Of a DNA stretch of 64,000 bases, positions 1 through 64,000 are shown piece after piece. The position numbers were made by a program, and so were the translations under genes. The notes under the pieces are model-generated. The model saw only the letters and a list, made by a program, of their open reading frames with translations. It did no database searches and was not told the DNA's origin. The DNA is taken from positions 62,001 through 126,000 of the forward strand of contig NZ_HG315691.1 in assembly GCF_000455345.1 (NCBI RefSeq), in the 5' to 3' direction. Every line of letters starts with the position of its first letter. Positions within the stretch are counted from its first letter, which is position 1. This stretch comes from Halopiger goleimassiliensis (lineage in GTDB: Archaea > Halobacteriota > Halobacteria > Halobacteriales > Natrialbaceae).

Positions 1-1065
1 CTGCGACAGGCGGTGGGCGAGCACCGCAAGGACCCCGGTCTTCTCGAGCAACCCGCCGAGGGCCAGCGCGGTGACGACGACCGTGATCGTCCAGGCGGAA
101 CCGGTGAGACCACCCGTCTCGAGGAGTTTGTCCACCAGGTCGGAGCCGGTCACGGGTTCGGTCCCCTCGAGGAAGACCTCCCAGGCGGGGACGAAGCCCG
201 CACCCTGCAGGAGGATCGACGTGAGGACGCCAGCGAAGGTGCCGGCGACGAGCGTCGACAACGCGGGTACTCCCCAGAGCGCCAGACCGAACGTGATCAC
301 GAGCGGCAAGAAGACGAGCGGCGAGACGTTGTACGTCCCGGCGAGGGCGGTCTGGATCTCCGTGACCTGCCCGCTCGGCACCGTCCCGCTCGCCTGGAGG
401 CCGAGCACGGCGAAGATCGCGACCGAGAGGCCGAACGCGATCGCGGTACCGGTTCGCATCCGACGGATGTGATCGTACAGCGGCGTGTTGGTCACGCCCG
501 CCGCGAGGTTCGTCGTGTCCGAGAGCGGCGACTGCTTGTCCCCCGCGTACGCGCCGGAGATCACTGCTCCGACCGTCATCGGGGCCGAGACGTCCAGGCC
601 TGTACCGATTCCGACGAACGCAACCCCGAGCGTCCCGACCGTCGTCCACGAGGACCCGATGGCGAAGGCCACCACCGCCGCGAGGATGGCCGCGACGGGC
701 AGAAACACCGTTGGCGTCAGCAACTCGAGGCCGTAGTACATCATCGCCGGAATCGTGCCGGCGTCGACCCAGGTCGCGATCAGCGCGTAGATAGTGAAGA
801 TGATCAGGATCGCCTGCAGCCCCATCAGCAACGCGTTGGCGATTCCGTCGTAGAGGTCCGACCACGAGTAGCCCAGGTAGGTACCGAACGCGCCGGTGAA
901 GACGATACTCCAGAGCAGCGGGACGTGGGGATCGAGTCCCAGCACCGCCGAGCCGATCCCGAGAAATCCGACGACCGCGAGCACTGGAACGAGCGCCTGT
1001 CCGACGGTCGGACGACGCGCTGGATCCAACTCGTCGATCGTCGTCGGGGTGAAATCGAACGACAT
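1..1065 (-). CDS. nhaC: NhaC-family Na+/H+ antiporter (C-terminus beyond window)
   Basis: Secondary antiporter expected to expel Na+ in exchange for protons across the cytoplasmic membrane. The first 355 codons lie in the window with no stop; the gene runs off the left edge. Reverse translation begins MSFDFTPTTIDELDPARR and continues into successive hydrophobic segments. Two NhaC signatures are visible: GSSWTT around residue 140, and a GAYAGDKQSPLSDTT stretch about 40 residues later, the family's conserved Asp/Ser region. The ATG at 1063-1065 is favoured because a TATA-like element (aataaaag on the plus strand, 1088-1095) sits about 26 bases upstream, fitting a leaderless message. A second NhaC paralogue lies at 45177-46934 and shares both motifs. 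Substrate specificity cannot be read from sequence. Confidence 0.88.
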   Translation of the reverse strand, partial: MSFDFTPTTIDELDPARRPTVGQALVPVLAVVGFLGIGSAVLGLDPHVPLLWSIVFTGAFGTYLGYSWSDLYDGIANALLMGLQAILIIFTIYALIATWVDAGTIPAMMYYGLELLTPTVFLPVAAILAAVVAFAIGSSWTTVGTLGVAFVGIGTGLDVSAPMTVGAVISGAYAGDKQSPLSDTTNLAAGVTNTPLYDHIRRMRTGTAIAFGLSVAIFAVLGLQASGTVPSGQVTEIQTALAGTYNVSPLVFLPLVITFGLALWGVPALSTLVAGTFAGVLTSILLQGAGFVPAWEVFLEGTEPVTGSDLVDKLLETGGLTGSAWTITVVVTALALGGLLEKTGVLAVLAHRLSQ

Positions 1066-1087
1066 CAGCCACGTTATGCGCCAAGGG

Positions 1088-1095
1088 AATAAAAG
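1088..1095 (-). promoter_or_regulatory. TATA box for the NhaC gene
   Basis: Reads CTTTTATT on the minus strand, centred about 26 bases before the ATG at 1065. This spacing is typical of haloarchaeal leaderless transcripts. Confidence 0.5.
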
Positions 1096-1265
1096 AGGCA
1101 CGATGTATTATCAGGGCGTATGCAGGCTGGTATCAGCAGTCATTGCTCAACGAACTGAATTGCAATCGGTAGGCTCGAGGCAACCGTTCCTCCCAACGGC
1201 GGCTGCCCTTCGAGACGGACGTGACGCTGCGTCTCAGCAAACAATCGGGGGTCTCTGTACGCGAA

Positions 1266-1472
1266 CTACTCCGTTTCGGCGTCGGTTTCGCCCGACGCGT
1301 CGGCATCGTCGACCGCTTCGGCCTCGAGTTCCTCGAGGTAGCGTTCGCCGTCGTAGCGAACGTAGCCGGTGTAGAGCATGATGCCGCCGAACAGGATCGC
1401 TGGAACCCCGATCAGCAGGAAGAGCGCAGCGAGGAGGGTAAACGCGTCCGGCGGAAGTGAGGCCACGGGCAT
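1266..1472 (-). CDS. Small single-span membrane protein
   Basis: A 68-aa protein. It starts MPVASLPPDAF, has one hydrophobic segment (about residues 10-33, including FLLIGVPAILFGGIMLY), then a soluble acidic tail ending in a DADASGETDAETE-like run. I chose the ATG at 1470-1472 because a longer reading frame upstream has shadow-like composition, while the protein from this Met has a plausible membrane topology and the acidic C-terminus expected of a halophile. It lies 200 bases upstream of, and in the same direction as, the NhaC gene. No function is recognisable. Confidence 0.65.
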   Translation of the reverse strand: MPVASLPPDAFTLLAALFLLIGVPAILFGGIMLYTGYVRYDGERYLEELEAEAVDDADASGETDAETE

Positions 1473-1631
1473 CGGTCGACCCGAGGGTCCGAGCGGTGAA
1501 AGGGTTTCTGCCTCCGGTCGTCGCCGGTAGCGGGACGCGAATCTGTCCGTAGCGGTGGACACAGGGCAATTCCGGGCGGATGGGGACGGATCGGATACTT
1601 CTATGCGCGTTGCCTGTGTCGTCGGTAGCAA

Positions 1632-1898
1632 ATGGAGCGATCGAAGGCGAAAGCACGCGCCGAGGAGTACCTCGAACGGGAAACAGCCGCATTCGTCCGA
1701 GACCTCGAGTTCGCCGAATCGTTCGACGTTCACGGCGAGCGATCGTACGTCTTCACTGCGCGGACGTCTGCGGGCGACCGGACGGAGTGGTGGGTCGTCG
1801 CTGGCGGCCTCCCGACCGGCCACTACCCGAGAGCCGAGTTCGACGATCCGACCGGCGTCTTCGCCTACCATATGGGGGCGACGGCCGGGGATCGGTAG
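1632..1898 (+). CDS. Conserved small hypothetical protein
   Basis: An 88-aa acidic soluble protein starting MERSKAKARAEEYLERETA, with a later GDRTEWWVVAGGLPTG segment rich in aromatics. No signal peptide, membrane segment or metal-binding motif is seen. It converges with nreA, leaving 37 bases between the stops. It looks like a real single-domain haloarchaeal protein: it is acidic, has an ordered alternation of charged and hydrophobic residues, and no other frame competes there. Function unknown. Confidence 0.6.
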   Translation: MERSKAKARAEEYLERETAAFVRDLEFAESFDVHGERSYVFTARTSAGDRTEWWVVAGGLPTGHYPRAEFDDPTGVFAYHMGATAGDR

Positions 1899-1935
1899 CG
1901 GCAGATCGCCGATCACAGCCGGTCTCGAGACGGCC

Positions 1936-3288
1936 TCACGATCGAGAGAACGCGTCGAGGTTCGACTGGACGGCAGCGGCGAGTTCGGACTTGCGCTGGA
2001 GGCGCTCGTAGGAGACCGGCAGTTGCGCCGCGATTTCGGCGACTGCGCCGTGGAAGGTCTCGGCCTCGCCGTACTCACCGGCAATCGAATCTCGATTGCC
2101 GAGCTCCCGGTCGCTTGCGCTCCCGGGAACCCCCTCGAAGGCGTTGCGAACGCTCTCGCGGACCTGCCAGACGCCTACCGGTGCCCAGTAGTCGTCGCTC
2201 ACCTCGCGCAGGACCAGACACTTCGCCTGTCGACCGATCTCCGCGAGGTGCTCGAGGACGGCCAGGCGGGCGGCGTAGTAGGCACCGGCGGTCTCCTCGA
2301 CGTAACTCGTGCGACCCTCGTATCCCTCGCTGGCGCTGGCCAGCCAGACGTCCCCCTCGGGGTCGGGGTTCCAGATGCTACCAGGTGCTTTCATCTCGAC
2401 GAGTTCGAACTCCCAGCTACCGGGCGCGAGGACGATCCAGTAGCGATTCCCCATGTACTCGTTGGCCCAGACCTGCACCTCGTCGATGCTCCGCTCGTTT
2501 CTGATCCGTCCGCGCAGGTACTGGCCGATCGTGTCGTCGACCGCGGTGATCGACCACCGGGTCGGAACGAGACGCCGCTGGTCGGCTTCCCCGAGCGCGC
2601 CCGCCGAGAGGATCGAGTTGATCTCGTAAACGTCGAACCCGCGCCGATAGAGGTAGGTCATCGCCCCCTGTGCCTGCCAGTCGTCGTCCTCGAGCGTCTT
2701 CTTGACGGGGCGGGGCACGTAGGGGTTCTCCCGGAGTTCGGCGTTGCGGGCGTTCGCCCGCGGGCCGCGGGGCGTGGCGACGTCGGTGCCCGCGTCGAGG
2801 CCGAGATCGGGCGTGTCGTCCAGCCCGATCTCGAGGTCGACCGGCCGGTCGGCGATGGCTACCTCGCGCTGGACGCCGACGAAGCCGTCCCAGGCGTCGT
2901 GAACGTTCGGCGTGAGCCGACTCGCGATGGACGGCGAGTCGACGTTGGCCCGTTTGCTCGAGTTCAGGAGTCCGGTCCGACGCTGCAGGACGTCGTCGAT
3001 GCCGTAGCCCTGTCGATACCAGGTCCCGTCAGTAACGTACTCCTCCGCGTCGTCCTCGTCGCCGACCGGGGAGAGGACGCCGACGGGGATGTCCGGGTAG
3101 TTCGAGCGCCCGACGAAGATCGACGGCGACGTCGAGCCGACGAGCGTATCGCCCGACAGCGCGTCGTCGAACCGTTGTTCGAACTCCTCGAGATAGTCCG
3201 TAACCGCGTAGGATTTTTCCTTCGCGAGTTGCCGACGCTGGGCCTCCTCGTCGGGCTCGAGTTCCTCGATGTACTCGTCGAGGCGCAT
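1936..3288 (-). CDS. nreA: DNA repair protein NreA
   Basis: A 450-aa member of the archaeal Nre family, implicated in repair of DNA damage together with the sliding clamp. The N-terminal half carries the family core (SPSIFVGRSNYPDIPVGVLSP around residues 55-75), and the C-terminal half has a WGVWQVRESVRNAF-type region (reads APVGVWQVRESVR here). The last ten residues contain QSNLDAF (Q441 to F447), matching the QxxLxxF PCNA-interacting peptide known from this family. The start MRLDEYIEELEPDEE follows a plausible upstream region; no N-terminal zinc finger is visible. A divergent PCNA homologue is encoded elsewhere in this window (49173-50003), a possible but untested partner. Confidence 0.9.
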   Translation of the reverse strand: MRLDEYIEELEPDEEAQRRQLAKEKSYAVTDYLEEFEQRFDDALSGDTLVGSTSPSIFVGRSNYPDIPVGVLSPVGDEDDAEEYVTDGTWYRQGYGIDDVLQRRTGLLNSSKRANVDSPSIASRLTPNVHDAWDGFVGVQREVAIADRPVDLEIGLDDTPDLGLDAGTDVATPRGPRANARNAELRENPYVPRPVKKTLEDDDWQAQGAMTYLYRRGFDVYEINSILSAGALGEADQRRLVPTRWSITAVDDTIGQYLRGRIRNERSIDEVQVWANEYMGNRYWIVLAPGSWEFELVEMKAPGSIWNPDPEGDVWLASASEGYEGRTSYVEETAGAYYAARLAVLEHLAEIGRQAKCLVLREVSDDYWAPVGVWQVRESVRNAFEGVPGSASDRELGNRDSIAGEYGEAETFHGAVAEIAAQLPVSYERLQRKSELAAAVQSNLDAFSRS

Positions 3289-3455
3289 CTACCGGCGATA
3301 GGGTGCGCCCGGGTTTGAATGTTGAGTTCGCGGCTGACGCGTGGAATGGTGTACAGAAGTGTCAGAGGCACGGCCGTCCGGCGGTCGGGCACACACGCCG
3401 GCTGGCAGGCCGCAAGTGTTCGTTTCCCCCCATGGGTAAAAGACCTAGACGCGGA

Positions 3456-3472
3456 TTTTCTGACTCAGAAAA
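3456..3472. repeat. 17-bp perfect palindrome in intergenic region
   Basis: TTTTCTGA, one central C, then TCAGAAAA: eight perfectly complementary bases on each side, flanked by GCG and CGC. It sits about 165 bases upstream of the zinc-finger promoter and could be an operator or a transcript hairpin. Confidence 0.6.
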
Positions 3473-3636
3473 CGCCCGGTCGAATCGATCCGCTGTCTGT
3501 CGAACGGGGTGGGTTCCTGAGGTGTATCGCGCTGATTGCAGGCCTCGGGCGAGGGACGGTCTCGAATCCACGCCGCGGGTACGTGCGATCACACACCCTC
3601 ACCACACGACCGGACGAGGAATTCTGGTATCGATCC

Positions 3637-3644
3637 TTTTAAAA
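3637..3644 (+). promoter_or_regulatory. TATA box for the zinc-finger/aEF-1beta pair
   Basis: TTTTAAAA centred about 26 bases before the ATG at 3668, fitting a leaderless transcript. Confidence 0.6.
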
Positions 3645-3667
3645 ACGACGGGCGGGAAGGGAGGGGT

Positions 3668-3847
3668 ATGAGTACGACGGACGACCGCCAGTCGCGATCC
3701 TGCGTCTCCTGCGGGATCAACATCGCTGGCACGAACGCCGCCGCGTTCAAGTGTCCCGAGTGTGGGACCCAGATCTATCGCTGTGCGAAGTGCCGCAAGC
3801 AGAGCAACCTCTACGAGTGCCCCGACTGCGGGTTCACCGGTCCCTGA
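3668..3847 (+). CDS. Small CPxCG-type zinc-finger protein (HVO_2753-like)
   Basis: A 59-aa protein with four cysteine pairs: CVSC, CPEC, CAKC and CPDC. It ends in CGFTGP. Size, spacing and the downstream elongation-factor gene match the Haloferax volcanii small zinc-finger protein HVO_2753, reported to be needed for swarming and biofilm formation (family knowledge). One or two zinc ions are expected. The ATG is set by the TATA box 26 bases upstream and by the short, fully conserved-looking length. The aEF-1beta gene follows after five bases, so the two are very likely cotranscribed, suggesting a translation-linked role. Confidence 0.88.
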
Positions 3848-3852
3848 TTCCC

Positions 3853-4119
3853 ATGGGAAAAGTAGCTGCCAAGATCAAGGTCATGCCGAACAGTCCGGAA
3901 ATCGACCTCGACGCGCTCCAGGAGCGCCTCGAGAGCTCCCTCCCCGAGGGCGCGAAGATCAACGGCGTCGAGCGCGAGGAGGTCGCGTTCGGTCTCACCG
4001 CGCTGTACCCGACGGTCATCGTCCCGGACGGCGCGGGCGGTACCGAAACCGTCGAGGAGAACTTCACTGACGTCGAAGGCGTCGAGAGCGTCGACGTCGA
4101 CAACGTCGGTCGGATCTAA
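3853..4119 (+). CDS. ef1b: Translation elongation factor aEF-1beta
   Basis: An 88-aa guanine-nucleotide exchange factor that reloads aEF-1alpha with GTP during translation elongation. The whole protein is the archaeal EF1B domain: [19 protein letters not shown] at the start, a central [16 protein letters not shown] segment, and the ending [15 protein letters not shown] typical of the family. Length is normal for archaea. It begins five bases after the zinc-finger stop and should share its promoter. Confidence 0.95.
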
Positions 4120-4259
4120 CGGTCCGGTCACCGAAACCCGGCGGAGCGTAACTCGCCGACACCGACACCTTTTCTCGAGCGATCGACCCGCGAGGGGCGT
4201 CTCGCCCGTTCGTTCCGCGCTCCCAATCCTTAGGGGGCTGCTCACGTAACGTAGCGAGC

Positions 4260-5567
4260 GTGACAGTGCTGTCGGATCCGACCAACCGGCGGTGGCTCGC
4301 GTGGGGGGCGCTCGCGACTGTCTTCCTGCTCGTCAACCTCCATCGACTCTCGACGGGCATCCTCTCCGAGCGGTTGACGACGGCCTTCGGGACGACGGCC
4401 GCACAGTTGGGAACGTTACACGCCTCCTTCTTCCTCGTCTATGCCGTCGTCCAGATACCGACGGGAATCCTCGCCGATCGGGTCGGGCCGCGCTACGTCG
4501 GTTCGATCGGTGCCGTCGTCCTCAGTCTCGGGGCTGTCGGCTTCGCAGTGAGCGACGGCTACGCGAGCGCTTTTGCTGCCCGCGCGCTGATCGGTCTCGG
4601 CAGCGGGGTCATCTTCGTCTCGATCCTCCGGTTCTGTGCCAACTGGTACCGGGCCGACGAGTTCGCGACGATGGCGGGGCTGACGGGCAGCGTCGCCGGA
4701 CTGGGTGCGATCCTCGCGACGACGCCGCTCGCCGTCGCCGTCGAGGCTGTCGGCTGGCGGGACACGATCCTCGGGCTCGCCGGCGTGGGCTTTCTCGCGG
4801 CCGGCGCGGTCTTCGTTCTGGCCCGCCAGTCACCCGCTGCGGCGGGCCTCGAGCCGATCGCAGGGGTCCCCGAACAGCCGTCGGTGACGCTCTCGGACGC
4901 GCTCGAGCAGTTGCGGACGCTCGCTGGCGACCTCGACCAGTGGCTGCTGTCGGTCGTCTTCTTCGCGGGCAACGGTGCGATGTTGACGCTGATCGGTCTC
5001 TGGGGCGTTCCGTACCTGGTCGTCGTCTACGACCTCGAGGTGACGACCGCGTCGTACTTCACGCTGCTCGGGTCGGTCGGATCGCTGTTCGGCCCGCCGG
5101 CGATCGGCTGGCTCTCCGACCGTATCAGCCGTCGGCTCCTCCCGATGGCCGCCGGTATCGGCCTGTTCGCGCTCGCACTCGCCGTCGTTCCCGCCTTCGG
5201 ACGGCCGCCGCTGGGTCTGATCGCGCTGGCGTACTTCGCCTGTGGCTTCCTGTTCGGCGCTGCCATGCTGTCGCTCTCGGCGATCAAAGAACGGTATCCC
5301 GCGGGAGCCAGCGGCGTCGCGACGGCAACGGTGAACACGGCAGGGTTCGTCGGTGCGACGATCCTCCCGACGGCCATGGGGATCGTGCTCGACGCCTACC
5401 GGACCGGAGAGACCGTCGGCGGCACCGTCGCCTACACCGAGACCGGCTACCGGATCGCCTTCGGCATCCTCGCCGGTGCCGTCGCGATCGCGTTCTGCTG
5501 TGCGCTGTGGCTGGCCATCCGGGACCGCGACGCGTCGTCGTACGACGTTCGCTCGAGCGCCCGCTGA
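4260..5567 (+). CDS. MFS transporter
   Basis: A 435-aa major facilitator with about 12 hydrophobic segments. After the second segment it has GILADRVGPRYVG, a form of the MFS loop 2-3 motif (G-x3-D-R-x-G-x-R), and a related GWLSDRISRR motif follows the sixth or seventh helix. The substrate is not evident; overall shape resembles the nitrate/nitrite and small-anion groups, but I would not assign one. The GTG at 4260 is used; another GTG lies two codons on. It stands alone, with a 37-base convergent gap to the RNA-ligase partner gene. Confidence 0.85.
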   Translation: MTVLSDPTNRRWLAWGALATVFLLVNLHRLSTGILSERLTTAFGTTAAQLGTLHASFFLVYAVVQIPTGILADRVGPRYVGSIGAVVLSLGAVGFAVSDGYASAFAARALIGLGSGVIFVSILRFCANWYRADEFATMAGLTGSVAGLGAILATTPLAVAVEAVGWRDTILGLAGVGFLAAGAVFVLARQSPAAAGLEPIAGVPEQPSVTLSDALEQLRTLAGDLDQWLLSVVFFAGNGAMLTLIGLWGVPYLVVVYDLEVTTASYFTLLGSVGSLFGPPAIGWLSDRISRRLLPMAAGIGLFALALAVVPAFGRPPLGLIALAYFACGFLFGAAMLSLSAIKERYPAGASGVATATVNTAGFVGATILPTAMGIVLDAYRTGETVGGTVAYTETGYRIAFGILAGAVAIAFCCALWLAIRDRDASSYDVRSSAR

Positions 5568-5604
5568 TGGCTGTCCGCCGAACGCTGTCAGCGCCACGTC
5601 CGGG

Positions 5605-6279
5605 TCAGTCGATCGTTCGCTTGGACTCCGGATCGACGGCGGTGAGATACTGTTCCAGAAGGTCCGGGAACTCCCGGCCGCGGATGAATCGCAGACCGAA
5701 GTCCTCTGTCCAGTCGATGATCCCGTTGTCCTCGGTGACGACGCCGGCGTCGAGTTCCCGCGCGAGGATCAACAGGTCGAAGTCCTCGCGGGAGTCGAGC
5801 ACGCCGGTCCGCATGGCCCGGCGGTACTTCTCGCGAAGGTCGGAGACGACCGCGTCGACTTCGGTCATGTGTTCGTGATCCTCGAGCGGTTCGTCGACCG
5901 ACTCCTCGGCCCGTCGAACGGCCTTCTCTGAGACCCGCAGGCCGCGGTCGACGCGGTCGCTCATCTCGTCGACGAAGCTGTAGACGACGTTCGCCGGGAT
6001 CGAGACGCCGTACCGGTCCGGGTGTTTCCGGATGACCCACGTGTTCAGCTTCGAGAACACGTCGTCGCCGACCTCCCGCGCCTCGAGCATCGTCGTGAGT
6101 TCGTCGTGGATCGTCGGCGGGACGTAACAGGAGACCCCGAGATTGAGCCGCGCGTTGGCGATCAACTCGAGCAGTCGACGGACGGCCGCCTCGACGTCCT
6201 CGTCGTCGCGGCGGATCTCGTCGGTGATGAACACCGACGTGTCGAGGACGAACCGCTGTTTGAACGCCTCGCGTGACAT
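5605..6279 (-). CDS. RNA ligase partner protein (PIN-like)
   Basis: A 224-aa protein of the family found beside archaeal-type RNA ligases. The N-terminal [13 protein letters not shown] holds the first PIN-fold acidic residue (D13). Further acidic positions come later ([20 protein letters not shown] near residues 180-200), as expected for a metal-dependent PIN nuclease-like active site. The role of the family is unproven; a nuclease that makes or trims ends for the ligase is an inference. The cognate ligase is encoded at 6888-8012 in the opposite direction, with an unknown 145-aa gene between and 57 bases separating that gene from this one. The start [10 protein letters not shown] directly precedes the conserved core. 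Confidence 0.85.
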
Positions 6280-6336
6280 ACCGGGAGTACCACGCGAGGG
6301 CGGAAAATACCAACAGCCCGACCGGGAGACGATCGG

Positions 6337-6774
6337 TTAGTCGTCCTTGTTGACCTTCGCACCCAGCCCCGCCTGGGAGACGATCTTCGCGCCGATCTCC
6401 GAGAGGTCGACCGTGACGTCCTCGTGGACGGCCTTGCTTATTTCGTCGACGTTGCCGGCCAGCACCGTCAGGATGTCGTCCGGGTTCGCGTACAGCAACA
6501 TGTTCCCGTCCTGTCCCTCGGCGACCAGTTGGGTGTCGTTCAGCACGACCTGGTCGTTCTGGATCGTCGCCGCGACGACCGGCAGCGCCTCGGGTTTGCC
6601 GGGTTCGTCGTCGCGCACGCGGCGGATGTGGACGGCGTCGAGGTCGATCGCCTCCTTGTGCTCTTTGATCACTTCCGCACACGCGACCATGTCCTGCAGC
6701 AGGTTCGTCTTCTGCTCGTCGGCACCGTGGTCCCCCTCGAGACAGTGTTGGCAGACGCGAAGTTCGATTCGCAT
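6337..6774 (-). CDS. Conserved hypothetical protein in RNA-ligase locus
   Basis: A 145-aa acidic protein that I do not recognise. It starts MRIELRVCQHCLEGDHG, with a CxxC at residues 8-11 and nearby His and Cys-like ligands that could bind a metal, followed by a soluble alpha/beta-looking body. No membrane segment is seen. It lies between the RNA-ligase partner gene (same strand, 57 bases downstream) and the divergent RNA-ligase gene, so it probably forms an operon with the partner. A role in RNA repair is suggested only by position. Confidence 0.7.
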   Translation of the reverse strand: MRIELRVCQHCLEGDHGADEQKTNLLQDMVACAEVIKEHKEAIDLDAVHIRRVRDDEPGKPEALPVVAATIQNDQVVLNDTQLVAEGQDGNMLLYANPDDILTVLAGNVDEISKAVHEDVTVDLSEIGAKIVSQAGLGAKVNKDD

Positions 6775-6887
6775 TGCTACGGACTAGCGGCTCGAGCCCG
6801 ATGAGAATTCCGCTTCCACCCGGCCGTTGCGGAGACGACGGGGCGGCGCAGGGCCGGGGCTCTTTCCGTCTCCACGTGGGACGAGCA

Positions 6888-8012
6888 ATGATGAGTGCTA
6901 CCGAGTACCACAAACTGCTCGGAATCGGACCGACGGCGTTCGACGGCCTCGCCGACCACCTCGAGGAGCGCGACTACGAGGGCCGGACGTATCGGCACGT
7001 CCCGGACGCCCGCCGTGGCGTCGAACGTGGAACCGTCCTCATCGAGGGAACCGTCGTCCGGGGATTCCCGAAGGTTCCGCGAACGCTGGTGCTCGAGACG
7101 GGAATCCCCGAAGGGTTCGACGCGCGGACGGTCGCCGTCGAGGAGAAACTCAACGGCTACAACGTCCGCATCGCCCGCGTCGACGGGGAGCTGCTGGCGT
7201 TCTCCCGTAGCGGCATCGTCTGTCCGTTCACGACCCGGATCGTCGAGCGGGACCTCGCGCTCGAGGGTCTGTTCGAGGCCCACCCCGAGGCGATGGTTTG
7301 CGGAGAGATGATCGGCCCCGAGAACCCCTACACCGCCCACGAGTACGACGGGATAGACTCGATCGCGTTTCGCGCGTTCGACTGGCGCGACCGCGTCACG
7401 GGCCACCCGCTGCCAGTGGAGGAGCGTAGACGCCGGTACGACCGGTTCGCCGTCCCACAAGCGCCCTCGCTGGGGACCTTCGACCGTGACGAAGCCGCCG
7501 GGGAGGTTCGTCGGATCGTCGACGAACTGGACGCCCAGGATCGCGAGGGCGTCGTGATGAAATCCCCCGACGCGACGACGCAGTTGAAGTACACCACGTC
7601 GGCCGCCAACCGGGGCGACCTGGCCTACGCGTTCTCGCTGCCCTTCGAGTACGGCCGCTCGTTCGTCTTCCGGCGGCTGATTCGCGAGGCCTTCCAGTCG
7701 GTCGAGTGGGACGAATCGACCGACGAGGCCGCCGCCCGCGCCCACGACCTCGGCGAAGCGATCCTGCTGTCCATGTGCGAGACCATCGAGACGATCGACG
7801 CGGGCGGTGTCGCCGGCAAGGAACACACCGTCCGCGCGAGCGGGGAGACGATCGACGCCCTGCTCGAGCACCTCCGGGGCCAGGGGCTGGCGGTCGACGT
7901 CCTCGAGGACCGGACCGAGGACGGCGACCGCGTCGTCACGTTCCGCAAACCCAGCCGCTCGACCACCGATCGGACGGAAAACTACCTCGAGGGGCAGGTC
8001 GTGCGGGAGTAG
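6888..8012 (+). CDS. ATP-dependent RNA ligase (archaeal Rnl3-type)
   Basis: A 374-aa nucleotidyltransferase that joins RNA ends through an enzyme-AMP intermediate. Motif I is EEKLNGYNVR, placing the adenylated lysine at K87. Later motifs include SIAFRAFDW, DREGVVMKSPD (motif IV) and QLKYTT (motif V). A helical C-terminal domain of about 100 residues follows, as in the homodimeric Pyrococcus/Methanothermobacter ligases, which can circularise RNA (family knowledge). I start at the ATG at 6888 (another follows at 6891), because the upstream 38 codons of the open frame are Arg/Gly-rich and unlike the family. The partner gene lies 0.6 kb away on the other strand. Confidence 0.9.
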   Translation: MMSATEYHKLLGIGPTAFDGLADHLEERDYEGRTYRHVPDARRGVERGTVLIEGTVVRGFPKVPRTLVLETGIPEGFDARTVAVEEKLNGYNVRIARVDGELLAFSRSGIVCPFTTRIVERDLALEGLFEAHPEAMVCGEMIGPENPYTAHEYDGIDSIAFRAFDWRDRVTGHPLPVEERRRRYDRFAVPQAPSLGTFDRDEAAGEVRRIVDELDAQDREGVVMKSPDATTQLKYTTSAANRGDLAYAFSLPFEYGRSFVFRRLIREAFQSVEWDESTDEAAARAHDLGEAILLSMCETIETIDAGGVAGKEHTVRASGETIDALLEHLRGQGLAVDVLEDRTEDGDRVVTFRKPSRSTTDRTENYLEGQVVRE

Positions 8013-8127
8013 CGGAGATGCGGAAGCTGCTCGGGAGGACCGACGTGTACGGATCGGGTTGCCGATTTCCCGGCGCACCCGCCGTCCGAGTCACGGTTGT
8101 GCCGGCACTGACGTACAGTAGACCGTA

Positions 8128-8910
8128 TCAGCAATCGATCGGCTCGGCTGCGGACGGCTCGTCGATGGTGTCGTCGCCCCGGCGGATCTCCGATTCGGAG
8201 ACGAAGTACGTCCCAAAGTGGCTGTAGTGCACGTACTCACTGACGATTTCACGGCGAGCCTCGAGGATCGCCCCGTCGTGTTCGAAGCGGACCGGGTCGG
8301 TTTCCCAGTCGTCGTCGAGTTCGAACGCGTCGCCGGCGACGTCGAGGAACGCGTCGACGGTCTCTTCGTACTCCTCGTGCTCGTAACTCAGTAGCCTCGC
8401 TGTGTTCGTCTCGCCGTTCGCGACCGCCGTAGTGCGTTCGTTGAACGTCTCGAGGTCGGCAAGGGGTTTCTCGTCGGTCGCGGGGTGGTCGGCCGACTCG
8501 TCGGGATCGTCGACCGATCGAATCGTGAGTTGCTCACCGTGCTCCACTTCGTAGCCCCAGAACGTCCCGACCCTGGCCATAACCCACTCGTCGTCGTACT
8601 CCTCGACGGAGTGAACGCGGGGCGCTATCGAAATGAGGTCACTGACGGTCTCGTCCGCCTCGAGTTCGTCTTCGCCCGGCAGTTCGTCGTGCCGTTCGAT
8701 GTGGGCGATTTCGCAGGCCTGAATCCGGGATTCCGAGACGTCCGCCGGAGTGAACGAGTTGCTGTCGGTCGATTCGTCCTCGGGACCGCCCTCGTCGTTG
8801 GTTTCGGCCGCGTCGTCAGCACCAGTCGACACCTGGTCCCGGACGGCGGTACAGCCTGCCACCGCAGGGGTGGAAACGGCGAGCGACGCGAGCAGGGACC
8901 GTCTGTTCAT
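8128..8910 (-). CDS. Predicted Tat-exported lipoprotein
   Basis: A 260-aa secreted protein. The N-terminus MNRRSLLASLAVSTPAVAGC has a twin-arginine pair, a hydrophobic stretch and a lipobox ending at C20, so export by Tat and lipid anchoring to the outer face of the membrane are expected. An Asp/Glu/Ser-rich linker follows (about residues 30-55), then an acidic globular domain of unknown family. I chose the ATG at 8908-8910 because the frame extends upstream without signal-like character and would bury the signal peptide. It is convergent with the RNA ligase gene. Confidence 0.75.
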   Translation of the reverse strand: MNRRSLLASLAVSTPAVAGCTAVRDQVSTGADDAAETNDEGGPEDESTDSNSFTPADVSESRIQACEIAHIERHDELPGEDELEADETVSDLISIAPRVHSVEEYDDEWVMARVGTFWGYEVEHGEQLTIRSVDDPDESADHPATDEKPLADLETFNERTTAVANGETNTARLLSYEHEEYEETVDAFLDVAGDAFELDDDWETDPVRFEHDGAILEARREIVSEYVHYSHFGTYFVSESEIRRGDDTIDEPSAAEPIDC

Positions 8911-8987
8911 ATTTCGGCCACCGAGAGGTTGGATAAATGCCTTGTGTCGGAGATGGGTCGCCGAGTCCCCTGTCGGGTTCCTGTCGA

Positions 8988-9659
8988 TCACCGCGCGGCT
9001 ATCGACTCGATTCGATCGCTGCCTGCCTCGACGTAGCCGCCGTGGTAGCAGACGACGTGATCGATCTCGAGGTCGGCGAGGCGGGCGACCGACTCGTAGG
9101 CGCGATCCAGGTCAGGCGTGAACTCGGGTTTCGGTCCCGCGAGCGGTCCGTCGCCGTCGGCCACGAGCGCGTCGCCGGCGATCAGGAGGTTCCCATCAGG
9201 GAAGTACAGCGAGACGTGACCGGGCGCGTGGCCGGGCGTCGCGACGACCTCCATCGGACCGGCGACCGTCGGGAACCGAACGCCGTCGGCGAGTTCCAGG
9301 TCGACCGTCACCGGGGTATAGCCGTCGCCGCCCTTGATCGGGTCGCGATCTCCCCGAACGTACGGTGCCTCGTCGCAGTGTGTGGCGACGACCGCGTCCG
9401 TGTACTCGAGCAGTTCCGCGAGGCCGGCCACGTGGTCGCCGTCGTGGTGAGTACACAGCACCAGCCACACGTCCTCGAGCGCGTACCCGATGCTCTCGAG
9501 GTGGACGCGGAGGTCACCGACGGCTCCTTCGGGGCCAACGTCGAGCAAGACGAGTCCGCGGTCGGTTTCGACGACCGACGGCGTGAGGGTGATCTCGCGG
9601 CCACCGTACTCGGTCGTGATCGGAAGCGCGTGGACTCCTGCGTCGTCACGGTCGCTCAT
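8988..9659 (-). CDS. Metallo-beta-lactamase-fold hydrolase
   Basis: A 223-aa zinc-dependent hydrolase of the glyoxalase II/RNase Z superfamily. The metal-binding motif reads THHDGDHVAG (H71, D73, D75, H76): the second His of the usual HxHxDH is Asp, a variant seen in some members. Later ligands are likely in ATPGHAPGHVSLYF, in LLIAGDAL and in the C-terminal CYHGG. Substrate unknown. The start at 9657-9659 (MSDRDDAGVHALPIT) is preferred: the open frame continues 89 codons upstream, but through the promoter of the divergent gene at 9808. Confidence 0.85.
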   Translation of the reverse strand: MSDRDDAGVHALPITTEYGGREITLTPSVVETDRGLVLLDVGPEGAVGDLRVHLESIGYALEDVWLVLCTHHDGDHVAGLAELLEYTDAVVATHCDEAPYVRGDRDPIKGGDGYTPVTVDLELADGVRFPTVAGPMEVVATPGHAPGHVSLYFPDGNLLIAGDALVADGDGPLAGPKPEFTPDLDRAYESVARLADLEIDHVVCYHGGYVEAGSDRIESIAAR

Positions 9660-9768
9660 ACCCCGCTGGTCGACCGCCTGGACGAAAGGTCGTACGGTCG
9701 ACGGCCGGTCGGACGGGATGGCGGCCGAGTCGCGAATCACGGGGGCACGACCGACACCGGGACGCAGG

Positions 9769-9776
9769 TTTATATA
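9769..9776 (+). promoter_or_regulatory. TATA box for the terpene-synthase-like gene
   Basis: TTTATATA, the clearest TATA box in this part of the window, 32 bases before the ATG at 9808. It supports a start at 9808 or slightly later rather than far upstream. Confidence 0.6.
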
Positions 9777-9807
9777 CGAACACCGGGGTAGGCCCGGCGA
9801 TCCGCGT

Positions 9808-10797
9808 ATGCAACGTGGCCGTCCCCTCTCGCCGCCGGAGAACGTGACCGATCCGATCGACCGAAGCCAGCCGCTCCCTGACGACCTGCTCCCGATCGCC
9901 GACGAGTACGATGCGGTCGTCGGCATCCGAGACCGATCGCTCTGGCAGTGGCTCTACCACGTCTTCCCGGCGTTCAGGCTCTCCTGCGTCGACGAGGATC
10001 GGCGTCGAACGACTCGTGAGATGAAACTGCTGCTGTCGGTGTACGTCACCCTCACGGACGACGTCGCCGAACGTCACGGTGACCGGGCGACGTTCGACGA
10101 ACTCGCGACGATCCCCTTCGAGCGTTCGCGGGTCGATCCCGAACGGCCCGCCGTAGACGGCGACGTGATCCGATTCGCCCGTCGACTGTGGAACCGGTTC
10201 CGAACGCTGTACGACCGGTGTCCGCGCAGCGACGAGCTCGACCGCCTGTTGCGCTTCGACCTGCGACAGGTGTTGCGCGCGATCGAGTACTCGTCGCTCC
10301 TCGAGCGCCAGCCAGCCCTCCTCTCCACGCGGGAACTGTGGGAACACGACGTCCACAACATGGTCGTCTTCTGTTACGCGGACGTCGACCTCGCGGCCGG
10401 ACGGCCGTTCGAGACGAGCGACCTGGCGACGCTTCGTGACCTCTGTGCGCACACCCAGCGGATGGCCCGGATCGGCAACTGGATCGCCTCCTGGGAACGG
10501 GAACTCCACGACGGCGACTGTAGCTCCGGCGTCGTCGCCCGCGCACTCGAGACGGGGGTGATCACGCGAGGTGATATCCGGGCGATTCAGCGGGAGCCGA
10601 CCGCCGAGACCGTCGGACCGATCGTCGACGCGATCGACGACTCCAGCGTCGAAACGGCGCTACTCGAGCGGTGGTACGCCGAATACGACGCGGCGTCGCG
10701 GATCGTTCCCTCGCTCGAGTCCGTCGACGGTGCGTCGTATCTCGACGGGTTCGAGACGATCCTTCGCTCGCACCTCGCAGTACGGGGAGAGGTGTAA
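9808..10797 (+). CDS. Class I terpene-synthase-like protein
   Basis: A 329-aa, mostly helical acidic protein. Two class I terpene synthase signatures are visible at normal spacing. The first is an Asp-rich motif, DDVAE (residues 84-88). The second, about 140 residues later, is NWIASWERE, fitting the NxxxSxxxE metal-binding triad with N224, S228 and E232; it is followed by LHDGD, as in many cyclases. An Arg near 175 lies about 50 residues before the triad, roughly where the diphosphate sensor occurs. The usual C-terminal Arg-Tyr pair is not obvious; the protein ends shortly after a YLDGFETILRSHL segment. These would bind Mg2+ and an isoprenyl diphosphate in the cytoplasm. An alternative GTG start is at 9844. 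It may equally be a divergent isoprenoid-synthase-fold protein with another reaction. No neighbouring gene belongs obviously to isoprenoid metabolism. Confidence 0.6.
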   Translation: MQRGRPLSPPENVTDPIDRSQPLPDDLLPIADEYDAVVGIRDRSLWQWLYHVFPAFRLSCVDEDRRRTTREMKLLLSVYVTLTDDVAERHGDRATFDELATIPFERSRVDPERPAVDGDVIRFARRLWNRFRTLYDRCPRSDELDRLLRFDLRQVLRAIEYSSLLERQPALLSTRELWEHDVHNMVVFCYADVDLAAGRPFETSDLATLRDLCAHTQRMARIGNWIASWERELHDGDCSSGVVARALETGVITRGDIRAIQREPTAETVGPIVDAIDDSSVETALLERWYAEYDAASRIVPSLESVDGASYLDGFETILRSHLAVRGEV

Positions 10798-10833
10798 CAT
10801 CGGTTCGACGCCGACTCCGAAGCCAGTCGCCGC

Positions 10834-12036
10834 TCAGCCCAGAACGGCGTCGATCGCCCCCTCGAGGTCGGCAATCAGGTCGTCGACGTGTTCGACGCCG
10901 ACGGAGACGCGGATCAAGCCGTCGGTGAGGCCGGCCTCGAGCCGTTCCTCGCGGGGGATCGCGGCGTGGGTCATCGGCGCGGGCTGTTCGATCAGGCTCT
11001 CGACGCCGCCCAGACTCTCCGCGAGGGTGAAGACCTCGGTGTTCGAGACGACCTCGCTCGTCTCCTCGAGGCTGGCGTCGAGTTCGAAGCTCAGCATGCC
11101 GCCGAAGTCGTCCATCTGCTGGCGGGCGATCTCGTGACCGGGGTGACTCTCGAGACCGGGGTAGTACACCCGCTCGACCTCCGGGTGGTCCTGGAGCCAC
11201 TCGGCTATCGCGCGGGCGTTCTCGCAGTGGCGGTCCATGCGGACGGGGAGCGTCTTGGTACCCCGGAGGACGAGGAACGACTCGAAGGGGCCGGGCGTCG
11301 CTCCGACGGCGTTCTGGTAGAAGCCGAACCGCTCGTCGAGGTTCTCGTCGTTGGTCAGGAGCGCGCCGCCGACGACGTCCGAGTGGCCGCCGAGGTATTT
11401 GGTGAGCGAGTGCGAGACGACGTCCGCGCCGAGATCGAGGGGGCGCTGGAGGTACGGCGTCGCGAACGTGTTGTCGATCGCGCAGAGGGCGTCGTGCTCG
11501 TGGGCGATTTCGGCCGCACCCTCGATATCGACGATCGACATGAGCGGGTTCGTCGGCGTCTCGAGCCAGAGCAGTTCCGTCTCCTCGCGGAAGGCGTCAG
11601 CGATGGCGTCGAGATCGGTCATGTCGACGAAGGAGAACTCGAGGTCGTAGTCCTCGTACACCTGGGTGAAGATACGGTGGGTCCCGCCGTAGACGTCGTT
11701 GCCCGTCACGACGTGGTCGCCCGCCTCGAGCAGATTGAGCACGGTGTTGATCGAGGCCATCCCGCTGGCGAACGCGCGGCCGTGGGCGGCGTTCTCGAGG
11801 CTCGCGAGGTTCTCCTCGAGGTCCGTCCGGGTCGGATTTCCGGTCCGGGAGTACTCGTAGCCGCGGTGGTCGCCCGGGGCGTCCTGCTTATACGTGGAGT
11901 TGGCGTGGATCGGCGTCATCAACGCGCCCGTCTCGGGATCAGGCTCCTGGCCGGCGTGGATCGACCGCGTCTCGAACCGAAAGCCGTCCGGGAACCGAGC
12001 GTCCTGCTCCTGCGCCTGACCGTTCGAATCGTCCAT
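10834..12036 (-). CDS. Cystathionine gamma-synthase/lyase (PLP)
   Basis: A 400-aa Cys/Met-metabolism PLP enzyme interconverting homoserine esters, cysteine, cystathionine and homocysteine. The PLP lysine lies in SHSLTKYLGGHSD (K213). Other family blocks are YSRTGNPTR (residues 62-70), GMASI, DNTFATPYLQRPLDLGAD and the C-terminal SLGGVESLIEQPAPMTHA. Length is normal. Synthase and lyase cannot be separated by eye; haloarchaeal versions are often annotated as cystathionine gamma-synthase or -lyase. cysK and thrC, which act in related steps, are in the same window but 43 kb away. It converges with the terpene-synthase-like gene, leaving 36 bases. Confidence 0.92.
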   Translation of the reverse strand: MDDSNGQAQEQDARFPDGFRFETRSIHAGQEPDPETGALMTPIHANSTYKQDAPGDHRGYEYSRTGNPTRTDLEENLASLENAAHGRAFASGMASINTVLNLLEAGDHVVTGNDVYGGTHRIFTQVYEDYDLEFSFVDMTDLDAIADAFREETELLWLETPTNPLMSIVDIEGAAEIAHEHDALCAIDNTFATPYLQRPLDLGADVVSHSLTKYLGGHSDVVGGALLTNDENLDERFGFYQNAVGATPGPFESFLVLRGTKTLPVRMDRHCENARAIAEWLQDHPEVERVYYPGLESHPGHEIARQQMDDFGGMLSFELDASLEETSEVVSNTEVFTLAESLGGVESLIEQPAPMTHAAIPREERLEAGLTDGLIRVSVGVEHVDDLIADLEGAIDAVLG

Positions 12037-12114
12037 ACTCTAGCCGAGTATCTCGAGGGGGTTATGAATTACCGCATCGCGCCGACCGCCGCGACGGGTG
12101 ACGACGCCCGGCGG

Positions 12115-12861
12115 TCAGGACGCGCTCGAGGCGGCGTCCTCGCCGTCGACGTCGGTGTTTCGCTCCTCGCCTGTGGTATCGACACCCTCGATGGTGACGT
12201 CGAAGGGGGCCTCGGGGACGTCGCCCTCGAGAACGACCGTTTCGCCGGCGGTCGCCGAATCGCCGGGTTCGACGGCGAGGTCTTCGGGATCGACGGACGG
12301 CGGGAAGACGAGGTCGACGCGGCTCCCGAAGGCGATGTGGCCGAGGCGGTCGCCGCGCTCTACGTCGTCGCCCGGTTCGACGTACGGGAAGATGCGACGG
12401 GCGAACGCGCCGGCGACGAGCGTCACCGTCGCGTCCTGGGTAGCGTCGGCCTCGCGTCCGCTAGCGTCGGGGAGATTCGGCGAATCGGTCTCGAGCGCGA
12501 GGTGGACTCGCTCGTTCCGATCGGAGTCCTTCGAGAAGGCCGGGCGGTGCGCACCGGAGACGTGTTCGACGTCGACGACGCTGGCGGCGACGGGTGCGCG
12601 GACGACGTGGACGTGCCAGACGTTCATGAAGACGCCGAGTCGGACGCGGTCGCCTTCCTCCCGGAGTACCGAGACGGTTCCGTCTGCCGGCGAGACGACT
12701 CCCGTCGGCGGCGGATTCCGGTCGGGGTCGCGGAAGAACGCGAGCGTGCCCACCGCAAGCGCGAGGGTGGCGAGGCCAGCGCCGGCGCTGATCAGCAGCG
12801 CGAACGGTGCTGCCAACAGGGGGAAAATGGCGTACTTCCAGGCACCCGGCGCGAAGTTCAT
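12115..12861 (-). CDS. asd: Phosphatidylserine/archaetidylserine decarboxylase
   Basis: A 248-aa pyruvoyl enzyme decarboxylating a serine phospholipid to the ethanolamine form. Two hydrophobic helices near the N-terminus (about residues 10-45) anchor it to the membrane. The domain follows: FRDPDRNPPP, SPADGTVSVL, FMNVWHVHVVRAP, and the self-cleavage site IAFGSRVDLVFP, where Gly179-Ser180 would yield the alpha subunit and its pyruvoyl group. It is the short archaeal type. In Haloferax volcanii the homologous PssD is needed for efficient archaeosortase-dependent processing of PGF-CTERM proteins (family knowledge); such a substrate is encoded at 41248-43239. A monocistronic layout is likely. Confidence 0.92.
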   Translation of the reverse strand: MNFAPGAWKYAIFPLLAAPFALLISAGAGLATLALAVGTLAFFRDPDRNPPPTGVVSPADGTVSVLREEGDRVRLGVFMNVWHVHVVRAPVAASVVDVEHVSGAHRPAFSKDSDRNERVHLALETDSPNLPDASGREADATQDATVTLVAGAFARRIFPYVEPGDDVERGDRLGHIAFGSRVDLVFPPSVDPEDLAVEPGDSATAGETVVLEGDVPEAPFDVTIEGVDTTGEERNTDVDGEDAASSAS

Positions 12862-13062
12862 AGGCTAGCTGTGGACGCCAACGCGTTTGGCCGTTTCGGA
12901 TGGGACCTATCGAGCGATCCGCGATCGTCACGTCGCACGATTCGACGAGTCGTCGGCAGTCTCTCCTGTAGCCCCAATATAGCCCGTTCACGCCCGGCCC
13001 AGTCCCCTCGTCGACCAGTTTCCCATCGTTTCGGCGATGGCGCGTCTGAGAAAATCGGGGAA

Positions 13063-13072
13063 TTTATTTACC
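13063..13072 (+). promoter_or_regulatory. TATA box for the KaiC-like gene
   Basis: AATTTATTTA centred about 28 bases before the ATG at 13096, in an otherwise GC-rich divergent gap, implying a near-leaderless message. Confidence 0.55.
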
Positions 13073-13095
13073 GAAACCGTGCCTCGTTCCCGACG

Positions 13096-13806
13096 ATGCG
13101 AATTTCATCCGGCGTGCCGGGTTTCGACGCACTCGTCGACGGCGGTCTCCTGAAGGATCGTCTCTACATCGTCAGTGGCCCACCCGGAAGCGGCAAGACG
13201 ACGTTCTGCTCGCAGTTCGTCACGAACGGGGCGGTCGACGGCGAGACGACCCTCTTTCTGACCCTTCACGAGACCGAAGCCGAACTCGTCTCCGACATGG
13301 GGAGCTACGAGTTCGGCTTCGACCAGGCTGTCAAATCCGGTCACGTGAAGGTCCTGAACGTCTTCGACAGTGAAGCACAGCGACTCCTCTCGTCGTCCTC
13401 GCGCAGCAGCGGCGAGTTCCCCACGAACGTCGACAACCTCGCCAACCAACTGGTCGCGTTCGTGGAGTCCCGGGGCGTCGATCGACTGGTCATCGACTCG
13501 ACGATGTTGCTCGAGTACTACTTCTCGGACGACCTCGGGGCGCTCGTGAAGTTCCTCTCGACGCTCAAACGCGCCGACGCGACGGTGATGTTGATCTCGG
13601 AGATGACCGATCCGACCTCCTACACCGACGGCCACTATCTGGCACACGGCGTGATCTTCATGCACAACTACCTCGACTCGGGGAGCATGACGCGGGGCAT
13701 CCAGATCATCAAGATGCGGGGGACCGAGATCGACTGTGACATTCGCAAGGTGGAGTTCACCGACCGTGGGTTGCGCGTGCTCCCCGACGAGAAGGTCCAG
13801 GCCTGA
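13096..13806 (+). CDS. KaiC/RAD55-family ATPase
   Basis: A 236-aa RecA-fold ATPase. It begins MRISSGVPGFDALVDGGLL, typical of KaiC-like proteins, followed by Walker A GPPGSGKTT (residues 28-36), a catalytic ETEAE region near 55, and Walker B VDRLVIDSTMLL around residue 140. Only one ATPase domain is present, so this is not a bacterial-type clock protein. Archaeal relatives are treated as RAD55-like or signalling ATPases. The following 222-aa acidic gene starts one base after the stop, and the pair converges on the chemotaxis operon, so a role in taxis or signalling is possible but unproven. Confidence 0.85.
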   Translation: MRISSGVPGFDALVDGGLLKDRLYIVSGPPGSGKTTFCSQFVTNGAVDGETTLFLTLHETEAELVSDMGSYEFGFDQAVKSGHVKVLNVFDSEAQRLLSSSSRSSGEFPTNVDNLANQLVAFVESRGVDRLVIDSTMLLEYYFSDDLGALVKFLSTLKRADATVMLISEMTDPTSYTDGHYLAHGVIFMHNYLDSGSMTRGIQIIKMRGTEIDCDIRKVEFTDRGLRVLPDEKVQA

Positions 13807-13807
13807 G

Positions 13808-14476
13808 ATGTACGAGGAATCGTTCGGTACCGACTGGAAGACGATCGACGATCGGGACGAAATCGTCCTCCGGGCCTACGCACTCGGCGTCGCGACGCGG
13901 CTGGGCGAGCACCATCCTGAGGAACTCGAGCGACTCACCGACGCGGTGTCCCGAACCTACGACCGGAGCTTCGTCGAACTCGCCTACCAGAAGGGACGCG
14001 ACGACGCGGCGGCGTCGCCGATCGACGACGCCGAGGCGCTGTGGGAAGAACTCGTCGAGGAGAAGATCGAGATCACTCCACCGGACCACGAGGAAGACGA
14101 CCTCGACTGGGGCGACCCAGAGGGGTCGCTGCCCGATGCACTGGGGTTGATCGACATCGATACCCTGCCGGACGACAGCACCGATCGCGTCCGCCGGCCC
14201 TCGTTCCTCGATCGGGAGAGCGACGATCGACTCTACGGGGACGAGGAGCGAACGGTGTTCGGGCGACCCGTCAGCGACGTGAGGGGTACCGACGCCGACC
14301 GTCCGGATCGCTCCAGCGACGGGGACGCCTCGGAACCCGACGAATCGCCGGAGCCGAACGACTCGGAATCGGCGGACGGGGAGCCGTCCCTGAGCGATCG
14401 GATCGACGAACTTCGCGGTCGCTCGTCGGAAGCCGACGGGGACGCGAACGCGGATTCGGACGAATCGAAGAACTGA
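13808..14476 (+). CDS. Acidic hypothetical protein paired with KaiC-like ATPase
   Basis: A 222-aa protein. Residues 1-100 form a predicted helical domain (SFGTDWKTIDDRDEIVLRAY, then ALGVATRLGEHHPEELERL). The C-terminal 120 residues are low-complexity Asp/Glu/Ser, probably disordered, with a final SLSDRIDELRGRS helix. The ATG lies one base after the KaiC-like stop, so the two genes are almost certainly cotranscribed. The three-part layout (folded head, acidic tail, short helix) suggests an adaptor or binding partner for the ATPase; this is inference. It ends 16 bases from the convergent cheA stop. Confidence 0.75.
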   Translation: MYEESFGTDWKTIDDRDEIVLRAYALGVATRLGEHHPEELERLTDAVSRTYDRSFVELAYQKGRDDAAASPIDDAEALWEELVEEKIEITPPDHEEDDLDWGDPEGSLPDALGLIDIDTLPDDSTDRVRRPSFLDRESDDRLYGDEERTVFGRPVSDVRGTDADRPDRSSDGDASEPDESPEPNDSESADGEPSLSDRIDELRGRSSEADGDANADSDESKN

Positions 14477-14492
14477 GTGCTGAATCGGCCGG

Positions 14493-16484
14493 CTACAGCG
14501 TGTCGACGTCGAGGATCATCACGACTTCCCCTTCGCCGAGCACCGACGCCCCGCTGATCCCCGGGGCACCGCTCAGAACGCCTTCGAAGGGCTTGATGAC
14601 GACTTCTTCCTGTCCGACGACGTCGGAACAGCGCAGACAGACCTGTCGGACGGAGTCTTTGATGCGGACGACCATGTCGTCGTCACCGACCTCGGTGTCG
14701 GGGACGTCGAGGCGATCAGAGAGCGACAGGAGCGGATAGACCTGGTCGTCGTGAGTGATCGTCGCCCGTCCCTCGACGGATTCGACGGTGACGTCCTCGA
14801 GTTCCGAGATTTCGTCGATGTTCTTGATCGGGATGCCGTACTTCTCGTCGCCGACGGTCACGAAGAGGACGCGGACGATGGCGACGCTGACGGGTAGCAT
14901 CAGCGTGACGCTCGTACCGGCTCCGGGTTCGCTCTCGACGTTGATCGAGCCGTCGACGCTGCGGACGACCTGGTTGACGACGTCCATTCCGACGCCGCGG
15001 CCACTGACTTCGGTGACCTCCTCGGTCGTCGAGAAGCCGGGGTGGAAGATCAGGTCGTACACCTCCGAGTCGTCGAGCATGCGACCCTCTTCCTCGGTGA
15101 TGACGCCCTGTTCGATCGCCTTCTCCTTGATGCGCTCGACGTCGAGTCCGCTGCCGTCGTCCTGGACGGTCACGGAGACGCGGTCGCGTTCGCGCTCCCC
15201 GATGAGCTTGATCGTCCCCTCGCGGGGTTTGCCCTTCTTCTCGCGTTCTTCGGGCGGTTCGATCCCGTGATCGACCGCGTTCCGGATGAGGTGCATCAGG
15301 GGATCGCCCAGTTCGTTGAGGATCGAACGATCCATCTCGATGTCGACCCCCTCCATCTGGAAGTCGATCTCCTTGCCCTGCTTGCGGGAGATGTCGCGAA
15401 CGACCCGCGGGAAGTTGCCGACGATCTTCTTCAGCGGCACCAGGCGGATCTCGAGGACGGTATCCTGCAGGCTCGAGGTGATCTTGCCGTGCTCCTCGAG
15501 TTCGTCCTCGGCCTCGACGAGGTCGTTCTCCTCGATGATCTTCCGGAGTTTGATCCGGCTTGTGACCATCTCCTCGACCTGGTTGTACAGCTGGTCGATC
15601 TGCTCGACGTCGACCCGGATCGACTCGACTTCCTGACTATCGTGGGTCAAACTCGAACCCGAATCCGACGTCTCGTCGTCCTCCTCCTCGTCGGCGAACG
15701 CCGCCTCGACCTCGGCGGTCACTCGCGCGACCGACGCGTCCTCGACGTACCGATTGTCCTGGAAGAACCCCTCGACGTCCGCGGCGGAGACGTCCTCCTC
15801 GGCACTCACGTAGAGGTCGAACGAGCCGTCGAACTCGCCGTCTTCGATCCCTTCCTCGTCGGGAACGGTCCGGAGGCGTTCGTACTCGTCGTCGGCCGCG
15901 TCGAGGACGAACATCGCGTCGACGTGTTCGGACCCGGTCTGTTCGAACTCGAGGACCGCCTGGAAGACCTCGCCTGCGAACTCCTCGCCGACGTCCTCCG
16001 CGAGGTCCTCGACGGGGACCTCGCTCGCCGGCTCGATGCCGTCGTCGCCGGCGTCGTCGTCGGCCGTCGCGTCTTCGTCGGCCATCCCGCTCTCACCGTC
16101 CTCGATCGAGGCGCGGATCTCCTCGATCGTCGCCCCGGGATCGGTCTTCGTCTCGCCGTCGTCCGAGATCTCCCGGACCATCTGCTCGAGCTGGTCGACC
16201 CCGCTGAAGATGAGGTCCATCCGCTCGCCGGTGACCGCGAGTTCGCCGTCGCGGATGCAGTCGAGCAGGTCCTCGACGGCGTGGGCCATGTTGCTCGCGT
16301 CGGTGTAGCCCATCACGCCGAAGTTGCCCTTGAGGTTGTGCGCGACCCGGAACACCGTCTCGATGGCGTCGGAGTTCTCCGGATCGTCGGCCTCCTCGAG
16401 CTCGAGCAGGGCGTTGTTGAGCGTCTGGATGTCCTCCTGGCTCTCCTGGACGAAGGTGCTGGTGGGGTCGCTCACGCCGACCAC
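14493..16484 (-). CDS. cheA: Chemotaxis histidine kinase CheA
   Basis: A 663-aa sensor kinase that phosphorylates CheY and CheB in response to transducers. Domain order: Hpt (phosphoacceptor H49 in VAHNLKGNFG), an acidic linker, a CheY-binding-like middle region, P3 dimerisation helices (about residues 290-350), the ATPase with HLIRNAVDHGIEPPEER (N box), a GSGLD G1 box and GRGVGMDVVN G2 box, and a C-terminal CheW-like domain. Two GTG starts are possible, at 16484 and 16475. The latter overlaps the cheB stop as GTGA, so translational coupling with cheB is likely either way. No cheR, cheC or cheD follows, unlike some haloarchaeal clusters. Confidence 0.95.
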   Translation of the reverse strand: MVGVSDPTSTFVQESQEDIQTLNNALLELEEADDPENSDAIETVFRVAHNLKGNFGVMGYTDASNMAHAVEDLLDCIRDGELAVTGERMDLIFSGVDQLEQMVREISDDGETKTDPGATIEEIRASIEDGESGMADEDATADDDAGDDGIEPASEVPVEDLAEDVGEEFAGEVFQAVLEFEQTGSEHVDAMFVLDAADDEYERLRTVPDEEGIEDGEFDGSFDLYVSAEEDVSAADVEGFFQDNRYVEDASVARVTAEVEAAFADEEEDDETSDSGSSLTHDSQEVESIRVDVEQIDQLYNQVEEMVTSRIKLRKIIEENDLVEAEDELEEHGKITSSLQDTVLEIRLVPLKKIVGNFPRVVRDISRKQGKEIDFQMEGVDIEMDRSILNELGDPLMHLIRNAVDHGIEPPEEREKKGKPREGTIKLIGERERDRVSVTVQDDGSGLDVERIKEKAIEQGVITEEEGRMLDDSEVYDLIFHPGFSTTEEVTEVSGRGVGMDVVNQVVRSVDGSINVESEPGAGTSVTLMLPVSVAIVRVLFVTVGDEKYGIPIKNIDEISELEDVTVESVEGRATITHDDQVYPLLSLSDRLDVPDTEVGDDDMVVRIKDSVRQVCLRCSDVVGQEEVVIKPFEGVLSGAPGISGASVLGEGEVVMILDVDTL

Positions 16485-17527
16485 CCCATGAAGGCGTTCG
16501 TGATGCCCTCGGCGATCCGCCCTTTCGGCAGTACCATGTCGACGTCGACCTGTTCGGCGGCGACTTTCGGCATGCCGTAGACGCGGGAGGTCTCCTCGTC
16601 CTGGACGATGGCCTTCCCGCCGGCGTCCTTGATCGCCCCGAGGCCGGCCGCCCCGTCGGCACCCATGCCGGTCAGGACGACGCCCGCCAGGTTACCGGTG
16701 ACCGTCTCGGCTGCCGTCTCCATCGTCACGTCGATCGCCGGTTTGACGTTGTGTCGTTCGGGGCCGTCGTCAGTGTCGACGACGACCTGGCCGTTCGTGA
16801 ATCCGGTCACCGCGAGGTGGGTGCCGCCTTTCGCGAGCACGCCCTCGCCCGGGCCGACTCGTTCGCGGCCGGAGGATTCCCGGATGTCGTACTCGGTTCG
16901 CTCGTCGAGACGCGATGCGAAGCGTTTCGTGTAGTGATCTGCCATGTGTTGTACCACCAGAATTCGTAACCCCGCTCGCTCGGGGAGATCGGAGAGCACT
17001 TGTTCGACGACTCGGGGGCCGCCGGTCGATGCTCCGATGACCAGCGTCGGATCGTTCGGGAACTCGTCGTCCGGATCGACGGTCGGCGTCGGGGATGGGC
17101 GGGACTCGGTCCGCTCGGGCCGTTCGGTACCGACGTCGGCTTCGGCGACTGCCTGGACGCGTTCGACGATGACGTCCTGTCGACTCCAGATGTCGACCGA
17201 GTTGTCGCCCGAGGGTTTGGCCATGAAGTCCACGGCACCGGCCTCGAGTGCCTCGAACGTCGCGTCCGCGTTCTTCGTCGTGTGCGAACTGATGACCAGC
17301 ATCGGCGTCGGGTTCTCCGCCATCACCCGCTCGATGACCTCGTGGCCGGTCAGCCTCGGCATCTGTATATCGATCGTCGCGACGTCCGGTTCGAGGTCCG
17401 CGATCATCTCCACGGCCTCGACGCCGTCTTTCGCGCGGCCGACGACGTCGATGCCGCCGTCCTCGAGGATCTTGCCGAGGGTCTCCCGCATTACGGCGGA
17501 GTCGTCGGCGATTACTGCTCGGACCAT
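16472..17527 (-). CDS. cheB: Chemotaxis methylesterase CheB
   Basis: A 351-aa response regulator/methylesterase that removes methyl groups from, and can deamidate, transducer glutamates during adaptation. The N-terminal receiver has D8-D9, phosphoacceptor D53 (TIDIQMPRLTG) and a Lys in DFMAKPSGD. After a linker, the esterase domain shows the catalytic triad context: GASTGGP (Ser), VQHMADHYT (His) and LTGMGADGAAG (Asp). The ATG at 17525-17527 shares its A with the stop of the small upstream ORF (TGATG), and the 3' end overlaps cheA, so the three genes form one operon. Confidence 0.95.
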   Translation of the reverse strand: MVRAVIADDSAVMRETLGKILEDGGIDVVGRAKDGVEAVEMIADLEPDVATIDIQMPRLTGHEVIERVMAENPTPMLVISSHTTKNADATFEALEAGAVDFMAKPSGDNSVDIWSRQDVIVERVQAVAEADVGTERPERTESRPSPTPTVDPDDEFPNDPTLVIGASTGGPRVVEQVLSDLPERAGLRILVVQHMADHYTKRFASRLDERTEYDIRESSGRERVGPGEGVLAKGGTHLAVTGFTNGQVVVDTDDGPERHNVKPAIDVTMETAAETVTGNLAGVVLTGMGADGAAGLGAIKDAGGKAIVQDEETSRVYGMPKVAAEQVDVDMVLPKGRIAEGITNAFMGWSA

Positions 17528-17763
17528 CAGGATTCGACCCGGAACCGTCGGTCGCCGCTCGGACCGCCTCCGGTCCTCGAGGCACCGCCCGGTGTCGCGG
17601 TTGCCGTCCACTGTTCGTCGATCTCGCCGGTGTGCGACGAGTCGGTCCCACGGGATGCCGTGGGCCGACCGCCGACGCCGCAGTCCTCGTGGATCGCCGC
17701 CCGACGGGCGACCCGCGTCGCGTCGGCGGTGTCGACGATCGATACGCTCACTGCCATGGGCAT
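17527..17763 (-). CDS. Small ORF heading the cheB-cheA operon
   Basis: A 78-aa protein starting MPMAVSVSIVDTADATRV, with a second Met two codons on. It is polar, with Gly/Thr/Ser-rich middle and end and one Cys in HEDCGVGG. No known domain is recognised. Reality is supported by architecture: a TATA-like CTTTAAG sits about 22-26 bases upstream, so this would be the first, leaderless cistron, and its TGA overlaps the cheB ATG as TGATG. It might act mainly as a leader that couples translation to cheB. Confidence 0.55.
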   Translation of the reverse strand: MPMAVSVSIVDTADATRVARRAAIHEDCGVGGRPTASRGTDSSHTGEIDEQWTATATPGGASRTGGGPSGDRRFRVES

Positions 17764-17781
17764 CGATTGTGATGATCCCCG

Positions 17782-17788
17782 CTTAAAG
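17782..17788 (-). promoter_or_regulatory. TATA-like element of the chemotaxis operon
   Basis: CTTTAAG on the minus strand, 22-26 bases before the tandem ATGs at 17763 and 17757. It supports leaderless transcription starting at the small ORF. Confidence 0.45.
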
Positions 17789-17969
17789 AATGCGGCCAAC
17801 CAACTGACGGCGCGGAAACACCTTCTCGCGCAGAATTTCGATTTCGTGAGCCGCCGGACTCGAGGGGCGATCGAACCCGTATCGGTGCCGGTCGCGGAGC
17901 CGTGGTCCCGGCTGCCGGTGTCGACGACGTGACAGAGCGTTCAAGACCGTCGACTCGTACGTCTCCTGT

Positions 17970-19739
17970 ATGCGACTCGAGGAGTACTGGGGTGTCGGTC
18001 CGAAGACGCGGGAGCTACTGGTCGAGGAGTTGGGCCGCGAGCGGGCGATTCAGGCCATCGAGAGCGGCGACGTACGGGCGCTGGCCGACGCCGGACTCGC
18101 TCGCGGACGCGCGACGCGGATCCTGCGTCGGGCCACCGGGGGCGACGGGATGGAGATACTGGCGACCAGCGACGCACGGGCGGCGTACAAGGACCTGCTG
18201 GATCTCGCGGTCGAGCACGCCGTCACGCAGCGGGCGGCCGACCGGATCCGCGTGCTCACGCCGCTGACGAGCCGGGAGGCGATGGAGTCCCGACTCGCGG
18301 CCGTCCTGGCGGCGCGGGACGCCTGGGCCGACCTCGACGAGGACGACCGCGAAGCCGTCCTCGCCGCCTACGACCGCTACGACGAGCGCGACGAGAGCGA
18401 ACACGCGGCGGTCGAGGCCGCCCTCGCCCTCCTGGAAGCGGGGATCGACGCCGGCCCGTTCGGCGCTATCGCCGACCTCGAGCGGGACCGACTCGAGGCC
18501 GCGGCGGACGCACTCGGCGCGCTCGAGGACGGCCGGGTTCGCGAGGGCGCGGACGAGGAACTCGACCGCCTGCGAACCGCGCTCGGCGCGATCGAGGACA
18601 TGGACGCCAACGCGTTGAACCTGATCGAGGACCTGCGCTCGGACGGCGTTCGCGACGTGGAGGGGTTCAGGGATGCCTTCGAGGACCACGTCGTCAGCGA
18701 GACGAGCGTGACGATCGATCGGGTCCGCGAGGCGATGCCCACCGACGCCACTGACGCGACCGATTTCGTCGGCGAGACGCTGCGGACGCTGCGACGTGAC
18801 CTCACCGCGGCGATCGACGACCGCGAGGAGCGAGTCGCGGCGGAGTACGAATCGGCGCTCGAGGAGACCGAAGACGCGGTCGAGCAAGCCGTCGCGGCAG
18901 TCGACGACATCGCGTTGCACCTCTCGCTGGCCCGGTTCGCGCTCGCGTACGACTGCACCCGACCGACGTTCGTCGAGGGCGAGACGGGCGCGGTGTCGGT
19001 CGTCGAGGCCCGAAACCTGCGCCTGGCCGCGGCCGACGAGGAGTCCGTCCAGCCGATCACCTACGCGCTGGGCGATCACGGAGTGACCGACGTTCCGCGC
19101 AGTATCGAGGCACCGCCGGGCGAGGAACGGGTGGCCGTCCTCACCGGGGCCAACAGCGGCGGGAAGACGACGCTGCTCGAGACGCTGTGTCACGTCGTTT
19201 TGCTGGCGATGATGGGGTTGCCCGTCCCCGCCGAGCGGGCCGAGGTGACCCCCGTCGACTCGCTGGTCTTCCACCGTCGCCACGCCAGTTTCAACGCCGG
19301 CGTCCTCGAGTCGACGCTGCGCTCGATCGTCCCGCCGCTGTCGACCGGCGGGCGCACGCTCATGCTGGTCGACGAGTTCGAGGCGATCACCGAACCCGGC
19401 AGTGCGGCCGACCTGTTGCACGGACTGGTGACGCTGACCGTCGACCGGGACGCGCTGGGCGTGTTCGTCACCCACCTCGCGGACGACCTCGAGCCGTTGC
19501 CCCCCGAGGCCCGGGTCGACGGGATCTTCGCCGAGGGACTGGACTCGGAGCTCGAACTGCTGGTGGACTATCAGCCGCGGTTCGACACCGTCGGCCGGTC
19601 GACGCCCGAATTCATCGTCTCGCGGCTGGTCGCGAACGCCGGCGACCGCGGCGAGCGGGCCGGCTTCGAGACGCTCGCGGAGGCGGTCGGTAACGACGTC
19701 GTCCAGCGCACGCTCGCCGACGCTCGCTGGAACGAGTGA
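17970..19739 (+). CDS. MutS-related ATPase with N-terminal helix-hairpin-helix
   Basis: A 589-aa protein. The N-terminus (MRLEEYWGVGPKTRELLVEE) is a helix-hairpin-helix DNA-binding motif. A long helical region with coiled-coil character follows (about residues 70-320), resembling the MutS lever/clamp. The C-terminal MutS-type ABC ATPase shows Walker A TGANSGGKTT (about 392-401), a SFNAGVLESTLRSI signature, Walker B LMLVDEFEAIT and a switch His in VFVTHLADDLE. It lacks the mismatch-recognition domain I of true MutS, so it is a MutS2/MutS5-like or archaeal MutS-related protein, possibly acting on recombination intermediates. It diverges from the che operon; the next gene converges with it, leaving seven bases. 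Confidence 0.85.
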   Translation: MRLEEYWGVGPKTRELLVEELGRERAIQAIESGDVRALADAGLARGRATRILRRATGGDGMEILATSDARAAYKDLLDLAVEHAVTQRAADRIRVLTPLTSREAMESRLAAVLAARDAWADLDEDDREAVLAAYDRYDERDESEHAAVEAALALLEAGIDAGPFGAIADLERDRLEAAADALGALEDGRVREGADEELDRLRTALGAIEDMDANALNLIEDLRSDGVRDVEGFRDAFEDHVVSETSVTIDRVREAMPTDATDATDFVGETLRTLRRDLTAAIDDREERVAAEYESALEETEDAVEQAVAAVDDIALHLSLARFALAYDCTRPTFVEGETGAVSVVEARNLRLAAADEESVQPITYALGDHGVTDVPRSIEAPPGEERVAVLTGANSGGKTTLLETLCHVVLLAMMGLPVPAERAEVTPVDSLVFHRRHASFNAGVLESTLRSIVPPLSTGGRTLMLVDEFEAITEPGSAADLLHGLVTLTVDRDALGVFVTHLADDLEPLPPEARVDGIFAEGLDSELELLVDYQPRFDTVGRSTPEFIVSRLVANAGDRGERAGFETLAEAVGNDVVQRTLADARWNE

Positions 19740-19746
19740 CCTTCCT

Positions 19747-20298
19747 TCATCGGCTTTCTTCACGTTCCTCGCGCGACGACGTCGCCGCTCGAGCGGCGGA
19801 CGCCCCACTCGGTCGGCCGAGATACGTGTAGGCGACGCCGCGTTCGTCCGTACAGAGCCGCGACTCGAGGTAGTTCCGGGCTGCGTTCTCGGAGAGACGT
19901 CCCATGTCGACGACGTCGGCCAGCGTCGTTTTCGTCGCCCGAGTCCACGCCTCGAGCGCACGGTCTCGTTCGGGCGTCGTCTCGACGACGACGCCCCGGT
20001 CCGTTCCGGGTCGGTCGGCCCACTCGAGCCAGCAGACGCGGTAGACGTCCGCGGCGTAGGCCGCGTCGGGCGCGACGACGTACAGCAGTTCGTAGGTGCA
20101 GGGATCGAGGTACCGAGTGAGCACGCCGTCGAACGAAATCGACTCCGCGAGTGGGCTGGCGTCGACTGCGCCGTCGGCCAGCGGAGTGTGGGCGTCGATC
20201 CGCCCCGCGAGCGATGGGTCCTCGCCGCCCCAGTGACTGTACCGTAGATCGTAACGGTCGTCCGGCCGACGGTAGGCGACGAGGGCTCTATGTCCCAT
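19747..20298 (-). CDS. Haloarchaeal hypothetical protein (DUF6735-like)
   Basis: A 183-aa protein starting MGHRALVAYRRPDDRYDLRY followed by SHWGGED. I remember this N-terminal pattern from a haloarchaea-specific family, DUF6735; the name is from memory and should be checked. No membrane segment is seen and the function is unknown. The C-terminal part includes a helix-turn-like VVDMGRLSENAARNYLESRL, which could be a small DNA-binding-like fold. The ATG at 20296-20298 is chosen over a longer frame because the upstream codons are Cys/Arg-rich and unlike the rest. Confidence 0.7.
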   Translation of the reverse strand: MGHRALVAYRRPDDRYDLRYSHWGGEDPSLAGRIDAHTPLADGAVDASPLAESISFDGVLTRYLDPCTYELLYVVAPDAAYAADVYRVCWLEWADRPGTDRGVVVETTPERDRALEAWTRATKTTLADVVDMGRLSENAARNYLESRLCTDERGVAYTYLGRPSGASAARAATSSREEREESR

Positions 20299-20475
20299 CG
20301 GTACCACCGACCCCGCGTCGCGTGTCGAACATCGCTGCCTCTGGCCGGCCCTCCGTATTTGAACCTCCGGACGGCAGCGGCAGTCGTCGACGGGGATCGG
20401 CGTCGTGAAGCAGTACGCGTCGATCGCCGGTCGCAACGCCGATAGTGGTCGCGTTCGTACGCCGACGTAACCGCA

Positions 20476-21129
20476 ATGGGAGCGACGTACGACGCAGTGC
20501 TGTTCGACAACGACGGCGTGTTGACCACGCCGACCGACGGTAACGTGTTACGGGAGGCGATGCGCCGGGCGTTCGAGCGCGTCGGCGTGAGCGATCCCCC
20601 GGACGATCACCTCGAGACGCTCCGCAGTCCGACCGTCTCCTCGCTTCGAGGGGTCGCATCCGAGCACGACGTCGATCCCGAACGGCTGTGGCGCGCCCGG
20701 GAACGCGCCGCGATCGACGCCCAGCGGGCGGAACTCGAGGCCGGGCGGAAACGCCCCTACGAGGACGTCGCGACCCTCGACTCCCTCGAGACGGCGACGG
20801 GAATCGTCAGCAACAACCAGCACGAGACGATCGCCAACGTACTCGAACACCTCGAACTGCACGGGTTCGACTGCTGGTACGGCCGCGAGCCGACGCTTGC
20901 GGGGATCGAACGCAAGAAACCGCGGCCGTACTACCTCGAGCGGGCGATCGACGACCTGGAGGCGTCGAACCCGCTGTTCGTCGGCGACAGCCGGGTCGAC
21001 GTCCAGGCGGCGGACGCGCTCGGGATCGACGCGGCGTTCCTCCGCCGTGACCACCGCAGCGACTACCGGCTCTCGACGGAACCGACCTACGAGATCGACT
21101 CCCTCGAGGCGCTGCCGGACCTCCTCTGA
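20476..21129 (+). CDS. HAD-family hydrolase (phosphatase)
   Basis: A 217-aa haloacid-dehalogenase-fold phosphatase. Motif I is LFDNDGVLTTP, with nucleophile D11 and acid/base D13. Motif II is GIVSNNQ, motif III the KKPRPYYL lysine region, and motif IV FVGDSRVDVQAA, which binds Mg2+. The helical cap sits between motifs I and II (C1 type), as in phosphoglycolate phosphatase relatives. Substrate not predictable. The ATG at 20476 directly precedes the first beta strand. It diverges from the DUF6735-like gene across 177 bases. Confidence 0.88.
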   Translation: MGATYDAVLFDNDGVLTTPTDGNVLREAMRRAFERVGVSDPPDDHLETLRSPTVSSLRGVASEHDVDPERLWRARERAAIDAQRAELEAGRKRPYEDVATLDSLETATGIVSNNQHETIANVLEHLELHGFDCWYGREPTLAGIERKKPRPYYLERAIDDLEASNPLFVGDSRVDVQAADALGIDAAFLRRDHRSDYRLSTEPTYEIDSLEALPDLL

Positions 21130-21198
21130 TCCGTGCAGGCGTCTCGAGTTGCCGGTCGGTTCGGGGGACGCCGGGAGGGTTTCGCAGTGGCGGCCAGT

Positions 21199-21861
21199 TC
21201 AAGCGCTGTCGTTGAATCGGCGGTTCGTCGAGTAGGGCGCGTCGCCGGGTTCGCCCCGGACGAAGTGACCCGCGGGGTTGATCTCGCCGTCGCGCTCCAT
21301 CGAGAGCAGTTCGACGAACCACGCCTCGTGCTCGATCTCCTCCTGAAGGATGCGCTGGGCCATGTCGTAGGTTCGCGGATCGACGCCGTGGGTCATGTCA
21401 CAGATCTCTGACCAGGTTCGAATGGCGCAGCGTTCGGCCTCGAGCAGTACCTCGAGTACGTCCTCGGCGGTGAGGTCCTGGATGTTCAGCGCTTCGCCCT
21501 GGTCGTCGTACGGTACCGGCAGTTCCGCGTCCGGACAGGACGCCCGATCCGCGAAGTCGCGGATGTCGTTGGGCAGGTGCCCACCCAGTTCGTACACTCG
21601 CGGCGCGACCAGTTCGAAGTGCGCTCGGTCCTCGAGGCGAGCGTCCTCGGTAATCTCCTTGTAGTCCTCGTGCCCTGCCAGGTGCATCCGCAAGTTCGTA
21701 TAGTAGTAGTACGTGGTGAACTCGGCACCGATGGCGTCGATGAGTTTTTCCCGGAGTTCTTCTGGCTCGAGGCCGCGCTCCCGGAGGACGGCCATCCCGA
21801 CGCGCTCGCTCGTGTCTCCCGCGTCGACGTTGCCGGCGGCGTGTGGCTTGTCGTCGGACAT
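21199..21861 (-). CDS. Ferritin-like Dps-type protein with cysteine pair
   Basis: A 220-aa four-helix-bundle protein of the archaeal Dps-like group, expected to form a cytoplasmic cage that oxidises and stores iron and consumes peroxide. Likely di-iron ligands are E47 ([10 protein letters not shown]), E77 and H81 (LEDRAHFEL), E143 (LEAERC) and E175/H178 (EEIEHE). Cysteines at 109, 145 and 154 recall the paired cysteines of Sulfolobus DPSL and thioferritins. The tail after residue 190 is an extra 30 residues. An AT-rich stretch upstream (CTATTTAGTGC near 21885-21895) probably holds the promoter. Regulation by iron or peroxide is plausible but not visible. Confidence 0.82.
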
Positions 21862-21976
21862 GCGTCGGTTCCTGCCATAACGCGCTATTTAGTGCTTTTT
21901 CCACACTCGCTCGAGACCGACTATACGTAGAGCTGACGGGTAGAGACTGAAGTGAACGTACGGAACTACGGTCGGA

Positions 21977-24178
21977 TCAAAACACGAAGCGTTCGACGAG
22001 TCGGCCGATGAGTCCGGGCCGTTTCGACTCGTGCGTGTGGACGCCGACAGCGGGGACGTTCACGGCGTCGATGATCCGATCGGTCGTGCTCTCTCGGAGT
22101 TCGTGACCGAGCCGGTAATTCCGGCTCGTCACCAGGAACTCCGCGGATTCGGCCACGCCGATGAGGTCCTCGTCCGACTCTGTCTCGACGATCTCCGTCG
22201 TGACCGGTGCCGAGCAGAGGGCGACGAGTTCCTCGTGATAGTCGTCGAGGGTCTCCTTGAAGTCGCTCGTCGCGGACTCCTCGACGGCGTAGACCAGTCT
22301 GATCGTCGCACCGAGTTCGCTGGCGAGCGCGTCGGCGATCCGGACCTTCGAGGGATCGTACGGCCCCCGATCGGTGAGAACCGTGATTTCCGAGACGTCG
22401 TCGAACGAGCGGTCCTCCGCGAGCAGCACGTCACACGGCGCGTGGCGCAGGATCCACTCGATCGAACCGCCGAGGAACTGCTGCTCGAGGTAGTCGGGAC
22501 GCCGTTCCAGCAGGATGGCGTCGACGTCCTCGTGCTCGGCGAAGTTCACGATAGCGCGTTTCGTGTCGTGGCTGACGATTTCGCCGTACTGGATCGGCAC
22601 GTCGAACTCCTCGGAGAGGGCGTCGGTCTGGGCCTCGAACTCGAGGTCGGCCGGCGACTGCGTCTCCGAGGCGTACTCGAGGGGCACCTGGTCGGGAACC
22701 TCGTCGAACTGGACGATCGAGACGCCCCCGTCGTGTTTCCGTGCGACGTCGGCGGCGATGCGGACGAGTCGGCGTTCGCGTTCCTCGGTCGTCCCTTCGG
22801 CGAGCGCGACCAACACGTCGTCGGCTCGCGGTTCGAGCGACGCCTCGGTTCGATCGACGACCTCCCGTCCCGTCTTCCGGCGGATCGTGTCGACGGCGAC
22901 CCCTTCGCGATCGGTCCGTGGACGGGCGTAGAACCAGTACCAGGCGACGCTCCCAGCCGTGATGATCACCGCCCCGCCGAGCGCGACGGCTCCCATCTGT
23001 GTGAGCAGGACGATACCGCTGAGGATCCCGAACACCTGTACCCCGGGATACAACGGCGATTCGAAACTCGGATCGTACTCCTCGAGGTCGGCGTTCCGGA
23101 AGGCGATGACGGCGACGTTGATCAGGACGAACACGAGGATCTGGAACGCGCTGGCGAGTTTCGCGATTTCGAGGACGGGGACGAACGCGATCAGGACGAG
23201 CATCACGCCGCCGGTGAGGGTGATCGCGGTCGTCGGCGTCCCGAACCGGGCGCTGACCTCGCCGAATCGGTCGGGCGCGAGATTGTCCCGACTCATCGCG
23301 AACGGATACCGTGACGACGAGAGGATGCCCGCGTTCGCGGTGCTGACGAGTGCGAGAACGGCTGCGAGGACGACGGCGACGACGCCCGCCTGTGCGAGCG
23401 TCGCTCGGGCGGCGATCTCCATCGGGGTGTTCGTATCCGCCAGTTCCTCGAGCGGGGAGACGCCGACCATGACGGCCACGATGAGGACGTACAGAATCGT
23501 CGTGAACGCGAGCGAGCCGAGGATGCCGAGCGGGATGTTCCGATCCGGGCGCTCGACCTCTTCCGCGACGCTCGCGACCTTGGTGACGCCGGCGTAGGAG
23601 ACGAAGACGAGGCCGGTCGCCGCGAGCAGGCCGCCAGCGCCTTCGGCGAAGAACCCCTCGTAGTTGGCCGCCTCGGACGCGGGGAGTCCGCCGTAGATGA
23701 ACCACAGCAAGGCGACGAGCATGACGACGACGATGCCGACCTGAAGCCGGCCGGTCTGTTTCACACCCAGGAGGTTGACGCCGATGAGGACGGCGGCGAG
23801 CACCAGTGCGACGGGTTTGACCGGCAGGTCGAAGAGCAACACGAGGTAGGGAACGCCCCCGACGAGTGCCAGCGCACCCTTGAACGCGAGCGAGAACCAG
23901 GTCCCGACGCCGGCGACGGTACCCAACAGCGGCCCCATCCCGCGCTCGATGTAGATGTACGTGCCGCCGGCTTCGGGCATCGCCGTCGCCATCTCGGACT
24001 TGCTCAGCGCGGCCGGGACGACGAGCAGGCCGGCGATCAGGTACGCGAGCACCACCCCCGGCCCCGCGATGTCGACGGCCAGCGCCGGCAGGATGAAGAT
24101 GCCGCTCCCGATCATCGCACCGATGCTGATGGCCAACACGGCCGGAAGTCCGAGGTCTCGCTCGAGGTCTTTCGTCAT
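21977..24178 (-). CDS. Amino-acid permease fused to universal-stress domains
   Basis: A 733-aa membrane protein. Residues 1-440 form an APC-superfamily transporter with about 12 helices, opening with MTKDLERDLGLPAVLAISIGA and the helix 1 signature GAMIGSGIF. A basic/acidic cytoplasmic linker leads to two UspA-type domains (about 470-600 and 610-720), recognisable from repeated beta-alpha units (VLVALAEGTTEERERR, AILLERRPDYLEQQFLGGSIE). The layout resembles archaeal cationic amino-acid transporters whose stress domains may sense nucleotides (family knowledge). I start at the ATG at 24176-24178; the open frame extends 30 codons upstream without membrane or family character. Confidence 0.9.
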   Translation of the reverse strand: MTKDLERDLGLPAVLAISIGAMIGSGIFILPALAVDIAGPGVVLAYLIAGLLVVPAALSKSEMATAMPEAGGTYIYIERGMGPLLGTVAGVGTWFSLAFKGALALVGGVPYLVLLFDLPVKPVALVLAAVLIGVNLLGVKQTGRLQVGIVVVMLVALLWFIYGGLPASEAANYEGFFAEGAGGLLAATGLVFVSYAGVTKVASVAEEVERPDRNIPLGILGSLAFTTILYVLIVAVMVGVSPLEELADTNTPMEIAARATLAQAGVVAVVLAAVLALVSTANAGILSSSRYPFAMSRDNLAPDRFGEVSARFGTPTTAITLTGGVMLVLIAFVPVLEIAKLASAFQILVFVLINVAVIAFRNADLEEYDPSFESPLYPGVQVFGILSGIVLLTQMGAVALGGAVIITAGSVAWYWFYARPRTDREGVAVDTIRRKTGREVVDRTEASLEPRADDVLVALAEGTTEERERRLVRIAADVARKHDGGVSIVQFDEVPDQVPLEYASETQSPADLEFEAQTDALSEEFDVPIQYGEIVSHDTKRAIVNFAEHEDVDAILLERRPDYLEQQFLGGSIEWILRHAPCDVLLAEDRSFDDVSEITVLTDRGPYDPSKVRIADALASELGATIRLVYAVEESATSDFKETLDDYHEELVALCSAPVTTEIVETESDEDLIGVAESAEFLVTSRNYRLGHELRESTTDRIIDAVNVPAVGVHTHESKRPGLIGRLVERFVF

Positions 24179-24365
24179 GGTAGCGGGAGTACGGGTAGGG
24201 TCGCGTCCGGACACGGGGCCGAGACCGCCGTGACGTTCCACTGACCAGTTCTCGTTTGGATTCCCCAACGCCTGTAGGATAAACCCCCGGGTTCACGCAA
24301 CCCGCGTCGCCGTCGTTGCCGCTCCGGCATCGACGTTCCAGGTCCGAAACTGAACAGCTCGGATG

Positions 24366-24821
24366 CTACCGGTTCGCCGGTACGTGCGTCGCCGACGCGC
24401 TCGCGGCGAGGTCGTCGACACGTTGGCTCGCCGCGGCCGAGAGTGGATACACGTCGTGGTAGGGATCGATGCCCCGGTCGACTCCGGCGACGAATCGGAT
24501 CGCGTCCGCTATCCGCTCGTAGTTCTCGTCGACGACGTCCTGCACGAGGACGGGCATCCCCGCACGGCGACACACCTCGCTCGCCGCAGCCCGACCCGCC
24601 CAGATTCGGTCGGTCTCACAGTCGACGAAAAAGAGCGCGAACGGCGTTCCGTCGAACTGCGCCTCGAGGAACCGTCGCGTGGCCGGATCGTCCCACGCGA
24701 CGATGCCCACCTCCTCGAGTTGACGAACGGCCGTCGCAGCCGCCGAGCAGAACGGACAGTCGCCGTCGTAGACCAGGATACCGGTGAACTCGGGGTGGAC
24801 CGGTGGCTGTGATTCCGTCAT
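24366..24821 (-). CDS. DCC-family thiol-disulfide oxidoreductase (DUF393)
   Basis: A 151-aa protein of the DCC family, with the defining VYDGDCPFC motif (D19, D21, C22, C25) in a thioredoxin-like fold. The Cys pair suggests a redox role; the physiological substrate is unknown. Later conserved-looking blocks are FFVDCETDRIWAGRAAASEV and a C-terminal helical region. A 117-base gap separates it from the small membrane-protein gene upstream at 25145, so cotranscription is not evident. Confidence 0.85.
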   Translation of the reverse strand: MTESQPPVHPEFTGILVYDGDCPFCSAAATAVRQLEEVGIVAWDDPATRRFLEAQFDGTPFALFFVDCETDRIWAGRAAASEVCRRAGMPVLVQDVVDENYERIADAIRFVAGVDRGIDPYHDVYPLSAAASQRVDDLAASASATHVPANR

Positions 24822-24938
24822 CTAGTTGTGCCCACCGAGAGCCACGTCGCGGATCCGGAATAGCGTTCGGCCGGCAGGTCGCTACGTCCGGGGCCGTATC
24901 CGACCGTGTCCGCTGGGGTCCCGATTGGAGTCGATCGA

Positions 24939-25145
24939 TTACGAGTCGACCGCGAGCGCCTCCACTGCAAGCACGAATCGACGAACGTAGTAGAGCAGCG
25001 CCATACCGAATCCGACCCCGATAATCGCTACGTGCAATCCGAGGTCACCGAATTCCTGACCGTACAGCAAGAACACAGTGAGGGCGAGAAAAGCGACGCC
25101 GACTGTGGCTTTCGTTTTCGCATCCGGGGAGGAGCCGTCGAGCAT
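24939..25145 (-). CDS. Small two-span membrane protein
   Basis: A 68-aa protein with two hydrophobic helices (about residues 11-30 and 33-55), starting MLDGSSPDAKTKATVGVAFL. The ATG at 25143-25145 is supported by a TATA-like GGTATTTCAAAC on the minus strand (about 25168-25179), close to 26 bases upstream. No family recognised. Confidence 0.6.
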   Translation of the reverse strand: MLDGSSPDAKTKATVGVAFLALTVFLLYGQEFGDLGLHVAIIGVGFGMALLYYVRRFVLAVEALAVDS

Positions 25146-25254
25146 ACTCCGGCTATCGGACGGCGTTTGAAATACCTGCTGATAAGTCAGGAGAATTGTC
25201 ACAGTGGGGGAAGCGCGAATCGAGAGGTACTGTGCGTCTCTCACCGGTATCGTC

Positions 25255-25629
25255 TCACCCGAGTTTCGACCGGCCGGGCGGCCTGCCGTGATCGGCGCGG
25301 TGGTGGAGCATCTCGCCGTACCGTTCGACTTCGATCACGCAGTCCGAACGCGGTTTCGCGACGCAGGTGAGGACGAATCCGGCTTCCTCGTCCTCCGGAT
25401 AGTAGCGTTTGGCGCTCGACTGGTCGAGTTCGCCCTCCACCAGTTTCCCACCGCAGGTGATACACCACCCCTGCTGGCAGTCCGCGGAGAGCCAGATTCC
25501 GTTTCGACGGGCGGCCGCCAGAATCGACTCGTCCTCGCTGACCGTGATGGTTCTGGACTCGCCGGCGGCTTCGAGGTCTGCGTCGGACGGAATCCGGAGT
25601 TCGACGTCCCACGTCTGCTGATTCGTCAC
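25255..25629 (-). CDS. [2Fe-2S] ferredoxin
   Basis: A 124-aa plant-type ferredoxin. The cluster ligands are C51, C56 and C59 (C-x4-C-x2-C in ADCQQGWCITCGG) and C89 (VLTCVAKP). This is an electron-carrier domain, with an N-terminal beta region and a polar C-terminal extension (HHRADHGRPPGRS). Haloarchaeal main ferredoxins carry an acidic insert near the N-terminus; here the N-terminal 30 residues are moderately acidic but shorter. The start is a GTG (25627-25629). A partner oxidoreductase is not adjacent. It diverges from the helicase gene across 139 bases that contain a tandem repeat. Confidence 0.88.
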   Translation of the reverse strand: MTNQQTWDVELRIPSDADLEAAGESRTITVSEDESILAAARRNGIWLSADCQQGWCITCGGKLVEGELDQSSAKRYYPEDEEAGFVLTCVAKPRSDCVIEVERYGEMLHHRADHGRPPGRSKLG

Positions 25630-25683
25630 TGGTGACCGGTCGTATGAAGGGTGGACCGGAAAACCTTCGGGACGCAGGCGTCG

Positions 25684-25727
25684 GGTCGCGTTCCGGTCCG
25701 GAACCGGTCGCGTTCCGAATCCGAACC
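25684..25727. repeat. Two tandem 22-bp imperfect direct repeats
   Basis: Copies at 25684-25705 and 25706-25727 share the first 12 bases (GGTCGCGTTCCG) exactly and end with GAACC; 18 of 22 positions agree by my count. They lie in the divergent promoter gap between the ferredoxin and helicase genes, 42 bases from the helicase ATG. Confidence 0.55.
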
Positions 25728-25768
25728 GTTGGGCCTAACGTGACGGATGCCCCTACGAACGCGTAAGT

Positions 25769-28120
25769 ATGCCGACGGTGCTGGTTCGTGGTCTCTCCGA
25801 GGAAGGACCCGGCGACATCGTCGGAGCGTTCGCCGGCGAAGCGGACGTCGACCCCGATGACATCGGAAACATCGACGTCAATGACGACGAGGCGGAGGTC
25901 GACCTCGCGCTCCCCGAGGACGACCTCGAGCGCGTCGTCGAGCGGATGGACGGCAATCGCGTCGGTCGGTCGGAGGTGTCTGTGACGACGCTCGACGAGC
26001 GCACGCGCGAGGTACAGTCCTACATTGACGAGTACGCCCGACTCGTGGAACTCGAGCGCGAGGCCGAGATGGAACGCCACGAGCGGGAGATTCGACAGTT
26101 GTCGGGCCGCGAACGCGAGTCGAAGGGGCGCGCGCTGCTCGAGATGCGCGGTCGCGACGAGGGCGAAGGGCTGTCGGGCCACCTCGTCAAGTTCACGAAA
26201 CGGTACGGCGACGCGCTCCCCGACGTCGAAATCGGCGTCGGCGACCTCGTAATGGTCTCCAAGCGGGACCCACTGCGGGACGACAACCCCACGGGGACGG
26301 TCACGCAGGTGACCAACCACTCCGTGACCGTCTCCTTCGAGACGACGCCGCCGGGGTGGCTGTTCGACGACGGCATCCGTCTGGACCTCTACGTCAACGA
26401 CGTCACCTACCAGCGGATGCTCGAGGCCCTCGAATCGATGCTCGAGGCCGACGCGGATCCCGAGGGTGACGTCCCTCGCGAACACCTCCGGGACGTGATC
26501 GTCGGCGTCGACGACCCCGAGGCGGTCTCGAGCGGCCCCGTTCGGGCCGTCGTCGACGACTGGTACGACGAGGCCCTAAACGAGAGCCAGCGCGAGGCCG
26601 TCCGGCGGGCGCTTGCAACCGACGACGTCCACCTGATTCACGGCCCGCCCGGCACCGGCAAGACGACGACGGCCGTCGAAGCGATCAGACAGGCCGTCGA
26701 CCGCGGGGACTCGGTTCTCGCGACGGCCGCCTCGAACACCGCGGTCGACAACGTCGTCGAGTTCCTCGCCGAGGGGGACCACCGGCCGCTGCGGGTGGGC
26801 CACCCGGCTCGCGTGACGCCGACGCTGCGCGAACACACCCTCGACGCACGACTCGAGGGCAACGAAACCTACCGCGAATCCCGCGCAGTCCGCGACGAAG
26901 CGTTCGACCTGCTCGACCAGCAGGACGACCTTACCGCGCCGTCGGGCCGGTGGCGTCGCGGCCTCTCGGACGAGCGGATCAAGCAACTGGCCGATGAGGG
27001 GCGCGGTTCGCGGGGAATCCCGCCCGGGAAGATCGAGGAGATGGCCGAGTGGCTCGAGTTACAGGAGCGCGCGGACGACCTGTTCGACCGCGCGGAACGG
27101 CTCGAGCAGGAGGCTATCGCCGAAGAGATCGAGCGGGCCGACGTCGTCTGTACGACCAACTCGACGGCGGGCAGCGACCTGCTGGCGGGCCAGCGGTTCG
27201 ACACGCTGGTGATCGACGAGGCCACGCAGGCGACCGAACCCTCCTGTCTGATCCCGATCGGGAAGGCCGACCGGGTGATCATGGCCGGCGACCACCGGCA
27301 ACTGCCGCCGACTATCCGGAGCCGCGAGGCCGAACGCGAGGGACTGGACGAGACGCTGTTCGAACGACTCGCCGAGCGATACGAAAGCGAGGGTAATGAG
27401 GATGCGACCGGCGGAACCACGGAATCGCCGGGTGCCGTCGATCCGATCCGCTCGTTGCTTTCCACCCAGTACCGGATGCACGAACGCATCCAGGACTTCT
27501 CGAGCGAGCGGTTCTACGACGGCGCGCTCGAGCCCCACGACGACGTGCGCACCCACACCCTCGCTGGCCTACTCGACGACGACCTCACGGGCGATCCCGC
27601 GCTCGATCCGTCGGAGCCGCTCGTCTTCGTCGACACGAGCGACGCCGACGCGTCCGAACGCAGCCGCGAAGGGTCGCCGTCGAAGGAGAATCCCTACGAA
27701 GCCGAGCGGGTCGCCGCCTACGCGACGCGACTGCTCGAGTCAGGCCTCGATCCCGCCGACCTCGCGGTGATCTCGCCGTACGACGACCAGGTGAAACGGA
27801 TCGAGGACGAACTCGCCGACCGCGGTCACGACACCGACGCGGTCGAGGTCGACACCGTCGATGGCTTCCAGGGCCGGGAGAAGGAGGTCGTCCTCGTCTC
27901 GCTGGTCCGCAGCAACGATCGCGGCGAGGTCGGCTTCCTCGACGAACCTCGACGGTTCAACGTGGCGCTCACGCGTTCGCGTCGGAAGGCCGTCGTCGTT
28001 GGCGATTGCGAGACCGTCACCGAGGCGTCGATCTTCGAGGACGTTCTCGAGTACGCACGGACTCGCGGGCGAGTCGCCGACGCGACTGCAGGGCGCGGGA
28101 AGACGCCGTCGACGAACTGA
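25769..28120 (+). CDS. Upf1-like superfamily 1 helicase/ATPase
   Basis: A 783-aa DNA/RNA helicase resembling Upf1/IGHMBP2. Residues 1-200 include an acidic N-terminus and a beta-rich region (VGDLVMVSKRDPLRDDNPTG). The helicase core follows with Walker A HGPPGTGKTTT (about residue 291), motif Ia TAASNTAVDNV, DEAD-like DEATQA, motif III GDHRQLPPT, motif IV QYRMHERI, motif V VDTVDGFQGREK and motif VI NVALTRSRR. Such proteins unwind nucleic acid 5' to 3'; whether this one acts on RNA or DNA is not clear. The ATG at 25769 is close to the divergent promoter region. Confidence 0.93.
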   Translation: MPTVLVRGLSEEGPGDIVGAFAGEADVDPDDIGNIDVNDDEAEVDLALPEDDLERVVERMDGNRVGRSEVSVTTLDERTREVQSYIDEYARLVELEREAEMERHEREIRQLSGRERESKGRALLEMRGRDEGEGLSGHLVKFTKRYGDALPDVEIGVGDLVMVSKRDPLRDDNPTGTVTQVTNHSVTVSFETTPPGWLFDDGIRLDLYVNDVTYQRMLEALESMLEADADPEGDVPREHLRDVIVGVDDPEAVSSGPVRAVVDDWYDEALNESQREAVRRALATDDVHLIHGPPGTGKTTTAVEAIRQAVDRGDSVLATAASNTAVDNVVEFLAEGDHRPLRVGHPARVTPTLREHTLDARLEGNETYRESRAVRDEAFDLLDQQDDLTAPSGRWRRGLSDERIKQLADEGRGSRGIPPGKIEEMAEWLELQERADDLFDRAERLEQEAIAEEIERADVVCTTNSTAGSDLLAGQRFDTLVIDEATQATEPSCLIPIGKADRVIMAGDHRQLPPTIRSREAEREGLDETLFERLAERYESEGNEDATGGTTESPGAVDPIRSLLSTQYRMHERIQDFSSERFYDGALEPHDDVRTHTLAGLLDDDLTGDPALDPSEPLVFVDTSDADASERSREGSPSKENPYEAERVAAYATRLLESGLDPADLAVISPYDDQVKRIEDELADRGHDTDAVEVDTVDGFQGREKEVVLVSLVRSNDRGEVGFLDEPRRFNVALTRSRRKAVVVGDCETVTEASIFEDVLEYARTRGRVADATAGRGKTPSTN

Positions 28121-28390
28121 CCGCAACGGACCGTTTTCTCTCCACACCTCGGCCCTGCATCGGCGTCGCTACCGTACTAAATCGGATCGCGATAGCCACC
28201 GGTTTGATCGTGAGGTGTGCGTACAACGTTGCTCGGTCGGTGGCGACGGCTCCACAACGAACGTTGCCTGCGCTGGCGCTCGCGGTGTTCGTGGGCACGT
28301 CGGCCGTCGCTGCCAGGTGGTAGAAAGGAACGTGACCAAGAGACGATCTCGAGCGGAGGAAGAAGATCCATCGAGCACATCTCGGCGCAG

Positions 28391-28819
28391 TTACCGGTAT
28401 TCCTTATAAGTCAAGTACGCTACGGCTGGCAACAGTAGCCACGCCAGTAAGAATACGAGTAAGAACACGACCGAATCGGTCACACCGAGTAATACGAACG
28501 AAACGAACGTGGTCGCAATCGTGCCGCCCAGTACGTTCCACAACGTATCGTTCGTTTCGTCGCTTCCCGTGCCGGATGGAGACGTTTCGAGGTCTTCGAC
28601 GAATCCACCATCCCCATCGAAGCCGAAGATGGATTCGGAACAGGCGTTACAGATCACGGTCACCTCTTCGACCGACGCCATCTCCTCGTCGTTTCTTTTC
28701 ACCGTGCCGAGGCCAACAGCCACCATTTCGTTCCCTTCGTACCGTTGCTCGCAGTTCGGACAGACGTACAACTCGACGGATTCCGTAGTTACTCTCGTCT
28801 CTTTGACTGTTTCTACCAT
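28391..28819 (-). CDS. Zinc-ribbon protein with two C-terminal membrane spans
   Basis: A 142-aa protein. CPNC (residues 20-23) and CNAC (about 57-60) can form a zinc ribbon; two hydrophobic helices near the C-terminus (WNVLGGTIATTFVSFVLLG and VVFLLVFLLAWLLLP) would anchor it in the membrane. The DNA is visibly less GC-rich than its neighbours, with A/T-ending codons frequent, so recent acquisition is possible. A TATA-like ACTTATCAC (minus strand, near 28843-28851) lies about 26 bases before the ATG. Confidence 0.7.
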   Translation of the reverse strand: MVETVKETRVTTESVELYVCPNCEQRYEGNEMVAVGLGTVKRNDEEMASVEEVTVICNACSESIFGFDGDGGFVEDLETSPSGTGSDETNDTLWNVLGGTIATTFVSFVLLGVTDSVVFLLVFLLAWLLLPAVAYLTYKEYR

Positions 28820-28956
28820 AGGAAACCAATAGAAATTCTGAGTGATAAGTGTTGGTAGACCCGTCCTCGAGCGGTAGCGGACCCCTGTCGGGCGTTCAGC
28901 GTCACTCCGGAAGACTCGGACCAGCCTATTTCCACACGGTCGACGTCGACGCCCCC

Positions 28957-29121
28957 ATGACGAACATCGCCATCACCGGCGCGTCCGGACGCGTCGGCAG
29001 GGAAGCCATCGAAGCGTTCTCCGGCGACGACGTCCAACTCGAGCTTTCTCTCACAGCGTGATCGAGGCTCTCGCGACGACGCCCCTCGAGATAGCCGAGT
29101 ACGAGGGGTCGTCGACGCGGA
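28957..29121 (+). pseudogene. Decayed fragment of an Azf-like dehydrogenase
   Basis: The first 30 codons (MTNIAITGASGRVGREAIEAF) are nearly identical to the start of the intact gene at 30854-31660. Alignment continues after a single-base deletion near 29047 and a second near 29108: the DNA still parallels the paralogue through the segment encoding LEIADYEEFVDA. Homology then stops, 14 bases before the end of the channel gene. Upstream bases (CCAGCCTATTTCC) also match the promoter of the intact copy (CCAGCTATTTCC), so promoter and 5' end were duplicated together. Not functional. Confidence 0.75.
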
Positions 29122-29134
29122 ACCGGGCTCGCGA

Positions 29135-30757
29135 TCACTCGAGTCGGGACTCTAGCTCGTCGATCGCGACGTCGTTCCCGGCGAGCAACAGACTGTCGCC
29201 TGCCCGGAACGTAAACGACGGCTCGACGTTGGTGACGGTCTCACCGTTGCGCTCGACGGCGATGAGCGTACAGTTTCGCTCCCGAAATCGGACGTCACGA
29301 ACTGTGCGGCCGACGAGCGCGTCCGCCTCGAGACGGACGATCTTTAGCTGCCGGTCGAGCGTGAGGATCTCCTCGCGGAGGACGTTCAGCGCCAGCAGTC
29401 GACCGCTGATGTCGGGTAAGTTGAGGACGTAGTCGGCCCCGGCCCGCCTGGCTTTGGCCTCGTTGTCCGAGTCGTTCATCCGGACGACGACGTCGAGGTC
29501 CGAGGCCAGTTCGCGGGCGACGAGCACCGAGAGGATCGCCTCGGCGTCGTCCGCGATGGCGACGACGAACGTCGTCGCCGATTCGATACCGGCCCGTCGG
29601 AGCGTCTCCTCGTCGGTGGCGCTCCCGACGACGTCGACGCCATCCCCGTCCTCGACGTCGACGACCGTACAGTCGACGCCGGCATCGCGCATGACGGCGC
29701 TCACCGTGCCGCCGACCTCGCCGTGGCCCGCGACGACGACCGATCCGTCGGCGTCGCTGCCGGTCCCTGCGTAAACCTCGCTCTCGAGCGCCTTGAGTTC
29801 GGATTCGTCGCCAGCGATGAGGAGGGTCAACTGTTCGTCGATGGTCGTCTCGGGCGAGGGAGACGTGTCGAACTCGCCGTCGACCCAGAGGCCGACGACC
29901 GTCACGGTCGGCTCCTCGATAATGCCCGTTTCCGCGAGCGTCATCCCGTAGAACGGGCTGCGTTCCGACACCGTCACCTCCACGAGCGAGAGGTCCTCGC
30001 CGAGCCTGATGACGTCGCTCAGTTGCGGGTTGAGTTCGGTCTGGACGCGTTCGGCGATTCGCTCCGCCAGCAGGTGTCGGGGCGTCACGACCTGGTCGGC
30101 ACCCGCGTACCGGAGGGGCCGCTCGAGCGTGAGGTCCGCGCACATCACCACGACGTGGATGTGCTCGTCGTGTTCCCTGACGGCGAGGACGCAGCTCGCC
30201 GCGTCCTCGTCGTCCGTATCGACGACCACCGAAACCGCATCGTCGACGCAGGCCCGCTCGAGGGCGTCCGCGTCCGTTGGATCACCGTGGATCACCGAGA
30301 CGTCTCGCTCCGTCAGTGCGAGCACGTCGTCCTGATCCGGAACGACCACGACGTAGTCGACGTCGCGCGCCTCGAACTCGTCGACCAGCCGTTCTCCCCG
30401 GGCGGTGTAGCCACAGACCACGACGTGGTCGGTGGCGTCGATGGTTCTCGGGATCGTCGGAGACATCGCTTCCTCGAGGACGGGCTGGAAGACGTACGGA
30501 ACGACGGTAAAGAGGATCAGAAACGTACTCAAGTCCATCCCGATGACGAAGAGGTTCGCGATCGGCGACTCCCACGGGGCGTCCGAGCCGTATCCCGTCC
30601 CGGTGAAAGTCTCGACGACGACCTGCGTCGAGTGGAAGTAACTCGGCGACCGACCCTCGACGACGACTACTACGTAGTGATAGACGAGCGACGCGAGCAC
30701 GGCGAGAACTACGACCCCGGCGATCGTCCGGACCGCCCGCCGTTGCCATCGTTCCAT
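29135..30757 (-). CDS. Potassium channel with TrkA-N/TrkA-C domains
   Basis: A 540-aa two-helix K+ channel. TM1 spans about residues 10-32, the pore loop is ETFTGTGYGSD, and TM2 spans about 70-92. The selectivity filter keeps GYG, but the residues before it read GT rather than the usual TV. A first TrkA-N (RCK) domain begins with VVVCGYTARGERLVDEF and a TrkA-C region follows. A second TrkA-N domain begins VVVAGHGEVGGTVSAV, followed by a second TrkA-C ending the protein. Ligand gating by nucleotide or cation is expected. The ATG at 30755-30757 is used rather than a Met 13 codons upstream. Confidence 0.88.
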   Translation of the reverse strand: MERWQRRAVRTIAGVVVLAVLASLVYHYVVVVVEGRSPSYFHSTQVVVETFTGTGYGSDAPWESPIANLFVIGMDLSTFLILFTVVPYVFQPVLEEAMSPTIPRTIDATDHVVVCGYTARGERLVDEFEARDVDYVVVVPDQDDVLALTERDVSVIHGDPTDADALERACVDDAVSVVVDTDDEDAASCVLAVREHDEHIHVVVMCADLTLERPLRYAGADQVVTPRHLLAERIAERVQTELNPQLSDVIRLGEDLSLVEVTVSERSPFYGMTLAETGIIEEPTVTVVGLWVDGEFDTSPSPETTIDEQLTLLIAGDESELKALESEVYAGTGSDADGSVVVAGHGEVGGTVSAVMRDAGVDCTVVDVEDGDGVDVVGSATDEETLRRAGIESATTFVVAIADDAEAILSVLVARELASDLDVVVRMNDSDNEAKARRAGADYVLNLPDISGRLLALNVLREEILTLDRQLKIVRLEADALVGRTVRDVRFRERNCTLIAVERNGETVTNVEPSFTFRAGDSLLLAGNDVAIDELESRLE

Positions 30758-30853
30758 GCATCGCCCTTTCGATGGCGGCGTAAAGAACGTTCTCAACCGG
30801 AGACCGGAAGGCGCTGGGTCCAGCTATTTCCGCGACAGCGGTGTCGGGACCGT

Positions 30854-31660
30854 ATGACGAACATCGCGATCACCGGCGCGTCCGGCACCGTCGGCAGGGA
30901 GGCCATCGGAGCGTTCGACGATCGGGACGTCGACCTGACGCTGTTCTCCCACAGCGAGACCGAGGATCTGGAGACGACGACGCTCGAGATCGCCGACTAC
31001 GAGGAGTTCGTCGACGCGCTCGAGGACCAGAACGTGTTGATCCACCTCGCGGCGAACCCGGACCCGCGGGCCGAGTGGGACGCCGTCCGCGGCCCGAACG
31101 TCGACGGCCTCTACAACGCCTACGCGGCCGCCGTCGAGAACGACTTGGAGCGCGTCGTCTTCGCGAGTTCGAACCACGCGGTCAACATGGACAACGCGGT
31201 CTCGGGCATCCGCCCGGAGTCGACCGTAGGAACGCCGTCGATCGTCCGCCCCGGCGATCCGCCGGACCCCGACACCTACTACGGGGTGACGAAAGTCTTC
31301 GGCGAGGCGATGGGGTCGTACTACGCGAAGCGACACGGACTCGACGTCGTCACCCTTCGGATCGGCTGGCTGCTCACTCGCGACGAACTCCGCCAGGAGG
31401 TCGCCGACCGGGACGCCTCCGGCGAACGGTTCGCCCGGGCGATGTGGCTCAGCCCAGGGGACTGCCGGCGGGTGATCGAAGCCGCGGCGACGACCGCCCT
31501 CGAGACCAACCCGATGGTCGCCCACGGCATCTCGGACAACACCGAGCGGTTCCTCTCGCTGACGGAGACGATGCAGGGACTCGGCTATCGGCCGCAAGAC
31601 GACGCACAGGCGGTTCTCGACGGCGGGGACGAGGGTCGGGACGGACTCGAGACGGGCTGA
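30854..31660 (+). CDS. NAD-dependent sugar dehydrogenase, Azf/uronate-dehydrogenase-like
   Basis: A 268-aa extended SDR. The Rossmann motif is ITGASGTVGREA; later blocks are LIHLAANPDPRAEWD, VVFASSNHAVN and active-site YYGVTKVFGEAMG (Tyr and Lys), followed by TLRIGWLL and AMWLSPGDCRRVIE. The pattern closely follows the haloarchaeal glucose-6-phosphate dehydrogenase Azf and bacterial uronate dehydrogenases (family knowledge), so oxidation of a sugar or sugar phosphate is likely; the exact substrate is uncertain. The start is the ATG at 30854. A 5' duplicate survives as a pseudogene at 28957-29121, with the K+ channel gene between. Confidence 0.85.
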   Translation: MTNIAITGASGTVGREAIGAFDDRDVDLTLFSHSETEDLETTTLEIADYEEFVDALEDQNVLIHLAANPDPRAEWDAVRGPNVDGLYNAYAAAVENDLERVVFASSNHAVNMDNAVSGIRPESTVGTPSIVRPGDPPDPDTYYGVTKVFGEAMGSYYAKRHGLDVVTLRIGWLLTRDELRQEVADRDASGERFARAMWLSPGDCRRVIEAAATTALETNPMVAHGISDNTERFLSLTETMQGLGYRPQDDAQAVLDGGDEGRDGLETG

Positions 31661-31720
31661 CGACCGACTCGCGTGGAGGGTATCGAAAGACCGAATATCG
31701 GACCGGACGAACTCTCAGCT

Positions 31721-31996
31721 ATGTCCACTACAGTAGGCGAGTCGACGGGCTACGTTCCGAACCTGCAGATGTCCGCGTTCGGATACGTCATCGCCGCGGT
31801 CATGGTGATCGTCCTCCTGCCTGCGCTCCCGATCATCGCGCTGGCGTGGGTACTCTGGCGGGTGTTCGTGATGGACGAGCCCACGGAGTCCCGGTACGAA
31901 ACCTGGCGAAACGATCCGAATCGGAAACGTCCCGAACTACCGTTCGAACCGGAAGAAGAAGAGGAGGAAACAGAACAGGCGGAGGCCGAAGCCTGA
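31721..31996 (+). CDS. Small single-span membrane protein with acidic tail
   Basis: A 91-aa protein. After a polar N-terminus (MSTTVGESTGYVPNLQMS) comes one long hydrophobic region (FGYVIAAVMVIVLLPALPI, continuing to about residue 48), then a soluble tail ending in a run of Glu residues. This looks like a haloarchaea-specific small membrane family. It starts 60 bases after the dehydrogenase stop and might share its transcript. Confidence 0.6.
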   Translation: MSTTVGESTGYVPNLQMSAFGYVIAAVMVIVLLPALPIIALAWVLWRVFVMDEPTESRYETWRNDPNRKRPELPFEPEEEEEETEQAEAEA

Positions 31997-32022
31997 GCGG
32001 TTCGAACCGATCGGAACGGCGG

Positions 32023-33030
32023 TCAGTCGTCCGCGCTTGCAGGAGCCAGATCGGCGGGCGGGCTACCCGGTAATTCGTCGCGGTCGTGGGGCGCGTCGAA
32101 CGCGAGGTCCGGACCCCGGGCAACGATCCGATGGGGGTTCACGTCGGGGTGGGTCGTGTAGTAGTGTTCCTTGATGTGGTCCATGTGTACCGTTCGTGCT
32201 ACACCAGGCGTCTGATAGAGATCACGGAGATAGGGCCAGAGGTTGTCGTACTCGCGGACGTACTGGACGTTACACATGAAGTGTGTGTGGTAGACGTTGT
32301 CGAACCGGACGAGCGTCGTGAATATCGCGACGTCGGCCTCGGTGAGCCGGTCCCCCGCGAGGTACCGTTGCTCGCCCAGCACCTCGTCCCAGTGATCTAG
32401 CGCGGCGAAGAGGTCGTCGACGGCCTCCTCGTAGGGCTCCTGCTCGGTCGCGAACCCCGCGCGGTAGACGCCGTTGTTGATCGGTTCGTAGATTTCGTCG
32501 AGGATCCGGTCGACCTCCTCGCGGTATCCCTCCGGGTAGAGGTCGACGTCCCGTTCCGCGTACTCGTCGAACTCGGTGTCCAGCATCCGCATGATCTCCT
32601 TCGACTCGTTGTTGACGATGGTGTCCTCTTGCTCGTCCCAGAGGACCGGCACCGTCACGCGACAGGTCGCGTCCGGGTCGGCCTTCACGTACAACTCCCG
32701 GAGGTAATCCGCGTCGTGGACGTGATCGCGCGTACAGCCTTCCTTCTCGGGCGTGAACTGCCAGCCGTCCTCGTCGCGGTACGGGTCGACCACGGAGACG
32801 GAGATGGCGTCCTCGAGCCCCTTCAGCGCGCGCACCACGAGCGTCCGGTGGGCCCACGGACAGGCGTAGGACACGTAGAGGTGATACCGGCCGGCTTCGG
32901 GCTGGAACCGCGCGTCCGGTTCGTCGTGGATCCGGTCGCGGAACGTGGTCTCCTGGCGCTGGAACGAACCGTCGTCGTCGGTCGTCTCGTACGCGTCGGT
33001 TCGCCACTCACCGTCGACGAGCATGTTCAT
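32023..33030 (-). CDS. Glutathionyl-hydroquinone-reductase-like GST
   Basis: A 335-aa member of the Xi-class GST/ECM4/YqjG family. The catalytic motif is YACPWAHRTLV (Cys near residue 57). Conserved blocks include VSVVDP, VPVLWDEQEDTIVNNES and the C-terminal helical LTEADVAIFTTLVRFDNVY. Such enzymes reduce glutathionyl-hydroquinones; haloarchaea generally use gamma-glutamylcysteine instead of glutathione, so the thiol partner here may differ (inference). Two ATGs, 33030 and 33024, are both possible. It converges with the small membrane-protein gene, leaving 26 bases. Confidence 0.88.
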   Translation of the reverse strand: MNMLVDGEWRTDAYETTDDDGSFQRQETTFRDRIHDEPDARFQPEAGRYHLYVSYACPWAHRTLVVRALKGLEDAISVSVVDPYRDEDGWQFTPEKEGCTRDHVHDADYLRELYVKADPDATCRVTVPVLWDEQEDTIVNNESKEIMRMLDTEFDEYAERDVDLYPEGYREEVDRILDEIYEPINNGVYRAGFATEQEPYEEAVDDLFAALDHWDEVLGEQRYLAGDRLTEADVAIFTTLVRFDNVYHTHFMCNVQYVREYDNLWPYLRDLYQTPGVARTVHMDHIKEHYYTTHPDVNPHRIVARGPDLAFDAPHDRDELPGSPPADLAPASADD

Positions 33031-33112
33031 ACCCGAGCGTTGGCACGCAAGCGGGAAAGGCCCTCGCTAACACCACCGTTACCGGTCGCTCGGTTCGGTC
33101 GGAGAGTTCCGA

Positions 33113-34093
33113 TCAGAGGAGGGCGCTCGCGACCCAGTAGCCGAGTCCAAGGGCGAGGAGGCCGACGCCCTCGAGGCGGCTCAGCCACCGCCCAGTGGCG
33201 AGGACGACCGTGGCGTACGCCGTCAGCACGCCGAGCCAGGCGAGACCGAAGAAGACGGCGGCATCGACGACCATCGGCCGGGCGACCGCGGCGATTCCCA
33301 GCACGCCGAAGGCGTTGAAGACGTTCGAGCCGACAACGTTGCCGGCAGCGATGCCGACGTCGCCCTGTCGGGCCGCCACCGCGGAGGCTGCGAGTTCGGG
33401 CATCGAGGTACCAGCAGCGACGATGGTCGCGCCGATCAGCCACTCCGAGACGCCACCGGCAACCGCGAGCGTGACTGCGGCGTCGACGAGCACACGGCCA
33501 CCGCCGACCACCAGCACGAGGCCGGCGACGACGCGCCCGATCTCGAGGCCGTACTGCACGTCGTTCGGTGGACCCGTTTCGGTCCCCGGTTCGGCCGTGG
33601 GCGCGTCGGTCGACTCCCCATCCCGACGGATCGCCAGCCAGAGCGCGCCGAGATAGCAACCCAGCAGGACGACGAGTGCCACGCCTTCGGCCCGCATCAG
33701 GAGGCCGTCGAAGAGGACCAGACCGGCGACGGCCGTCGCCGCCGCCATCGCCACGGCGTCGCGTCGGACCAGCGACTCGGCGACGCGAAACGGGGTGATG
33801 ACGGCGACCAGCCCCAGAATCACGCCGATGTTGAACAGGTTCGAGCCGACGGCGTTGCCGACCGCGACGTCGCCGCGTCCCTCGAGTGCGGCCCCGGTCG
33901 AGACGACGACCTCCGGGGCGGACGTGCCGAAGGCGACCACCGTGAGGCCGATCACCAGCGAGGAGATTCCGGCCGCGCCGGCGAGTCTGGAGGCCCCGGT
34001 GACGAGCAGCCGTGCGCCGATCCACAGCGCGGTGATCGAGACGACGAGCGCGACGACGTTGCCGGCGACTCCGGCCGACGGCGGCACTGGCAT
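33113..34093 (-). CDS. CaCA-family Na+/Ca2+ exchanger
   Basis: A 326-aa antiporter with about 10 membrane helices arranged as two inverted halves. The alpha repeats are visible: GTSAPEVVVSTGAAL with GNAVGSNLFNIG in the first half, and GTSMPELAASAVAA with GNVVGSNVFNAFG in the second. The Glu in each GTSxPE binds the cation. This is the archaeal/bacterial YrbG-like type without a large cytoplasmic loop; the middle loop here is a short acidic linker (DAPTAEPGTETG). A pyrimidine-rich TATA-like CTTTTTACC lies on the minus strand, 20-30 bases upstream. Confidence 0.9.
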   Translation of the reverse strand: MPVPPSAGVAGNVVALVVSITALWIGARLLVTGASRLAGAAGISSLVIGLTVVAFGTSAPEVVVSTGAALEGRGDVAVGNAVGSNLFNIGVILGLVAVITPFRVAESLVRRDAVAMAAATAVAGLVLFDGLLMRAEGVALVVLLGCYLGALWLAIRRDGESTDAPTAEPGTETGPPNDVQYGLEIGRVVAGLVLVVGGGRVLVDAAVTLAVAGGVSEWLIGATIVAAGTSMPELAASAVAARQGDVGIAAGNVVGSNVFNAFGVLGIAAVARPMVVDAAVFFGLAWLGVLTAYATVVLATGRWLSRLEGVGLLALGLGYWVASALL

Positions 34094-34196
34094 CCAGTTT
34101 GCCTACGAATGGGGAGGTAAAAAGCGTCGGGCACTCGGACGGCGGGACGAACGCCACGAAAGCGTTTATGCGGTCCCGGTGAGCACTCGAGTCGTA

Positions 34197-35219
34197 ATGG
34201 CTGACGACGGCGACGGCCACCGGCAGAGTCGCCTCTTCACGGACGACGACGGCGGGTTCGACGCCGAACGGGCCCGCGAGGAGTCCCTCCCCGTCGAGGA
34301 CGGGGAGGTGATCGACACGGACGACCTGGCCGACCACCAGCGGTACGTCGAGGGGCGCGGGATCTACGACGAGCGCAACCGGCTCAACGACCTCACCGGC
34401 AAGGAGTGGAAGTACGCCACGAAGTCCGTCATCGCGGAGGGGTATCCGCCCGCCGTCCAGCACGACCTGCGCAGCGAACACGGCGGGCAGAAGCCCCCGC
34501 GGCTCTGTGCCGACCTGATCGGGCGGTTCAGCAAGGCCGGCGACACCGTCCTCGACCCCTTCGCCGGCGTCGGCGGCACGCTCCTGGGCGCGAGTTTCTG
34601 CGAACACGAGGGGACCGGCCTCCGGGAGGCGATCGGCTTCGAGCGCAACGAACGGTGGGTCGAACTCTACGAGGAGGTCCTCGAGCGCGAGAACGCCGAG
34701 CGCCGGGCACGGGGCGAACCGCCGCTTGCCCCCCAGGAGCTGCGCCACGGCGACTGCATCGACCTGATCGAGGACGTGCCCGACGACTCGGTCGACCTGC
34801 TGCTGACGGACGTCCCCTACTGGCACATGGACGAACTCGAGCAGACGCGCAACGAGCGGGCCACCCGCGAGAGCAAACTGGACGCGTTCGACGGCGACGG
34901 GGACGCCGACCCGGAGTGGGAGACGAAAGACGCATGGCTCGAGGATATGGCGGCGAAGTTCGACCGCTTCACGGAAGCCGTCGCACCGGGCGGACACGTC
35001 GTCGTCTTCATCGGCGACATGTACCGCGACCAGTCCTACGAGTTCCTCTCGGCGGACCTCGCACGAGCGATCGAGTCGGCGACGGGACTGACGCTGGCGG
35101 CGAACCTGATCTGGTACGACCCGACGAAGGACCTCCACGTCTACGGCTACCCGTTCTCGTTCGTTCCGTCGATGGTCCACCAGAACGTGCTCGTCTTCCG
35201 TGTTTCGGACGATCGATAA
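34197..35219 (+). CDS. Orphan DNA methyltransferase (possible CTAG-specific Zim)
   Basis: A 340-aa SAM-dependent methyltransferase. The N-terminal 100 residues include ERNRLNDLTGKEWKYATKS. The SAM motif LDPFAGVGGTLLGA comes first (about residues 116-129), followed by the catalytic TDVPYWHMD (about 202-210), a variant of the (N/D/S)PPY motif of amino-methyltransferases, with Val in place of the first Pro. The FxGxG-before-PPY order is gamma-like. No restriction endonuclease gene is adjacent, so it is an orphan. From memory it matches the widespread haloarchaeal m4C CTAG methylase called Zim; this needs a database check. TATA-like CGTTTAT lies at about 34162-34168. A strong hairpin follows the stop. 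Confidence 0.8.
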   Translation: MADDGDGHRQSRLFTDDDGGFDAERAREESLPVEDGEVIDTDDLADHQRYVEGRGIYDERNRLNDLTGKEWKYATKSVIAEGYPPAVQHDLRSEHGGQKPPRLCADLIGRFSKAGDTVLDPFAGVGGTLLGASFCEHEGTGLREAIGFERNERWVELYEEVLERENAERRARGEPPLAPQELRHGDCIDLIEDVPDDSVDLLLTDVPYWHMDELEQTRNERATRESKLDAFDGDGDADPEWETKDAWLEDMAAKFDRFTEAVAPGGHVVVFIGDMYRDQSYEFLSADLARAIESATGLTLAANLIWYDPTKDLHVYGYPFSFVPSMVHQNVLVFRVSDDR

Positions 35220-35221
35220 CT

Positions 35222-35254
35222 GCGTCAGACGATCGGATGACAACAGTCTGACGC
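35222..35254 (+). terminator. 9-bp inverted repeat after the methyltransferase gene
   Basis: GCGTCAGAC (35222-35230) and GTCTGACGC (35246-35254) are perfect inverted repeats with a 15-base loop, starting two bases after the TAA. GGTTTTA follows. It may be a terminator-like hairpin, or an operator for the TATA element immediately downstream. Confidence 0.55.
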
Positions 35255-35256
35255 GG

Positions 35257-35262
35257 TTTTAT
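35257..35262 (+). promoter_or_regulatory. TATA-like element before a tiny ORF
   Basis: TTTTAT centred about 26 bases before the ATG at 35286, directly after the inverted repeat. It could drive a leaderless small ORF or a non-coding RNA. Confidence 0.35.
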
Positions 35263-35285
35263 GGGTGTTCGACGAGACGATACGG

Positions 35286-35366
35286 ATGGCGCGCACGAAC
35301 GGCAACAACCCCCATCCACCCCGTCCGCGCGCCACTTTCCGCCGCTCCCGTTTCCCGATGCGGTGA
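35286..35366 (+). CDS. Possible 26-residue basic peptide or small RNA
   Basis: The frame starts MARTNGNNPHPPRPRATF and ends SRFPMR, 26 residues, strongly basic, which is unusual for a halophile. The case for it is only the TATA spacing of about 26 bases and the inverted repeat upstream. It lies in a 262-base convergent gap with no other gene. A non-coding transcript is as likely; I cannot decide. Confidence 0.2.
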   Translation: MARTNGNNPHPPRPRATFRRSRFPMR

Positions 35367-35481
35367 TCGAGGTGACGTGCGAACGATCGGACCGTTCGGG
35401 CTACCGGTACGCTCCCGCCACGTAGGATTCCGGTGGCCTGTTTCCCCCGATTCTCGAGCCCAAACCGATGCCTAGTCGGTA

Positions 35482-36144
35482 CTACGCCGACGCCGGCGTC
35501 AACGTCGACCGGACCTCCTCTGCCCGATCCGTTTCCACGATGAGCGCGACCTCGTCGCCGACCTCGAGTTCGGTGCCCGGGAGCGGAATCGTCAGGGACT
35601 CCTTGGCCCGCCCGTGGGCGTAGATCCGCGCCGACTCGGGGAGGTCGAGTTCGCTGATCCGCTTGCCGACGGCCGGTGACCCCTCCTCGATCTCGAGGAC
35701 GGTCAACTGCAGGTTCGTCGCGAGGTCGGAGACGACGTTGAAGTCGCCGCCGAGCATGGCCGTCTTCGCGCCCGCAGCACCCAGTCGTTCGGGGTAGACG
35801 ATCTCGTCGACGTCGGCCGCGTACTTCTCGTAGATGTCCTGTCGGTAGTCCTCGTCGATCCGGAGAACGGTGCGACAGCCGTAGTGAGTGCCGACCATAC
35901 AGGCCGCGAAGTTGGCGTTGAGGTCCGGCGTGAACGCCCCGATCGCGTCGGCCTCGGCGATCCCGGCGTCGACGAGGACGCTCTCGTCGGCACCGTCGCC
36001 GTGAAACGCTTCGAACCCCTCTGTCTCGGCCCGTTCGACCCGATCCGGGTCGTCGTCGACGATCGTTACGTCGTGTCCCTCCTCCGCCGTGATCTCGGCG
36101 GTTCTCGAGCCGACTCGACCGTATCCCACGATAACGAATCTCAT
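35482..36144 (-). CDS. trkA: TrkA-family K+ uptake regulatory protein
   Basis: A 220-aa cytoplasmic protein. A TrkA-N Rossmann domain starts MRFVIVGYGRVGSRTAEI, with an acidic residue after beta-2 (VTIVDDDPD) suggesting NAD(H) binding. A TrkA-C domain comes at about residues 145-220. It would gate a Trk/Ktr-type K+ transporter; no TrkH gene is in the window. The start is at 36142-36144. A TATA-like ACTATATGG on the minus strand lies near 36169-36177, about 28 bases upstream. Confidence 0.9.
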   Translation of the reverse strand: MRFVIVGYGRVGSRTAEITAEEGHDVTIVDDDPDRVERAETEGFEAFHGDGADESVLVDAGIAEADAIGAFTPDLNANFAACMVGTHYGCRTVLRIDEDYRQDIYEKYAADVDEIVYPERLGAAGAKTAMLGGDFNVVSDLATNLQLTVLEIEEGSPAVGKRISELDLPESARIYAHGRAKESLTIPLPGTELEVGDEVALIVETDRAEEVRSTLTPASA

Positions 36145-36270
36145 GCGAGTACGTACGCCACGGGGACCCATATAGTTGGTTCCGACGCCGGCGTGCGCTC
36201 GAGCGAGGCTGCTCTTCCCTCCACTGGTATATGCACGAATATGCAATACAAATCGATAACCGAGACAGGA

Positions 36271-36280
36271 ACTTTTAACT
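36271..36280 (+). promoter_or_regulatory. TATA box for the purine permease gene
   Basis: ACTTTTAACT, about 36 bases before the ATG at 36311, in a locally AT-rich divergent gap. Confidence 0.45.
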
Positions 36281-36310
36281 AACTGGTGTAGCTATGCTCG
36301 AACGTCCAAC

Positions 36311-37756
36311 ATGGGGGCATCCGACACCATCGCCGACTTCTTCGAGTTCGACGAACACGACACGGATTACCGGACGGAGACGATCGCGGGTCTGACGACG
36401 TTTCTGGCAATGGCCTACATCATCGTCGTCAACCCGTCGATCCTGGCACCGGCCATCTTCGGTCTCCCACCCGAGGAACTCAGCCCGGAATCGACGACCG
36501 AGATCGGCGGATCGATGTACACCTTCGCCGAGGTCCAACAGATGCTCGCGGTCGTCACGATTCTCGCCTCGATCGTCGCGATCGTCGTCATGGCGGTGTA
36601 CGCGAATCGACCGTTCGGTCTCGCCCCCGGGATGGGGTTGAACGCCTTCTTTACGTATACCGTCGTTCTCCTGCTCGGCGTCCCGTGGCAGGTCGCACTC
36701 GCCGCCGTCTTCGTCGAGGGTATCGTCTTCATCCTCCTGACGGCCGTCGGCGCACGAAAATACGTCATCGAACTGTTCCCCGAACCAGTGAAGTTCGCCG
36801 TGGGGGCCGGTATCGGCGTTTTCCTGCTGTTTCTCGGGCTCCAGGAGATGCAACTCGTCGTCACGGATCCGGCGACCCTCGTCCAGATCGGTAACGTCCT
36901 CGAGCGCCCGATCGCGGCGTTCTCGCTGCTGGGGCTCGTCGCTACGCTGTTGCTGTACGCACGCGGCGTCCGTGGATCGATCGTGATGGGCATTCTCGGG
37001 ACCGCTATCGTAGCGTGGCTCCTCACGCTCGCAGGACTCGTCGAGCCGGGGACGATTACGGACGGCGGAATCAGCGGTGCACAGTACGACTTCACCCCGT
37101 TGTTCTGGGGCTTCGTCGACGGCCTCGGGATGATCGGCGACGATCCGCTCCTCTTCGTCCTCGTCGTGTTCACGTTCTTCTTCGTCGACTTCTTCGACAC
37201 GGCGGGGACCCTGATCGGCGTCTCCCAGATCGCTGGCTTCCTCGACGAGAACGGCGACCTCCCCGAGGTCGAAAAACCGCTGATGGCAGACGCCATCGGA
37301 ACGACCGTCGGTGCGATGATCGGCACCTCGACGGTAACGACCTACGTCGAGTCGTCAACTGGCGTCGAAGAGGGTGGTCGAACGGGATTCACGGCACTCG
37401 TCGTGGGACTCTGTTTCCTCGCCGCACTCGCTCTCGTCCCCCTCATCACCGCGATTCCGACCTACGCGAGCTACATCGCTCTCGTCGTCGTCGGTATCAT
37501 CATGCTCCAGGGGGTCGCCGACATCGACTGGGAAGACCCCGCCTGGGCCATCGCCGCCGGCCTGACGATCACCGTGATGCCGCTGACCGCCTCCATCGCA
37601 AACGGCCTCGCCGCGGGGATCATGAGCTATCCACTCGTGAAAACCGCGATGGGTGAATCGCGTGACGTCTCGCTCGGGCAGTGGGTGCTCGCGATCGTCT
37701 TCGTCGCCTACTTCGCCATCTATTTCGCCGTCGAGGCCGGCCAACTCACCTTCTGA
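36311..37756 (+). CDS. NCS2/AzgA-type purine permease
   Basis: A 481-aa permease with about 12-14 helices, probably a proton symporter for guanine/hypoxanthine or adenine (AzgA-like subfamily of NCS2). Diagnostic blocks: TETIAGLTTFLAMAYIIVVNP at the N-terminus, then ANRPFGLAPGMGLNAFFTY, FFVDFFDTAGTLIGV, and the GTSTVTTYVESSTGVEEGGRTG region that contributes to substrate binding. Length is usual. It diverges from trkA across 166 bases. No purine-salvage gene is adjacent. Confidence 0.9.
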   Translation: MGASDTIADFFEFDEHDTDYRTETIAGLTTFLAMAYIIVVNPSILAPAIFGLPPEELSPESTTEIGGSMYTFAEVQQMLAVVTILASIVAIVVMAVYANRPFGLAPGMGLNAFFTYTVVLLLGVPWQVALAAVFVEGIVFILLTAVGARKYVIELFPEPVKFAVGAGIGVFLLFLGLQEMQLVVTDPATLVQIGNVLERPIAAFSLLGLVATLLLYARGVRGSIVMGILGTAIVAWLLTLAGLVEPGTITDGGISGAQYDFTPLFWGFVDGLGMIGDDPLLFVLVVFTFFFVDFFDTAGTLIGVSQIAGFLDENGDLPEVEKPLMADAIGTTVGAMIGTSTVTTYVESSTGVEEGGRTGFTALVVGLCFLAALALVPLITAIPTYASYIALVVVGIIMLQGVADIDWEDPAWAIAAGLTITVMPLTASIANGLAAGIMSYPLVKTAMGESRDVSLGQWVLAIVFVAYFAIYFAVEAGQLTF

Positions 37757-37830
37757 CCGGCGGCTCCGAGGTGGCGGCAAGCTACCATCCGACCGGTGGT
37801 CTCTTACGCGTCAGTCGACTACCAGATGCT

Positions 37831-38076
37831 ATGGCAGACATCACGCTGTACGAGCTTCCCGGCTGTCCGTACTGTGCGAAGGTTCGCTCCAAACTCGACG
37901 AACTCGAGCTCGAGTACGACGTGATCGAGGTGCCGCGCAATCACGACGACCGGACGCAGGTGAAGGAGGTCAGCGGACAGACGGGCGTCCCCGTCATCAC
38001 CGACGAGGCGAACGGCGTCGAAGGAATGAACGAGAGCGACGACATCGTCGACTACCTGGAAGAGACGTACGCCTGA
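37831..38076 (+). CDS. Glutaredoxin
   Basis: An 81-aa glutaredoxin-fold thiol-disulfide oxidoreductase. The active site is ELPGCPYCAKV (C12, C15); the cis-Pro loop TGVPVI and a C-terminal ESDDIVDYLEETYA helix complete the fold. In haloarchaea it would work with gamma-glutamylcysteine or a thioredoxin-like reductase (inference). It lies 74 bases downstream of the permease and is convergent with the regulator gene. Confidence 0.92.
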   Translation: MADITLYELPGCPYCAKVRSKLDELELEYDVIEVPRNHDDRTQVKEVSGQTGVPVITDEANGVEGMNESDDIVDYLEETYA

Positions 38077-38106
38077 GGGTCGTCGGGTCGTCGGAACATC
38101 GGCCGA

Positions 38107-39078
38107 TCAGGCCGCTTCTTCCCTGTCGGCCCGCTCCCGGATGACGTCCTTGAGGTCGTCGGCCTCGCGGAGCGTCTCGAGTTCGTCGCGTTCGATCAGG
38201 GCCGTGCCGTCGACGGAATCGCGCTTGGCGCGGTCGACGACGTAGACCGAGTGGGTGCGGGTCACGCGGCTGATCGAACTCATGATGCGGGCGCGTTTCT
38301 CGGCGGCCTTGGTGAACTCGGAGTGACCGGTGAGGACGACCTCCTCGTCGCTTTCCTCCTCCTCCTGGCTGACGGCCTTGAACGGCGAGCGAACCGTCGG
38401 GTGGACCCGATAGCCGGCCTGTGTGAGGACGGCGACGACCTGTTCGTCGTCGGGGTCGGCCTCGGGGTCCTCCGGGGTCGACTCGGTCTCGTGGACGTCC
38501 TCCGCGCCGTCCAGCACGTCGACCGGGCTGGTCAGCGGCGCGTCGAACAGTTCCTCGAGTTCCATCGCGACTTCGACGGAGGCGTTCATCCCATCCTCGT
38601 ACTTCGAGACGGTGCGTCGGGAGACGCCGAGTTCCTTCGCCAGTCGGCCGAGGCTCCAATCCCTGTCCTCTCGTTCGTCGGCGAGCAGGTCGCCGTCGAT
38701 GTTGACGTACAGCCCGCCGGGTGCCGCGTAGATCAGCGGCGGGACGTCCTCGATGAAGAGATTGTAGGCCGTATCCGGGCTGAAGACCGGGACGCCGTGT
38801 CGGAAGTAGACGACGTCGGGTTTCAAGTCCTCGTCGCGGCTCCGGAGGCCGATCACGAGCGGCGTCGCGTCGAGATAGGTACCGAGCCGTCGCATCTCGT
38901 GACCCGTCGCCTCGTTGAACGCGTCGATGTTTCCGAGAATCTTCACGAGCAAGAGATCGTCGCCACGGCGAGCGGCGACGTCGAAGCTCTTCGGCCGGAT
39001 CGCACACCGGTCGCTAACCACGAATCCCGCATCCTCTAACATCGCGGTCACGTTGCCGACCAGTGCGGAGCGGGACAT
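38107..39078 (-). CDS. Archaeal HTH-type transcriptional regulator (XRE-like)
   Basis: A 323-aa regulator conserved in archaea. The N-terminal 120 residues form a domain with a nuclease-like core ([21 protein letters not shown]). Then comes an XRE/Cro-type helix-turn-helix, [20 protein letters not shown] (about residues 143-162), and a C-terminal domain with acidic linkers. The true start [14 protein letters not shown] at 39076-39078 is supported by a TATA-like CTTATACG (minus strand, about 39100-39107) roughly 26 bases upstream; the open frame continues far beyond it but is a shadow of tiaS. It diverges from tiaS. Regulon unknown. Confidence 0.85.
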
Positions 39079-39315
39079 AGGGGGATGTAAGCTATTCCTC
39101 GTATAAGACGTTTTCCCCGGTATGTCCGGTTCCCGTGTGGTGGTTCGCTCCCGAACCGGCGGTAGAATTACATAGGATCGTTCGCCCTCGGGCGGTTCTG
39201 GTCTGCCGAGCAGCGGCGGGATCGCTTTCTCGAGAGCGGACCCGACGAGGGACCGACGGCCTCGTTTGTGGCCGATCCCGAAAGTCGTTACCGCCTCCCC
39301 CTCCAAGGACCGTCG

Positions 39316-40641
39316 ATGACGATCGTCGGCCTCGACGACACCGACTCGCGCGAGCGGGGAATGTGTACGACCTACGTCGCCGCGCGGATCGCAACGCGAC
39401 TGCGCCGGACACTCGACTCCGACGCCGACCCCGTCTCCCGTATACTGCTCGTTCGGCTCAATCCCGCCGTCGAGTACAAGACCCGCGGGAACGCGGCGCT
39501 GGCGATCCACGTCGACTGCGACCCCGACCTGGCCTTTTCCGTCGCCCGCGAGACGCTCGCGTCGCTCGCCGAGACGGCCGACGAACGCACGCATCCCGGG
39601 CTGGTCGTGGCGGATCACGACGCCGGTCCGGCGTCGATCCCGGAAGCCGTCGCACGGTTCGCCGAGCAGGCCGTCCGCGACCACCTCGAGATCGACGACG
39701 CCCGCGAGCAGTGCGACCGACACGGCTACCGCACGTGGCACGCTGGAGACGGCCGGGGACGGATCGGCGCGCTCGCGGCGGTCGGCGCTTGGCGGGCGTG
39801 CTCCGAGTGGACCTACGAGTACATCTCCTACCGCGACCCCGAGCGCTGGGGGACCCCCCGCGAGGTCGACCCCGAGAGCGTCTTCGCGGCCGCCGACTGG
39901 GGGTATCCGGCGGCGTGGGACACCGTCGATCGCGGCGAGAGCGAGACCGTCTGTGTCCCCCATACGCCCGGGCCGATCCTCCACGGCATCCGCGGCGACG
40001 ACCCGGAGGTCGTGCGTCAGGTCGCCGAGCGAATCGAGAGCGAACCCGTCGACTCGAGCCAGTTGTTCGTCACGAACCAGGGGACCGACGCCCACCTTCG
40101 GGAGGGCACGATCGGCGACGTACGAGACGGCCGTGCCTATCGCGTCGACGGACGCGTCGCGACGCCGCCCGAGACGCGTCGCGGCGGCCACGTCTTCTTC
40201 GACCTCATGTCGCCGGAGACGGGGGCTGACCCCGACGAGACGGAACGCGAGGGGACGGAGCGCCTCGAGTGTGCGGCCTTCGAACCGACCAAACGGTTCC
40301 GCGACCGCGTCCGCTCGTTTCGCGTCGGCGACCGACTCACCGTCTGTGGCGAAGTCTCTCGCGGGACGCTCAAACTCGAGAAGGTCGCGATTCGCGACCT
40401 CGTGAGGACCGAGCGGGTAACGCCGACCTGTCCAGACTGTGACCGGCGGATGGAAAGCGCCGGCCGCAACCAGGGGTATCGCTGCCGCGAGTGCGGGACG
40501 AGTGCACCGACCAGGGAAGAACGCCCCCTCGAGCGTGACCTCGAAGAAGGGTGGTACGAGGTCCCGCCGTGTGCACGCCGTCACATCGCGAAGCCGCTGG
40601 TTCGTGGCGGATTCGACGCACCGACCCACCCGGAGCGATAG
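39316..40641 (+). CDS. tiaS: tRNA(Ile2) 2-agmatinylcytidine synthetase TiaS
   Basis: A 441-aa enzyme that attaches agmatine to C34 of tRNA-Ile2, allowing AUA decoding; archaea-specific. It starts [20 protein letters not shown], the ATP-binding TiaS kinase-like domain. A central domain holds [20 protein letters not shown]. An OB-fold region follows ([21 protein letters not shown] shortened here as its key [11 protein letters not shown]). It ends with a zinc ribbon, CPDC and CREC (about residues 374-400). Full length for the family. The divergent regulator lies 237 bases away. Confidence 0.95.
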
Positions 40642-40695
40642 CGACGCGCGGGTACCTGTCCCGCGTCGCCGTCGTTGGACGTCCACTGGGGTCGG

Positions 40696-41166
40696 TTACT
40701 CGAGCCATCGCTTCACGCGTTTCGTGCCCTTCGTGTACAGTTTGCCGAGTTTCTGCCAGAGCTTCGTCAACTTCAGCGTTTTCGCGATTTTACCGGTCTT
40801 CAGCAGTTTGAACGTCTTCAGCCCCGTCAGCGAGTGGACGAGGTGGTTCACACCCTTGAAAAACGTGAAGAACGGGAGCGTCAGAAGGACGTCCAGCCAT
40901 CGATCGCTGACGAACGCTTTCCGGTCCTCGTACAGCGCGAAACTCGCCGCCAGTTCCACCACGAAGTACGCGAGAAGCCCCGCGTTAAGATACGGCTTGT
41001 ATGGATACAGCGGATGGTCCGAGGCCGTCAGGAACTCCAGATAGAGCAGTACCGGGATGAGCAAGAGTGCGACCGGCAGCAGTTTGTCGAGGTGCGTTTT
41101 AACTGCGTAGACGCGTGACTCGCGTAACTCCGCGTCGAGTTGCTCGAATTCCGTCGGCCCGCTCAC
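40696..41166 (-). CDS. Voltage-sensor-domain-like membrane protein without pore
   Basis: A 156-aa protein resembling the S1-S4 unit of voltage-gated channels. S1-like helix: LLPVALLLIPVLLYLEFL (residues 29-46). S2-like: AYFVVELAASFALYEDRKAF, with E71. S3-like: DRWLDVLLTLPFF, with D92 at the conserved position. S4-like: lysines at 117, 120, 123, 126, 129, 132 and 135, i.e. every third residue, continuing with 139 and 142. It ends soon after, so no S5-pore-S6. The S4 lysines replace the usual arginines, and the segment is rather polar, so an amphipathic surface helix is an alternative. The GTG start is at 41164-41166. It converges with tiaS, leaving 54 bases. Confidence 0.65.
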   Translation of the reverse strand: MSGPTEFEQLDAELRESRVYAVKTHLDKLLPVALLLIPVLLYLEFLTASDHPLYPYKPYLNAGLLAYFVVELAASFALYEDRKAFVSDRWLDVLLTLPFFTFFKGVNHLVHSLTGLKTFKLLKTGKIAKTLKLTKLWQKLGKLYTKGTKRVKRWLE

Positions 41167-41247
41167 GGCCGATTCGTTTCAGCACTGGAACGTAAACGTT
41201 TAGAAAGCGTTCGAACGTGAGTCGCCGGTTACCGTCGACGCGTCGGG

Positions 41248-43239
41248 TTAGGGCTGCCGTCGGGCCAACAGCAGCGCCACGACGGCACCGATAGCGGCCA
41301 GCCCAGCGGACGGTCCGAAGCCGGGAATGCCGTCACCGTCGTCGGAATCGACGTCGAGATAGCTCACCGCCGCTTCGGTGTCCATCTCGGGGAACTCGCG
41401 GTCTCCCTCGCCGGACTCGTAGACCTCGGTGTCGTCGTCAACGAGGCCCTGTTCGGCGAGCGTCTCCCGATCGAGTGCCTCCCCGTCGGAGTCCTCGACG
41501 TAGACGTACGTCGTGGCCTCACCGTCCTCGAGTCCGCCGGTGACCTGCTTCAGTACGACGTTGTCGCCGATGATACCGTCCTCGAGGAGCGATTCCGCGC
41601 TGTCGAACTTCGCGCCCGCTTCGAATTTGACGGTGTCGCTGTCGAAGTCGAGGTCGACTTTCGCGATCTCGAGTTCGGACTCCTCGAGCGCGGATGCGAA
41701 CGTCCCCATCTGGTCGGCGTCTTGCTCCTGCCGGATCGCGTCGGCGAACGAGGTGAGCGCGGTCTTGGCCAGGTCGTCCGTGCCGATCTCCACGTTACCG
41801 TCGACGTCGATTTCGCCGTCTTCGGTGACGGCGTTGAACTCGAAGACGACGCGTTCGTCGCTTACGTCGATCCCGCGGTCGGCGAGTTCGTCCGTGTAGG
41901 TGCCGTAGTTCTCCGTGTCGCCGGTCGCCGTCGCGTCGATTTCGATCCGGTTGTCGTCAGTGATGGTCGCGCTCGCGTCCCACTCGACGGTCGACTGGAG
42001 GTTCGCCGCCTGCTGTGCCTCGAGTCGGGCCTCGAAGTCCTCGAACTGGTCGCCGAAGAGGTTCTCGTCCTCGAATTCGCCCTCCATCGAAGCAGCGCTA
42101 AGTTCGATGACGGACTCGAGAAGCGGCGCATACTCGCCGATCTCGATCGTCCACGTGGCATCGATCCCCTCACTGCTCGTCGTGAGATCGAACTGGACCG
42201 TCTCGATATCGACGTTCGTCACCTGCTCGGCGATCTCCTCGGCCTCCTCGCGCTCGAGGTCGGCCGTCGAATCGTCGGCGAGTTCGTCGGCGAGGTTGTC
42301 CGCGAGTTCGTCGACCCCCTCGTAGGTGATCGTGTAGTCGAGTTCCTTCCAGTAGGTGTCGACGCCCTGCTCTTCGAACTCGTGGTGGTCGATCTCGACC
42401 GTCACGTCGCCGCCGAGCTCGTCCGCGAGGTCTTCGTACTGCTCTTCGAGGGTTTCCTTCGCGTCAGCCTCGGTCCCCCACTGTTCGGCCGGATCCGTGA
42501 AGAACGCCTGCACGATCTCGTGCTCGGTGACCTCGAGCACGTAGCCGTTTCCGGTTCCCGAGAGTTCGAACGCGACCGTCTCCTCGGGCGAGTCTCCCGT
42601 CGCCATCGGACCGGCGTCGAAGTCGACGCTCACGTCGCCGGTCGTCCGGAACGTGTCGGCGCTCGTCTCGATCTCACCGGACGTCTGTACGGACTCGAAC
42701 ATCCCTCCCTGCTGGGTCGTCGACGACAGCTGCTGAATGCCGCCCGTCTCGCCGCTGCCGATCAGCGCGTAGACGTTCGCGTCGAACTCGTTGGTCTCGG
42801 CGCTTTGTTCGCCGGTGATCTCGACGTCGAGGTCCTCGATCTCCGGCGGTTGTTCCATCGTGAGCGCGCCGCTGGCCGAGAACATGTCGTCCTCGAGAAC
42901 GGCGCTCAGGCTCCCGTCGACGTTCTCAAGATCGTCGTCTTCGACGTCTTCGGCGATCAGGACGTGTGCCAGTCCCTCGGTGACGTCGGCACCGATCTGG
43001 AACTCGTCGGCTTCGGTGTCGTCGTCCGCGTAGACGAGGACGCCGGTTCCGTCGTCGTTCAGGTGCAGTTCGTCGGCACTCCCGAGGGCGTCCGGATCGG
43101 CATCCCCACCGGCCTGGGTCACCGCACCGGCCAGCCCGCTCGTCACAAGCACCGAAAGCACCACGAGTACCGCGAGACCGAGCGCTCGCCACGAGCGCCG
43201 TCTCGGAACTGTTCTCGTGTCTTTCGTATTCGTAACCAT
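41248..43239 (-). CDS. PGF-CTERM surface glycoprotein-like protein
   Basis: A 663-aa secreted acidic protein. A Sec-type signal peptide (RRRSWRALGLAVLVVLSVL, then AGAVTQAGG) opens it, followed by about 590 residues very rich in Asp/Glu/Thr with beta-like repeats of unknown family. The end has the PGF-CTERM tripartite signal: PGFGPSAG, a hydrophobic helix and ARRQP. This marks it for archaeosortase ArtA cleavage and lipid anchoring to the cell surface (family knowledge). The ATG at 43237-43239 is leaderless by its TATA box (43263-43270). A decarboxylase gene linked to this pathway lies at 12115. Confidence 0.85.
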   Translation of the reverse strand: MVTNTKDTRTVPRRRSWRALGLAVLVVLSVLVTSGLAGAVTQAGGDADPDALGSADELHLNDDGTGVLVYADDDTEADEFQIGADVTEGLAHVLIAEDVEDDDLENVDGSLSAVLEDDMFSASGALTMEQPPEIEDLDVEITGEQSAETNEFDANVYALIGSGETGGIQQLSSTTQQGGMFESVQTSGEIETSADTFRTTGDVSVDFDAGPMATGDSPEETVAFELSGTGNGYVLEVTEHEIVQAFFTDPAEQWGTEADAKETLEEQYEDLADELGGDVTVEIDHHEFEEQGVDTYWKELDYTITYEGVDELADNLADELADDSTADLEREEAEEIAEQVTNVDIETVQFDLTTSSEGIDATWTIEIGEYAPLLESVIELSAASMEGEFEDENLFGDQFEDFEARLEAQQAANLQSTVEWDASATITDDNRIEIDATATGDTENYGTYTDELADRGIDVSDERVVFEFNAVTEDGEIDVDGNVEIGTDDLAKTALTSFADAIRQEQDADQMGTFASALEESELEIAKVDLDFDSDTVKFEAGAKFDSAESLLEDGIIGDNVVLKQVTGGLEDGEATTYVYVEDSDGEALDRETLAEQGLVDDDTEVYESGEGDREFPEMDTEAAVSYLDVDSDDGDGIPGFGPSAGLAAIGAVVALLLARRQP

Positions 43240-43262
43240 GTACGTTCTGTTTGCAGCACTCA

Positions 43263-43270
43263 CTTATAAA
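43263..43270 (-). promoter_or_regulatory. TATA box for the PGF-CTERM gene
   Basis: TTTATAAG on the minus strand, centred about 27 bases before the ATG at 43239, fitting a leaderless transcript. Confidence 0.6.
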
Positions 43271-43527
43271 TGTTCAAACTCTACTTTCCCGATAAAATGA
43301 CTGGATAGGATGCTAGAGCGGGTTACCGGCGCAACCGCTGTCTGGGTCGCGTGACGGTAGAATTCGGTTCCGACTGAAAGGAGTAGCTGTCGCCTCGTGA
43401 CGGGTCGACCGTATTCCGCCTCCGTTCGTGGGTAGCAGGCCGATAAACGGCAGGAAGCGCCCCGCCTGCATCTGCGGAACCGCTAGGGCTCGACTCGGAG
43501 CAGTTCCCGAAGGGAAACGGGGACCCG

Positions 43528-43731
43528 TCAGGAAACGCTGACGCCCTGTCGGACGAGAAAGTCGCTCGCCGCCTTGATCTCGACGGGACTGCCGATGATA
43601 CGACAGTACTCCTCCCCCTCCTCGAAAACCGTGACGGTGAACTCTTCCTCGAGTTGGGTCTCGAGGTTCTCGAGCGTCTCCTGGGGGAGGACGATCTGCG
43701 TACTGTCACGCAGTCGCGCCGGATCGGGCAT
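43528..43731 (-). CDS. Small conserved hypothetical protein
   Basis: A 67-aa protein starting MPDPARLRDSTQIVLPQETL, ending KAASDFLVRQGVSVS. It is one compact alpha/beta unit with a single Cys (EYCRIIG). The pattern resembles a small haloarchaeal family I recall being named after VNG_1110C; that name is from memory. It lies between the PGF-CTERM gene (288-base gap) and the divergent DRG GTPase gene. No function is assigned. Confidence 0.6.
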   Translation of the reverse strand: MPDPARLRDSTQIVLPQETLENLETQLEEEFTVTVFEEGEEYCRIIGSPVEIKAASDFLVRQGVSVS

Positions 43732-43956
43732 CCTACGGATCGACGTTGTCCGGCTCGGCGTTTATGCGTATCGAAGTACGTTTGTATCGGTAATGAGTCG
43801 GTTCGAGCGGCGTTCGTGCCCGCTCCGAGCAACGAGTCGTCGGACAGGCGAACGCCCGCCATCTTCGCCAACGGCGGCGACGGGCGCTGCCGTTCGACGC
43901 CTTTGACCGGCCGGCATGGAAAGTGTTTTTCGGCACGGGCGGTTGGATACTGACAA

Positions 43957-45069
43957 ATGGGGCTCGAGGAGGAGATCGAGGAGATCGAGGAAGAAATCGC
44001 CAACACGCCCTACAACAAGTCGACGGAGGCCCACATCGGTCGGCTGAAGTCCAAGCTCGCGGAGAAGAAAGAGGAACTCGAGAAACGCCAGTCCGGCTCC
44101 GGCGGCGGTGGCGGTTACGCCGTCGAGAAACACGGCGACGCGACGGTCGCGCTGGTCGGCTTCCCCAGCGTCGGCAAGTCGTCGCTGCTGAACTCGCTGA
44201 CCAACGCCGAGAGCGAGACCGGTTCCTACGAGTTCACGACGCTGGACGTCAATCCCGGGATGCTCGAGCACCGTGGCGCGAACATCCAGTTGCTCGACGT
44301 CCCCGGGCTGATCGAGGGTGCCGCGGCGGGCCGTGGCGACGGCCAGCAGGTGCTGTCGGTCGTCCGCAACGCCGATCTCATCCTCTTCGTCCTCTCGGTC
44401 TTCGAGATCGAACAGTACGATCGCCTCCATGAGGAACTGTACGACATCAACATCCGCGTCGACGAGGAGCCCCCGCGAGTCACCGTCCGCCGCAAGCACA
44501 AGGACGGCATCAAGATCACCTCGAGCACCGACCAGGACTTAGACGAGGGGACGATCAAGGACGTCCTCCGCGATCAGGGGTACGTCAACGCCGACCTCAA
44601 CCTGCAGGAGAACGTCACCATCGACCGACTGATCGACGGGCTGATGGACAACCGCGAGTACATTCCCTCGATCACCTGCGTCAACAAAGTCGACCTCATC
44701 GAACCCGACTACAAGGAGACCGTCGACGAGCAACTCCGCGAACGTGGCCTCGATCCCGAGGAGGTCACCTTCATCAGCGCCGAGGAGAAGAAGGGCCTCG
44801 ACGTACTCAAGGACCGCATCTGGGAGAACCTCGGCCTCATCCGCGTCTACATGGACAAACCCGGTCGCGGCGTCGACTGGGAGGAACCGCTAGTCGTCGA
44901 AGAGGGGACCACCGTCGGCGAAGCCATCGAGAAACTCGGCGGCGAGATGGAAGAGCGATTCAGGTTCGCCCGCGTGACGGGTCCCAGCGCGACCCACGAC
45001 GAACAGCAGGTCGGCCAGGACCACGTACTCGAGGACGAGGACGTGCTCAAGCTGATTTTACGGCGGTAA
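43957..45069 (+). CDS. drg: DRG-family GTPase
   Basis: A 370-aa developmentally-regulated GTP-binding protein (Obg superfamily), conserved in archaea and eukaryotes and associated with ribosomes. An N-terminal coiled coil (MGLEEEIEEIEEEIANTPYN) precedes the G domain: G1 VGFPSVGKSS (residues 67-76), G2 FTTLDVNPG, G3 LLDVPGLIEGAA, G4 CVNKVDLI and G5 in FISAEEK. A DRG-specific insertion lies between G3 and G4 (VTVRRKHKDGIKITSS). The C-terminal TGS domain (LIRVYMDKPGRGVDWEEPL) binds RNA or partner proteins. Full length. Confidence 0.95.
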   Translation: MGLEEEIEEIEEEIANTPYNKSTEAHIGRLKSKLAEKKEELEKRQSGSGGGGGYAVEKHGDATVALVGFPSVGKSSLLNSLTNAESETGSYEFTTLDVNPGMLEHRGANIQLLDVPGLIEGAAAGRGDGQQVLSVVRNADLILFVLSVFEIEQYDRLHEELYDINIRVDEEPPRVTVRRKHKDGIKITSSTDQDLDEGTIKDVLRDQGYVNADLNLQENVTIDRLIDGLMDNREYIPSITCVNKVDLIEPDYKETVDEQLRERGLDPEEVTFISAEEKKGLDVLKDRIWENLGLIRVYMDKPGRGVDWEEPLVVEEGTTVGEAIEKLGGEMEERFRFARVTGPSATHDEQQVGQDHVLEDEDVLKLILRR

Positions 45070-45154
45070 CGTCTATCTCTCCGGCTCGCTCGGCGGCGAC
45101 GTCGGTTGGGATCCGTGACAGTCGCCGACCTGTGTGAACGAATAGCATTATCCG

Positions 45155-45175
45155 CCCGTTCGATGTCGAATCGGG
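45155..45175. repeat. Bulged inverted repeat just before the second NhaC gene
   Basis: CCCGTTCGA (45155-45163) and TCGAA-T-CGGG (45166-45175) pair over nine bases with one bulged T and a two-base centre. It ends one base before the ATG at 45177, with an AT-rich TATA-like stretch (TAGCATTATCC) upstream; it may be an operator or a start-site hairpin. Confidence 0.4.
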
Positions 45176-45176
45176 T

Positions 45177-46934
45177 ATGTCGGAGTTCGGGGCGCTCTCG
45201 CTCGTGCCGCCGCTACTCGCGATCGGACTGGCGATCGTCACCCGGCAGCCGATCCTGTCGCTCTTTCTGGGGATCTGGTCGGGCGGAATCCTGTACGCAG
45301 GCGGTCCCGATCCGCTCGCGGATCCAGGTGGCTGGCTCGCGGGCGTCGTTACGGCCGGTTTCGGAGTAGTACCGACGTTCGACTGGATCGTCGGCGGGAT
45401 CATCGCCGACGAAGGGTTCCACGTCGAGATCCTGCTTTTCACGCTGCTGCTGGGCTCCGGCGTCGCGCTCATCTGGCGACTCGGGGGTGCCACGGCAGTC
45501 CACGAGTGGGCGACGGACCGCCTCGAGACCCAACGGTCCGTCGGTCTCGCGACGTGGGCGCTGGGGGTGCTCATGTTCTTCGACGACTACGCGAACACCG
45601 CCATCGTCGGCTCCACGATGCGCGAGGTCTCGGATCGGCTGCGGATCTCCCGCGAGAAACTCTCCTACATCGTCGACTCAACGGCCGCCCCTGTCGCGAC
45701 GATCGGGCTCTCGAGTTGGGTCGCGTTCCAGCTATCGATGATCGGCGAAGGGTACGACGTCGTCGCCGAGGACCACGGCATCGAGACGCCGGGACTGTTC
45801 GAGACGTTCGTCCAGTCGATCCCCTACAACACGTACGCGCTGTTCGCGATCGTGATGGTGGGTATCGTCGTCCTCTCCGGACGGGACTACGGCGAGATGC
45901 TCGACGCCGAACACCGTTCGCGGGAGACGGGACGTGTCACCCGTGAGGACGCCCAGCCCCTCCAGCAGGTCGAGCGGGACCTCGGGTCGCCGATCGAGGA
46001 CCGGCCCATGTTGGGGACGTTCTTCGTCCCCGTCGTCGTGTTGATCGCCGTCACTCTCTCCGGCGCGCTCTGGACGGGCTACGGGGGGTGGGTCGAGCTA
46101 CAGGCCGAAGCTGATGCACCGACCTCGCTCGAGGCAGCGATGGCCGCGGAGGGGACGTTACAGGTGCTGGTCGACGTCATTGGTGAAGGCAACTTCGCGG
46201 GGGCGCTCGTCTGGGGCTCGTTCGCGATGGTCCTGACCGTAATCTGCATCGGGCTGGCCTACGACCTGTTCTCGCTCGGTGAGAGCGTCGATACGGTCCT
46301 GGACGGCTTTCGGCTGATGACTACCGCGGTGACGATCCTCGTGTTGGCCTGGGGCATCAGCGCGGTCGCCGAAGACCTCGGGACTGGAGACTACGTGGCG
46401 GGGGTCGCAGGGAACGTCGTCTCACCCGAACTGCTCCCGATCGTGGTCCTGCTCGTCTCGGCCGTCGTCGCGTTCACGATGGGCTCTTCGTGGGCGACGA
46501 TGGGCGTCGTCACGCCCATCGCGATTCCCGTTGCCTACGAACTCACCGGCGGTTTCGACCTGATGCCGGTGATGGTCGGTGCGGTGTTCTCGGGGGCGAT
46601 CTTCGGGGATCACACGTCGCCGATCTCGGATACGTCGGTCCTCTCCTCGACGTTTACCGGTGCCGACCTCATCGATCACGTCCGGACGCAACTGCCCTAC
46701 GCGCTGACCGTGATACTCGTCGTCCTGGCGTGTTATGCCGTCTATGGCTACCTCGACGTCGGTCCGGTGATCTTCCTTCCTGGCGGCGTTCTCGCGCTCG
46801 TCGTGTTGGTCTACGGCCTCTCCGAACTCGACGCCGGTCGGAAAGGTGTCGAGCCAGCACCACCGGCGAGCGGCGTCGAGCCAGCGAGTGACGTCTCGAG
46901 CGCGACCGATGACCGACACGATTCGCAGGACTGA
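45177..46934 (+). CDS. nhaC: NhaC-family Na+/H+ antiporter
   Basis: A 585-aa antiporter with 10-12 hydrophobic segments. It starts MSEFGALSLVPPLLAIGLAI. Signatures shared with the truncated gene at 1-1065 are GSSWATMGVV and GAIFGDHTSPISDTS. It also has an N-terminal half (WRLGGATAVHEW, DDYANTAIVGSTMREVSD) typical of the longer NhaC branch, whose FDDYANT block is also characteristic. A large loop near residues 240-280 is acidic, and the C-terminal 40 residues form a cytoplasmic Asp/Ser-rich tail. It would pump Na+ out; other ions are possible. It starts 108 bases after drg. Confidence 0.9.
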   Translation: MSEFGALSLVPPLLAIGLAIVTRQPILSLFLGIWSGGILYAGGPDPLADPGGWLAGVVTAGFGVVPTFDWIVGGIIADEGFHVEILLFTLLLGSGVALIWRLGGATAVHEWATDRLETQRSVGLATWALGVLMFFDDYANTAIVGSTMREVSDRLRISREKLSYIVDSTAAPVATIGLSSWVAFQLSMIGEGYDVVAEDHGIETPGLFETFVQSIPYNTYALFAIVMVGIVVLSGRDYGEMLDAEHRSRETGRVTREDAQPLQQVERDLGSPIEDRPMLGTFFVPVVVLIAVTLSGALWTGYGGWVELQAEADAPTSLEAAMAAEGTLQVLVDVIGEGNFAGALVWGSFAMVLTVICIGLAYDLFSLGESVDTVLDGFRLMTTAVTILVLAWGISAVAEDLGTGDYVAGVAGNVVSPELLPIVVLLVSAVVAFTMGSSWATMGVVTPIAIPVAYELTGGFDLMPVMVGAVFSGAIFGDHTSPISDTSVLSSTFTGADLIDHVRTQLPYALTVILVVLACYAVYGYLDVGPVIFLPGGVLALVVLVYGLSELDAGRKGVEPAPPASGVEPASDVSSATDDRHDSQD

Positions 46935-47064
46935 TACGTTCGGCCTCCGCAGACCCACCTACCGTATCGATTCGGACGGCGTGGACGCATCGATTACTAT
47001 AGCGTATTTTCTGGATTGATTTGTTTCCGCAAGTTATAGAACCTCGAGTCATCTATAGCCGCCA

Positions 47065-48270
47065 ATGAGCGAGCGGAACATTCGGGTCGAGCCGATCGAC
47101 CGTCAGGCTGTAGAGGATCAGGAGGTCGAAATCGTCGAGCGAAAGGGGATCGGGCACCCCGACTCCATCTGCGACGGCGTCGCCGAGAGCGTCTCGAGCG
47201 CGCTGGCCCGCGAGTACATCGACCGCGTCGGCGAGGTCTTGCACTTCAACACGGACGAGACCCAGCTCGTCGCGGGCGAGGCCGCGCCCGCGTTCGGCGG
47301 CGGCGAGGTCGTCGATCCCATCTACCTGCTGATCGTCGGTCGCGCGACCAAACACTACGGGGACCAGACGATCCCCGCCGAAACGATCGCGCTGCGGGCC
47401 GCCCGCGAGTACCTCGAGGAGACGGTACCCTATCTCGAGGTCGGCGAGGACATCGTCGTCGACGTCAAACTCGGGGAAGGAAGCGGCGACCTGCAGGAGG
47501 TCTTCGGCGAGGACGAGGTGTCCGTCCCCATGGCCAACGACACGAGTTTCGGCGTCGGCCACGCGCCCCTGACGGAGACCGAGCAGATCGTGCTCGAGGC
47601 CGAGCGCCGCCTGAACGGCGAGTTCGCCGCGGAGAACCCCTACCTCGGCCCCGACGTGAAGCTGATGGGCAAACGCGAAGGCGACCGGATCGACGTCACC
47701 GTCGCGGCGGCGATGATCGACGAACACGTCCCGGACATGGACGCCTACGTCGACGCCGTCGAATCGGTCCGCGAGTTCGTCGAGGACGTCGCACACGAAC
47801 ACACCGACCGCGAGGTGACCGTCCACGTCAACACGGCCGACGACTACGAAGAAGGATCGATCTACCTCACCGTCACGGGTACCTCCGCCGAGCAGGGCGA
47901 CGACGGCTCCGTCGGCCGCGGCAACCGCGCCAACGGGCTCATCACGCCCAACCGTTCGATGTCGATGGAGGCCACGAGCGGCAAGAACCCCGTCAACCAC
48001 ATCGGGAAGATCTACAACCTGCTCTCGACCGAAATCGCCGAACAGGTCGTCGCCGACGTCGACGGCATCCGCGATCTGCGCGTTCGACTCCTCTCGCAGA
48101 TCGGCCGTCCGATCGACCAGCCCCACGTCGCCGACGTCCACGTCGTCACCGAAGACGACGTCGCCCTCTCCGACGTCGAAGGAGACGTCGAGGCCATCGT
48201 CGACGACGAACTCGCGAACGTCACCGACATCACCCGTCGAGTCATCGACGGCGAACTCTCGACGTTCTAA
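47065..48270 (+). CDS. mat: S-adenosylmethionine synthetase (archaeal type)
   Basis: A 401-aa archaeal methionine adenosyltransferase making SAM from methionine and ATP. The archaeal signatures are clear: [20 protein letters not shown] near the N-terminus, [53 protein letters not shown], and [20 protein letters not shown] with [13 protein letters not shown]. It supplies SAM to the methyltransferases encoded here, such as the orphan DNA methylase. TATA-like AGTTATAGAA lies near 47033-47042, about 26 bases upstream. Confidence 0.96.
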
Positions 48271-48309
48271 CGTCGGCCGTTAGCACCTTCTGCCTGTGGT
48301 GACGGCCGA

Positions 48310-48870
48310 TCAGAAGTTCGTTACCTTCGCCTGAATCCGGCCGTCGTCGATTTCCGTCTCGTCGTCCGCGAGGTGTTCGGCCAACTCACTGCGCGAGAGG
48401 TCGTCACTGCGTTGCAGATAGGCCAGTTCGGTCAGCGACAGCGACTCGCCGCCCTCGAGGCGGTCGAGCAGCGTCTCCGTCGACAGCGAGTGATAGGTCC
48501 GCTCGAAGGTGACCGACGCCGACCGATCGCGTTTCGCTTCGGCGACGTTGATCCCCTCGCCCAGGAGTTCCTCGACCGCGAAGTCGGTGTCTTCGACCCC
48601 CAGATAGAGGAAGGCGATCGCCGAAACGAGCGCGTCGTAGGCCGCCGGCCCGTCGAGTTCGTCGAACTGCTTCTCGAAGACGAGACGCCGATCCCGTTCC
48701 GGGAGGTGTTCGATCAACACCTCGAAGTCACGGATCGACTCGCGAACGCGGTTCCGGATCCGACTGCGCGCGTTTCGTTCGGATTGGTCGCTCGCCAGTT
48801 GCGTCTCTCCGCGCAGGTACGCGCGGTCCGCCGGCGTCAGGATTCCTCGATCTCGTTCGCCGCCCTTCAT
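48310..48870 (-). CDS. Haloarchaeal hypothetical protein, possible regulator
   Basis: A 186-aa acidic protein. The start MKGGERDRGILTPADRAYLRG, followed by an ERNARSRIRNRVRESIRDF helix, is a pattern I know from many haloarchaeal proteins, some of them HTH regulators. The C-terminal half includes LSLTELAYLQRSDDLSRSELAEHL, plausibly a winged-helix-like unit. Function unknown. A TATA box (TATATATTTA on the minus strand, 48901-48910) about 30 bases upstream fixes the start near 48870. It converges with the SAM synthetase gene. Confidence 0.7.
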   Translation of the reverse strand: MKGGERDRGILTPADRAYLRGETQLASDQSERNARSRIRNRVRESIRDFEVLIEHLPERDRRLVFEKQFDELDGPAAYDALVSAIAFLYLGVEDTDFAVEELLGEGINVAEAKRDRSASVTFERTYHSLSTETLLDRLEGGESLSLTELAYLQRSDDLSRSELAEHLADDETEIDDGRIQAKVTNF

Positions 48871-49172
48871 AACCTGTTTCGGAGTATGTATGCGGTATCA
48901 TAAATATATACGTAATCCATATCGGGTTATACCTGGTGATAGTGTCGGATATATTTCACAGGAGTTATGTCTCTCGGCGAGGGATCGGTTCTCGAGAACG
49001 AGACGCCGGTCGCACGGGTCGACGCGTGCGATCGGGAGCGACGCAGTCTCTGGCAGGGCTGTCCTCCCGATCGCCGACGGACGGAACGACTTCCGCCCCA
49101 CGTTTCGGTGGGGCGAGCGGCCACATAGCGTTTGCTGTCTTCGGACCGGCGTCCACGCCGTTCTCGCCCACC
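48871..49172. other. Divergent control region with promoters and leader hairpin
   Basis: A 302-base gap. It holds the minus-strand TATA box (48901-48910) and a plus-strand TATA-like ATATATTT (48949-48956), then roughly 190 bases that would be leader for the PCNA-like gene. This leader contains a perfect 8-bp hairpin (49094-49115). A 53-codon frame from 48967 exists but starts upstream of the predicted transcript start, so I do not call it. Confidence 0.5.
49094..49115 (+). repeat. Perfect 8-bp hairpin in the PCNA-like leader
   Basis: CGCCCCAC (49094-49101), loop GTTTCG, then GTGGGGCG (49108-49115). It lies 58 bases before the ATG at 49173. It could attenuate transcription, mask the start region or be incidental. 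Confidence 0.55.
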
Positions 49173-50003
49173 ATGACGGTACTCGAAACCCCACCACAGA
49201 CCGATCGTATCGACTCCGAACCGTCGCTGGAACTCGTCGGTCGCGTCGACGACCTCAGGGCGGCGCTGGACGTTCTCGGAACCGTCGTCGACGAGTGTCT
49301 GCTACGCTGGCGACCGGACGGCATTCACGTGACCGCGGTCGATCCCGCACTCGTCGCCATGGTCGACCTCGAGCTGCCTGCCGACGCCTTCGAGTACTAC
49401 TCGGCCGGGGACCGGGCGATCGGCGTCGACCTCAAGCGACTCGACGAGGTCCTGTCACTCGCCGATCGGGAGCGAGCCGTTCGATTCACGGGCTATCCCG
49501 ACCAGGGATCGCTCCGAATCGAGAGCGGCGACCTCGAGTACGCGATCGGATTGCTCGATCCAGACGCGATCCGAACGCCGCCGTCGCCCGAGGAGTTCGA
49601 CCTCGACGGCGTCGAGCGGGCAACCGTCGGCACGACGGGCCGGCGGATCGGAGCGGCGGTCCGTGCGGCGGAGACGGTCGCGGACTTCCTCGAGATCGGC
49701 GTCGTACCGGGCACTGATCCCACGTTTTACGTAGCGGCCGCCGGCGATACGGACGAGATGGTCCTCTCCGTGGCCGAGGACGAACTGCGATCGATCTCGA
49801 CTGCCGAGTGTGACCAGTCGACGGACGCGATTCGATCGTTGTTCTCGGTACAGTACTTGCGCGAATTCGAGCGGGCGCTCCCGGCGGACGCGGACGTCCG
49901 AGTTCGGGTCGCAACGGAGGCACCGCTCGAGATTCGGTTCGACGTCGCGGCGGGTGAGGGAGCGGTCACGTATCTCCTCTCCCCACGGATTCGCCAGCAG
50001 TGA
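49173..50003 (+). CDS. Divergent PCNA (DNA sliding clamp homologue)
   Basis: A 276-aa protein aligning along its length with archaeal PCNA. Recognisable parts: VDECLLRWRPDGIHVTAVDP, AMVDLELPADAFEYY, IGVDLKRLDEVL, the interdomain region EEFDLDGVERATVG, and the ending GAVTYLLSPRIRQQ. It carries about 20 extra N-terminal residues (VLETPPQTDRIDSEPS) compared with the usual 245-250-aa haloarchaeal clamp, and many core positions differ from the standard sequence I remember, so it may be a second, specialised clamp. The main pcna gene, if separate, is outside the window. The ATG at 49173 is the first Met of the conserved frame in a long leader. Confidence 0.8.
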   Translation: MTVLETPPQTDRIDSEPSLELVGRVDDLRAALDVLGTVVDECLLRWRPDGIHVTAVDPALVAMVDLELPADAFEYYSAGDRAIGVDLKRLDEVLSLADRERAVRFTGYPDQGSLRIESGDLEYAIGLLDPDAIRTPPSPEEFDLDGVERATVGTTGRRIGAAVRAAETVADFLEIGVVPGTDPTFYVAAAGDTDEMVLSVAEDELRSISTAECDQSTDAIRSLFSVQYLREFERALPADADVRVRVATEAPLEIRFDVAAGEGAVTYLLSPRIRQQ

Positions 50004-50015
50004 ACCACCTCGGGG

Positions 50016-50040
50016 GCAAGCTCCGAGCCACTCGGCTTGC
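50016..50040. repeat. Hairpin in convergent gap (1)
   Basis: GCAAG-CT-CCGAG, loop CCA, CTCGG-CTTGC: two perfect 5-bp stems separated by a two-base bulge. It lies 13 bases after the PCNA-like stop and may terminate or process the transcript. Confidence 0.5.
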
Positions 50041-50078
50041 TCCGCCTGTAGCCGGTCGCCACAAGGCCTCGAGTTCTG

Positions 50079-50096
50079 CCGGCGAGGCTCCGCCGG
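50079..50096. repeat. Hairpin in convergent gap (2)
   Basis: CCGGCG (50079-50084), loop AGGCTC, CGCCGG (50091-50096). This second stem in the same 152-base convergent gap is 60 bases before the transducer stop on the other strand. Confidence 0.5.
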
Positions 50097-50155
50097 AGAG
50101 CCTGATACGCGGCCGGTGTCGGGCAGACCGACGGTGACGCCCTGCTCGAGGGACG

Positions 50156-51550
50156 TCAGTCGGCGGAGTCGGCCCGCGAGTCCGCCGCGTTCGAGAGCCG
50201 TCCGACAGTCGATCGAACGGCGGCAACGCTCTCGCGTTGGTCCTGGGTCGCGTCCGCGATCGTCTCGAGTTCGTCCCGGAGGAGGCTCATCTCGTCGACG
50301 GCCGTATCGACCGTCGCGGCGATCTCCTCGCTGCCGGCCGACTGGTCGTCGATCGCCGTCGCTACCTCGTCGACGCCCGTCGCCACGTCGTCGACCGCGG
50401 CCGCGATGTCGTCGAGTCGCTCGAGCGCCCCCTCGACGCGGTCGACTCCCTCGTCGATGCGTTCGGTCGTCGTCTCTAGCCCGTCGGCGGTGTCCTCGAT
50501 TTCCGCTTGAATCTCCTCGATCGTCGACTCGATGCGGCCGGCTTGCTCCTGGGTGTCCTCGGCCAGCGATTTGACCTCGCTGGCGACGACGGCGAACCCG
50601 GCTCCCTCCTCGCCCGCCTGGGCGGCCTCGATCTGGGCGTTCAGCGCGAGGATGTTCGTCTGGTTGGCGATGTCGTCGATTACGTCGACGATGCCTCCGA
50701 TCTCGTCGATGCTCTCGCGGAGCGAACCCATGTCCTCGGAGACCGTTTCGGCGGCCTCGGAGACCTGGGTCATCGTCTCGATGGCGTCCGTCGCCGACTC
50801 CGACCCTTCGTCGGCCAACTCGGCGGCCTCGTCGCTGGTTCGCTGGACGTTCTCGGTCGTCGATGCGATCTCCTCGATCGTCGCGCTCTGGTTCGAGACC
50901 TCCGTCGCGATCGTCTCCATGCGTTCGACCTCCTCGACGCCGAGGTCGTGGATCCGGTCGATCGTCTCCGCGATCGATTCCGTATGGGCCTCGAGGTCGA
51001 TGACCTCGGACTCGACCTCGTTGGAGACGGTTTCCTGGAGTCGTTCGTGCTCCTGGCGCTGGTGAACGAACTCCGTCACGTCGGGGGTCGCCTCGAACGC
51101 ACCCACCGGCTGACCGTTCGGATCCCGAAGCGGGACAGCGTACACCTGGTGGTACCGGTCGGAGTGAGGAACGGTCCGCGTTTCGTCCTCCTGGACCGTC
51201 TCGTTGCGCCGGATGACCGTCTCCGCGAGGGTCTCGTCTTCGCCTTCCGTTTCGAAGATCTCGTAAGCGTTCTCGCCGAGGACGTCTTCGGGCGCGGTCC
51301 CGTTGAGGTCCTCCATCGCCCCGTTCCAGTTCGTGATCTCCCCGTCCGCGGCCACCGCGAACGCCCCTTCCGGGAAACTCGCGATTAGTTGGGCGTACAG
51401 TGACCGCCAGAAGTCACGCTCCGCGCGAAGCCGCTCTCGTTCGTCGACTGATTCCGTCTCGAGCGAGTCGAGAAACGGTTCGATTAGCGCCGACTCGCCC
51501 TGGCTGTAGTCGGCGGTCTCGACTCCCCCATCACTACTGGTACTCGCCAT
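50156..51550 (-). CDS. Soluble methyl-accepting transducer with PAS domain
   Basis: A 464-aa cytoplasmic chemotaxis transducer with no membrane helix. After an N-terminal acidic stretch comes a PAS domain (about residues 55-175; FPEGAFAVAADGEITNWNGAM, then ENAYEIFETEGE), which may sense redox state or a ligand. The signalling coiled coil follows, with the conserved hairpin tip region IDDIANQTNILALNAQIEAAQ and AGEEGAGFAVVASEVKSLAED. It would report to the CheA encoded 34 kb away. The ATG at 51548-51550 is leaderless according to the TATA box at 51574-51580. Confidence 0.92.
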   Translation of the reverse strand: MASTSSDGGVETADYSQGESALIEPFLDSLETESVDERERLRAERDFWRSLYAQLIASFPEGAFAVAADGEITNWNGAMEDLNGTAPEDVLGENAYEIFETEGEDETLAETVIRRNETVQEDETRTVPHSDRYHQVYAVPLRDPNGQPVGAFEATPDVTEFVHQRQEHERLQETVSNEVESEVIDLEAHTESIAETIDRIHDLGVEEVERMETIATEVSNQSATIEEIASTTENVQRTSDEAAELADEGSESATDAIETMTQVSEAAETVSEDMGSLRESIDEIGGIVDVIDDIANQTNILALNAQIEAAQAGEEGAGFAVVASEVKSLAEDTQEQAGRIESTIEEIQAEIEDTADGLETTTERIDEGVDRVEGALERLDDIAAAVDDVATGVDEVATAIDDQSAGSEEIAATVDTAVDEMSLLRDELETIADATQDQRESVAAVRSTVGRLSNAADSRADSAD

Positions 51551-51573
51551 TACACAGGACACAATATGCTGGA

Positions 51574-51580
51574 TATTTAA
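51574..51580 (-). promoter_or_regulatory. TATA box for the transducer gene
   Basis: TTAAATA on the minus strand, centred about 27 bases before the ATG at 51550. Confidence 0.55.
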
Positions 51581-51674
51581 CCACTCCGGCCGATTCGCGT
51601 CCGGGACCCCCCGAACGACGGGGCCGGAGAGGGGAGCCGATTCGTCGGCGGCGACCACCGGTCCTCGTAATTCC

Positions 51675-51680
51675 CTTATA
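51675..51680 (+). promoter_or_regulatory. TATA box deciding the thiI start
   Basis: CTTATA centred about 26 bases before the ATG at 51704. It favours this ATG over the GTG two codons upstream. Confidence 0.5.
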
Positions 51681-51703
51681 GCTACCCTCGTCTACTGGTG
51701 TCT

Positions 51704-52882
51704 ATGCACCCTCCGGGAGCCGATACGGTCCTCGTCCGCCACGGGGATCTCAATACCAAAAGCACCACCGTCAAGCGGTACATGGAGGGCATCCTCGTGG
51801 AGAACCTCGAGGCGATGCTCGACGACCGCTCGATCCCCGGCGACGTCGAGCGTCGCTGGAACCGGCCGTTGATCCACACCTCCGCGGACGCCGTCGAAGA
51901 CGCCACCGCGGCCGCCGCGGACACGTTCGGCGTCGTCTCCGCGAGCGCCTGCCGGACGGTCAGCACCGAGAAGGAACGGATTCTCGAGGCGCTGGCCGAA
52001 ACCGCCCGCGCTCACTACGACGGTGGCGCGTTCGCGATCGACGCCCGTCGAGCGACCACGGATCTCCCGTACGACAGCGACGAACTGGAACGCGACGGCG
52101 GCAACGCCGTCTGGGAGGCCGTCGAGGACGAGTTCGACCCCGAGGTCGACCTCGAGGACCCCGATCTCACGTTCGGCGTCGAGGTTCGGGAGGACGCGGC
52201 GTTCGTCTATCTCGAGGCGGTTCCCGGCCCGGGTGGGCTTCCGCTCGGCTCCCAGGAACCGGTCATCGCGATGGTCAGCGGCGGCATCGACTCGCCCGTC
52301 GCGGCCTACGAGGTGATGAAACGCGGTAGCCCGATCGTTCCCGTCTACGTCGACCTGGGTGCCTACGGCGGGGTCGATCACGAGGCGCGTGCGATGGAGA
52401 CCGTCCGAACCCTCTCGCGGTACGCGCCGAACTTCGACATGCGCGTCTACGAGATTCCGGGCGGCGAGACGGTCGACCACCTCGTCGAGGAGATGGAGAA
52501 AGGGCGGATGCTCTCCCTGCGGCGCTTTTTCTACCGGGCCGCGGAGGTGTTGGCCGAACGGGTGGACGCCCACGCCATCGTCACCGGCGAGGCTATCGGC
52601 CAGAAGTCCAGCCAGACGATGCAGAACCTCGCCGTGACGAGTCGCGCGACGGACCTGCCCATCCACCGCCCGCTGCTCACCCGTGACAAACAGGACATCG
52701 TCGCCCAGGCCCGCGAGATCGGCACCTTCTCGCAGGCGACGATCGACGCCGGCTGTAACCGCGTCGCGCCCGATCGCGCCGAGACCAACGCTCGCCTCGA
52801 GCGCCTGCTCGAGAACGAACCCGACGACCTCTTCGAGAGGGCCGAGACGGCGGCGAAACACGCGGAACTCGTCGATCCCTGA
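51704..52882 (+). CDS. thiI: tRNA 4-thiouridine synthase ThiI
   Basis: A 392-aa enzyme making s4U8 in tRNA and contributing to thiamine sulfur transfer in some organisms. The N-terminal ferredoxin-like and THUMP domains (about residues 1-170) bind tRNA; the PP-loop ATPase follows, with VSGGIDSPVAAYEVMKRG near residues 188-205. ITGEAIGQKSSQTMQNL-type sequence (VTGEAIGQKSSQT here) and the DKQDIVAQAREIGTF block are also typical. No C-terminal rhodanese domain is present, as in other archaea. The start is set by the TATA spacing. Confidence 0.94.
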   Translation: MHPPGADTVLVRHGDLNTKSTTVKRYMEGILVENLEAMLDDRSIPGDVERRWNRPLIHTSADAVEDATAAAADTFGVVSASACRTVSTEKERILEALAETARAHYDGGAFAIDARRATTDLPYDSDELERDGGNAVWEAVEDEFDPEVDLEDPDLTFGVEVREDAAFVYLEAVPGPGGLPLGSQEPVIAMVSGGIDSPVAAYEVMKRGSPIVPVYVDLGAYGGVDHEARAMETVRTLSRYAPNFDMRVYEIPGGETVDHLVEEMEKGRMLSLRRFFYRAAEVLAERVDAHAIVTGEAIGQKSSQTMQNLAVTSRATDLPIHRPLLTRDKQDIVAQAREIGTFSQATIDAGCNRVAPDRAETNARLERLLENEPDDLFERAETAAKHAELVDP

Positions 52883-52971
52883 CGCGCCCCGTCCCGATGT
52901 GCCCCGGGGTGGCCCGCGCGGCCGTCGTCTCACGGTGGCAGTACTTTACGCGGTTCTCTGGAACGGACCCT

Positions 52972-53685
52972 ATGGCGGACGACTCCCACGACGACGGCCC
53001 CCTCGAGCGTGACGATCAGGAGATCGGTGCGGCGGTCGCCGACGACGCCGACGCCCTGCTCGACGCGCTCCCGCACTACTACCGCGGCGAAGTCTCGCAG
53101 GCCAACAGCGCCCAGGATCGGATCGACCAGACGACCAACTGGGCGATCACCGTGCTGGTCGCGTTGCTCTCGGTCGTCTTCTCGAGTCCCGACATGCCGG
53201 CGTACCTGCTGTTGATCGGACTGATCGCGCTCTCGATCTTCCTCTCGTACGAGGTACGCCGCTACCGCTTTTTCGACATGTACCGTGCTCGCGTTCGGTT
53301 CTTCCAGGAGAACGTGTACGCGAACGCCCTCGAACCCGTCGGGACCGAACACCCGCGCTGGCGCGAGGAGTTGAGCGACGACCTCCGGTACCCGACGTTC
53401 AAGGTGAGCGCTCGAGAGGCGCTCTCCCGGCGGATTCGGCGTATTTACGGCCTCCTGTTCGCCGTGATCGGGGTCGCCTGGGTCGCGAAGGTGACGCTCT
53501 TTACCCCGGAGACGCAGTGGACGGAGGCCGCCGAACTCCCTGGCGTGCCCGGCGTCGTCGTCGCCGGGTCGTTGCTCGCCTTCTACGTCGCCATCGTCGT
53601 CCTCGCGAAGTGGCCCGGCCGACGACAGGCGAAAGGCGAGGTGTACGGCGAGGAGCCCGGCGAGTGGAAGGCAAACGACGACTGA
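52972..53685 (+). CDS. DUF2270 integral membrane protein
   Basis: A 237-aa predicted membrane protein. An acidic N-terminus (MADDSHDDGPLERDDQEIG) leads to HYYRGEVSQANSAQDRIDQT, a block I associate with DUF2270, then two adjacent helices (TNWAITVLVALLSVVFSSP and AYLLLIGLIALSIFLS), a cytoplasmic YRARVRFFQENVYANAL segment, and two more helices near the C-terminus. Function unknown. The GTACTTTACGC element (52941-52951) may include its TATA box. It starts 89 bases after thiI. Confidence 0.82.
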   Translation: MADDSHDDGPLERDDQEIGAAVADDADALLDALPHYYRGEVSQANSAQDRIDQTTNWAITVLVALLSVVFSSPDMPAYLLLIGLIALSIFLSYEVRRYRFFDMYRARVRFFQENVYANALEPVGTEHPRWREELSDDLRYPTFKVSAREALSRRIRRIYGLLFAVIGVAWVAKVTLFTPETQWTEAAELPGVPGVVVAGSLLAFYVAIVVLAKWPGRRQAKGEVYGEEPGEWKANDD

Positions 53686-53746
53686 TCCCCGTCACCCGTA
53701 GTCGGAGACGAAATTGACATTACGGAACCGCTCACAGTAGCAGCTA

Positions 53747-54367
53747 GTGACCCGCGTCTGTCTCATCGGGGATGCCGACTGTAACCTCCAGTACGAACTC
53801 CTCTCGCGGGAGACGTCGCGGGAGGCGCTCGCGACGTACGACCTGACGCGGCCGTTCGAAAATTCGCTCGCGGTCCGGACCGTCAGCGTCGGTGCGGCCG
53901 TGTCGCTGTTGAACGACCTCGACTGGTATCTCACCCGGTTCGTCGACGAGGCACTCGTCCTCGAGCCGAGCGTCAGCGAGGACGAGTGGCTCTCGCGGGA
54001 GCTCGCACGCGACCTGCGAAACGGCGACGTCGATCCCGAAGCCACCGCCGAGTTCTGCAAAATATACGGTCTCGAAGCGCTCGACGACGGTCCGTCCGAC
54101 GCCGGGGAGTCGGCCGGTGACTCGAGCGAGACCGATCGCGCGGACGCCGACGAGCGGAACGGGGACGAGCACGCGGACTCGAGCGGAGACGACGGCGAGG
54201 AAACCGCGACCGACGACGCGGATCGGGCACGCAGAAGCGGCCCGTCGTGGCGGCTGGTCGAACCGCTGTACGTTCGCCGGACGGGCAGCGATCTGCCGGA
54301 GTACGACCTGCGGGACGTCGACGAGACGCTCGTCGTCCGCGTGACCGAAGCCGAACACACGCCGTAG
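53747..54367 (+). CDS. Haloarchaeal hypothetical protein (DUF5804-like)
   Basis: A 206-aa protein with a GTG start. The N-terminal part (MTRVCLIGDADCNLQYELLS, then TYDLTRPFENSL) and the C-terminal WRLVEPLYVRRTGSDLPEYD resemble a family I recall as DUF5804. Between them is a 55-residue Asp/Glu/Ser-rich low-complexity insert that is probably disordered. There is no signal peptide and no membrane segment. Function unknown. It lies 61 bases downstream of the DUF2270 gene. Confidence 0.7.
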   Translation: MTRVCLIGDADCNLQYELLSRETSREALATYDLTRPFENSLAVRTVSVGAAVSLLNDLDWYLTRFVDEALVLEPSVSEDEWLSRELARDLRNGDVDPEATAEFCKIYGLEALDDGPSDAGESAGDSSETDRADADERNGDEHADSSGDDGEETATDDADRARRSGPSWRLVEPLYVRRTGSDLPEYDLRDVDETLVVRVTEAEHTP

Positions 54368-54430
54368 CAATCGGCGTTCGCTCCGGCCGGTCGTCTACCG
54401 TGGTCGTTCTACTCGACGTCGTCCGCCTGC

Positions 54431-55150
54431 TTACTCGTCTCCACCGTCGGACTCGATACCGGTGTCGCTCTCGGAATCGCGGGCGCTCGCGATGCTGATT
54501 CCGCGGGTCCGTCCGTCGCGGTCGGTGATGGTCGCCGAGACCGTCAGTTCCGTCGTCGGGACGCGAACCAACTGGCCGACGGTCGTCTCGGCCTGTGCGC
54601 AGGCCTCGTCCGGCGTCGATTCGTCGTGAACGGCGGCACGGACCTCGAGTTCGTCGTCCTCGAACGAGAGGCCCTCGAGGGACATCGTGTGACAGAGGTT
54701 CGGCGCGTCGGCCTCCAGGGCGACGAGCACCTGCTCCTCGAAGTCGGTCTCGTCGACGAACTCCGCGGTCTCGTCCAGGTTCCGCTGTTCGACCCACTCG
54801 GACGCCTGGTCGGCGTCGTCGATCAGTTCGACGTCGGGCTCAGTCGGCACGTTCGGGTGTGAGAACCCCGTCGACTCGAGGGACGCCTGGTCGGCGTCCG
54901 TCTCACCCTCTGCCGATCCGTCGCTCTCGTCGTCTCCGTCCTCGGCGTCGCTCTCGTCGGACTCGCCCCCGTCGTCCGACCCGTCGGTCTCGTTGCCTGC
55001 GTCGCCGTCGGTGTCGTCGCCGCTCGTTTCGGTGCCGTCGCCGGTGTTACCGCCGGTCGCTGGATCACTACCTTCGTCGAGACAGCCGGCACTGACCGCG
55101 GCGAGGCCGGCGGCTCCACACAGCAGGGTTCGTCGGGATAGGTCCGTCAT
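54431..55150 (-). CDS. Predicted Tat-exported lipoprotein
   Basis: A 239-aa secreted protein. The signal MTDLSRRTLLCGAAGLAAV continues to a lipobox SAGC, with a twin-arginine motif SRRTLL, so Tat export and lipid anchoring are expected. A 70-residue Asp/Glu/Ser/Gly linker follows, then an acidic globular domain containing EEQVLVALEADAPNLCHTM. No family recognised. The ATG at 55148-55150 is used; an upstream Met five codons earlier would only lengthen the signal. Confidence 0.78.
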   Translation of the reverse strand: MTDLSRRTLLCGAAGLAAVSAGCLDEGSDPATGGNTGDGTETSGDDTDGDAGNETDGSDDGGESDESDAEDGDDESDGSAEGETDADQASLESTGFSHPNVPTEPDVELIDDADQASEWVEQRNLDETAEFVDETDFEEQVLVALEADAPNLCHTMSLEGLSFEDDELEVRAAVHDESTPDEACAQAETTVGQLVRVPTTELTVSATITDRDGRTRGISIASARDSESDTGIESDGGDE

Positions 55151-55278
55151 TATCGGAGTCAACGATCCCGGTTCAAAAAACGGTTCGCCAAACTGAAAGA
55201 GTGATTTTGCCTACGGTGACAACCGAAACTGCTTACACGCGATCGGACGACCGCTGTCCGATCGGGTCGGTGACCGCG

Positions 55279-56253
55279 CTAGTCGAACAGTCCAGTCGAG
55301 AGGTATCGCTCGCCGTTGTCCGGGAACACCGTCACTACGAGCGGACAGTCCTCGACGTCCTGGCCGCCGTCGGTCTCGGGGACTGCCGGTTCGTCGAACG
55401 CGCCGGTGACGGTCGGACAGTCACGGTCCGGATCCGCGATTTCGCTCGCGACCTGCTGGGCGACCAGGCTGGTCGCGCCGCTGGACTGGCCGACGAGAAT
55501 TCCCTCCTCGCGAGCGAGTCGGCGACACTCCCGTTCGGCGTCCTCGATCGCGACGGTCTCGACGCGATCGATCAGGTCGCGATCGAGGTTCTCGCTGACG
55601 AACCCCGGCCCCATCCCTTGGAAGTCGTCGTCGCCGGCCTCGCCGGTCGAGAGGACGGCGTTGCGCTCGGGTTCGACGGCGACGACCTCCATCTCGGGGA
55701 ACGCCTCCTGGAGCCGTCTCCCGGTGCCCGAGATGGTGCCGCCGGTGCCGACGCCCGCGACGAAGGCGTCGATCTCGCGGTCGCCGACCTGTTCGACGAT
55801 CTCCTCGCCGGTCGTACGATAGTGCGCCTCGGGGTTCGCGGGATTCTCGAACTGGCCGAGCTGGGTCGCACCTTCGGCCTCGAGTTCGTCGGCGCGCTCG
55901 CGCGCGTCGGTCATGTCGCCCTCGACGAGTTCGAGGTCCGCCCCGTAGGCGGCCATGATCCGGCGGCGCTCCTCGGATTTGTCCGCGGGCATGACGATCG
56001 TCAGGTCGTACCCCCGCGCGGCGGCGACGAGCGCGAGGCCGATCCCGGTGTTGCCGCTGGTCGGTTCCACGAGTCGGTCGCCCGGTTCGATCCGGCCCTC
56101 ACGTTCGGCGGCCCGGATCATCTCCAGTGCGGGCCGGTCCTTCGCCGACCCGCCGGGGTTGAACGACTCGACCTTCGCGGCGACGATTGCCCCTTCGGGC
56201 GAGTCGACCTGGACGAGCGGCGACCCGATGGTGTCCAGAATGCTCCCGTTCAT
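55279..56253 (-). CDS. cysK: Cysteine synthase (O-acetylserine sulfhydrylase)
   Basis: A 324-aa fold-type II PLP enzyme converting O-acetylserine and sulfide to cysteine. The PLP lysine is K38 in FNPGGSAKDRPAL. The phosphate-binding and substrate loops are visible as EPTSGNTGIGLALVAAARGY and GVGTGGTISGTGRRL, and a C-terminal GQSSGATSLVAQQVA-type segment completes the site. Length is normal. The nearby thrC and distant cystathionine-lyase-type gene belong to connected pathways. The start is at 56251-56253; a TATA-like AGTTTACGG on the minus strand lies close to 26 bases upstream. Confidence 0.94.
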   Translation of the reverse strand: MNGSILDTIGSPLVQVDSPEGAIVAAKVESFNPGGSAKDRPALEMIRAAEREGRIEPGDRLVEPTSGNTGIGLALVAAARGYDLTIVMPADKSEERRRIMAAYGADLELVEGDMTDARERADELEAEGATQLGQFENPANPEAHYRTTGEEIVEQVGDREIDAFVAGVGTGGTISGTGRRLQEAFPEMEVVAVEPERNAVLSTGEAGDDDFQGMGPGFVSENLDRDLIDRVETVAIEDAERECRRLAREEGILVGQSSGATSLVAQQVASEIADPDRDCPTVTGAFDEPAVPETDGGQDVEDCPLVVTVFPDNGERYLSTGLFD

Positions 56254-56412
56254 TGCCGATTCGTAACGAGTCGAGCCGTAAACTGTTTGCTGTCCCGGCG
56301 ACAGTGGCGACCGGCTCAGGCGTCCACGCGCACCGAGTCGACTCGAGATCGGACCACGGGACGAGCCGATCGGCGTCGACGCGCCCGACTGCGACGATCC
56401 GACGGTCGCGGA

Positions 56413-56928
56413 TCACTCGAAGAGATCACCGTGGCGCTGGGCGAGGTTCGTGTAGTCGCCCGACGAGAAGTCCTCGAAGATCGCCTCGGGGTCGATCGTC
56501 GTCTCCTCGAGCGGCGTGATCTCGGCGGGGACGCCCCGGACGAACGACTCCGGTGGGATGTCGTACTCGTCGGGAATGACGGTGCCAGCGGCGACGACCG
56601 AGCCTCGGCCGACCGTCGCGTCGGTGTTGACGGTCGCGTTGAACCCGACCAGCGCGTTGTCTTCGACCGTCGCCTCGTTCAGAACCGCCCCGTGTCCGAC
56701 CATCACGCGGTCAGCGAGCCGCGAGGCGTGGATCGTCGCGTTGTCCCCGACGTGGGTGTGCGACCCGATCCGAACCGGTCCGATGTCGCCCCGGAGGACG
56801 ACGCCCGGCCAGACGCTGGCCCCGGACGCGACCTCGACGTCGCCCACGAGCACCGCGTCACGGCTCACTGCGGCCTCGTCGTCGATCGACGGCTCCGCCC
56901 CCTCGAACGCGTAACGTCGGCTGTCCAT
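56413..56928 (-). CDS. Gamma-carbonic-anhydrase-like hexapeptide protein
   Basis: A 171-aa left-handed beta-helix protein (an upstream Met at 56955 would give 180 aa). Hexapeptide repeats run from about residue 20 to 140. Of the three zinc-ligand histidines of gamma-class carbonic anhydrases, two align: H67 in NATIHASR and H79 in VMVGHGAVL. The third position is N84 (VLNEA where the family has LHGC), so zinc binding and catalysis are doubtful. Related proteins act as ferripyochelin-binding-like or transferase scaffolds. It lies between cysK and thrC, all on one strand. Confidence 0.85.
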   Translation of the reverse strand: MDSRRYAFEGAEPSIDDEAAVSRDAVLVGDVEVASGASVWPGVVLRGDIGPVRIGSHTHVGDNATIHASRLADRVMVGHGAVLNEATVEDNALVGFNATVNTDATVGRGSVVAAGTVIPDEYDIPPESFVRGVPAEITPLEETTIDPEAIFEDFSSGDYTNLAQRHGDLFE

Positions 56929-57014
56929 AGCCGAGGCGTCCACGAGCAACGACATAACGGTAGTTCAGCTTGCCGTGACTGTTCCACAGTACCACACCTG
57001 TCTCGAACCGCGGC

Positions 57015-58196
57015 TCACTCCCCAACGATCGCGTCGAGTTCCGTCTCGAGGTCCGCCAGGTCGATCGTCCGCGTCCGTTGGCCGACGTCGGTCTGGAGCC
57101 GTTCCGTGTAGCCCGATCCGGTGAGGATCGTCACGACTTCGTCGTCTGCCGCCAACTCGCCGTCCCGGCTCAGTTTTCGCACTCCGGCGAGCGCGACGGC
57201 GCTCGATGGTTCGACCGAGATGCCGGCCGTCGTCGCCAGTTCGGCCATCGCCGCGCGTGTCTCGTCGTCGGTGACGGAGACGGCCCCGCCGCCGGTTTCG
57301 CGGACGGCCCTGAGGGCTCGCGTACCGCTCGGCGGATCGCTGTTCGCGATCGAGACCGCGATGGTCTCGTCGGCGTCGACCGCCGTGACCGTCCCCCGAC
57401 CCTCGCGATACGCGGTCGCGATGGGATCGCAAGGGGCCGCCTGGGCCACGTAGATCCGGGGCACCTCGTCGATCAGTCCCGCCCGCTCGAGTTCGCGGAG
57501 GCCCTTCCAGACGCCGCTTGCGTGGCCGCCGCTGCTCGTCGGCAGGACGATAGCGTCGGGCACCGACGGCGCGAACGCCTCGAGGATCTCGTAGGCGGTC
57601 GTCTTCTGGCCGGCGACCCGCAACGGGGTGTCGGAGTTGACGAACGCGACGTCGGCCTCCAGCGAGAGCGTATCGGCGTACAACTGGCCGTAATCTCCCT
57701 CGACGCGGAAGACGTGCGGATCGTGACGGGCGATCAGTTCGAGCCGTTCGGGCGGCGTCTCCGACGGGACGAAGACGGCACACTCGAGGCCGGCGGCGGC
57801 CGCGTAGGCGCTCGTGCTCAGGGCCATGTTGCCGTGGGAGACGGTGCCGACCCAGTCGTAGCCCGCCCGCGCGGCGTATCCGACGCCGACGGCGCTGCCG
57901 CGGTCCTTGAAACTCCCCGTCGGATTACAGCCCTCGACCTTCAGCGAGACCTGGCACCCGGCGAACGCGTCGACCCGTTCCGCACGGACCAGCGGCGTAC
58001 CACCTGGCTCGACCCCGACTCGCTCGACCGTCGGGAGGACGTCCGCGTAGCGCCAGCTATCGTCGATTCCGCCGCCGGGCCACTCGAAGTCGCCGACGTC
58101 GGTCTCGAGCCAAAGGGTTTCACCACACGTACAGTGCGCCTGCTCGCCGAGTTCGTAGTCGTTTCCGCAGTCGTAACAGCGCACACGATCGGTCAT
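57015..58196 (-). CDS. thrC: Threonine synthase
   Basis: A 393-aa PLP enzyme converting O-phosphohomoserine to threonine. An N-terminal zinc-ribbon-like cluster has C7, C10, C22 and C24. The PLP lysine is K97 in NPTGSFKDRGS. Further blocks: SHGNMALSTSAYAAAAGL, NSDTPLRVAGQKTTAYEI, LPTSSGGHASGVWKG and a C-terminal VEPSSAVALAGV. Some archaeal paralogues serve as threonine synthase-like proteins, so activity is likely but not certain. Its promoter carries a perfect inverted repeat between the TATA box and the start. Confidence 0.88.
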   Translation of the reverse strand: MTDRVRCYDCGNDYELGEQAHCTCGETLWLETDVGDFEWPGGGIDDSWRYADVLPTVERVGVEPGGTPLVRAERVDAFAGCQVSLKVEGCNPTGSFKDRGSAVGVGYAARAGYDWVGTVSHGNMALSTSAYAAAAGLECAVFVPSETPPERLELIARHDPHVFRVEGDYGQLYADTLSLEADVAFVNSDTPLRVAGQKTTAYEILEAFAPSVPDAIVLPTSSGGHASGVWKGLRELERAGLIDEVPRIYVAQAAPCDPIATAYREGRGTVTAVDADETIAVSIANSDPPSGTRALRAVRETGGGAVSVTDDETRAAMAELATTAGISVEPSSAVALAGVRKLSRDGELAADDEVVTILTGSGYTERLQTDVGQRTRTIDLADLETELDAIVGE

Positions 58197-58216
58197 CTAT
58201 CGCGTCGATCACGCCG

Positions 58217-58236
58217 CACGAATAAAATCATTCGTG
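58217..58236 (-). promoter_or_regulatory. Operator-like inverted repeat in the thrC promoter
   Basis: CACGAAT (58217-58223) and ATTCGTG (58230-58236), a perfect 7-bp inverted repeat with a six-base AT-rich centre. It lies between the thrC TATA box and the predicted transcription start, an ideal position for a repressor. Confidence 0.6.
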
Positions 58237-58244
58237 TTTAAATA
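58237..58244 (-). promoter_or_regulatory. TATA box for thrC
   Basis: TATTTAAA on the minus strand. A start about 26 bases on would fall near 58214, giving a leader of about 18 bases before the ATG at 58196. Confidence 0.55.
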
Positions 58245-58434
58245 CTATTGGGGTACTATATCATAACCGATAGTTTTGGAGAGGGTCAGATCCCGACACC
58301 GTCGATCGGAGAATCGATCGGCCGTCTACGCCAGATATGCGTCCGGTAAAGTACTTTTTCGGTTCGTATTCTGACGTTCGTCTCGAGTGGTTCGTGACTC
58401 GCCGGTCGTGGCAGCCTTCGGAGTGTACCCGGGA

Positions 58435-58452
58435 CAGAACCGTCCGGTTCTG
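58435..58452. repeat. 18-bp palindrome in thrC-cupin gap
   Basis: CAGAACCG, centre TC, CGGTTCTG: eight perfect base pairs. It lies about 180 bases from the cupin stop, so it is not an obvious terminator; it could be a regulator site or part of an RNA. Confidence 0.55.
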
Positions 58453-58635
58453 GCCGGTCACAGTCTCCATATCGGTTATTATCGGGATCGACTCCGGCGA
58501 CGACCGGTACGACAACCGACTGATGACTTATCGGAACCTATCTGTTTCACATTCAGATGCTTGATCTGATAATTGTTCTTCGATAGTGCGGATCAGACGG
58601 ACGAGTCGCCTGCCGAATCGACCCCGCAGAGGGCC

Positions 58636-58986
58636 TTACTCTTCGCGATCCGTCCAGAAGTCGAACGACCGACCGGGCGCGAAGACGTCGAGGCCGACGG
58701 CCAGTTCGTCGCCGGTGTTCTCGACCTTGTGGGGTTCGTCGGACTCGAGCCAGACGGAGTCGTACTGCTGGAGGGTGACCGACTCGCCGTCCTCGTTGGT
58801 GACGGTGAGTTCGCCCTCGAGGCAGAGACACACCTGCTCGTTCTCGTGGTGGTGCATCGGCGAACTGTGGCCCGGCGGCTTCTCGAACCACTCGAAGCTG
58901 AACGCGTCGCTGCCCGCGAGCGAGCGCCGCTGCCACCCCTCGTCGGGTTCGTAGGTCTCGGCGTCGTCGAAGTCGACGGGCTTCAT
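58636..58986 (-). CDS. Cupin-domain protein
   Basis: A 116-aa single-cupin protein. The first cupin motif reads PMHHHENEQVCLCLEGELTV, supplying three His and one Glu as metal ligands, and the second includes DEPHKVENTG with the final His. The fold often binds Fe, Mn or Zn; the reaction is unknown. The ATG overlaps the upstream SDR stop as ATGA, so translation is coupled to that gene and a shared pathway is likely. Confidence 0.88.
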   Translation of the reverse strand: MKPVDFDDAETYEPDEGWQRRSLAGSDAFSFEWFEKPPGHSSPMHHHENEQVCLCLEGELTVTNEDGESVTLQQYDSVWLESDEPHKVENTGDELAVGLDVFAPGRSFDFWTDREE

Positions 58987-59774
58987 AGGTTCGCCCCCGT
59001 GGAACCGCCGTCGATCACGATGCTATCGCCGTTGATGAAGCCCGAGACCGGCGAGGAGAGGTACGCGACCGTGTTGCCGAGTTCCATCGGGTCGCCGACG
59101 CGCTCGAGCGGGTTGCCGGCCCAGTCGTCCAGGCCCTCCTCGTAGGAGTCGTACTCGTCGCGCTCGACGGCCTGCTCCACGAGGTCCTGGATGCGCGAGG
59201 TCTCGTGGGGGCCGGGCAACACCGCGTTGGCCCGCACGTCGGGAGCGAACTCCTGGGAGAGGGTCTTCTCGAGGCCGATGACGCTCATCCGGACGGAGTT
59301 CGAGAGGACGAGGCTGTCGAGGGCCTCCTTGACGCTGCGGGAGGTGATGTTGACGATGGTACCCGTCTCCTCGCCCTCGCTCAGGTACGGTTCGGCCTCG
59401 CGGGCGAGTCGAACGACGCTCATTACGAGCAGGTCGTAGGCGTGATACCAGTCCTCGTCGTCGGTCTCGAGGAACGGGCCCGAAGGCGGGCCGCCGGCGC
59501 TGGTGACGAGGTGGTCGATCGTGCCGAACTCGTCGACGGTCGTCTCGACCAGTCGCGTGAGGTCGTCTTCGTCGGTCAGGTCGCCCTGCTGGGTGACGAC
59601 CTCGCCGGTCGCGACCGCCTCGATCTCCGCCTTGGCGTCCTCGAGGCGGTCCTCGTCGCGCCCGTTGATGACGACGTTCGCTCCCTCGCGGGCCAGCGCC
59701 GTCGCCGAGGCCTTCCCGAGCCCGCTCGAGGAGGCCGTTACCAGTGCCGCGTTGCCGTCGATCTGTAGGTCCAT
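58983..59774 (-). CDS. Atypical short-chain dehydrogenase (SDR)
   Basis: A 263-aa Rossmann-fold SDR starting MDLQIDGNAALVTASSSGLG. The NAD(P) motif TASSSGLGKASA, NAG-like TSAGGPPSG and the structural NITSRS are present. At the usual catalytic YxxxK site the sequence instead reads LSNSVRMSV, so the Tyr and Lys are replaced. A subfamily with this LSNxVR signature is known, and its chemistry may differ from simple alcohol oxidation. The stop overlaps the cupin ATG (ATGA), forming a two-gene operon. Confidence 0.85.
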   Translation of the reverse strand: MDLQIDGNAALVTASSSGLGKASATALAREGANVVINGRDEDRLEDAKAEIEAVATGEVVTQQGDLTDEDDLTRLVETTVDEFGTIDHLVTSAGGPPSGPFLETDDEDWYHAYDLLVMSVVRLAREAEPYLSEGEETGTIVNITSRSVKEALDSLVLSNSVRMSVIGLEKTLSQEFAPDVRANAVLPGPHETSRIQDLVEQAVERDEYDSYEEGLDDWAGNPLERVGDPMELGNTVAYLSSPVSGFINGDSIVIDGGSTGANL

Positions 59775-59874
59775 CTCGTGCGTAGTGCCCCACGAGAAGG
59801 GAAAAAAGATTGTCGTTGCGGTAACCTCTGTGTCGCCGGCCGTGACCGGAGCAACGGCGAACTTTCGTCCGTCA

Positions 59875-60432
59875 TTACGAGAGCGTCGGTGCGTCCTCGC
59901 CCGGGTTTACCTCCAGGGCGTTGAGGACGACGGCGAGCATGCTGTAGTAACCGAACGTCGCGGCCAGTTCCGTCACGCCGGTATCGCCGAGGCGCTCGGC
60001 TACCGGCTGGAAGGTCGCGTCCGACACCTCGTTCTCCCGGAGGAGTTCGCGGCCGAAGCGGACGATCCGGGCCTCGCGATCCTCGAGGTCGTCGAGGTCC
60101 GCCCGCGTTTCGACCGCCTCGATGGCGGCGTCGCTGACCCCCTCCTCGCGGGCGATCGGTTCGTGGGTCGCCCACTCGAAGGCGCAGTCGTGTTCGCGGG
60201 CCGTCGTGACGATCGCGAGTTCCCGTACGTCGCCGGGGAGTTTGCTCTCGAAGCGGACGTAGGTTCCCAGATGGCCCGTTCGGCCGGCGATCTCCGGACT
60301 GTTCAGCAGGACGCCGAACGGGCCGATGACCTGCCCGCGACTCTCGACGATCCGCTCGTAGTTGTGGTGCTGGTCGGCGGGGAGGTCGGCTTTCGAGTCG
60401 AGAAACGGAACTCTCGGTGCGTCGTCGGGCAT
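59875..60432 (-). CDS. Carboxymuconolactone-decarboxylase/AhpD-like protein
   Basis: A 185-aa helical protein of the CMD superfamily. The AhpD-like region reads TTAREHDCAFEWATHEP: the expected ExxCxxCxxxH retains Glu, the first Cys and His, but the second Cys is Glu. A classical peroxidase disulfide is therefore unlikely; a CMD-type or other function is possible. The start MPDDAPRVPFLDSK at 60430-60432 is preferred over a longer frame overlapping the MFS gene. It lies 69 bases downstream of the MFS gene on the same strand. Confidence 0.8.
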   Translation of the reverse strand: MPDDAPRVPFLDSKADLPADQHHNYERIVESRGQVIGPFGVLLNSPEIAGRTGHLGTYVRFESKLPGDVRELAIVTTAREHDCAFEWATHEPIAREEGVSDAAIEAVETRADLDDLEDREARIVRFGRELLRENEVSDATFQPVAERLGDTGVTELAATFGYYSMLAVVLNALEVNPGEDAPTLS

Positions 60433-60501
60433 GCACGGATCTGCGACGGCCGGCCACATGTATCGTTCGGCGGTCGACGGGAAACGCCCGATCGCGGCCA
60501 C

Positions 60502-61842
60502 TCAGGCGGTCCGCCGGGAGAGCGAGTAGAAGCCGACGGCGATGATCCCGCCGACGACGGCGATCAGCGGGAACGCGACCGCGATGCCGTACTCGGTCGC
60601 CACGTAGCCGAACATCGCGGGTCCGGCGGCGCTTCCGGCCGAGGACGCCGTCTGCGTGACCCCGAAGATGCTCCCGCTGGCCTCGGTCGTCGCGTACTCC
60701 GAGATCAGCGCGTTCTTGATCGGCGTACAGCCGTAGACAGCCAGTCCGAGGAGGGCGAACAGGACCACGAGGAGTCCGGCTACCATCCAGTCGACCAGCG
60801 CGCCCTCGATCACGACGACCAGGATCGTCGACAGCAACAGCAGTGAGGTGGTGATCGCGGCGAGTGCACCCAGTCGGCCGCGGTCGAACCGGTCGGCCAG
60901 GCTGCCGACCCAGATGGACGACACCGCGCTGGCCGACAGCATCACGAAGAAGACGCCGTTGGCCATCGAGGTCCCCTGTCCGACGCCGTCGGCGACGAAA
61001 CCCGTGGCGAACGTCTGGATCGAGCGGATCTGTAGCGAGACGAGCAGGGTGACCAGTGAGACGAGCACGATTCCAGGGGTGAGTTCGAACCGGAGGACGC
61101 GCCGGAACCAACCCTGCAGTCGCGACGAGCCGCCACCGTCGCCGGTCGATCGACCCGACCCGTGCGCGTCCGTGGCGGCTGTTGGCTCGTCGTCGGTGCT
61201 CGAGGGATCGGTCTCGCAGTCCGGCGACTCGTCGACTGCCCCACCGTCGGGCGTGGTCGCCGGCGGCGTCCGGTAGAGAAACTGGAACGCGACCGTGAAG
61301 CCGATCCCGACGCCTGCCGCGACGAGCAAGGCCGTACGCCAGTGGAACAGTGCCGCGATACCGCCGATGATCACCGGCGCGCTCGCGACGCCGATCTGGC
61401 CGCCGAGGCCGAAGACGCCCATCGCCTTCCCCTCGGTATCGTTCGTCTCGCTGTCGCTGATCATCGCCATCCCGGCCGGGTGGTAGGTGCTGCCGGCGAT
61501 TCCCATCAGTACTTTCGCCACCAGAAGGACCTCGTAGCTCCGGGCCGTACTGGCGACGAGGAGTCCGATCGCCATCCCGACCAGGCCCCAGACGAGGAGG
61601 CGTTTCTTCCCGATTCGGTCGGCGATCATCCCCGCGGGTAGCTGGAAGATCGAGTACATCGCGTAGAAGACGGTCAGCAGCAGCCCCGCCGCCGCGTACG
61701 TGATCTCGAGATCCGTCACTAGCAGCGGGATGATCGGCGGGATAACGAGCCCGTAGAACTCGTTGATTCCGTGGGAGAGGCTGACGAGCGCGACGTTGCG
61801 CGGCCGTTCGATTCCTCGGTAGTCGTCGATCAGTTCGCGCAT
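60502..61842 (-). CDS. MFS transporter
   Basis: A 446-aa major facilitator with 12 predicted helices. The N-terminus MRELIDDYRGIERPRNVALV leads into LSHGINEFYGLVIPPIIPLL. The loop 2-3 motif is GMIADRIGKKRLLVWG. A long acidic loop (DESPDCETDPSSTDDEPTA and beyond) separates the two six-helix halves, and GSLADRFDRGRLG repeats the motif in the second half. Similar carriers include fosmidomycin-resistance-type and sugar/anion exporters; I cannot assign a substrate. A longer frame upstream reads unlike a transporter, so I start at 61840-61842. Confidence 0.85.
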   Translation of the reverse strand: MRELIDDYRGIERPRNVALVSLSHGINEFYGLVIPPIIPLLVTDLEITYAAAGLLLTVFYAMYSIFQLPAGMIADRIGKKRLLVWGLVGMAIGLLVASTARSYEVLLVAKVLMGIAGSTYHPAGMAMISDSETNDTEGKAMGVFGLGGQIGVASAPVIIGGIAALFHWRTALLVAAGVGIGFTVAFQFLYRTPPATTPDGGAVDESPDCETDPSSTDDEPTAATDAHGSGRSTGDGGGSSRLQGWFRRVLRFELTPGIVLVSLVTLLVSLQIRSIQTFATGFVADGVGQGTSMANGVFFVMLSASAVSSIWVGSLADRFDRGRLGALAAITTSLLLLSTILVVVIEGALVDWMVAGLLVVLFALLGLAVYGCTPIKNALISEYATTEASGSIFGVTQTASSAGSAAGPAMFGYVATEYGIAVAFPLIAVVGGIIAVGFYSLSRRTA

Positions 61843-62293
61843 CGTCCCCTCCTCGTCGCTCGAGCAGCACTCGGTCGAATCGCCATCGTTAGTGGGGTTC
61901 GGTCCCACGGCCCAATGAGTGTACGGATTCGCGGCAACGGGTTCCACACTCCGGTCGTCCGGCGACGCCGACCGAAGTCCGACACCAGGATTTCCGTTTC
62001 GTTGGTCGAACTCGAGGCCATGGTACGCGACGATTCGTCCCTCCAGCACGGCGTAGAGGGGCGGCTCATCCGTGGCGGGACGAGCTAGGGGTTCTTCGCG
62101 ACGCCGGACGTGTTTCCGACCGATCCCGACGACCGAGACGAGGTGATCATGGAACTGTTCGGGACGCCCGATCCGGTACAGGTCGACGGCCCCGACCGAC
62201 TCGAGTGCGGAGTTCGGGGCGACCGTCGGGATTGGCGGACCGTCTTGCCGGAGCTGATACCTTTTCGACAGCCGACGCGAGTGCTCGAAGCCA
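61843..62293. other. Gap between two divergent MFS genes, no credible gene
   Basis: A 451-base gap. Both strands have open frames, but they are Arg/Ser-rich shadows or extensions of the flanking genes. GATACCTTTTCGAC (62257-62270) might include a weak TATA for the plus-strand carrier. I see nothing else. Confidence 0.4.
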
Positions 62294-63562
62294 ATGCAGG
62301 CGCTCGTCGATCGGTACGTCCGAGAGCTGCGGGAGACGACCCGATACCTCCGGAGCGACGGCCGCGGCTGGATCCTGGTCGCGGTCGCCTTTGGCTGGTT
62401 CCTCTCGATGGGCGTTCGGCTCAGCTATCCCGTCGCGCTGCCGCATATCATGGGCGACCTCGAGTTGGACCTGTCGATGGCCGGCCTGTTGCTGACGGTC
62501 CTCTGGACCGCGTACGCACTCGGACAGTTCCCGGGCGGCGTACTCGCCGACCGCTGGGGTGCCGGGCTCGTCCTGCTCACGAGCACCAGCCTCTCGGGCG
62601 TCTCCATCCTCCTCGTGTCGCTGTCGCCGCACGCAGCAGTGCTGTTCGGCACGACCGCGCTGCTCGGGTTCAGCACGGCGATGTACGGTCCCTCGCGGTT
62701 CCCCGTGCTCTCGGGCGTGTTCTCCGAACGCCCCGGAACCGCGATCGGACTGACGCAGGCGACCGGCAACCTCGGGAACACGCTCCTTCCGCTGATCGTC
62801 GGAACGCTCGCGGGCGTCGCCGCCTGGCAACTCGGGACGTTGCTGTTCGTCCCGCTGTTCGCGGTCGTCGCCGTTGGAATCCGGTGGGCCGTCCCCCGAC
62901 GCGCCGGCTCGAGCGACGATGCCGACGGCTCGTCGCTGTCGCTCTCCCTGGAGTCGGCCCGCTTCGTGCTCTCGCGACTCGCGGTCAGGTCGGTGCTGGT
63001 CGTCGCGACGATCCAGATGTTGGGGTCGTTCACCTATCAGGGGTTCACCGGCTTCTACCCCACCTACCTCATCGACGTGAAGGGGCTCTCCGCGGGCCAG
63101 GCCTCGCTGCTGTTCAGCGTCTTCTTCGCCGGCGGCATCCTCATCCAGCCGGTCGTCGGAATGATCGGCGACAGGCTCGGCGAACGGACGACCCTGTTTT
63201 CGGTACTGCTTTTCGTCACCGGCGTCCTCGCCGTGCTCCCGTTCGTCGAGGGCTTCTGGCCGCTCCTCGGGATCACGGTCGCGTTGAGCAGTCTCCTCGC
63301 TCGAGCGGTGCTCGCGCTCACCTACCTCACGGAATCGCTGGCCGAGGAGATCCGTGGCACGGGACTGGGGGTTCTGCGGACGTGTTACATCCTGCTCGGG
63401 GCGACCAGCCCGGTCGTCGTCGGCGTGCTCGGCGAGGCCGGGTTCTTCGATCACGCCTTCTGGCTGCTCTCAGGCGTGAGCGCCGTCATGTTCCTGCTGT
63501 GTCTCGCGTTGCCGCCGCTCTCGGACGCGCAGTACGCGAAGGCAGGGACCGACAGCCGGTGA
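62294..63562 (+). CDS. MFS transporter
   Basis: A 422-aa major facilitator with 12 helices. It starts MQALVDRYVRELRETTRYLR, a cytoplasmic helix, followed by membrane helix 1. The loop 2-3 motif is GVLADRWGAGLVL, and GMIGDRLGERTTLF appears in the second half. A helix 4 SRFPVLSGVFSERPGTAIGL segment is reminiscent of oxalate/formate and monocarboxylate carriers, but the substrate is unassigned. It diverges from the other MFS gene and converges with the dehydrogenase gene, leaving four bases. Confidence 0.87.
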   Translation: MQALVDRYVRELRETTRYLRSDGRGWILVAVAFGWFLSMGVRLSYPVALPHIMGDLELDLSMAGLLLTVLWTAYALGQFPGGVLADRWGAGLVLLTSTSLSGVSILLVSLSPHAAVLFGTTALLGFSTAMYGPSRFPVLSGVFSERPGTAIGLTQATGNLGNTLLPLIVGTLAGVAAWQLGTLLFVPLFAVVAVGIRWAVPRRAGSSDDADGSSLSLSLESARFVLSRLAVRSVLVVATIQMLGSFTYQGFTGFYPTYLIDVKGLSAGQASLLFSVFFAGGILIQPVVGMIGDRLGERTTLFSVLLFVTGVLAVLPFVEGFWPLLGITVALSSLLARAVLALTYLTESLAEEIRGTGLGVLRTCYILLGATSPVVVGVLGEAGFFDHAFWLLSGVSAVMFLLCLALPPLSDAQYAKAGTDSR

Positions 63563-63566
63563 GCGG

Positions 63567-64000
63567 CTACTCCAGCACCAGCTGGGCCGGCCCGAGCGCG
63601 TCGTACTCGCCCTTCTCGAGCGTGACGTCGACGGCCTTCTCGAACGACTCGAGGCCCTCGAGTTCGTGGGTCACGTACTCCTCGATGGGGACGTCGCCGT
63701 CGGCGACCAGTTCGGCGGCGAGGTCGCCCGTCGACGTGCCCGGCCCCACCGACTTGTAGCCTTTCTCCGGGTTGATCCAGCGAACCATCTTCGACCGGAG
63801 GGTCCGTGGTGTGAGTTCGATATCGCCGGTGACGTGACCGACCTGGACGACGGTCCCGCCGCGCCGGACGCTCTCGAAGGCCTGGGCCAGCGGGTCGTCG
63901 CCCGACGTCGCGTGGTCCTGTTCGCCGCCGACGGCTTCGAAGGCGACGTCCGCACCGAGGCCGTCCGTCGCCTCCTCGACGACCGCGATCGGATTCGCCT
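63567..64000 (-). CDS. Zinc-type alcohol dehydrogenase (N-terminus beyond window)
   Basis: The last 144 codons of a medium-chain dehydrogenase. The visible part reads DGLGADVAFEAVGGEQD, then SVRRGGTVVQVGHVTGDIEL and MVRWINPEKGYKS, ending GEYDALGPAQLVLE. This is the end of the Rossmann NAD(P) domain and the C-terminal catalytic strand of the MDR superfamily. The zinc-binding N-terminal half lies beyond the right edge, so metal ligands and substrate class cannot be judged. Stop at 63567-63569. Confidence 0.82.
   Translation of the reverse strand, partial: ANPIAVVEEATDGLGADVAFEAVGGEQDHATSGDDPLAQAFESVRRGGTVVQVGHVTGDIELTPRTLRSKMVRWINPEKGYKSVGPGTSTGDLAAELVADGDVPIEEYVTHELEGLESFEKAVDVTLEKGEYDALGPAQLVLE

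Follow-up and report, generated by a model that had tools for sequence, protein, structure and literature searches.

Most known class I terpene synthases come from plants, fungi, and bacteria, and archaeal membranes are built wholly from isoprenoids. Within a 64,000-nucleotide stretch of the Halopiger goleimassiliensis genome (the window), one gene raises the question of whether this archaeon encodes a class I terpene synthase, as a first-pass annotation had proposed, and of what such an enzyme would do. The gene and its upstream element are as follows:

Positions 9808..10797, plus strand: class I terpene synthase-like protein of 329 aa (ORF, Pfam, AlphaFold2, Foldseek, conservation, and hhalign).
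Positions 9769-9776, plus strand: TATA-like element TTTATATA, 32-39 nt before the ATG (consensus match only).

The open frame at 9808-10797 comprises 329 codons plus a stop, and the longest in-frame ORF, starting at 9490, would encode 435 aa. Since a codon-usage gene model puts the start at 9808 and most relatives are close to the window protein in length (about 322-339 aa), 9808 is likely the start codon, and the longer ORF is unlikely. While the strong TATA box of the first-pass annotation is indeed present upstream, a TATA-like hexamer was found within 70 bp upstream in only 25 of 76 relatives, which rules it out as a family trait.

Relatives of the gene are spread across haloarchaea and some methanogen-like lineages. 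Our search of 61 genomes, comprising the organism's own genome and those of its relatives, returned 18 carriers; an order-wide sample contained relatives in 119 of 392 genomes, distributed over 42 of 95 genera; and a phylum-wide sample added four families from beyond the order, one of which yielded just a marginal fragment. We infer that these outside families are methanogen-like. The family was not found in phage records. In a further family (f21), copies are truncated or disrupted and some lack the motifs; broken, shortened, or motif-less copies were also recorded in genomes G390, G323, G211, G214, and G098 and at loci L147, L148, and L150. Such decayed copies suggest repeated gene loss in some lineages. 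Multiple copies also occur, either as tandem duplicate terpene synthase genes (L085:5826-8211) or as two or three separate copies per genome (G252, G140, and G259).

Class I enzymes are defined by a DDxxD/E motif and an NSE/DTE triad (PMC10563020). The window protein contains both an aspartate-rich DDVAE motif and, about 140 residues downstream (motif spacing, 140 residues), the N224/S228/E232 triad, followed by the segment H234-D-G-D237, all as the first-pass annotation had described them:

Positions 10057..10071, plus strand: putative first metal-binding motif, DDVAE (residues 84-88), at the C-terminal end of a predicted helix (63-88).
Positions 10468..10470, plus strand: R221, three residues before N224, invariant (75/75), a candidate diphosphate-binding basic residue.
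Positions 10477..10503, plus strand: putative second metal-binding motif, NWIASWERE (N224, S228, and E232), within a predicted helix (204-234).
Positions 10516..10518, plus strand: D237 of the (E/D)GD segment after the NSE motif, invariant (75/75).

That annotation had also leaned on the exact class I spacing of the two motifs. Both are present and in register, but the pair alone is not diagnostic: it occurred by chance in a tight form in 3, and in a loose form in 6, of 342 other genes (250-450 aa, from the sampled loci), and with about 1-2% of similar-sized genes carrying it, it is weak stand-alone evidence. What makes the pair real is its conservation across relatives, which was counted over 75 full-length haloarchaeal members. 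D85, N224, S/T228, and E232 are present in all 75, position 84 is Asp in 72 and Asn in 3, and position 88 is Glu in 65 and Asp in 10. Consistent with this, intact methanogen-like members retain DDxxD and NxxxTxxxE. The residues singled out for checking by the annotation (D84, D85, N224, S228, and E232) are thus invariant or nearly so in the 75 orthologues, and the metal-binding motifs are kept in the intact methanogen-like members. R41, D194, R210, R221, W225, W229, and D237 are likewise invariant in the 75 members, and K73 and R231 are near-invariant. In a long-branched subclade (L065, L066, and L128; G259 and G132), NDLSD replaces DDxxE while the NSE-type motif is kept; one copy of this subclade adjoins a protoglobin-MCP transducer gene.

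The AlphaFold2 model of the window protein, built with 17 family members, is an alpha bundle (pLDDT 90.4; pTM 0.90), and its best 50 Foldseek matches in the PDB are all class I terpene synthases (E-values of 1.4e-5 to 8.9e-4), with Streptomyces diterpene and hydropyrene synthases at the top and moderate TM-scores of 0.5-0.6; the matches include a linalool/nerolidol synthase. A model of a methanogen-like member (pLDDT 91) gave best 50 Foldseek matches that are nearly all terpene synthases, the exception being one heptaprenyl diphosphate synthase at rank 45. Both proteins are thus predicted to adopt the isoprenoid-synthase alpha-bundle fold of the terpene-synthase branch, as the annotation had anticipated. 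Helices D and H are the expected places of the Asp-rich and NSE motifs, and in the model DDVAE and the NSE motif sit where these helices are expected.

Sequence comparisons were in line with the fold. PF19086 (Terpene_syn_C_2) matched all 17 members scanned, with a best E-value of 1.7e-7, presumably above the cut-off, and PF03936 matched 10 of the 17; the window protein alone scored 22.3 bits against PF19086, for which the curated cut-off is 23.7. With 12 Streptomyces clavuligerus terpene synthases, all encoded on plasmid pCLA1, as a yardstick, hhalign aligned the family end to end (E-value of 9e-5, 270 columns), placing DDVAE on DDHFD and NWIASWERE on NDVLSLEKE. Searches of the PDB gave no phmmer match for the single window protein and only weak matches for the family profile (best, Sat1646, with an E-value of 0.13), so sequence alone falls short of the solved structures, and no NCBIfam model matches the window protein. 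The computed basis thus consists of the predicted fold, the placement of the motifs and their almost complete conservation, kinship with bacterial terpene synthases, and the presence of substrate-making enzymes in the genome. From the predicted fold and the conserved, putatively metal-binding residues, we consider the gene product to be, in all probability, an archaeal class I terpene synthase of a divergent kind, the reading from which the first-pass annotation had set out.

The substrate of such an enzyme would be a prenyl diphosphate, the likeliest being GGPP (C20) supplied by membrane-lipid synthesis, and it would be held through Mg2+ bound by D84/D85/E88 in helix D and by N224/S228/E232 in helix H. 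Metal-assisted loss of the diphosphate would then generate a carbocation, which may undergo cyclisation or rearrangement within a pocket lined by aromatic residues, and proton loss or water uptake would release a diterpene-type hydrocarbon or alcohol. Because the organism's own genome contains three polyprenyl synthases, in addition to one phytoene synthase, it plausibly makes GGPP itself. The preference for C20 is a guess, prompted by lipid metabolism and by the presence of diterpene synthases near the top of the fold matches, since no prenyl synthase lies beside the synthase gene.

Comparison with bacterial class I terpene synthases (PF19086; 9m25, diterpene; 8b4m, hydropyrene; 9hqm, T-muurolol; and 7e4n, Sat1646) brings out both the textbook features of the family and its departures from them. 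The two groups share the alpha-bundle fold, the DDxxD/E motif (helix D) and NSE/T triad (helix H) in register, and a length of about 330 aa. In contrast, the family (i) is only 11-19% identical to the best bacterial structures, (ii) has a Trp (W225) in place of the Asp after the NSE Asn (NW rather than ND), (iii) has neither a conserved pyrophosphate-sensor Arg nor an RY pair, and (iv) has invariant residues of its own, namely R41, D194, R210, R221, W225, W229, and D237. Class I enzymes usually place three basic residues at the diphosphate, along with an effector triad (PMC10563020). The first-pass annotation had remarked on the lack of a clear C-terminal Arg-Tyr pair, and this holds: the window protein has S310-Y311 instead, positions that are not conserved in the 75 members, and while many members end in RG, R326 of R326-G327 is Arg in only 43 of 75. 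At position 178, which we take to be that of the pyrophosphate-sensor Arg (about 46 residues before the NSE Asn), Arg is not conserved among the 75 members (Glu in 18, Trp in 16, and Arg in 11), and the next triad positions vary as well (position 181, Asp in 42, Glu in 16, and Gly in 11; position 182, Ala, Ser, Val, or Thr). The fold and the metal site are independent of the pyrophosphate-sensor Arg. From the alignment, the invariant R41, R210, and R221 are candidate replacements for it, and these three, together with the near-invariant K73 and R231, are candidate diphosphate-contacting residues.

Since the family lacks a conserved pyrophosphate-sensor Arg and RY pair and has Trp after the NSE Asn, its ionisation step may be weak or follow a different chemistry. 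These same departures leave room for a non-cyclising class I enzyme with this fold, in which the ionised prenyl diphosphate would be quenched by water or an acceptor to give a linear alcohol (of the geranyllinalool type) or a prenylated small molecule. The linalool/nerolidol synthase among the Foldseek matches would fit such an enzyme, as would two terpene cyclases reported to work as aromatic prenyltransferases at basic pH (PMC7414894). However, the nearest folds are mainly cyclases, and the invariant W46, W48, W225, and W229 would fit an aromatic cation pocket; we therefore regard a non-cyclising enzyme as unlikely and retain a terpene synthase with a cyclic product as our working model.

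When and why such a synthase would be made is a question for its neighborhood, where the window itself offers little:

Positions 8988..9659, minus strand: divergently transcribed metallo-beta-lactamase-fold hydrolase, which adjoins the synthase in close relatives too (no operon).
Positions 10834..12036, minus strand: convergently transcribed Cys/Met metabolism PLP enzyme, which marks a locus shared with L059.

The synthase stands alone between these two genes, and, in agreement with the annotation, no isoprenoid gene lies beside it. An operon with either flanking gene is ruled out by their opposite strands and by the lineage-specific nature of the neighbors. At L059, a locus of the same family, the order is terpene synthase, FilR1-type regulator, HalOD1 protein, and PLP-enzyme gene. 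Because the same synthase-regulator-HalOD1 cluster is found at loci of two other families, the window clade probably lost the regulator/HalOD1 pair, and we favor this over the alternative of an insertion at L059; the orphan setting in the window thus looks like local loss or rearrangement. Elsewhere in the window, the minus strand carries adjacent, slightly overlapping CheA-like and CheB-like chemotaxis genes (14493-17527; assigned from sequence only), as well as a 260-aa acidic predicted lipoprotein (8128-8910) with a lipobox-like VAGC near its start and no Pfam match.

At other loci, in several arrangements and clades, the synthase adjoins genes for BAT regulators (PAS, GAF, and HTH_10), HalOD1 proteins, or histidine kinases. 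We quantified this linkage at 57 loci with synthases <70% identical, comparing immediate neighbors with genes four to six places away (a control set thinned by hand, mostly by dropping short genes, which would if anything raise its PAS counts). PAS domains were found in at least 16 of 114 immediate neighbors, as opposed to at most 2 of 140 distant genes (Fisher P = 8e-5, an optimistic value because the shared descent of neighborhoods stays in the counts). With P values that are optimistic for the same reason, BAT accounted for 11, and FilR1_middle for 9, of the 114 immediate neighbors, each as opposed to at most 2 of the 140 controls. A family search of the organism's own genome gave a background of five FilR1_middle, about 25 BAT, and about 25 HalOD1 genes. 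Moreover, a same-strand PAS sensor kinase gene adjoins the synthase at three Methanosarcina-like loci (L149, L152, and L154, the last judged from the sequence start only) and at one methanogen-like locus (L140).

Several members have a cytochrome P450 gene at a distance of at most two or three genes from the synthase. A deep clade (L064, L122, and L125; G140, G307, and G265) lies near a cytochrome P450 gene and a gene for a conserved 175-197 aa protein, which had no Pfam match in the one copy scanned. In the organism's own genome, the phytoene synthase gene has a BAT-type regulator gene (C1:2157201-2158856) on the same strand, a few hundred bases away, so that BAT is found next to a terpenoid gene for a second time.

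The linkage to PAS/BAT and FilR1-type regulators and to sensor kinases suggests dedicated sensory control of expression, and the neighborhood suggests regulated production, perhaps of a signal or a protective lipid. In Methanosaeta, FilR1 proper serves as the DNA-binding response regulator in a two-component system with a link to the synthesis of acyl homoserine lactones (PMC3991700); it has its middle domain in common with the regulators described here, which does not show terpene sensing. A tentative and, in our view, doubtful extension is that the synthase forms the enzymatic part of a terpenoid signaling system of haloarchaea and methanogens, in which the paired PAS/GAF BAT regulators, FilR1-type regulators, HalOD1 proteins, or PAS histidine kinases would sense the product or, on a stimulus, switch on the synthase.

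The same linkage, along with the missing canonical Arg residues and the degraded copies in some genomes, might instead be explained by a catalytically weak or dead protein of terpene-synthase fold that acts as a sensor for the neighboring regulators or binds to them. This is very improbable, because the putative metal-binding residues are almost always kept in the 75 diverse haloarchaeal and the intact methanogen-like members, and residue loss is confined to decayed-looking copies. Least credible of all is a relative of trans-prenyl diphosphate synthases or squalene/phytoene synthases, since, while the family shares a superfamily fold and Mg2+-diphosphate chemistry with the polyprenyl (PF00348) and phytoene (PF00494) synthases that the genome does contain, those enzymes have two Asp-rich motifs and no NSE motif, NxxxSxxxE stands here in place of a second DDxxD (neither this motif nor a PF00348 match was found in the window protein or the scanned members), there is no PF00494 match, no such enzyme is among the best 50 folds for the window protein, and there was no profile alignment to them (hhalign E-values of 0.019 over 43 columns for the own-genome prenyl synthases and 0.11 over 11 columns for the phytoene synthase). 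We thus return to a class I terpene synthase as the preferred reading.

Beyond the cellular enzymes, the best viral fold match, a weak one (E-value of 0.02), is the Orpheovirus terpene synthase (8jw3; BFVD A0A2I2L5I9), a giant-virus enzyme of very low identity to the family that is matched by the methanogen-like model too. Relatives are named hypothetical protein in six plasmid records. Judging by its title, a preprint on archaeal terpenoid biosynthesis via structure-based prediction (Samusevich et al., bioRxiv 10.1101/2024.01.29.577750, cited in PMC12797696) makes the same general claim, so archaeal terpene synthesis as such is apparently not new. As far as the literature was checked, what is new here is the definition of a divergent family, its spread to methanogen-like genomes, and its linkage to sensor genes.

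In summary, the presence of a conserved synthase family in methanogen-like families and in roughly 30% of the sampled haloarchaeal genomes points to unexplored archaeal chemistry, and archaea may make regulated terpene chemicals. The repeated pairing with sensors and regulators provides a concrete hypothesis on when the terpene synthase is made, which is testable in haloarchaeal hosts with good genetics.
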